Position numbers and translations under genes: made by a program
From: Dichomitus squalens LYAD-421 SS1
Lineage: Eukaryota > Basidiomycota > Agaricomycetes > Polyporales > Polyporaceae
Reading direction: 5' to 3'
Length of the DNA stretch: 33,151 nt
NCBI RefSeq assembly: GCF_000275845.1
Contig: NW_006766883.1
Coordinates: 14,762 to 47,912, forward strand
The notes under the pieces: model-generated
The model's input: only the letters and a program-made list of their open reading frames with translations
Told to the model about the DNA's origin: nothing
Database searches by the model: none
Shown: positions 1 to 33,151 of the stretch, one piece after another
How the letters are laid out: every line of letters starts with the position of its first letter
Position numbering within the stretch: the stretch's first letter is position 1

Positions 1-249
1 CGCTTATGTAGTATGTTACCATATTTGGGACTCTCTGCTCGTGTACTATAGCTATGCTTCCGGACTCTTCTGGTACTGTCTAGGACAATCCGTACTACTC
101 CAGAACGGTCTAGACAGGTCTATGCCTAACTCATCTCTTACTCATCCTATGGTGCGATACGTCGCAATTCTTTCACCATCGTATTATTCATCGCACCATG
201 GTACATGTGACTAACCACTCTTCGATTAGTCATGGACACTTCTCTGTAG

Positions 250-256
250 TATATAA
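250..256 (+). promoter_or_regulatory. TATA box of the left LTR
   Basis: TATATAA is followed about 30 bases later by the first stem-loop block (from 284). This is the spacing expected between a TATA box and a transcription start, so the E1 block is the likely RNA 5' end (R region). Confidence 0.6.
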
Positions 257-306
257 GGACTTCAGATTGCGTCCTCCCTCTTCAGTCTTTCCTTACTGAC
301 TGAAGA

Positions 307-362
307 GTGAGTACTTCATTACATCTACCTCTAACTTGTAGTTACTTACTTAACCTTTGTAG
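307..362 (+). other. Intron inside the left LTR (56 bases)
   Basis: The segment starts GTGAGTAC and ends CTTTGTAG, as in fungal introns. A branch-point-like CTAAC lies inside, and length and composition fit introns of neighbouring genes. Strong support comes from the downstream copy at 402-441. There, the 23 bases before this segment (284-306) are joined directly to the 17 bases after it (363-379), with exactly these 56 bases missing. Confidence 0.75.
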
Positions 363-401
363 TCTTGCTTCGACTCTAGGTACAGTTCGTTGCTGCAATA
401 T

Positions 402-441
402 AGTCTTTCCTTACTGACTGAAGATCTTGCTTCGACTCTAG
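402..441 (+). repeat. Spliced copy of the left LTR leader blocks (E1'-E2')
   Basis: These 40 bases equal 284-306 joined to 363-379 without a mismatch. The joint is exactly the GT-AG splice junction of the 307-362 intron. The spacer between E2 and this copy (380-401) starts GTAC and ends next to an ATATAG. Confidence 0.9.
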
Positions 442-879
442 TCGGATCTAATCTTTGTCTTCACAGCCCCGAGTTTATCACGGTGGAATCGAACGATATT
501 CGATCGAGTGTGAGTCCAGTCGCTCAACTTATTCTGAATAGACTTTACTCAGTCCGAGAACTTACAGCACAGTGTGCAATTTGTGGTGTCTTTGCCGTTA
601 TCGTAGTTGAGATCCAAGAATCTGGGCTCGGTGCCAGCAGTTATACTTGAACATGTGATTGGTCGTTTGTCTTGTCCTCAAAAGCTCAGTTCAAACGATA
701 CGAGTCCAACAGTTTCCTTGTGATTCACTTTGTTTGTACAGTAAGGCAGGAACCCAGTGGACTCGGGCTTTTCTCTTTTCTGCTATCCCGACTGACATCG
801 GCCTCGTAGACACCTCCACAAAGAACCTGGCGTTGATCATCGCCTCGACCCGTCCAGCCTTGCTGCAGTCCCCAACCAT
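442..879. other. No gene recognised
   Basis: Short overlapping ORFs on both strands show no recognisable domain and no consistent splice structure. I see no RNA gene here. Confidence 0.5.
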
Positions 880-3110
880 CCTCCGACCCCGGCCGAAGGC
901 CCGAGGGCTGGTTAGAAACGTGCGCACGACTTGGACATCACCTCGGTGCCAGATCCCAAACCAATGGGACTGGCGAGCGGCGCCACGGCTAGCGTACTCC
1001 GCAAAGCGACCTCGAGCTATGAGCTAGCGTCAGCCATCCGGGTCGCTGGAACGGGATAGCGATGAGGGCGCTCACCGAATGCATCCCTCTAGGCGCTGCC
1101 GCGACGTCTCGCGGCATCTGGGCTCCATGCCCGGAGGGATGAACACTGTTGCTCGAGACCGACATGGACGCGTCTTCATGCCGTCCTTGCAATTTGCTGA
1201 GGACGTGCATATATGGCGTCGTACGTGCCGTTTTGTTGCCGAATTGGCCCTCTGCAGCTGCGGTCAGCTCACTAGCCTGATACGACCGAAGGCGAGGCAG
1301 TTCAGGACTCACCTTAATGTCCCTCCCCCAGGAAGGTCAACATCTCGAGGGCGTGTAGGTGAGGTGATCCGTTCTAGCCGACCAGGAGTCGGCGGTGAAT
1401 ATTCCGGAGCAGGTTGTCGTAATTAAGGAGGTGAAAGTGAGGTCGAAGGCGGGCGGGAACCGCCGGGCACGAATGCCCCGTCCCCGGTTCGATGATGAGT
1501 CGGGAGGACGAGTCGGATGAAACAGGAACAGAGGCATCGGAGACTATGGTGGATGTTGCTGAGAGTGAGAGATTGCTAGGCAGAAGAAGAAGTGAATTGC
1601 TGTGTTCATATACGACTGCTGGTGATCGATGCTGAGGCGGGATGCCTTGTAGAGAGGCTCGATAGTGGTGGTTGGTGACGAGGAGTGCTGGCCGTCCTGC
1701 ACTGCCCTTTATACCTCTGCGCGCGGAGGCTGGCGAACCGCTGCTCGGCTCGGGACGAATGTCAACCACTACTTCGATCACCGACAGACTGAGTTCCTTC
1801 ACGGGAGGCTGCGTTATTCGCGAGCATTGTGCCTTCACAGGAAGGTGATGTGGTTGGGTTTCTTGCGATCGCACCTCCAACAACAGGCAGGCGAGGTAGA
1901 TTGGTTGGATGTGCCACACCTGGAATTGTTCCCCGGCCGCGGCTGGTCTAGACTGGTGAACCTCTCGATTGTCACCCTTGCAGGCTCACAAACCAGTGTT
2001 AGGCGTGACGATTGCCGGTGTCTGGGACCAGACTGTCGGGAGGCTTACCGCTGCATTCGCTCATCGAGAGGAGTGTGGATGGTTGTTGAACTTGCAGACA
2101 AACATCATTCACACATAACTCGCATTGCGACCATCCAGTTAAGTGCTCTCTGTGTATTCGGGTACAACGGTACAACGGCATATCCCATGCTTCTGGAAAA
2201 CTTGTTGAGCGCATCTCCCCATCCTCCCTGTCGCGAGTTTCCAACAGGATTCTTGGCGTGGTGACCGCAGACTTGCGGGAGGTCCTCGAAGGATGGGATC
2301 GAGGAGCGTCCACGACCATCGGTGCGACCATGATGCCCTCCCAGCGGAGAGGAATTGTCCAAGCAACTGTACAATGGAGCCTCAGATATTACTTCTCACA
2401 GGTGTGCGAATCATCAGCTCACGGAGTGTTTCGGGGGAGAGAAGAAGCAGCCGCCATCGTCTCCGTAGGCCGAAGGGGCAGATGAGACAAGGGGGAGCCA
2501 CCGCCCAAGCCCGTCAGCCCCACTTGACATACAAACCCCAACACTCCGTAGCACAGGAAGTGCTGGGGGAGATACGCCAGGGCCCACGGAGGACGATTTG
2601 GTCGGCGACTGCGTTATTTTCCGCCGGTGGTGGGCGACTGGGAAAACTGCCCTTGAATCGTCAAGGGAGTCAGGTTAAGGCAAAAGGACAAGCATATCAA
2701 CTCATGCTCACCGAGTGAACATCCTTAGCTGTCACTCATGAGAGATTTTGGCAATTGGCGATTAAACTGCCCGGATGCGGCGACATTCTCGATTCGGGTG
2801 TGAGGCAGAAGTGACCTGATGACTGGACAACTCTCCTTGCCGATAGACGGATGAGTAGTAGCAGGGACGAGGCCCAACGTTTGCGTGGATGAGGATAACT
2901 AACGTTTGCGTGGATAAGGATAACCAATGTTTGCGTGGATGAGGATAAAGGGGCGACATGCCAACCCGTATAGGAAGTCGAGATGATGAGGATAACCCAC
3001 GGAGGTGCGGAGAAGATGGTGGTCGGGGGTGAGGAGAGGTTGCGGTGCGGTGCGGGTTCTGAAACCAACGGCAGGGCTGGCTGACAGATGTGATGCCGGG
3101 CTGACCTTCA
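880..3110. repeat. Diverged long direct repeat, copy A
   Basis: Several blocks recur in the same order and orientation at 7240-9920. Examples are the block with CCCCGGCCGAAGGC (near 890; 7245), the CACCGA...GCTGCCGCG block (near 1075; 7413), the CTTTATAC block followed by GTCAACCAC (near 1700-1770; 8310-8370), the block with GAGACAAGGGGGAGCCACC (near 2485; 9303), and the GAAGGTGGTGG-like to GGGCTGAC-like block (near 3010-3080; 9815-9890). Spacing between partners is about 6.35-6.8 kb throughout. The CTTTATAC motif reads as TATAAAG on the minus strand, so any promoter may face left. No intact protein is recognisable. It may be an old transposon family or an old segmental duplication. Confidence 0.6.
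2877..2949. repeat. Tandem repeat, three 25-base units
   Basis: A unit with core TTTGCGTGGATGAGGATAA occurs at 2877, 2902 and 2927 with one or two differences. It lies within copy A of the long repeat and I see no counterpart in copy B. Confidence 0.85.
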
Positions 3111-3792
3111 CGAGTTTGGGTCCCGCGTGAAGACGATTCTAGTCAACGTTCGTGTGTATTGTTCAGAGGATAGGTTGACTGAATATCCCTGCGACTGGCA
3201 GTTGCGCTGGCAGGCTACTGTTCACGAATATCGACTTGCCAGCCTCGTGAAGTTGGTTCTAGACCGGCACGCAGGGGACTACTTCGAGAGCCGAGGTGTG
3301 GCAGGTGCATCGCATCCCATATGATTCTATGGGAGATGTGAGACAGAGACGGGCTCGGATTGCTAGAAACGCGAAGACGTCTGAGTGAGATTGCATGTAA
3401 TCCGGAACAAGGACAAACCTGCGGCTGACGATCGCTCTGTGCATCTATGGAGGATCCGTGCGTACGTAGTAATACTCAGACATAGCCGCTGAGATCCAGG
3501 ATGGATTGCTCGTAAATAGGTATTGAAGGTATGTTGATCGGCCCAGAAATGAAGCTAAATGCAGAGCGGTATCACAGGCGTCGGTGCAGTAATACGGAGA
3601 GAAGATGTGTCAATGTCGCGACGAACAACGCGACGCATGTGCTCGCGTCGACGCCCGGCATTCATGATTCAAAATTGATCCGAGAAGAGCGGGCGAGGCC
3701 ACCTTTGCCCACATTGTCCACCCTTTCTCTCGTTCGACTGCCATTTCACAGATACACCCTCGCTCGCTGCCATCTCGCGACCTCCCAAAGCT

Positions 3793-4023
3793 ATGGCGGA
3801 GCCCAAGGACGACCCGTTCAGAGACGGACACCTGCCTGTAGTGTATATGGCCTATAACCTCATTCGGCGCTATGACTTACGACCCGATGAGAAATCACCC
3901 AGACGAAAGGACACAATTGACTGCTTGTGAAGAGAGATTCTCTGGGACTTGGATTATACCAAGATCTCTCCTTCGGGCGTTCGCCTGCTCCGAGGCTCCT
4001 CCTCGTCCCCGCTGCCCAGCTGA
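3793..4023 (+). pseudogene. Relic ORF of unknown family with an in-frame stop
   Basis: An ATG at 3793 opens a 45-codon frame beginning MAEPKDDPFRDGHLPVVY and rich in charged and aromatic residues. It stops at TGA 3928-3930. The same frame then stays open for another 30 codons with coding-like content, including EILWDLDYTKISPSGVRLL, up to TGA 4021-4023. Two coding-looking stretches in one frame separated by one stop suggest a decayed gene or exon. A genuine small protein of 45 residues is the alternative. I do not recognise the family. Composition is the only evidence, so the call is weak. Confidence 0.3.
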
Positions 4024-5143
4024 TGCTCCACGTTTTTCTATTCACATAACATAACCCTTGTCTCGAATCCAGCTTGTACTCTTGCAGCGTCGTCCATTAA
4101 ACGTCTCTTGCGTATCACCCACCCCGGTGCGTGATGCTACATTTTCGTCATCACCAGGTATGACCTCCTCCGAAAAAATGGTCAGACTTCTCATCATACC
4201 TGTCTATGTCGTAGATGACGGGATGCACCCGCGACGATGACTCTATGTCGTTCAACATCCTCTTCTCTGGCGCCATCCTTTTTCAGCATATGGGAGGGAA
4301 CTGCACGGCTTTCAGTCATGCTCGACGTCTGGATGCTGCACGTATAGCGTCCGTCTCTTGAACACGCCAGAAGCGCCTTCTAGTTCTCGTGAGCAGATCC
4401 CGCTCCTTCGCTTATGTTTTTCAATCCACAAACCCTTCCACTCACAGTTCTTATGACCATTCTCTCTGGCTCAGTTTGTCCGCGATTTAGCAGAGGGCGT
4501 ATGTGACCTCGGAAACACGCCGCGTCAGTCGACCTGTGTCGTGGTAGAGCTCAAGTCATTAGGTGTATGATACCAGCGTGCAAAAGCCGAGCGCGACATC
4601 TCGAGTGCTTCAAGCATCTTACTCTCCGGACGCGAGTGTGTCCTTCAGACTCGGGAACGATGCGATTATCCATGGCCCTACTTATTCCTACGTGTTGACC
4701 CATCGCTGGCTTGCATGTGTCTTCACTTATGACCCTTCCATTGGTATACAGGCGAGCTTCATCTCTCGCACTCCTCATGTAGAACAGCTGAGGCTCTCCT
4801 CTTTGTGCTCGGAATATTGCTGGCAGCTTTTCTTCCTCAGGACTCCCGGGCGCCGTGTTCGATGGGGCCTGTGACCCTGCGATTCCCCATAGTCGCTGCC
4901 GACATTCTCCAGACCGCATATACTCATGTCTATCCGTCCACCTTCTTTAGACTCCTTAGTGTCTTAGCAGCTGCTTCCTCGGCATCGCTCCCTCGGTGTC
5001 TGATAGGAGCAAAGGTCACAGATCCATTCTGCCTCCGTCACCTGCTTCAACATCCCGAATCCAGCCCTCATTCTGCCTCAGGTATGCAGCCTCTCGATCC
5101 GTAGTTCTCGCGAAGCTGAACCTACTTCGGTAGCGGTAGCTCC
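4024..5143. other. Intergenic, no supported gene
   Basis: Two overlapping ORFs of about 100-120 codons lie on opposite strands near 4551-4919. Neither shows a recognisable domain or splice context. The end of this stretch is the upstream region of the GH16 gene. Confidence 0.5.
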
Positions 5144-5149
5144 TATAAA
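5144..5149 (+). promoter_or_regulatory. TATA box upstream of the GH16 gene
   Basis: TATAAA lies about 100 bases before the start codon at 5247 and is followed by a pyrimidine-rich leader. It is the only good TATA match close to this gene. Confidence 0.6.
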
Positions 5150-5246
5150 TGTGGCTCGCTCAACGCCATCTCCTCGTAAGCTACTCCCCTTTGAGGTCTT
5201 CCAGCTCGCATATTCGTGATTATCTTGCAGTGTGAACTCCAACGCC

Positions 5247-6707
5247 ATGCTTTCCACTGTCCTCATCCTTGCCTGCGTTGTCGCTCCCGCACTCAGTGCG
5301 ACCTATTCGCAGACTGACAGCTTCCAAGGCAACGACTTCCTCTCCGGCTTCACGCACGAGGCCATCGCCGACCCCGCCCACGGTCGAGTGTAAGTCTTCC
5401 GATTGATCTGACAAATTCGAGATGGTGACAGTGTGTTCGGTCGATCATGTAGGAACTATGTCGACCAGGCGACCGCGCTCGCACAGAACCTTACCTATGC
5501 CTCGGGCGATACACTCATTCTCCGCGCGGACCACACGACGGTGCTCAGCGCGAGTGGCGCTGGCCGTAACTCTGTCCGGCTGCAGAGCAACAAGGTGTAC
5601 TCAAACCATGTGCGTACCTCATGGTCCTGTCACCGCGATCCCGCTAGGTAGATGTGAAGCTTACGACCACGCTGCCGATAGATGGAACATCCGGCACATG
5701 CCTCAGGGCTGCGGGTGAGTCGCTCATGCTTCGTCCGGGCTACAGCAAGCTCCTGGACCGACGTCACCGTCAAAGTACCAGTCCAGATGCTGGCTGGGAT
5801 TGATGTGCGTCGTCTTGTCTGACACCTCCGTATCCGTTTGTAGGACATGGCCAGCAGTGTGGGAGGTTGGCCAGGATTGGCCCAACCAAGGTGAGTCTTC
5901 CGCCCAAGTGCAGGCACTTGTGAGCTCACTAGTAGTCTGGCCACGGACTTGTCCTGATCGGTAGGAGAGATCGATATCCTTGAGGGCGTCAACGACCACG
6001 GGTCTGACCAGGCCACGCTCCACACCAACTCGGGTTCGTCAAATGTGTTCTCCTGCTTCGTCCTCCGCACGCTCAGATTTCCCTGACCGTACCCGTGCCC
6101 TGACAGGCTGTACGGTCGGAGGGACACGCACTATGACCGGGACCTCCACCGGCGACAATTGCGACGTCAACGCGACCGGCAACAGCGGCTGCGGCGTGAC
6201 CTCCACCGACGCATCCTCGTACGGGCCAGCGTTCAACGCTGCTGGAGGTGGCTTCTACGCGATGGAGCGCTCGAACTCGGGAGTGAAGGTCTGGCTCTGG
6301 TCGCGGAACAGCGGGTCGATCCCCAACGACGTGCTCAATGGCGGGACGAGCGTCGACACGGACAAATGGGGGACGCCGTTGGCGGACTTTCCGAGCGCTT
6401 CGTGCGATATGGCCTCGCACTTTGGGCCGCACAACATCATTATCAACCTTACCTTTTGTGAGCAGCGTTCTCCGTGCTCACAATCTGCTGAGTAGACTGA
6501 CCAATATATTTGATAGGCGGTGATTGGGCTGGTGCGGTCTTTGCCAACGATGGCTGCCCCGGGGACTGCACTAGTACGCGTGATCCCTGTCTCTCTTCGC
6601 TATTCCCAGAGGCTCATCAAATATTATATCCAGCATACGTGGACGAGAACCCTAGTGCATTCATCAATGCGTACTTCGACGTCGCATGGCTCAAGGTTTA
6701 TCAGTGA
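5247..6707 (+). CDS. Secreted GH16 endo-1,3(4)-beta-glucanase (laminarinase type)
   Basis: GH16 enzymes cleave beta-1,3/1,4-glucans outside the cell, in wall remodelling or polysaccharide breakdown. Exons read: 5247-5389, 5453-5609, one ending 5714, 5844-5890, 5965-6033, 6107-6457, 6517-6573, 6634-6707. The first about 18 residues (MLSTVLILACVVAPALSA) are a signal peptide. Family landmarks in order are GRVNYVDQA, RHMPQGCG-TWPAVWE across an intron, the catalytic GEIDILEGVND (both glutamates of ExDxxE present), NNIIINLTFCGDWAG, and a final NPSAFINAYFDVAWLKVYQ. No carbohydrate-binding module is seen. Length near 320 residues is usual. The junction between exon 2 (ending 5609) and the exon carrying RHMPQGCG does not resolve with a canonical GT-AG intron in frame, so that exon boundary is uncertain and the allele could be damaged. 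The gene sits between two copies of a long repeat. Confidence 0.88.
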
Positions 6708-7239
6708 ATGTTTACTTCCGTTATACCCTGTGTCTGTCCCTTTTCCGCCTCGCGCCATCACTTTCTTCACGATGTTGTGATATGTCTCTCTCTGTCTTTT
6801 CCCCTGCCTTTCTTTGTGATATCGAACCCGTCTTTCCCCTGCTTCTCGGGCACTGGAGCTGATGCAGAAGCACTTTGGATGGCTTGCGAAGGCATATCAA
6901 TGTCCTATGCTCCAGAGCGCGCTGCACAAGTGTTTGCATAACGGAGTCAACGATGCTCGGTTGATGTGTATTATGTGTCTGGTCGATACCAATCCCTCTG
7001 ACTGTACGAAGCGTTTCTTTACATGGGTAACGTTGTCCGAGTTGACAAGATTTTGTATTATCCAGTTTTTTTGCCGAGCGGCAGAAAGACAGCGAACTCG
7101 GGATGGCTGCACTCATGCGCGTCCGGGGCTTTTCGCAATATTCCCGTCTGACGTCAACCTCACCAACCCTCGACTACTACCGACGATCCATTGAAATCCA
7201 TCGTTCAAAACCTTCCCCGCCGCACTTCCAGTCCTCGAT
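6708..7239. other. GH16 3' region, no gene seen
   Basis: The sequence starts pyrimidine-rich, as expected of a 3' untranslated region. Its short ORFs have no recognisable domain. Confidence 0.5.
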
Positions 7240-9920
7240 CCACACCCCGGCCGAAGGCGAGGAGGAGGAGTGGGAGTGCACGCGCGACCATGGACGCACC
7301 TCGACGCCAGTCCCATTCATTAGAGACTGGCGCACGACTGTCTTGCTTGCGGCCGACCTCTGATATACGGTGTCAGGCTGATGTTCGTCGCCAACTAGTC
7401 TTTGAAAGCTGCTCACCGAGTGCTCCTTCCTACAAGGCTGCCGCGCGACATGCGGCTTGGGTCGGTGCCATTGTGTAGGAAGGACGCTATCCTCGAGCGC
7501 GAGAGACAGCAGGTGTCGTCCGCGTAGGCCGTGGGGGCTGACCAGACCTGGCGCCAAGGTCCGCCAGCCACCCAAACGCACGCTCTCTAGCTACCCGACG
7601 TCTCGGGATGCTAGGGAACCATACGTCCGCTAGCGGGTAGGGTATCTTGATGCCGGAAACCAACGAATTGCTGAAGGTGGTGAGCGGCTGTCGTTGGGCG
7701 GCCGCGATCACCTCCACTACGATGGAGCGAGTCAGGCTCGGACACAGAACAAGAGACTCGCTGTCAACACGTACCTTGTGTCCCTCTCCCGGGTGCTGCC
7801 GCGCGTCATTTGCGGCTTGGCGTGAGTCGTAGTGACTGAATATTCAGGAGTGGACGGATTGTTCGATGGTGGAAGGCGACGATGGACTCGTCCCGCAGCT
7901 AGCGGAAGAGGGTGTGTTACCGCTTATGCTGTCGGTTCGTCTGATAGTAGGATTGTGAAGGTAGACATGTGCGGCAATGGTACCCCTTCCCTCATCCAAT
8001 CTCGAGTTGGGAGGCTAAGTCGGGGGGTACAAGAACCGAGACATGATGATGAGAGGCGAGGCTGCGTCTGCCGGGGAAGAAGCTGGTATGCCGAGGTGTA
8101 TGCTGCTGGGGAAGAAACTGGTATGCTGATGTATATGCTGATGCGTATGCTGCTGGGGAAGAAACTGGTATGCTGAGGCGTATGCTGCTAGGACGAAGTC
8201 GGTATGCTGAGGTGTATGCTGCTGGGGTAGAAGCTGGTATGCTGAGGCGTATGCTGCTTGGTAGACGATGCTGGTAGTAGGTGAGGTGGGATGAGCGTAG
8301 TGGCCGGCTCTTTATACTCGTGTCTGTGGTGGCTGGCAAGCCGCTTCTCGGTTCATGTCGAAAGTCAACCACCGCAGCGTATTCTTGGACAACCAGTCCT
8401 GTGTCGTGGACACAGCCTCGCGAGGCCGAGGCCTTGAGTTTCCGGACATACCTTCACAGATATCGAGCTGCCGGACGTGTGAGGTGGTTTGCGGCTGGCA
8501 TCTGCCTTATTAGGAAGGCGTCAGCAGAGATCGATTCCCTCAGCCCCGAGGAAGCGACAGACAGCGAATCTGACCTGCTCCATGTGATTCCATGAGCCAA
8601 AGAGGCCCATTCAGACCGGTCTACCCCCCATAGACTCCGTCGATCCTCGCCAGCTTGCTATGGAAACTTTGCCTGTGATATCGGGTGCCGATTCTCATCG
8701 CAAGTGCTCTCGTAGCAGCCACTCTTTCTGCCGACTCAAAGCAACGTCTGACAAGGCAGATAGCACTGTGAAATATTCGGGAATGTGCCAGGAAAAGACC
8801 ACCGCCATGATAGCCTATGGCTTCGTACGTCAGCCTCCATTTACTCTACTTGCCAGGTGGACATCGCACTCACGGACCTTCTCATGATCACATTCAGGGC
8901 CGACCCGTACGAGTGGTTCACACCAAAGCCAACATTCGAGCATCACACGATGTTCAGTTCATGGAGCCAGCCAGATCGATGGAGAGATCCGATTGATACG
9001 TCTGAATGTGCGACAGAGGGATGCAACATGCGGAAACAGCGCCTTCTGATCATGGTATCCCCCACATCCGGAAACAGACCCACAGACCGAGTCTAGGTGA
9101 AGGACTGGCACTGGCAACTCGTACGGGTAGGTGCAGTTATGACACTCGTGTAGACTGGCGAGATTTTGCCCAGCACAACGGACCGAGATCACCGAATGTC
9201 AGCCAGAGATCTCTCCTACAATCATGGGAGCCAGCTTACCGAAGGCTCCGAGGGCGAGAGAAGAAGACAGCCGCTACCGTTCTCATGGGCCGGTGGAACC
9301 GACGAGACAAGGGGGAGCCACCCCCAGAATCCATCGGCCCACCTAACACACACGACCAGGCCGCGACGTCTCGGAGGTCTCCCGGATGCAGATTCCAGCG
9401 GCCACAGGAGGTGGCTTTGGCGGGCAACATCACATCCTGCAGACGACCGTCAGATATGACACCTCCGGACAGGATACAAAGGATACCTACTAAGCTGAAC
9501 TCCTTAATCTCCATCGGGCACTATGCTCTACCTTGCTGAACGGGTAGTGACGAGGTGGCATGCTTGCCTCAGTCGGTGGGCTGGGATGTTCAAGGTGATT
9601 GCGGTCCATATCGTCGAACGACGCTACGGGGTGAGCGAAGACGAGGATCAGGGCCACGAGACCGAGGAGACTTGAAAACGACACATACCTGACTGGCATA
9701 TAGTGCCGTGAGGACAAGCCGGAGGAAAATGTCCGCATTGGTACTGCGTCCACTCGGTGTATGTGGGGAGTTGATGCGCGAAGTGGTTTGACCGGCGAAA
9801 TAGCTGCAGATGCGGAGAAGGTGGTGGTAGGGGTGGGCAGACATCATCATGTAATGCAGGCCTATATACTGCTAGCAGGGCGGGCTGACCGGGTGTTTCG
9901 GCGGTTGGCATCTGGATCCC
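7240..9920. repeat. Diverged long direct repeat, copy B
   Basis: This is the partner of 880-3110, in the same orientation and block order, with a longer middle part. It contains extra material: a 34-base tandem array (8085-8262) and a second GCCGC...GCGGC stem block (7440-7456 and 7798-7816). A few short coding-like stretches occur, for example SAEIDSLSPEEATDSE ending at 8595 and DPYEWFTPKPTFEHH near 8900, but none joins into a gene. The minus-strand TATAAAG near 8311 corresponds to the one near 1709 in copy A. Confidence 0.6.
8085..8262. repeat. Tandem repeat, five units of about 34 bases
   Basis: Units starting GGTATGC(T/C)GAGG occur at 8085, 8120, 8167, 8201 and 8235. The third is spaced by 47 bases because of a 12-base internal expansion. 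The units are imperfect, which fits an old array inside copy B. Confidence 0.85.
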
Positions 9921-11225
9921 TTCACGGAGGTTGGCCTGTGTGACGGTGGTTCTGGACGAGGTCCATGATGCCGAATCAGGCGAGTATGTGGTTTGCATGT
10001 CAAGCTCGCACCCCAAACGTCCAAGGAGCCGAGATGCTGCCGTATACTCCCTCCATGTGATTTTCTGGTCAAAGTGAACCCCACATACTCAAAAGATCCT
10101 CTCCCCCTTCGTACTTCAACGCTGGGCGCATGGCGCGATGCGCTAAGCCGCGGCACCCTGCCTATGAAGTAGAATGGTTGGACTTCCTACCGTACCGCCC
10201 TATCCTCTTGAGAAATTAGAACTACCTAGGGCAAAGTGAGCACTATCGCTGAGAGGAACACATCCAGATGACTTACGTCTGGGAGAAGCGACGTAACGTT
10301 CCTTCGGCGGTTTGGGGCGTCCTACGGACAGATACTCCCCAAGAATCGAAGCTGAAGGGCGGGCTGGCGTGGATATACAAGGCAATTCCTCAGCAGCAAC
10401 TCATGAGACCTAGTGAGCATAAGGTCATATGCAAGCCCTCAGCCCGAGTTCGTGAGCTGGGGCTATTCGGGATAAGAGTCCCGCTGTCGCGGTCGCATCA
10501 TGGACCGATGGCTGCTCTGGGCCGCTGAGGAAACTAGAATCGGCTCTGCTCTCGCTACAGCAAGCGGGACCGAGAAGCCCGTCCGCAGAGGTAGGTTTGG
10601 ATATCTGATCATGTTGACAGTCGACTGACCGTCAAAGCGTGGAATCAACAGGTAGATAGCAGCCACATCGTGGGGTGTTGACTGACCTGGATCTATACCT
10701 CAGGCTCCCAGGCACCTCTTGCCTACTGTCCCATCGCCGTTGCATCTGCGCTATGAGTGTCAAACCACTGGCCTCGGACGACACGCCAACCCACTTCCCT
10801 ACCCGTAAATATGGATCGTCAGGCCTTTGAGCTAGTCGGCAAACTCGGTACTATATCCGAAAGCGAAGCAACAGATGGGAGTCATGGTGTGTAGTATACA
10901 GCATAGATATAGACCGAGAGCATACACGGGGCGGGGGCACGCATAAACCATGCAAATCTGCATGAACGCGAACAAGGACATGAGCGTGAGTGGGGATGTG
11001 CTTGTGGATGCAGACGGAAGGTGACGTGGGGCGAGAGGAGTCGTTAGTGGTGGGAAAGCAGTATCGACAACAACATCCGACAGTCAAAATTGAGCGGACC
11101 CACTCAGGGAGTTCCGCATAATGTAATACCCAACATATGGCAACAACAAAAGAATCTGGGACGGTAAGGGAATCAATAGTAGGGCAACAAGCGCACGAGA
11201 GGAACGAGAAAACGCTGGAGACCGT
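9921..11225. other. Intergenic, no supported gene
   Basis: Short ORFs on both strands (for example near 10200-10530) lack recognisable domains or a consistent exon chain. The last few hundred bases are probably the 3' untranslated region of the minus-strand exonuclease gene. Confidence 0.5.
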
Positions 11226-12649
11226 TCAACCTGTTGGCGCAACAGCGATGGGGTAGCCGCCCCTTCCCCGGCCACGTCCGCGGCCAGCCTGCATGCGCAC
11301 TTGCCCAGTGCCGGGGACGGCACCGCGGAATGACCTGGGTCGGTAAGGTTGTGGTTGCTGCCACACGCCTGGCGCTGCTCGGGGAAGAAGGGGGAACCCG
11401 TCGGCGTCTGTCGAGAACATGGGCGCGGTTACCACGACGTTGTTCGCGTGGGGGAACGAAGTGGGGGATCGGTAGTTCGGCCCCAGACTCGGAAGAGGGC
11501 TGGGTGAGGGCGATGGAGAATGCTCCTTCGCGCCCGGAACGAAGGACGAGGCCGACGGAGAAAGCGGTCGCTGCGGTCGTGTGCGGTTGTTCCGCCAGCG
11601 ACCCCGGACGGGCCGCTGAGAGGGATCGTGCCCATTCTCAGCGTCCACCGCCTTAGGTAGTCGAGGGGGCGGCGGTGGACCGGGATCGTAGTAGGGGTTG
11701 AACGGGTGCCATATCACGCCGGAGGAGGGCTGGTAAAGCATACCCGAGATCGTGTCAAACGAGTACCATACCCTGTGGGGCACTGGTGACATGGCCGTAG
11801 CCATCTCGGCTAGTCGTTTGTATAGTACCAGTCCAGCATGACAGTCGTTGGCAGCATCTGGAGTGAATGATAGACAATCAGCACTGACGCCGTGGTCAGA
11901 GGGCAGGAATGGGTCCACGCACATTCTTGCTGACGCAAATCAAGGGGCCGCTCCCAGTTGCTCGTCTGGATCTTACCCTTGTTGAGGGTAAGGTCCTCAT
12001 ACGTCTCGCAGAGTCGTGAGAGACCGATAGGATTCGCGTACTTGCCCTTCCATCGGGCATTGTCCACAGTACGAGCCAAGAGCGAGAGGTCCACGCAGTT
12101 ACGAGTATCCACGCGGTGATCGATCCACAACTTCTTACAATCCTCTAGAGATCAGGTTAGTCGTGTTTAGGGGAGGCTGCGGATATGACTCACTCTGTAT
12201 TCCTACACCAGCCTTAACGACGTTTGGATCCAGCAGCAGTTCCTTCAGCTTCTCAGGGAAGGCTGCTTCGAAGGTTGAGGGATGATTCGAGCCGGGGAAT
12301 GTAGAGACATACCGTGCATGAAGGAAACATGAATAAGGAGTATGGTGTCTTCGCTTGCGAGCTGAACCAGTGCAACCGGGTTCTCAGGGTTGCCCTTGAT
12401 GAAGTTCGGCCTCCACTCTAGGTCGAACCCGAGTACTTTAGAGTCGAGCTGAGAGATAGCGACATCGGCAGTGATCGGGTTCTGGATGTAGACCAGACGA
12501 GTGCCAGGGGACTTGGTAGCGTAAGAATAGAAGTCATAGACCCGAGGGGGCTCCTCAGGCTGTGCCGAGTCGTTGGACTGGCTGTCCGAGGAAGAAGCGG
12601 CAGTCACGACCATGTCGGGAGAGAAGGAGGATGCTTGGAAGGCAGACAT
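11226..12649 (-). CDS. WRN-like 3'-5' exonuclease (DEDDy family)
   Basis: This predicted nuclease of the RNase D/Werner exonuclease superfamily acts on DNA or RNA 3' ends, probably in the nucleus. Exons (minus) 12649-12313, 12262-12194, 12144-11923 and 11857-11226 keep frame throughout and give 419 residues. Exo I is FDLEW (D76, E78), followed by NPVALVQLAS. The Exo II aspartate is in GVGIQKDCKKLW (D137), made across an intron. Exo III is YAANDCHAG (Y210, D214), also formed at a splice joint, which identifies the DEDDy subtype. All four acidic residues and the tyrosine are present. The last about 170 residues are a low-complexity tail rich in Pro, Ser and Arg ending in a GRGRGRGRGG stretch, typical of nucleic-acid-binding tails. 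No RecQ helicase domain is attached. It diverges from NPL4 across 445 bases. The exact substrate is unknown. Confidence 0.88.
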
Positions 12650-13094
12650 TGAACGGGTACTTGGACGGTGATAGACTTATACGGAGACCATGAAAGAGAA
12701 AGTGGAGTATGGAACAAGGTATCCAGTGCGACCTGACAGTGACGGCGCGATGTGATCGGCGGTTGCAACAAGGCCTCCTTGAAGGTCGTGGGCGAGATCC
12801 GCTCGAAAAAGAGCCGCAGAGACAGGGAAGATAAGAAAGGAGGAGAATCGAGACGGACGGTGGACGGAGAACGGAGGCGGCTGTGGTAAGTAGAGGCCCT
12901 GGATGGGCGGCAGAGTCCGGTTCAGTCTGTCTCTCAACTCTAAAATGGGCGCTAGCCCTGTATGGTAGGTCACGTGTGCGTGCTGTAGAGTCGTGGCTTA
13001 TGTAAGCAGCACGCGACGCGTCATCTTGGAACTCTTGATCTCCTTCAGACAGACGCGTCGTTCTCAGTCCCAACCACCACACCACACTCTAGTC
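12650..13094. promoter_or_regulatory. Shared divergent promoter region, exonuclease / NPL4
   Basis: These 445 bases separate two start codons pointing outward. A CACGTG E-box-like site lies at about 12972-12977. I see no clear TATA box for either gene. Confidence 0.5.
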
Positions 13095-15399
13095 ATGGTA
13101 TATTCTTGAATAATTTTCATGCGCTGCTTTATGCTGAATGCTGAACTTGTAGCTCATTCGAATCCGATCAAGAGACGGCAACTTTCGCTTCGAGTTCCAG
13201 CCCACGAGCGATGTATCGGAGCTGATTGCAAAGGTCATTCGGTTTCGCATAGCTCGCGGACGTACGTCTCACAGGTACTAGATCCTAGAAACGGCACCTG
13301 AGGCAGATCCGCACACCGTCACGATCTCCAACCAGCCGCGCGGTAACGAAGTCCCTGTCACGACCTTAACAGGCCGGAACCTTCAGTCGCTCGGTTTCAA
13401 GTACGTCCTATCGTGCCCCCCGTTACCGCAGATGCTCATGCTGCGGTATCTCTGGAAGACATGGAGATCTTCTCTTCGTTGGCTATCAGACTCGCTCTGC
13501 ACCCGCACCAGAACCGAGCGTTACCGTAGTAACTGCGACCACCGCGGGGGCCGCTCGTCCTTGGGAAGGCGTAGAGGAAGACGCGGTAGACAGGTATTGG
13601 CGCTCGCAGGAGGGTAAGATCCCGCGCCCGCGCGACACTCGCTTCTGCAAGCACGGGGCAAATGCCATGTGCGACTACTGCATGCCCTTGGAACCTTACG
13701 ATGCCGAGTACCACGCGAAAAATAGCATCAAACACCTCTCGTATCACGCTTACGTCCGCAAGAACACCCCCAAAGCCTCCTCGTCCGCGTCCGTGACTTC
13801 CATCCTCCCTCCCTTGACCCCATCTTCGTACAAGGTCAAAGTCCCATGTCCTACTGGCGGGCACGCGCCATGGCCAGCCGGTATCTGTACCGGATGTCAG
13901 CCTTCCGCCATTACCCTTCAGAGCCAACCGTTCCGGATGGTAGACCACGTTGAAATCGCATCAGAAGATATCATCGAGAGGTTCTTGCAAGCATGGCGAG
14001 TCACCGGGACGCAGCGTTTCGGTTGGCTCATTGGACACTACGAGCCTTATCCTGACGTGCCCTTGGGTGTCAAGGCCGTGGTCGAGGCGATTCACGAACC
14101 GCCGCAGCAAGGAGAAGTCGACGGTTTAGAGCTTGGCCTACCCTGGGAAGATGAGCAGCGGATACGTCAGCTTGCCAAGCAGGCGACGACGCCCCTGCAG
14201 ATCGTGGGATACATCTTCACCGATCTCCAACCTGAGGAAGAGGACAGGACGAAGGTCAAGTACAAGCGGCACCCACAGTCGTTCTACTTGTCTTCGTTGG
14301 AGATCATCTTCGCAGCTATCGTTCAGAACGCGAACCCCTTGCCGAGCAAGTCATCCTTCACCGGCAAGTTCGGCTCACGGATGGTCACGGCGGTGCTCAC
14401 TGGTACCGCGGAGGGTGGTGTGGACATCTCTGCGTACCAAGTTTCCGAGCAGGCTTGCGCAATGGTTGATGCGGACATGATCGAAGCGAGCGTCGATCCC
14501 GGGATCATGCGGGTGAAGGAGGAAGATGACACGCGATACGTGCCCGAGGTGTTTTTCCGGTACAAGAATGAGTACAACTTGGATGTGCAGAAAAACGCGA
14601 AGCCCTGCTTTCCGGTGGAGTACCTTTTGGTCAACGTAAATCTTCTTCCCATCTCTATCCGTGCCTGATCTCACGCATGGCGATCAAGGTCTCTCATGGA
14701 TTCCCTCAAAATCCTTCCCCCCTGTTCCGCTCGACGCAATACAAGATCGAAAACAGGCCGGGTTTGGAGGATCAGAGCATCGAGAGCGTGCTGCACCGAC
14801 TCGCGGAGATCGACGCGTACGACGTTCACGAGAGCTCGCAAGGGGGCGATCGCCAGAAACGGAAAACACTTGCGCGCTTCCTCAGCGACTGGCACTTGGT
14901 CGCGTTCCTCGGCACTACCGGCCTCGTCAGTGCGGTAAGTCCTTTAATCGTCCACACGAGGGATGCGTGAGCCTCATTTGCCTGCGCACTCAGAATGACA
15001 TGCAGGTCATCATCCGGACGGCGACCGCGCCCAATTTGGAGGACGACAAGGTGCTCGACGATCTCGTGCGAACAGAAGGCTGGCTCACGCTCATGACGTT
15101 CGCTCGGGAAGCAGCGCGTAAGTTCTTTTTACGCCATCGCGATCTTGTGCTGTGCCGAACTCTGTCTTCTTTCAGCCAAACGCCCGACCAGTAGCCCCCT
15201 GCCGCCGTCCTCGAGCGGACATGTGCCGATGGACACGGACGACATACCTCCGGAGGTGTTCGACCAGATCGCGCGGGAGAGCGGACCTGCGCCTGGGGGA
15301 GGCGGCGGTGCTGGTGCAGGGATCCGCATCTGCCCCCACTGTACGTTCGAGAACACTCACGGAGGGACTGACTGCGAGATCTGCGGATTGCCTCTATGA
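13095..15399 (+). CDS. NPL4: NPL4, Cdc48/p97 ubiquitin-recruiting cofactor
   Basis: NPL4 pairs with UFD1 to feed ubiquitinated proteins to the Cdc48 ATPase in ER-associated degradation and other extraction processes. Exons: 13095-13097, 13153-13233, 13282-13400, 13459-14635, 14689-14934, 14994-15117, 15176-15399, giving 657 residues. The first coding exon is only the ATG. The second starts LIRIRSRDGNFRFEF, the ubiquitin-like N-terminal domain (residues 1-80). A zinc motif follows (FCKHGANAMCDYC, about 130-143), then the NPL4 core with FGWLIGHYEPYPD and VGYIFTDLQPE. A C-terminal NZF zinc finger (CPHCTFENTHGGTDCEIC) binds ubiquitin. The third exon was fixed by frame: acceptor TAG at 13279-13281 gives KILETAPEADPH. 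Length and domain order are normal. Confidence 0.95.
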
Positions 15400-16003
15400 A
15401 AGGACTGGATGCGCACGCTGACGATCTTGTGGACGGTCGTGTATTTCGGAGAGAGTAAGTAGTACAACGCATCTGTACACTATGTACCACAGCACGCCCA
15501 AATTTTCATACATCACACTGCAAAACCGTCGATCCGGGCTGGATGATTGGGACGTGAGGACGCGTCGCGTCGCGTCGTGGCAGGGGATGGGGGATGGCAC
15601 GTGACGGCGTCTGGCACACCAGCGGGCGTTCGAGTGTCGCCATCGAGGGGTGGGATGGCGCATTCTGCTCGTCGCCGCCTATCATGGCGGTGGCCAGTGC
15701 GACAGCTTGCGTTGGCGTTGCGACGTCTTGCAGCGATTGCAAATCGTCTGTATCGCGCTATGGGGGCGTGCTGCCCGCGGAGAGCCAAGGCAGAATCCCA
15801 CTTGCCCATTCGTCACGGACCCTTTCGCATTTCGTGCTCGCAACCGCACTCTCTCTTCCCCCGCGGGACACGCAGCTTGGAACCCTCGACACGCGCCGCT
15901 GGCGAGGCCGGATCTCTGCATTTGCCAATCGCTCGCGCATCGCACTCCCCTCGGGCCCCCACGCCGCTGCTCCCGGGCCTGTTATACTGCACGAGCGTCG
16001 AGT
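15400..16003. other. Upstream region of the bZIP gene
   Basis: It holds the NPL4 3' region and the leader of the next gene. A short GTCGC microrepeat lies near 15560-15575. Several ORFs cross it, but none shows a domain. Confidence 0.5.
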
Positions 16004-17942
16004 ATGCCGGGGCTACTTCTGGAAGACACCGTCAGCCCGAGCCCGAAACATCACAGCCCTAGCCCAAACCCAGTCCACGCTGGCGCGACAGCCGCACGAG
16101 ACGTCGACATGGAACCGCGCCACGCTCCCAACCACCCTTCGGGCGCAGGATCGGCCAAGCACACGGGGCGACAGCGGCGTACGCGATCGGCGAGCCAGCC
16201 GGGACATGCGCCCCAGCAGCAGGCCGCCCAACAGCCGCACCAACAGCAGCAGCAGCAACAGCAGCAGCAACAGCCAGCGACGGGGCCGAGCATACCGCGG
16301 GTAAGTACGTCTGCACTTGCGGCTCGTCTGCGCCCTCTTGGCAGCGGGCCTGACGAGATCCGCCGCTGGCGCGTCTTCTGGATGCTTATCTCTGCCCACT
16401 CCACTCGCAGCTGTCCGAAATAGACTTTGGGCTCATGCAGCCCCCGTTCGGCGGGGCCGGGGGCGGGCCCGGGCCAGGCGGGATGTTCCAGATGCCCGCG
16501 GGGTACGACGAGGACGCGATCAGCCGTGCGCTGCGCGCCATGCAGGACGGCGGGGTCGGCCCGCCCCAACAACCGCAACAGCACAACCCTCGGCCGCACC
16601 CGTCGCCCGCGCCCCTCATGGGCCCCCCGCAGGTCCCGATGCAGGCCGCGGGCGGGGGCAGCCCCCCGCCGCCGCTGACGGAGATGTTCCTCGCTGCGCT
16701 CCCGTGGCTGCACTTCCTGCAGGGGCAGCAGGGCGCCCCTGGCCAGCCGCCCCAGCTCCATCCGCACGCGCTACCACAACAGCAGCACGGCCTCCCGCAC
16801 GCGCACCAGTCGCAACAGCAGCTCCCGCCGCTGCACCTGCATCAGCAGCAGCAGCAGCAGCAGCCCCTCGCACCTCCCCAGTTCGGCGCGATGCCGCAGC
16901 GGCCGTCGTCGCAGCCACAGCAGCAGCAGGCGGGGTTCGGCTTCCTGTCCCCGCCGCACCAGCAGCAAGCGGGCCACAGCTTCTCCGCGGGGCACTTCGG
17001 CACCCTGCCTCCGTCAGAGGCGTCGGGCTCCTCCCAGATGGAGGGCATCATCCCCGGGCCGCCGCCTATCGCACGGTCGGCGTCGGCGAGCAATACGCCT
17101 TCGCCCGAGGCAGGGACACCGCTGGAGCCGACGGAGGCGGAGGCGACTGCGATCGCGGAGGACAAGAGGAGGCGGAACACTGCTGCGTCAGGTGCGTGTC
17201 GTTTGCGAGCTCTTTCGTACCCGCCCCGTCCTCTTGTACCCCTGCCCGCCCGCACCTGCACACGCGCTCGATCCTCCGCCTGTAAGGCGCGGAGGGTGTC
17301 TGCGTGCGCCTTCGCGCTTTACGCATGAGCTGGGGGGTTGCATCGGAACGCCTCCTGCTGCGCGTCGAATCACGCAAGCTACCGTCCTATGGCGTGACTG
17401 AGGGAGTAGAAGCGGGAAATGCCCGCGCAGGGTCAAGTGCACGTTCCGCTTCTACTCTCCTCTAGACCGGGCTCCGGAGTGCTGGAAGCGACGTACCAAT
17501 TCCCCTCCCGTTCGATACAGTCTTGTGCCGCGTCCCGTCCTGACAACATGTATATGCAGCGCGGTTCCGGATCAAGAAGAAACAGTGGACCCTGAACCTC
17601 GAGCGCACGATCTCCGACTTGTCTGGGCGGGTGGAAGAGCTGGAGCGCGAGGCGTCGGAGCTGCGTCGCGAGAACGGGTGGCTGAAGGAGATCGTGATGC
17701 TGAAGAGCAAGCGTCTGTCGGGCGTCGTGCCCGAGCTCGAGCCTGCACCGTCGTCGAGCTCCGGAGGCGGGGGAGGAGGAGCGAGTGGAAGCGGGAGCGG
17801 GAGCGGGAGCGGCGGACCGGCAGGCCAAGAGAAGCCGCCGGAGCAGGAAGGCAGCCGGGAGACGTCAGAGGAGGAAGATCAGCAGCGGACTGAGGGCGGC
17901 GGCAGACATGACAAGGGAAAGGGGCGGCAGCGGCCTCCGTGA
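16004..17942 (+). CDS. CYS3/MetR-type bZIP transcription factor
   Basis: This is a DNA-binding activator of the family that controls sulphur-amino-acid metabolism in fungi (Neurospora CYS-3, Aspergillus MetR). Exons 16004-16300, 16411-17191 and 17560-17942 give 486 residues. The ATG at 16004 starts MPGLLLEDTVSPSPK; a later in-frame ATG (16109) is an alternative start. The N-terminal two thirds are low-complexity, with Gln runs near 16240-16275 and 16840-16865 and many Pro and Gly, as in activation regions. The bZIP starts at about residue 350: RRRNTAAS, then, after an intron, ARFRIKKKQWTLNLE. It fits the Nx7R signature and matches the family motif. A zipper with leucines up to about residue 405 follows, then a Gly/Ser-rich tail. 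The intron inside the basic region is 368 bases, much longer than most here. The sulphur role is inferred from family resemblance. Confidence 0.88.
17404..17457. repeat. Hairpin inside the long bZIP intron
   Basis: GAGTAGAAGCGG at 17404-17415 is the exact reverse complement of CCGCTTCTACTC at 17446-17457. The 30-base loop contains a second GCGGG...CCCGC pairing possibility. The hairpin lies about 100 bases before the 3' splice site at 17559. Confidence 0.7.
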
Positions 17943-18248
17943 AGTGCTCGCTGCGTTCAGGGGGTCGCTGGGGCGGGCGAAGGCACTATCTTGCGTACGG
18001 ACGTTGGGCTGCAGGCCTATGTACTAAGTACTACATCCGAATTCCGAATTGCTGCTCGGCCTATCTTGAATTCCGAATTCCCCTGCCGCGCCGTTCCTGC
18101 CGCGGTGCTGGTGCGGGTGCACGTGAGCGCTTGCCCTCTTGCGCTACTCCGCGCTCGAGCGCGTCACCCGTCGATAGTCGTGTGCCCGTCCTCCGCTTGC
18201 CTGCAGACGGTGATCTCTGGTCCTTCGCACTCGCCACCATCTCGCGCC
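17943..18248. other. bZIP 3' region and COX19 upstream region
   Basis: A 12-base direct repeat, GAATTCCGAATT, lies at 18039-18050 and 18068-18079. A pyrimidine-rich stretch precedes the COX19 start. No gene is seen. Confidence 0.5.
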
Positions 18249-18736
18249 ATGTCCTTCGGTCGGCCTCCATCGCTCTCAGGCGGCTTCTCGGTGTCTCCAC
18301 CCGTACGTCGTGCAATGCGCACCTGATCGACTCTGGCGTAACTCAATCGTCTCCAGGACCGAGGGTCGTTCCCTCTAGACCACTATGGTGCGCCTATCGG
18401 GTCGCCTTGCCGGAAAACTTGACTCACCCGGACCGTGCTTCGTGTATTAGGGGAGTGCAAGCAGTATATGCAGGGGTACCTCGACTGCTTGCGCAAGAAC
18501 ACTAACAACTCCACCCCCTGCCGACATCTGAACAAGGAGTATCTGGAGTGCCGCATGGCCCGGTACGTCGTCTCCTTTGCTTTCCAAGAGCTTTGTATGG
18601 CGAGTTGACGGGATGCTCGTTCAGCGGGCTTATGGATCGAGATGAGTGGAAGAACCTGGGTCTCGGTAATGTCGGTGCATCAGACAGCAATACTGTGGCG
18701 AAAGACAACCCGAAAGACAGGCCGAATGCCGTCTGA
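18249..18736 (+). CDS. COX19: COX19, cytochrome c oxidase assembly protein
   Basis: COX19 is a small copper-handling protein of the mitochondrial intermembrane space, needed for complex IV assembly. Exons 18249-18302, 18357-18387, 18451-18562 and 18625-18736 give 102 residues. It starts MSFGRPPSLSGGFSVSPP, followed by DRGSFPLDHYGEC, the conserved entry to the domain. The twin CX9C motifs are intact: C31/C41 (CKQYMQGYLDC) and C52/C62 (CRHLNKEYLEC). The next part, RGLMDRDEWKNLGL, is also typical of the family. There is no cleavable presequence, as expected for a Mia40-imported protein. The second exon is only 31 bases. Length and motif spacing fit COX19 better than other twin-CX9C proteins. Confidence 0.93.
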
Positions 18737-19433
18737 CACCTCTCTTCACCGTTCTATCATACATGTTGCTTGGCCGGCTGTCTGCATACACCACTCTCTT
18801 TGTAATACCACCCGTCACCCCATTCTATGAAACATGCTTGCTGCCTCCGCCGGATACCCAATCAAAGCTGAATGCTCTGACTGTATGCAAGCAATATGGA
18901 CGTCCGCAGCTATCTGTACGTCGTCTCATGCTTGACCGCTGGCCTTCGCTAAACATGGCAGGACTGTGGCCTCATCGATCATCCTTGGGCGGCGTTGGTC
19001 CCAGAGCCCTGACGCTGATGCTATCCGAGTTGCGTCTCATACCGGCATGCTGTGCAGCACGTTCGCTTGCGATAGGCTTGCTCCCCGCCCATGGGATGCC
19101 GCCCTAGCCACCGCACGGCGAGATGCGCGAGAAAATCCTCTCCTCGGACGTATGCGGTTTTCTCCTCTTGCCGCATATGGCTCGAGAGCTGCCATATACG
19201 GCAGATCTTCATAAACGTTCGTTGTGCTCCTGGCCCGGCCGCGAACTTGGGAACGTGCGATGGCCCGCGAGGAGTCTCCGTCGAATGCGCATCGGCGCGC
19301 CTGAGCTTATGGAAGCGACGGGACTCCTGCGACAGATGCCATACATCATCCGCTCGCTTATATTCCCGAGCGGACCCTTGCCGGTCTGACTGAACCGTTT
19401 CGCCCACTCGCCCGGCTGCAGCTGACCCCAACC
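18737..19433. other. Intergenic between COX19 and the GDPD gene
   Basis: About 700 bases with no recognised gene. A TATA-like CTTATATTC lies about 75 bases before the GDPD start codon. Confidence 0.5.
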
Positions 19434-21202
19434 ATGTTCGCCCCCTTTGCCTTTCTGGCCAACGTCGCGAGCGAGGCGCTGCTCCTCGTTGCGTCGGCCG
19501 CCCCCGTCGCCCCAACGCAGATACCCCTCGACGCCGCTCGCAGCACGGCGCAGGGCTACAGCCGCTTTTATGACGTCCAGGTGTGGCCAGATTGCCTCGT
19601 CGATGCTTTTACGTATTGATCGCTGAGCGCCACGTCGTACGCAGGCCCACCGAGGAGGTCGAGGAAATACGGTAGAGAACACGCTGCCTAGCTTCGCGTG
19701 GTGAGAGGCATTTTGCGCTGTCAAACGTCATTCAGGAATCAGAGGCTGACTGGGTTCACGGGACTGTGGTGTTCGTGCTCGTGTTGGCCTGGTGCTGGTG
19801 GCGTCCTCCTGGATGCAGGGGCCTCATTGACGGCGCGTCGACGCTCGAGCTCGACAACGGCATCACGAAGGTGAATCATCCCTGCCTTGCTCCTGCGTGA
19901 GCGCCCTTGCGAACTGCGATGCAGGACGGGTACGTCGTCGTCTGGCACGACGAGGAGATCACCCCCGCAAAGTGCAAGGATACCCAGCCGGCGGTACGTA
20001 CTCCCTTCCTGGAATTCGCGCGACCGTGGCCCGAAGGAGTAACTCCGGCAACGCAACCCACAGTTTCCCGGCGATCCCGACTTCCCTTACGTGGGCAAGT
20101 ACATCGCGAACCTGACGCTCGCGCAGCTCCGCACGATCGACTGTGGCTCGAAGCGCCAGTATGGCTACCGTGAGTACGGATGCTCGTACGCAGGGACTGG
20201 ATGCTGAATGGAGCCGATGGGCACTACGTCATCCAGCGATGCAGTTGACTTTCCCGGGCACGCGGATATCCACGATGCAGGAGGTCTTCGACTTCGTCCA
20301 GTGCGCGGATCCCGCGCATCAGGTCCTCTGGAACATCGAGTCCAAGATCGATGCGCGGTACCCGAACCGGACGTTGGGGGTAGACGACTTCGTGGCCAGG
20401 CAGTACGAGCTGTTCAGCAGGAGCCCGTACAAGCGTTCCATCACGGTCGGTCCTTCGGTTTCCCACGTGCAGGCGTAGGAGACGAGATGCTGACAAGGAC
20501 GCTGCAGTACCAAAGCTTCGACTGGCGCACGCTTGTTGCCATGAAGGAGCTCGACCCTTCCATCCCCACCTCTGCTCTCATCGAGGAGTGAGCACTTTCT
20601 GCTACGCGCCAAACCGGGCCTTTCCCTTACCCTCCATCGACCACAGTGAGACCGCGTTCAACCCGGACAACAGCACCAGCCCGTGGCTCGCCGGCCTGCG
20701 TCTCGATTCGTTCCCGGGGCCGTCGATCTTCCGACAAGTCGCACAAGCCGCGCACAGCATCCGGGCAGACGTCCTGTCGCCTGCTGCTTCGGCATCCGAG
20801 ACCCCTGTGCCTGACCCCGAGATGGAGGGATATGTGCCGTTCACGACGAGGGAGATGATCGATCACGCTCAGCGGCTCGGTCTCAAGGTCAAGCCGTGGA
20901 CAGTACGTAAACCTCCACACCGGAGATAGAAGGTCATCTGTGCTCACGGTTCCTCTATAGGTCAACAGGCTGAACATCGTCGAGCAACTCCTGGACTGGA
21001 ACGCGGATGGTATCATTACGGACTGTGAGTCCGCACCTGGTGGGGGCTTTGCTCCTAGCTGACTGGACTCTCCCATTCAGACCCCAATCACGTTCGCCGC
21101 TTGGCGAAGCACAGAGGTCTCCCTGTCGCACCCAAGTACCCGAAGCAGCGTGTGTTGTCATGTCTAGAGGAGCATCTCGCGAAGCAGCTGCTCCACGTTT
21201 GA
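19434..21202 (+). CDS. Glycerophosphodiester phosphodiesterase (GDPD family)
   Basis: GDPD enzymes split glycerophosphodiesters into glycerol-3-phosphate and an alcohol. Ten exons keep frame: 19434-19580, 19645-19700, 19819-19870, 19925-19993, 20064-20169, 20237-20445, 20508-20587, 20647-20902, 20961-21024, 21081-21202, giving 386 residues. The N-terminus (MFAPFAFLANVASEALLLVASAAP) is hydrophobic and may be a signal peptide or anchor. Catalytic landmarks are AHRGGRGNTVENTLPSF (residues 50-66), LELDNGITKDGYVVVWHDE with its metal-binding and His residues, LWNIESKID, YQSFDWRT, and near the end VKPWTVN plus DGIITDYPN, as in the bacterial GlpQ-like fold. Several introns split codons exactly at conserved positions, which supports the model. 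The GDPD domain is complete. No SPX or ankyrin domain is attached, so this is not the GDE1 type. The physiological substrate is unknown. Confidence 0.9.
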
Positions 21203-21574
21203 TGCGGAGAATGTTCGACTCGTATATCATGATGAGTTTAGGAAGCTGCGAAGGACACTAGACTACTGTACTTGTAGTAGTTCAGATCTTACATAGAATA
21301 GACACTTAGATACCCAACTTGTCCCAACATCTACATGGAATCAAGTAGAATGGGCTTTTCTTTGCAGTGGCCGGTGCGAGAGTCGAACTCCTGCACTATG
21401 AAGTCGAGACGAAGTCTGGCTGTATGCGGGCCGGCCAATGGGAGACTCCGGATTGAGCAGACGCCGGCGGAAGAGAACGGAGAGGGTCGGGTGAGCGTCT
21501 GAATCAAAACTCCGCCCCGTTTGAGCTCGTCACTACGCACAGCGAGCTCGTCGCTCGATACCTTCCTTACCGCC
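21203..21574. other. Intergenic between the GDPD and Rieske genes
   Basis: A tRNA-like T-arm motif on the minus strand (near 21375-21400) does not fold into a full tRNA. The rest is presumed promoter of the Rieske gene. Confidence 0.5.
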
Positions 21575-22670
21575 ATGGCTGCCGTCCACTTCTCCAAAAA
21601 GGCCGTGACCATCCCCACCACCGTCCGCACCTTCGCATCGGGCGTCCCCGTTGCCCCCCTTGTCAACCTCTCTGTCCGCCAGCCCGCCGGCCACGGGCAC
21701 GACCACGGACATGGCGCTGCTGGCCCTCGCTCTGACGTACCTGCTAAGTGGGTGACGAGGGTATCCCGGTCTCCTTCGGGCCTCGTCTCGCGGTCATTTG
21801 CAAGTGGTGAGTAGCCATAGCCGTGTTCCAAAACCCATCCGGAATGCTGCAAGCAGTTGCGCCATTCGCACCATTTTCTCCTTGGCTCACTCCTTCCTCG
21901 ATGTCTTAACTCTCGCTCACCACCTACGCATCGCAACCGTAGCCCCTGTCACTGGCATCACCCAGCATCGCCTCCTGCACACGTCCGTGGCGAACCGCGA
22001 CGCGCCGAACGTGCCCGACTTCTCCAAGTACGAGGCCAAGAGCGAGACGACGAACCGCGGGCTCGCCTACCTCATGATCGGCTCGCTCGGCCTCCTCTCC
22101 GCGTCCGCGGCCAAGTCGACGGTGACGGAGTTCCTCGCGACGATGTCCGCCTCCGCGGACGTGCTCGCGATGGCCAAGGTCGAGCTCGACCTCGCCGCGA
22201 TCCCCGAGGGCAAGAACGTGATCATCAAGTGGCGCGGCAAGCCCGTCTTCATCCGCCACCGCACCCCGGACGAGATCGAGGAGGCGCGGAACACGGACTG
22301 GAAGGGCCTGCGCGACCCCGAGGCCGACGAGGCGCGCACCAAGAAGCCCGAGTGGCTCGTCATGCTCGGCGTCTGCACCCACTTGGGCTGCGTGCCCATC
22401 GGCGAGGCTGGTGACTACGGAGGCTGGTTCTGCCCGTGCCACGGCTCCCACTACGATATTTGTGAGTTTGGCGTATCACGGCTCTAGAAGTTATATCGCT
22501 TACCATTCATTACTCCCGCCCAGCCGGACGTATCCGCAAGGGTCCTGCCCCTGTGAGTTCGCTCGTCTTCCGACATGCTCTGCAGTTGCCTAACCCATCT
22601 CCGTCTACAGCTCAACCTAGAAATTCCTCAGTACGACTTTATCGAGGACAACAAGATGATCATCGGTTGA
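21575..22670 (+). CDS. RIP1: Rieske iron-sulphur subunit of mitochondrial complex III
   Basis: This is the electron-transferring 2Fe-2S subunit of the cytochrome bc1 complex in the inner mitochondrial membrane. Exons 21575-21806, 21943-22461, 22524-22552 and 22611-22670 give 279 residues. The N-terminal about 90 residues are a presequence rich in Arg, Ser and Ala, with an unusual histidine stretch (GHGHDHGHG). Next is the hinge and transmembrane part, TTNRGLAYLMIGSLGLLSA (about residues 110-135). The cluster-binding boxes CTHLGC (222-227) and CPCHGSHYD (about 241-249) are intact, with the disulphide cysteines present. The protein ends NLEIPQYDFIEDNKMIIG, the normal end of this family. The third exon is just 29 bases. 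Neighbouring COX19 serves the same respiratory chain. Confidence 0.96.
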
Positions 22671-23195
22671 TAGACTTGGCGTCGCATATTCGTAGAGCGT
22701 ACAATAATCTTAATGTTGTTACGTTCCTAACTATCCTTAACCCATGTATCGTGCATGGTTACGTTGAGTGAGCACACACATTGCACGGCATGTGTCAACA
22801 CAACATCACATTGTCAGCTACAACTATCGGTCCACAGCGGCGACGGCAACGAAACTCGATATAAGGTTTTATATAGTGAGGGACAGAGCAAGATACTAGA
22901 GCAGACAAATCAAGGAGAGATTCGGAGACAGACGCAGGGACACCAAGCCCATATCAGAGACATTGGATGGTATGCGAACCAACCGCCGCCCACTAATAGA
23001 GGCCTTTAAGTGCCCAACTGCCAGACGACAAGCCAACAAGCCTAGAGCGCCACACACAACTCGATCGCGCCAACTACAGCGAGCCAAGACGACACAACGA
23101 AACATCGCATATACCACGAGAGCGCATAGAGAGGCCGCGTATGGGTGCTGTGACTACATTTCCGAGCGCGCTCTTGCGCCAAGACCATGCCCAGC
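22671..23195. other. Convergent 3' region between Rieske and the SR-protein gene
   Basis: Two genes end towards each other here. The sequence should hold both 3' untranslated regions and terminators. No ORF with a domain is seen. Confidence 0.5.
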
Positions 23196-25528
23196 TCAGG
23201 AGCGCCGGTAGCCGCCAGCGGGCTCGACCTCCCGAGAGCGGGGAGGTGGGTAGTCTCGAGTGCTGCCAGAGCTCCTAGCAGGTGCGCCGTTGGAGTAGCC
23301 GTTGGTGCCGTAGCCTCCAGAGCTGCCGTTGTAGGTTGCACCGCCAGTGCTAGTGTAGCCCGCCGGTTCGTAAGGGGCGCCAGAAGCGGAACGGGCAGGG
23401 GGGCTCTGAGAGCGACGCCTGTAGGAGGTCAATTTGTCAGAGACAATCGTGTCGCCATCCGGAGCGTAGGCTGTACCTGTAGCGTGGGGCCTCAACGCTC
23501 CCAGTACGCGGGGGAGGATAGTCGGCATAACGAGCCGGAGAAGCGGCTCTACCGCGCGTCTCAGAGGGAGGATATTCGCTATTCGGTAGCACAGGTCAAG
23601 GCACGGAAGCATTATTGGTTATGACAGTAACGTACCGAACAGGCGGACGATCGTAGTCATCACGAGCAGCACGTGCAGGCGGAGCACCGGGCGGAGTCCT
23701 GGGCCTCACAGACGCAGGAGCCGGGTACGTACCATACCTGTCGGGAGGAGCTCCCGTCCTCCTATCATAGCGGTCGTAGTAGTCCCTGGGAGGCGGAGGA
23801 GGGTAGCCACGAGGAGGGTAGCCAGGGGGAGGCACAGCTTCGCCCTCAGGATAATAGCCACGAGAGTCAAGACGAGCGGGAGGGGGCGGAGCACCCCTCA
23901 TCCTGAAATCGTCGTAGTCCCTAGCAGACCGGATAGGCGGCGGGGGGTAGTCGCGGTAGTCCCTGGGAGGCGAAGGCGGCCGCCCATAGAAGCCATCCCG
24001 CCTGGGTGGCGGAGGGTAATCATAGTAACGAGGATCTCCAGGAGGCGGGTAACGCGGGTAGTCACCACGGTAAGGATAGTCCCGCAGCGGAGGCGGGTAG
24101 TCCCTGGCAGCCGTGAGACGGTCAATGAGTGGAGGTTCACTTCCAAGATGGCTCGGACGACGCCTGAGTAATCAAGCAAGTGTCTCAGTGACATCATCCA
24201 ACTACGCTACGATGCTTCCGAAGATACATACCCTGCGGCGAGATGATTGGGGCACTCCCTGGTGGAGACAAGTTGAATTTCAACTAAGACAGCAACAACT
24301 CTGACCGCACGCTGACCTTGCCCAGTGACCCATTTGACCGCACTTGAAGCAGGCACCAGGGTCGCCGCTGTACTTCGCAGTTCTGCCGCCACCATGAGAT
24401 ATTTCGACACGAATCTTGTTCCCCATGAAGTAGCCCTCGTGGTATTTGGCCACGCTTTCTTCCGCAGCTTCGCGACTATCGAATTCCTGTCAGAAGACGG
24501 CGGTCAGGTCGAGAACTCTATGGCCAGACGGTTCTTGCCACGTACCACAAATCCGTACCCCACCCTATTCACACGATGCATCGCCTTGGTTAGTGTGACT
24601 GCCTCGCGCGCGTAGACCGAGCGCCAACTCACTTGAGTTCGATATTCACAATGTTCCCAATCTTGCCGAAGCAACTCTCCAGGTCCTCTTTCCGGGTGTG
24701 CTCAGGGAGACCGCCGATGTAGACTTTGTTCAGCTGTAGTCCCAGAGGAGCGCAGACGCGAGAGCGGATGCCCAGAGACGAGCGGTGCATGAGAGCAGAA
24801 GCCGTCAGCGATATGAATCAAACCAGAAGCCAGCAGAGAGGACAAATAGCAAGAAGAGCGATAGAAGGCAGAGCGGCGCTCGAGAGAGAAGACAGGGGCG
24901 CTTTCGCCGACAGATAGCCAAGATCGCATTATGCGGCCTCGAAGGAGAGGTCCCATACCGCACCGTACCGTAGCGGATGCTGCGAGCCCATTCGCGGACG
25001 ATGGTTGCCATGTCACGAAGCCCTGTGGGTCCTGAAAAATCTCGAGCGGGACATGGCAAGCTCCAGCCACGAGTGAGAGTGCGGTGCAGCATGAGAGGTA
25101 AGCGCGAGGAGAGTGTGGTGGACGAGGAAAAGAGCAGGGCAAAGGGCGAGCCTACAGGGCAGAGGACGATAGGAGAGGTAGAGAGGAGAGAGAGAGAGGA
25201 TAGGAGGGCAACAAACTGAGGACAGAAAAGAGAGAGACCGACTAAGCACCTTGACAATCTTCTCGCCGCGCTGAGCAGCGTCCGAGCGGGCAGTGGCATC
25301 CCCACTATCTGTCCCGTTGCCATTGACGGAGCCAGGGGCTGGATATTCAGCCCCCTCCGCACCCGGGACGGCACGGTCATCAGCGGGAGGCGCACCGCCG
25401 TTGAGGTCCAAGTCCCCGCCAGGACCCATGTGGTCGCGGGCGGAGTCGTCCATAGGATTCCAACTGTCTGAGTGCTTCACAGGTGCACGCTCGCTATCTG
25501 TATGGGCAGCGAGAGGAGAGGCGGCCAT
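23196..25528 (-). CDS. SR-type splicing factor with RRM and CCHC zinc knuckle
   Basis: It is a predicted pre-mRNA splicing regulator resembling the SRSF7/RSZ class, probably nuclear. Exons (minus): 25528-25250, 24733-24633, 24564-24546, 24486-24317, 24258-24232, 24163-23636, 23578-23477, 23418-23196, giving 482 residues. An acidic N-terminal region (about 1-90) precedes an RRM (about 94-165) with RNP2-like VYIGGLP and RNP1-like VGYGFVEF. The zinc knuckle is CFKCGQMGHWAREC, spacing CX2CX4HX4C, near 177-191. The C-terminal half is rich in Arg, Asp, Tyr and Pro (RDYPPPP-like repeats) with scattered RS or SR pairs (RRRSQSPPARS); it is an RS-like rather than a classic RS domain. Two exons are tiny (19 and 27 bases) and the first intron is 516 bases. 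The start at 25528 was chosen as the first ATG giving a plausible N-terminus; 25630 and 25453 are alternatives. An SRPK kinase gene lies next upstream. Confidence 0.85.
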
Positions 25529-27353
25529 GCAAGACGATGGTGGTAGCAGGCAGGGAACAAGCGGCGTTCTGCCAAATTTGTGGCATGCTTTGACGGCCGA
25601 CAGCGGAGAATGCACCCTTTGCTCCGACACACCGCCTCGGCCAATCGCAGAACCCCGGAGCGCCTCATGCCTCCCGCGTGCCGAACCAACAGCCGCCCGT
25701 TGGCCCTCGTATGTCCCCCACTCCGGACCACCCTCTCACGCAAACAACCCAGAAATACCGCCGCGAGCTCGTTTATACGCCGGGCGCGCCCTATGCCGCG
25801 CACCGAATGACAAAATGCAATCATAGTATCCCGGGCGACGGGACAAACTGCGCGGTCGCCATGAACTCACCCCTACCGAACGTTCTCACATATGGGCGCC
25901 AATTGTGGTCGCGCTTCTCGTTTATTTGAGCTTCCTTATATTTGATCCCCCCCGGTACACTCAACGCCTTTCAACATTTTTATTCTCCACGTGGGATATG
26001 CCCGTGCTTCGTGAACGTTTCAATAGCTTTATTCCGATCTAATGTGGCATGAATGACGACAAGCGCAACCTGTGTCTCTCTAAGTTCAAGCTCGAATCTC
26101 TGCAGGCGGCGTCATGTATTTAACCAGATGACATTTCGTGGGACCCGCTCAGGGCCCAGCCGCTCTAAGAGTGTACTGTGCGTCAGACCCGTCCAATATG
26201 GTTTGATCCTCTCAGCATCCGGATGGTACCTTCATACTACACCCGCCCAAGGCGCCGATCCTGTCGCTGACAGGCCCGCAAGCACCTTCCTCCCAATACA
26301 TACAATTTGTCCTTCGAGCGTCCTCGTTTGGTCTCGATCTTTGTATTGTTTGTATTCAATTGCTAGCAGCGCATGTACAATACGTCGGGGACAATCCATA
26401 GCTACAACAATACTACGAACGAAGGACATAGCGCCGAACATGCCTGCGCCGTGCACGCCCTCCGCCGCAGAAGTCTACTAGTAGGTATGTGATAGATACG
26501 TTGGCATGGACGTCGTAACTAAGGGAGCCCGAAGCTATCTCAGCAAAAACTTCAGAAATACACGAGGGACAGCAGAGACGCGAGAGACATGAGGGACGAG
26601 ACGATATGAGAGAGGAAACAAAGACGCATATGTACGGCCCTATAATGATATGCGGGAAGGTCAGCGCGGTTGGGGATGTAGGATGCATGGATGTAGGATG
26701 AGGTTGCAAGGGTTGCAGTATTAGGTGTTTCGCATTGGGATGGGTAAGCGCGGATTAGAACTAGGGGAGGTGACGCATTCAGTAAAAGGACGGAAGTGGT
26801 GATGCATGGGTGGCAGTCTAAGTCTCTAGGATCGATGTGCACGTGAACCGAACGCAAAGGAAACCCAGGATAAAAACTAGGATCGAGACAGAAACCAGAA
26901 GCAAGGACGGGGATGGGGCGTGTGCCAGCATAAAGCAAAGGGTTCAATGAAAAGACAGCGGTGAGAACGCGTGATCGCACATCACCACCAGACCGAATAG
27001 AATAAAGGTCAAGCAAGCTCCGAACGACAGAAGAGCAGGTGGGGCACACCGTCCTGGGTGATGAACAGGAAGAGTTGGGTGGAAATGAAAACAAGCAGCC
27101 CCGTCGACGACCACAAGCGACCACATCACCACGCACGAGTAGCACGTCACGCACGATGCGTCACGCCATCTCCCGACATCCCACACCATCGCTCGTCACT
27201 TCCGCCCAGCGCTGGGTGCCCGACGAGCATAAGTACCCCGGCCTAACACCCATCAGTACTTGCCGCTCAGTTGACCACATCCTCGCTCCCCTGCGCGAAC
27301 GTGTGCTCGCGCCCCAAGCGCCAAGGGCCTCAAGCCGATCAGGCCCGAGGCGC
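25529..27353. other. Intergenic between the SRPK gene end and the SR gene start
   Basis: About 1.8 kb without a recognised gene. A 200-codon minus-strand frame (27154-26552) is rich in Ser, Pro, Leu and Cys but has no domain; it probably reflects the pyrimidine-rich 3' region of the kinase gene. The part near 25530-25900 should be the promoter of the SR gene. Confidence 0.5.
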
Positions 27354-30347
27354 TTACCAGCCCCACAGATCCTCGCTGAGCGGATCGACTTCAAGCCATG
27401 GGTGGTCGACCATGTCTCGCGCGTGCTTGCGCTCGCGATGGTCGATGGTGAGCATCGGTTCGAGGAACGAGCAGAGCGCCTCCGCGTCCTTCTCCGACCA
27501 GAGGTATTTCTCGACCATCACACGTTTCAATGGCCATGGCTTCAAGCTCCGGATGTAGCGTAATGAACCTGTTAGAAGGTTCGAACCAAATCGTCAGTAA
27601 GATCAAGGTTTCAGGGAATGCCACAAATATGGAAAGCTGAATGGGAAACGGCGGCTGCAGCTGGAGGAGGCAGGATCCCCGAACTGGCAACATGGACATC
27701 TCGGTATCAGCGCGTCGATCAGCCCTCATGGACATCGACATCAGCGCGGGCTCCACAATGGGCCTTCGCTCTGGCGTTCCGAACGAAGGCAGTCCAATAG
27801 AGTAGACGCAGTGCACTCGTGCGCTCGTGCTTCGCATCTGCCTCCTCCGAGCAGCCATCCCAATCCGGTATATGCCGCAGCAACCGTTACAAACCAGATA
27901 TAAAAACCACCGCTCCCCAAACAGCGTCGAAGGACAAGAAAGCCCCACCACGTACCTGAGCTGTCGAACAGGTCCCGGCTAAACCTCCCGTTCCACTTCG
28001 TCTCGCCGTACTCGCCCAGCAGCTCGATGATCTGCGCGATGTGGTCGTCGTCCTTGCCGAACAGGTCGCCCTGGCTCTGTGGGTCGAAGAGGTACTCCGC
28101 GGTGAGTAGCTCGAACACGACGCAGGCGACGGACCAGATGTCCGCCGTCGCGCCCCAGTCTGTCCGGCCGACGATCGCCTCGGGCGAACGGTACTGTCTT
28201 GTCTGGATATCCTCGGTGAAGTGCTTGTGAGTGGGGGTCGCATTCCCGAGGTCCGCGATCTTGATCGAGATGGGAAGTGGAGGAGGCATGGGGGTAGGGT
28301 CTTGTGAGCATACGGAGTGAGCGTCGGCAGATGGACGAGAGGAGGTGGAATGTTGTGAACATATGGATGAGGTCGAGGTTGCTAGGTCGCGAGGTGCGGT
28401 CTGGGTGAGTAACGATGGACCAGCGGCGGGCCGTGTGGGACGCTCTGGACGCCGTTCATCGTCTTCTGCGGCCGACTCGACACCGCATGTGCAGGTGCAG
28501 TTGTCCTCCTTCGCCTTCTCGGCGGAGGTGAATCTCATCTTATCGACGGCGCTGGCGACGCTCGCGACCGATGTAGGAGGGGTATCGTTGCTCAGTGACG
28601 TCGCCACGCTCGAGGATACCATGACAGAGTCGTAGGCCGAGCTAGAGCATCCACTCCTGCTCGAGTCTGAACCGTCTGGCGTCGATGAGGTCGACTCAGC
28701 GAAGGGGCCGGTGGTTAGAGCGAGCTTGGTTACGCTCTTTCTTCGGACGTCGTTCATTCTCCTAAACGAGGATGGTATCGACGCGGATGCGCTCTGTGCG
28801 GAAGCGACACGAGTGATATAGCTCAGGCGTGCGGGGGAGTTGGGACAACTATAGGAGGATGGGCTGGAGAGTGGCTGCGAGTCAAAGATCTCGACTTGAC
28901 GCTCACGAGTGCTCTTGTGGCGTGGTATCGCAACTGAGGCTCGTGTGAGTTGCTTAGGAGGGACGACTACCTTCCTGGATGTGGGTGAAGGGGAACGTGA
29001 CAGCTCATCCTGGATGTGAGCCTCTACGTCCGGTATCGAGATAACTAGAATCAGCACAGTTAGCTTTCAAGCTTCATGAGAGGAGAACCCCGCGCCCCGC
29101 GGAACCACTTACGTATATTCTCCGGCTTTATGTCGGTATGGACTAAATCACATTCGTCGTGGAGATATTGCAGCCCAAGAAGCAGCTGCTTCGCGATGAC
29201 CCTGACCAGGTCAACAGCGACGCCAGTCTTCTTGTGGCGCTCGATGAGCGCAAGGAGGTTCTCGCCTAATGGCTCGAACACGAGGCATATGTGGTTGTCA
29301 TCGGGAGTCGGGTGCTCGAAGTGGTCGAGGAAGGAGACAACGTGATGACGCCCTGGATGCGATATGTTTGCGTCCATTACTTGGCGCAATAGTTTGATTT
29401 CGTCGCGGGCAGTCTCCGCATAGCGGCCTGCCGACTTAACCACCTTCAAAGCAGAGTGTTTGCGGGTACTAGGTAAGAACCGTTAGCATACAGGTGGTTC
29501 GAATGTATTGGCGGTAATTTCGCCACACGAGCCACACCCCGATGCAGGACGGGATTAGGCTCGCATGGCATTCCCCAACACGCGCGTAATCCTCTGGATG
29601 AGGGCGGAAATTCGCAGAGTAGACCCATCGCTGTGAGACTGCGAATGTCCCCTCGCCTGCGTTTCCAACGGCCCGATTGTCCTCCATTCTGCCCGAGTAT
29701 GAGGGCGCGAACGGCTCCGACTCCTGGCGAAACCGTCAGAATATACGGACCTGGGTCTGCAGTGCATGATGTGAACCTCAGGAGCTGGCGTTTCGCCACC
29801 ATACGACGGGATATATTGACGAAGAATGACAAAGGACAAGCGAGAGGAAAGTATGCAAGGAAAGTGGCGGGTCCAGGGTGCAAGGCGACATGATACATTC
29901 GGGGACACGAACGGTCGGGGCAAACGCTTCAGATATCCGCACGCTCGGGAACGAACACCCGTCGTTCCCGACGTTGCAGATAATCAAGACGGTAGAAGAG
30001 GGCAAGAAGGGAGAAACTCACTGATTGTCCTTGACGAGCCATACAGTCGAAAAGTGTCCCCAGCTGATCGTGTGATGTGAGCATGCCGTCCAGTGACTAT
30101 CCGCGGAATGCCAGCAGGCGCACCGGGTCGACGGGAGATGAAGGAAATTGGCTCACCCTAACTTGCGAAGGACGAGGTATCTTCCGTCCTTGAAAGTATC
30201 GCGAATCTTCACCTGGAGATAACCTCCAGTGTTGTAGTCGGCGGGAGCCTCCTCGTCCTTAGAATAGGCATCTGGGACAGGTACGATCTTGGGCCCCGAG
30301 GAAGTGACGACGTATTGGTATTTCGCGCAGGGCTGCTTCGGTGCCAT
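27354..30347 (-). CDS. SRPK-type SR-protein kinase
   Basis: SRPK kinases (yeast Sky1, fission yeast Dsk1) phosphorylate Ser-Arg dipeptides of SR proteins and control their nuclear import. Exons (minus) 30347-30157, 30063-30022, 29468-29113, 29044-27956 and 27568-27354 give 630 residues. It starts MAPKQPCAKYQYVV. ADYNTGGYLQVKIRDTF leads into the glycine loop LGWGHFSTVWL (about 63-73). The ATP lysine is in SALKVVKSA. The catalytic loop is HTDIKPENI and the magnesium loop is KIADLGNA, with DLG in place of DFG. QTRQYRSPEAIVG follows. These forms are SRPK signatures. A low-complexity Ser-rich insert of about 260 residues separates the two lobes, as usual for this family. The C-terminus reads LRYIRSLKPWPLKRV...HPWLEVDP. 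Introns of 553 and 387 bases are unusually long here. The start at 30347 was preferred over an upstream ATG at 30449 by family likeness. Confidence 0.93.
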
Positions 30348-31264
30348 GTAGAGAAAGGAGGGAGAAAAGAGAGGAAACACCGAGTGCCGGTGCAGCGATG
30401 TGGCAGGAGCAGATAACAACCCAACTGTCCACTCTTTCTCCCTGACCACTCCAATTACCTCAGCATCCCATTTCTGGAACCCACCTGCATCCCGCCCTTA
30501 TCGCAGCCAGCCCAGCCAATCACCATGCAGCGATTAGCCCGGGAAAATCCCGCGCTACTCCCCATTGGGCCCGTTACGTAAAGGCCCTCGCCCCTTCCAC
30601 CTTCGCCTCCCCGCGTTCTCCAGTCTCCCCGGCTGCTCCCGACCCACCGCCCCTTGCGGGCAATCATCTTCCTGCCAACACTGGGGAAATGTCGCGTACA
30701 TAGGAAACCGTCGGACTTGCGTTCTGTGCCTTGTACTTTCCCCATTTTTCCGATCGTCTTTCCGACTTCTGCGCAACGCTGTGCTTCGAGTCAAGCCGCC
30801 GGCAGAGTCATCCAACGGCCATCCGATTGTCAGCGGTCGCATGCTTCGCGATCTGAACTTCTTTCGCCGGTCGTGTTCAAGGCTCATTAGTAAGAAGCGC
30901 ATGTACATTCACCCACCGCAAGCTCAGAGACCGGTCATACTGATTTTTCTTTCATCCTACGCCGATCGGTTTCATCCCAGGCGGAATCTGCATTCCGTTC
31001 AATGCATCTTCAGCGTTTCTCAAATGCCCATACTTAACTGACGCGATCACGCATATCGCTGCAAAACCAAAGCATGCCTCCTGAAGTCTTTGCACAGGCA
31101 GTTTGAAATGACCTCCGTCGTCATCGTTCCGTAGCTTCTAACACTACACTTTCCTATTCTGTGCCCTCTAATTCCGCACTTTTTCACACAGCGCTCGGAA
31201 GGACCTTACAGGTTCTAGCTGTCATATCGATACTCACTGCTTCTCGACTGCCTCGGGCCCCTCT
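30348..31264. other. Upstream region of the SRPK gene
   Basis: About 0.9 kb between the kinase start and the stop of the next minus-strand gene. A 158-codon plus-strand frame (30565-31041) has no recognisable domain. I see no other gene. Confidence 0.5.
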
Positions 31265-32389
31265 TCATGACAAACGCCAGGGAGCAAGATCAAGATGTGT
31301 ACATTCCGTCGCCACATCGAGTATCTGCGATACCACTCTGCGGGCAGGAGGTCTTCCCTTGAGCTTGAGCTTGAGCGACATCCTATATGCCATATGACGT
31401 GGCTCAAGCCATCGTGAGACATTGCCAAGGTCACGATTCAAGGAGGTTTCTTACGTGCTGACCAGGTGCTTGATTATGATGTGTAGGTGCTCGCCTGCAG
31501 CAGTCATCTGAACCGCATGTTCGAAGAGCTCGGTAAGGCTGGAGGAATGGTCCCTTTCATATAACTCTTCTACCGACCTGTTGAGTCGTCTAATGTCCGC
31601 GCTAATCGGTATGCACAGTGGTTGACTAGTGCGAGTAAGCTCACCCATAGCGCTGGTACGACGATGTTAGGGCCCTATGGATGGCCTGAACAAACATCAC
31701 TCTCCCCCCAGACCAGGCACAGCTGGCCACTGTGCCTCTATGACGGAAGACCAAGTACAGCATCAGTGTCTCGCTGACGATGTTCAACGACGATGCAGAT
31801 TCTGGTCTTGCAACGATCACTCTGTGTGCTCGTTCGCCGTATTCACGAGTACCTCCCAGGTGGTTTGTAGTCCTTGATCGTCACGTCTGAGTGGCGCCCT
31901 GAGAATTCGAACTCCCAGGAACGGGCTCTGGGGGCTGCAGTGAAATTCCGCCAAATTCGCCTTCGGACAAGGTTCAGCATCAACAGCTAGGCGAACGGAA
32001 GATATGCTCCCAATCCTCATCCCGATCCGCATTGATCCCGTTCGCTTTCCTACTTGTCTTACGGATGTTGTCCCTCTCATCATGCTCTTCTTGCAGCTCC
32101 GAAGCGCCTATCGGTCTGCCCACTATTCTTTCACGTGATGAAAAGTACTATGTGCCGACTGTTTGGCCCGATCCCACAGCTTGTCGTCAAATGTCTTTGA
32201 GATGACTCTTCGAATGTTCCTTGGGCTACAAGGTGGCTGCCATAGCTTTGGGAATAACGAGATGGCGGCGATCAATCTTGGGTAATGAATGTCAGGAGAG
32301 AGAAGTCGAAAGTCTGTGCCGCCGCCGACACGAGCCTTACGTGCGTCACGGCGACGTTGACGCATCTCCTTGCGCTCTCTCCTCTCCAT
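31265..32389 (-). CDS. Unrecognised six-exon gene, predicted 290-residue protein
   Basis: I do not recognise this family. Six stretches on the minus strand join with matching phases through GT...AG introns of about 41-72 bases: 32389-32149, 32107-31985, 31934-31853, 31806-31645, 31601-31455 and 31382-31265. The product starts MERRERKEMRQRRRDARKAR, a strongly basic helix. A mixed region follows with LWDRAKQSAHSASELQEEHD, then SWEFEFSGRHSDVTIKDY, SETLMLYLVFRHRG, and a helical SSSLTELFEHAVQMTAAGEH. It ends THLDLAPWRLS. There is no signal peptide or clear membrane segment. The first intron (41 bases) is the weakest link, and a further upstream ATG near 32458 is possible. The consistent phases and ordinary codon usage argue for a real gene. 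It ends about 0.9 kb from the SRPK start and begins 260 bases from a retrotransposon. Confidence 0.55.
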
Positions 32390-32648
32390 ACTGCGCTGAC
32401 ACCTTTAGGCTGTAGTACCTTTGCGTTGCGTTTAGCTTGATTTCTGCTCAAGTGCCCCATGCCAACTCACCGATCGACATGTCATAGTGTGGGCTTGTCA
32501 TCCTATTAGTCCCTTACAGCCACCTACCACGTTGTACAGCTGACCACCCAACCATACTATAGTCGATAGTCTTTGTAGTTTAAGGCCTACCATGAGGCAC
32601 GGCCTCGCAGGGCAATAAACGGGATCTAGAAAGAAAGAAAGAAAGACA
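32390..32648. other. Flank of the retrotransposon with an (AGAA)n microsatellite
   Basis: An AGAA run spans 32628-32646 and stops directly before the LTR start. The sequence otherwise holds the upstream region of the minus-strand gene. Confidence 0.6.
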
Positions 32649-33017
32649 TGTTGGAGTTTGGACGGCGAGGCAAGCGTGGTGCGAGCCTCGGCCGTGTTCC
32701 GGGCGGACAGTCTAGTCGCGCCGTTGACGCGTCTTGTCGCGCCTTGTTGCGCTCGCATAAGTTTCACCTTTGTTTTGTTCGTGAATACGACGACTCATTT
32801 GTCTTGTACCGGGAACGTCTTGTCCCAGTAATGTACTTATTCCCTTCGATTTACGTTGGCTCACCTCAGTCCCGCGTACGACGCGTGCTGAGGTGAGTAT
32901 ACGTTTGTTACTTACTTCGTCTACTTATACTGATTAACATCCCGTAGTGATTGTTCTACAGGTACTATTAATACATATCAGTCCCGCGTACGACGCGTGC
33001 TGAGTGATTGTTCTACA
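32649..33017 (+). mobile_element. 5' LTR of a Ty1/copia-type retrotransposon
   Basis: The segment starts TGTTGGAG and ends TTCTACA, the TG...CA form of LTR ends, and is 369 bases long. A primer-binding site follows directly, then about 65 bases later a gag-like start codon on the same strand. The inner half contains a stem-loop block at 32866-32892, an intron at 32893-32947, a block at 32948-32961, a spacer, and a spliced copy of both blocks at 32978-33018. The 5' border rests on the TG motif and could not be checked against the 3' LTR, which is outside the window. Confidence 0.75.
32893..32947 (+). other. Intron inside the right LTR (55 bases)
   Basis: Starts GTGAGTATAC, ends CCCGTAG, and has a branch-point-like CTGATTAAC about 20 bases before the end. 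The downstream copy at 32978-33018 lacks exactly these bases between the same flanking blocks. The 5' splice site touches the base of the E1 stem (CTCAG...CTGAG). Confidence 0.8.
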
Positions 33018-33020
33018 GGT
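32978..33020 (+). repeat. Spliced copy of the right LTR leader blocks (E1'-E2')
   Basis: 27 bases (32978-33004) equal 32866-32892. The next 16 (33005-33020) equal 32948-32963. The joint is exactly the splice junction of the 32893-32947 intron. The spacer before it (32962-32977 plus the shared TCAG) starts GTAC. Confidence 0.92.
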
Positions 33021-33032
33021 TATGAGCCCTGC
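33018..33032 (+). other. Primer-binding site for an initiator tRNA-Met half
   Basis: GTTATGAGCCCTGC (33019-33032) is complementary to the anticodon-arm region GCAGGGCUCAUAAC of yeast-type initiator tRNA-Met, not to the tRNA 3' end. Internal, half-tRNA priming is known for copia-type elements. The site directly follows the LTR end (CA at 33016-33017). Confidence 0.75.
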
Positions 33033-33096
33033 CTCCTAAGGCAGACTTCAGACAATCGAAACTTACCGCTCTCGGCAACCCTTCTCCTTTCCCGAT

Positions 33097-33151
33097 ATGG
33101 CATCTATCAAGTTGAACGACGATGTCGTTCGAGTCCCCAAACTCGACGTCA
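33097..33151 (+). CDS. Start of copia gag polyprotein, cut by the window edge
   Basis: An ATG about 65 bases after the primer-binding site opens MASIKLNDDVVRVPKLDV and runs off the window. Short openings of the type D-x-V-P-K-L are usual at the N-terminus of copia Gag, before the capsid-like domain. Only 18 residues are visible, so the family call rests on the LTR and primer-binding site. Confidence 0.6.
   Translation, partial: MASIKLNDDVVRVPKLDV

What the first reader, a model, noticed from the sequence alone, without database searches (positions are those of the whole stretch)
32866..33020. An LTR that carries both the intron-containing and the spliced form of its own leader
In the copia LTR, block E1 (32866-32892), a 55-base intron with GTGAGT and TAG ends (32893-32947) and block E2 (32948-32961) are followed after a short spacer by an exact E1-E2 fusion (32978-33018). 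The join falls precisely on the splice junction, so the second copy must derive from spliced RNA through reverse transcription. The LTR therefore holds a cDNA copy of its own spliced leader while keeping the intron. Ordinary strand transfer from a spliced RNA would erase the intron, so a special transfer is implied, for example a jump of spliced strong-stop cDNA to an RNA 3' end lying downstream of the intron. I do not know this arrangement from standard LTR descriptions.
Basis: partly seen in the sequence, partly recalled or inferred. Interest (0 to 1): 0.92.

Follow-up and report, generated by a model that had tools for sequence, protein, structure and literature searches.

The report
Retrotransposon LTR that keeps its intron
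Several families of jumping genes in one fungal-looking genome carry an intron in their leader plus a copy of the spliced leader, apparently remade each time they copy themselves, which would let an RNA-copied element keep an intron that it should lose.

Summary
The window's Copia LTR (32649-33017, target duplication AGACA) contains E1, a 55-nt intron, E2, a spacer, and an exact E1-E2 fusion reaching the primer-binding site. The same plan occurs in six LTR families of this genome that share only the PBS stretch (25 of 50 PBS-like loci; 81 two-copy LTRs read), one of them also at the window's left end (284-480). The copies evolve in concert: 0 differences within 7+4 lineages whose exons differ by 16-23% between lineages. 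In the window family, the base before the second copy varies between near-identical LTRs, as expected from reverse transcriptase running off a capped RNA end. One LTR (L140) has gained an upstream AG in its intron, and its fused copy carries exactly the 3 nt that splicing there would add. The repeat ends AG|GT in every family, so I infer a second intron of 50-71 nt. The doubly spliced leader is E1-E2-PBS; its strong-stop cDNA pairs with the second E1 at the RNA 3' end, rebuilding the fusion while the intron is inherited from that end. No RNA data were available; I found no precedent in the papers searched.

The parts
32644..32648 (+). target-site duplication AGACA, repeated after the 3' LTR (L004)
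32649..33017 (+). 5' LTR of a Copia element (369 bp, TG...CA); 3' LTR at C1:52484-52852
32649..32867 (+). U3: promoter part; weak TATA-like TACTTA at -34 here, better ones in relatives; last bases CTCACCTC complementary to the 5' splice site
32868..32892 (+). E1 = R1: inferred transcript start (A32868) and exon 1, 25 nt
32893..32947 (+). intron 1, 55 nt, GTGAGT...CCGTAG
32948..32961 (+). E2, 14-nt exon 2, ends CTACAG before GT
32962..33018 (+). inferred intron 2, 57 nt, GTACTA...TTCTACAG, made of spacer + base N + E1' + E2'
   Evidence: inference
32962..32978 (+). A+T-rich spacer after the second 5' splice site; possible 3'-end signals (inference)
32979..32979 (+). variable junction base N (C here, T in sibling L002; T or A in other subfamilies), probable untemplated base
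32980..33004 (+). E1' = R2: cDNA copy of E1, inferred R at the RNA 3' end
33005..33018 (+). E2' = U5: cDNA copy of E2; last G is also the first base of the PBS
33018..33033 (+). PBS GGTTATGAGCCCTGCC, complementary to the anticodon region of a tRNA-Met(CAT); priming by a 5' half-tRNA as in Drosophila copia is recalled
   Evidence: (tRNA gene in L093)
33097..33151 (+). start of the gag-like frame (MASIKLNDDVVRVPKLDV), cut by the window end
   Evidence: relative L035 matches Copia gag PF14223
284..480 (+). 3' part of a second LTR (family D) with the same plan: E1 284-306, intron 1 307-362, E2 363-379, intron 2 380-441, E3 442-480

Best explanation
This is the LTR of a Copia retrotransposon in which the leader is spliced and the splicing product is written back into the LTR at each round. 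Transcription starts at E1. Two short introns are removed from the 5' leader: intron 1, and intron 2 made of spacer + E1' + E2'. This leaves E1-E2-(E3)-PBS. tRNA-Met-half-primed strong-stop cDNA copies E2 and E1 to the cap and often gains a base there. It pairs with E1', the R sequence at the RNA 3' end, and is extended through spacer, E2, intron 1, E1 and U3. The new LTR therefore reads U3-E1-intron1-E2-spacer-N-E1-E2-(E3). The intron comes from the 3' end of the RNA, and the E1-E2 fusion from the spliced 5' end. The copied exon end (..AG) becomes the 3' splice site of intron 2, so the arrangement rebuilds itself. SHOWN by sequence: the structure, concerted evolution, the junction base (window family), the L140 acceptor shift, the collapsed forms. 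INFERRED: transcript start, both splicing events in RNA, the poly(A) site beyond E1', and homology-guided transfer. Masking of the 3' LTR's 5' splice site by U3 pairing is a weaker inference.
For: (a) The plan is in 25 of 50 PBS-like loci, six families A-F; in 72 of 81 two-copy LTRs read both exon copies agree exactly (71 if L141, with 12 extra nt after E2', is left out). (b) Within-LTR differences are 0 of 252 nt (7 lineages, A) and 0 of 197 nt (4 lineages, B), against 23% and 16% exon and 45% and 32% intron 1 divergence between lineages. (c) L140: T to A makes CCTTAG|TAGTCTTG in intron 1, and the fused copy reads GAAGA-TAG-TCTTG; none of the other 27 D copies read has either change. (d) In A, N is variable in 4 of 4 groups of near-identical LTRs that hold different insertions; in one group of 7 LTRs it is the only variable column of 365; the base before the first E1 is C in all 21 LTRs of the six groups compared. 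(e) Exon end and following bases are AG|GT in 79 of 81 two-copy LTRs (L103 has AT|GT; the decayed L121 was not parsed); inferred intron 2 is 50-71 nt, intron 1 50-58 nt in the exact ones. (f) In B, C, D and F a third exon lies between E2' and the PBS, so the boundary is not set by the PBS. (g) A TATA-like motif lies at exactly -34 of E1 in 6 of 13 representatives, from A and D. (h) Intron-less collapsed LTRs exist; the base before E1 is changed in 3 of 9 of these and 0 of 59 intact ones (Fisher 0.0017). (i) A search for D LTRs that lost intron 1 only gave one hit, which is L141's repeat and not such a form.
Against: No RNA evidence: splicing, transcript start and poly(A) site are all inferred. 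The 5' splice site of intron 2 is weak in A, B, C and most D (GTACTA, GTATTA, GTATAA, GTATAG, GTACAG: no G at +5), and F has C at +3 (GTCTGC). N does not vary in C (7 of 7 C) and F (4 of 4 C) and hardly in B (8 of 9 C) or D (26 of 28 T). The collapsed forms could also arise by recombination between the direct repeats; D alone p = 0.009, E alone 0.27, and two of the changed D bases are the same (A) and may not be independent. L141 has an unexplained 12-nt repeat in E2'. 7 of 13 representatives had no TATA-like match in the scan; by eye L001, L006 and L110 have a weak one at -34, and for F only 22 nt upstream were in hand. 5' and 3' LTRs of one element are not independent.
Confidence: 0.85

Rival explanations
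1. Only intron 1 is spliced; RT starting at the PBS copies E2' and then switches to the homologous E2 upstream, skipping E1' and the spacer.
For: Needs only the well-formed intron 1; E2 and E2' are identical, so a switch is possible.
Against: Does not explain AG|GT at the repeat end in every family. Failures to switch should leave three copies; no third copy was seen in the 81 segments read, nor for B, C, D and F within 500 nt upstream of the 50 PBS loci (A and E not tested over that length).
Confidence: 0.08
2. One reading: spliced strong-stop cDNA jumps without homology onto an RNA 3' end that lies in the spacer.
For: Junction base N, and 2-4 variable bases at the junction in family E (AATC, AGTA, GAA, GA).
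Against: Spacers are otherwise constant within subfamilies and carry no visible poly(A) remnant, whereas cleavage sites usually scatter (recalled); homology to E1' is available.
Confidence: 0.2
3. DNA-level tandem duplication of E1-E2 followed by intron gain in the first copy.
For: Gives the same static layout in a single copy.
Against: No concerted change, junction base or L140-type transfer is expected, and it would have to happen in several families.
Confidence: 0.01
4. RT skipping across a hairpin (not spliceosomal splicing) makes the E1-E2 join.
For: E1 lies in a hairpin more stable than with shuffled U3; 2-nt AG ambiguity at the join in the window family.
Against: GT...AG ends in every family, intron-like lengths, and a shift to a newly made AG in L140.
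Confidence: 0.03

Closest known systems
Ty1/Copia LTR retrotransposons (recalled)
   Same: TG...CA LTR, 5-bp target duplication, tRNA-Met PBS, Copia gag domain in a relative.
   Different: Standard U3-R-U5 has one R; here two R copies flank an intron, and the leader is spliced before reverse transcription (inferred).
BARE1 and Ogre elements with introns (BARE: abstract of PMC3735527; Ogre: recalled)
   Same: LTR retrotransposons whose RNA is spliced.
   Different: In BARE the spliced RNA is a subgenomic Gag mRNA and a separate RNA class is packaged and copied (abstract). Here the spliced leader is itself copied and the intron lies in the LTR.
Retroviruses with a splice donor in R (HTLV, foamy viruses; recalled)
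   Same: 5' splice site inside the repeated terminal region.
   Different: There the unspliced RNA is the genome and no spliced copy is stored in the LTR.
Intron-retaining Penelope-like elements (recalled; listings only)
   Same: A retroelement that keeps introns through retrotransposition.
   Different: Different element class; introns in the coding region; no self-copy of a spliced leader.

Membership tests
Ty1/Copia LTR retrotransposon | LTR pair with TG...CA ends and 5-bp target duplication | tested here: met
   LTRs C1:47410-47778 and 52484-52852, AGACA on both sides
Ty1/Copia LTR retrotransposon | PBS next to the LTR, complementary to a tRNA | tested here: met
   GGTTATGAGCCCTGC at 33018; tRNA-Met(CAT) gene found by ARAGORN in L093 over the same stretch
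Ty1/Copia LTR retrotransposon | Copia-type gag | tested here: met
   Relatives only: L035 (family A) PF14223 E 1.1e-30; L094 (family F) 6.9e-4, below cut-off; the 187-aa piece L038 (A) no match. The window's own gag is cut off
Ty1/Copia LTR retrotransposon | integrase before reverse transcriptase | not tested
   Internal regions are largely withheld (N) in this genome
Standard U3-R-U5 LTR | one R per LTR, no intron in the LTR | tested here: not met
   E1 is present twice in 25 of 25 readable LTRs of the window family, with GT...AG between E1 and E2
Introner / intron gain by insertion | intron inserted in one copy, copies then diverge | tested here: not met
   Copies change together
Spliceosomal intron (introns 1 and 2) | removal seen in RNA | not testable with these tools
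   no RNA data; GT-AG ends and L140 are indirect

The most novel reading that the evidence does not exclude
A general way for an RNA-copied element to keep introns: two R copies flank the intron, only the 5' leader is spliced (the 3' LTR's donor being masked by U3 pairing), and the spliced leader is rewritten into every new LTR, which also creates a second, self-templated intron. It would be kept because expression in such fungi depends on introns, and it spans several Copia families.
Probability: 0.4. Interest if true: 0.93.

Novelty: new variant of a known kind. Interest (0 to 1): 0.86.

Why it matters
Retroelements are expected to lose introns when copied through RNA. This LTR plan would keep an intron indefinitely, shows in genomic DNA that spliced leaders serve as reverse-transcription templates, marks transcript starts to the base, and gives a natural record of splicing changes and cap-end additions. 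In Cryptococcus neoformans, removing introns greatly reduces mRNA for most genes tested (abstract, PMC3744415), which would give such elements a reason to keep one; whether the host here is a basidiomycete was not tested.

Tried and rejected
Chance and assembly artefact: rejected by six families and many loci. Duplication plus intron gain: rejected by concerted change. Scan of viral contigs for CTCACCTCAGTCCCGC: 3 hits without the structure, taken as chance. Scan of genome contigs with one narrow pattern: 0 hits (bacteria and archaea only). Other fungal genomes could not be searched. The only paper hit for 'intron in the LTR' was an engineered lentiviral vector named LTR1 (passages read, PMC5542766), not a precedent. 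I also fetched PMC4668388 (abstract and start of text) for background on cap-end bases in HIV and did not use it.

Hairpin masking of the 5' splice site (16 representatives): the MFE of U3+E1+intron start was reached by at most 13 of 300 U3 shuffles in each. But the paired probability of the splice site itself was reached by 0-17 of 300 shuffles only in E and in A apart from L001 (95), and by 29-296 of 300 in B, C, D and F, so masking is only suggested. Rfam: 0 matches in the window. One search failed and the N-column part found nothing because of my own regular expressions; they were rerun. Searches were malformed paper searches. The host was not identified. Kinship of the six families was not tested beyond LTR comparison: they share only the PBS stretch and matches of 11 nt or less.

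Full report
WHAT IS THERE. The right end of the window holds the 5' LTR of a Copia-type element, 32649-33017, flanked by AGACA, with the partner LTR at C1:52484-52852 and the same AGACA behind it. Its 3' part reads: E1 (32868-32892), GTGAGT...GTAG of 55 nt, E2 (32948-32961), GTACTATTAATACATAT, one base, E1 again (32980-33004), E2 again (33005-33018). The last G is the first base of the PBS GGTTATGAGCCCTGCC.

IT IS A SYSTEM, NOT A SINGLE COPY. A search of the window's own 40.3-Mb genome gave 26 LTR hits; 25 show the plan and one (L022) is partly masked and was not counted. I then looked upstream of each of the 50 places that match the 16-nt PBS with at most one mismatch: 25 have the plan, 2 are single-copy relatives, 20 have no such repeat, 2 have a short LTR with a tRNA-Cys gene, and 1 is a tRNA-Met gene. 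The 25 fall into families A-F; compared by blastn, one representative each, they share only the PBS stretch and matches of 11 nt or less. A, B, C, D and F have two introns; E has one (E1, GT...E1' ending AG, then the rest). In B, C, D and F a third exon (for example ATTTTAACA in B) separates E2' from the PBS, so the end of the repeat is set by AG|GT and not by the PBS. A family D LTR of this kind is also in the window, its relevant part at 284-480.

THE COPIES ARE REMADE. Of 81 two-copy LTRs read (A 25, B 9, C 7, D 28, E 8, F 4), 72 have identical exon copies (22, 9, 6, 27, 6, 2; the 27 include L141, which has 12 extra nt after E2'). The other nine (L004, L010, L019, L094, L103, L105, L118, L121, L144) carry changes in one copy that I read as decay after insertion. 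Seven A lineages and four B lineages differ from each other by 23% and 16% in E1+E2, yet within each LTR the two copies differ at 0 of 252 and 0 of 197 positions.

THE COPY COMES FROM SPLICED RNA. In L140 (family D) intron 1 ends CCTTAGTAG instead of CCTTTGTAG. The new first AG predicts three extra exon bases, TAG, and the fused copy has exactly GAAGA-TAG-TCTTG. None of the other 27 D copies read has it. In every family the join is GT...AG, and the downstream end of E2 (of E1 in family E) is AG followed by GT, in 79 of 81 LTRs (L103 has AT|GT, L121 was not parsed).

THE COPY ENDS AT A CAPPED RNA END. In family A the base before the second E1 varies while the base before the first does not. Among near-identical LTRs the variable columns were 3 of 369, 1 of 365, 8 of 365 and 3 of 329 in the four groups that contain different insertions, and the junction base was variable in all four. 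Two groups that are LTR pairs (L005/L011, L010/L017) kept the same base. In D it is T in 26, G in 1 and A in 1 of 28; in C and F it is always C and in B C in 8 of 9. A TATA-like motif at exactly -34 of E1 in L005, L009, L023, L024, L026 and L086 points to the same base as transcript start; 7 of 13 representatives were not matched by the scan.

MECHANISM. E2' follows E2 in its changes, so RNA (or cDNA) must exist in which E2 is joined to E3 or the PBS. With AG|GT at E2's end and AG at the end of its copy, the simplest reading is that spacer-E1'-E2' is itself an intron (50-71 nt, against 50-58 nt for intron 1). The doubly spliced leader gives strong-stop cDNA E1-E2-(E3). If the RNA 3' end includes E1', this cDNA anneals there, and extension copies spacer, E2, intron 1, E1 and U3 from the 3' LTR. 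The product is the observed LTR and is stable over generations. If the cDNA instead anneals to the upstream E1, the intron is lost. Such collapsed LTRs exist in D (6) and E (3), and the base before E1 is changed in 2 of 6 and 1 of 3, against 0 of 51 and 0 of 8 intact ones; recombination between the repeats could also make some of them. Loss of intron 1 alone was not found in D. Why the 3' LTR copy stays unspliced is open. U3 bases just upstream of E1 can pair with the 5' splice site (CTCACCTCAG/CTGAGGTGAG here), and the fold is more stable than with shuffled U3 in all 16 representatives, but splice-site pairing itself was not distinctive in B, C, D and F.

KNOWN OR NEW. Searches of the held papers (listings, plus passages of one paper) showed no LTR that stores its spliced leader; most subscription papers are not held, nor are preprints. 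BARE makes a spliced Gag RNA, but its replicating RNA is a separate class (abstract). I therefore call it a new variant of a known kind: a Copia element whose LTR plan, U3-R-intron-R-U5, I did not find described.

LIMITS. There are no RNA data and no other fungal genome. Internal regions are largely withheld, so family relationships were not tested. Counts are lower bounds because the genome search scores only the best candidates and the D family was read in part (28 two-copy LTRs; 51 matched the pattern). That the host is a fungus, probably a basidiomycete, is my inference and was not tested.

Noticed in passing
window 284-480 (LTR ends at 480): A second LTR, of family D, with the same intron-plus-spliced-copy plan lies at the left end of the window.
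   Followed up: yes
L088 502-624 and L098 (C45, C84); C79:78182-78559: A short LTR of about 123 bp contains a tRNA-Cys(GCA) gene and is followed by the PBS and leader of family D; 9 LTR hits in the genome, two of them 134 bp apart in C79. It looks like a miniature element with a Pol III gene in its LTR, comparable to Cassandra with 5S rRNA (recalled).
   Followed up: partly
L141 (C40:266577-266837): Family D LTR whose E2' has an unexplained 12-nt tandem repeat and whose junction base is G.
   Followed up: no
L121 (C28:251850-252540): Old family F LTR with about 480 nt inserted in the spacer.
   Followed up: no
L032 (C17:219134): Another PBS-bearing LTR with a hairpin GTGCCTCAGT/ACTGAGGCAC around an AGTC start but no duplicated leader; possibly a relative without the intron.
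   Followed up: no
L042-L046 and similar PBS loci: A further PBS-bearing LTR family without duplication has CTTCTAG|GTGAGT in its leader, a possible unrelated 5' splice site.
   Followed up: no
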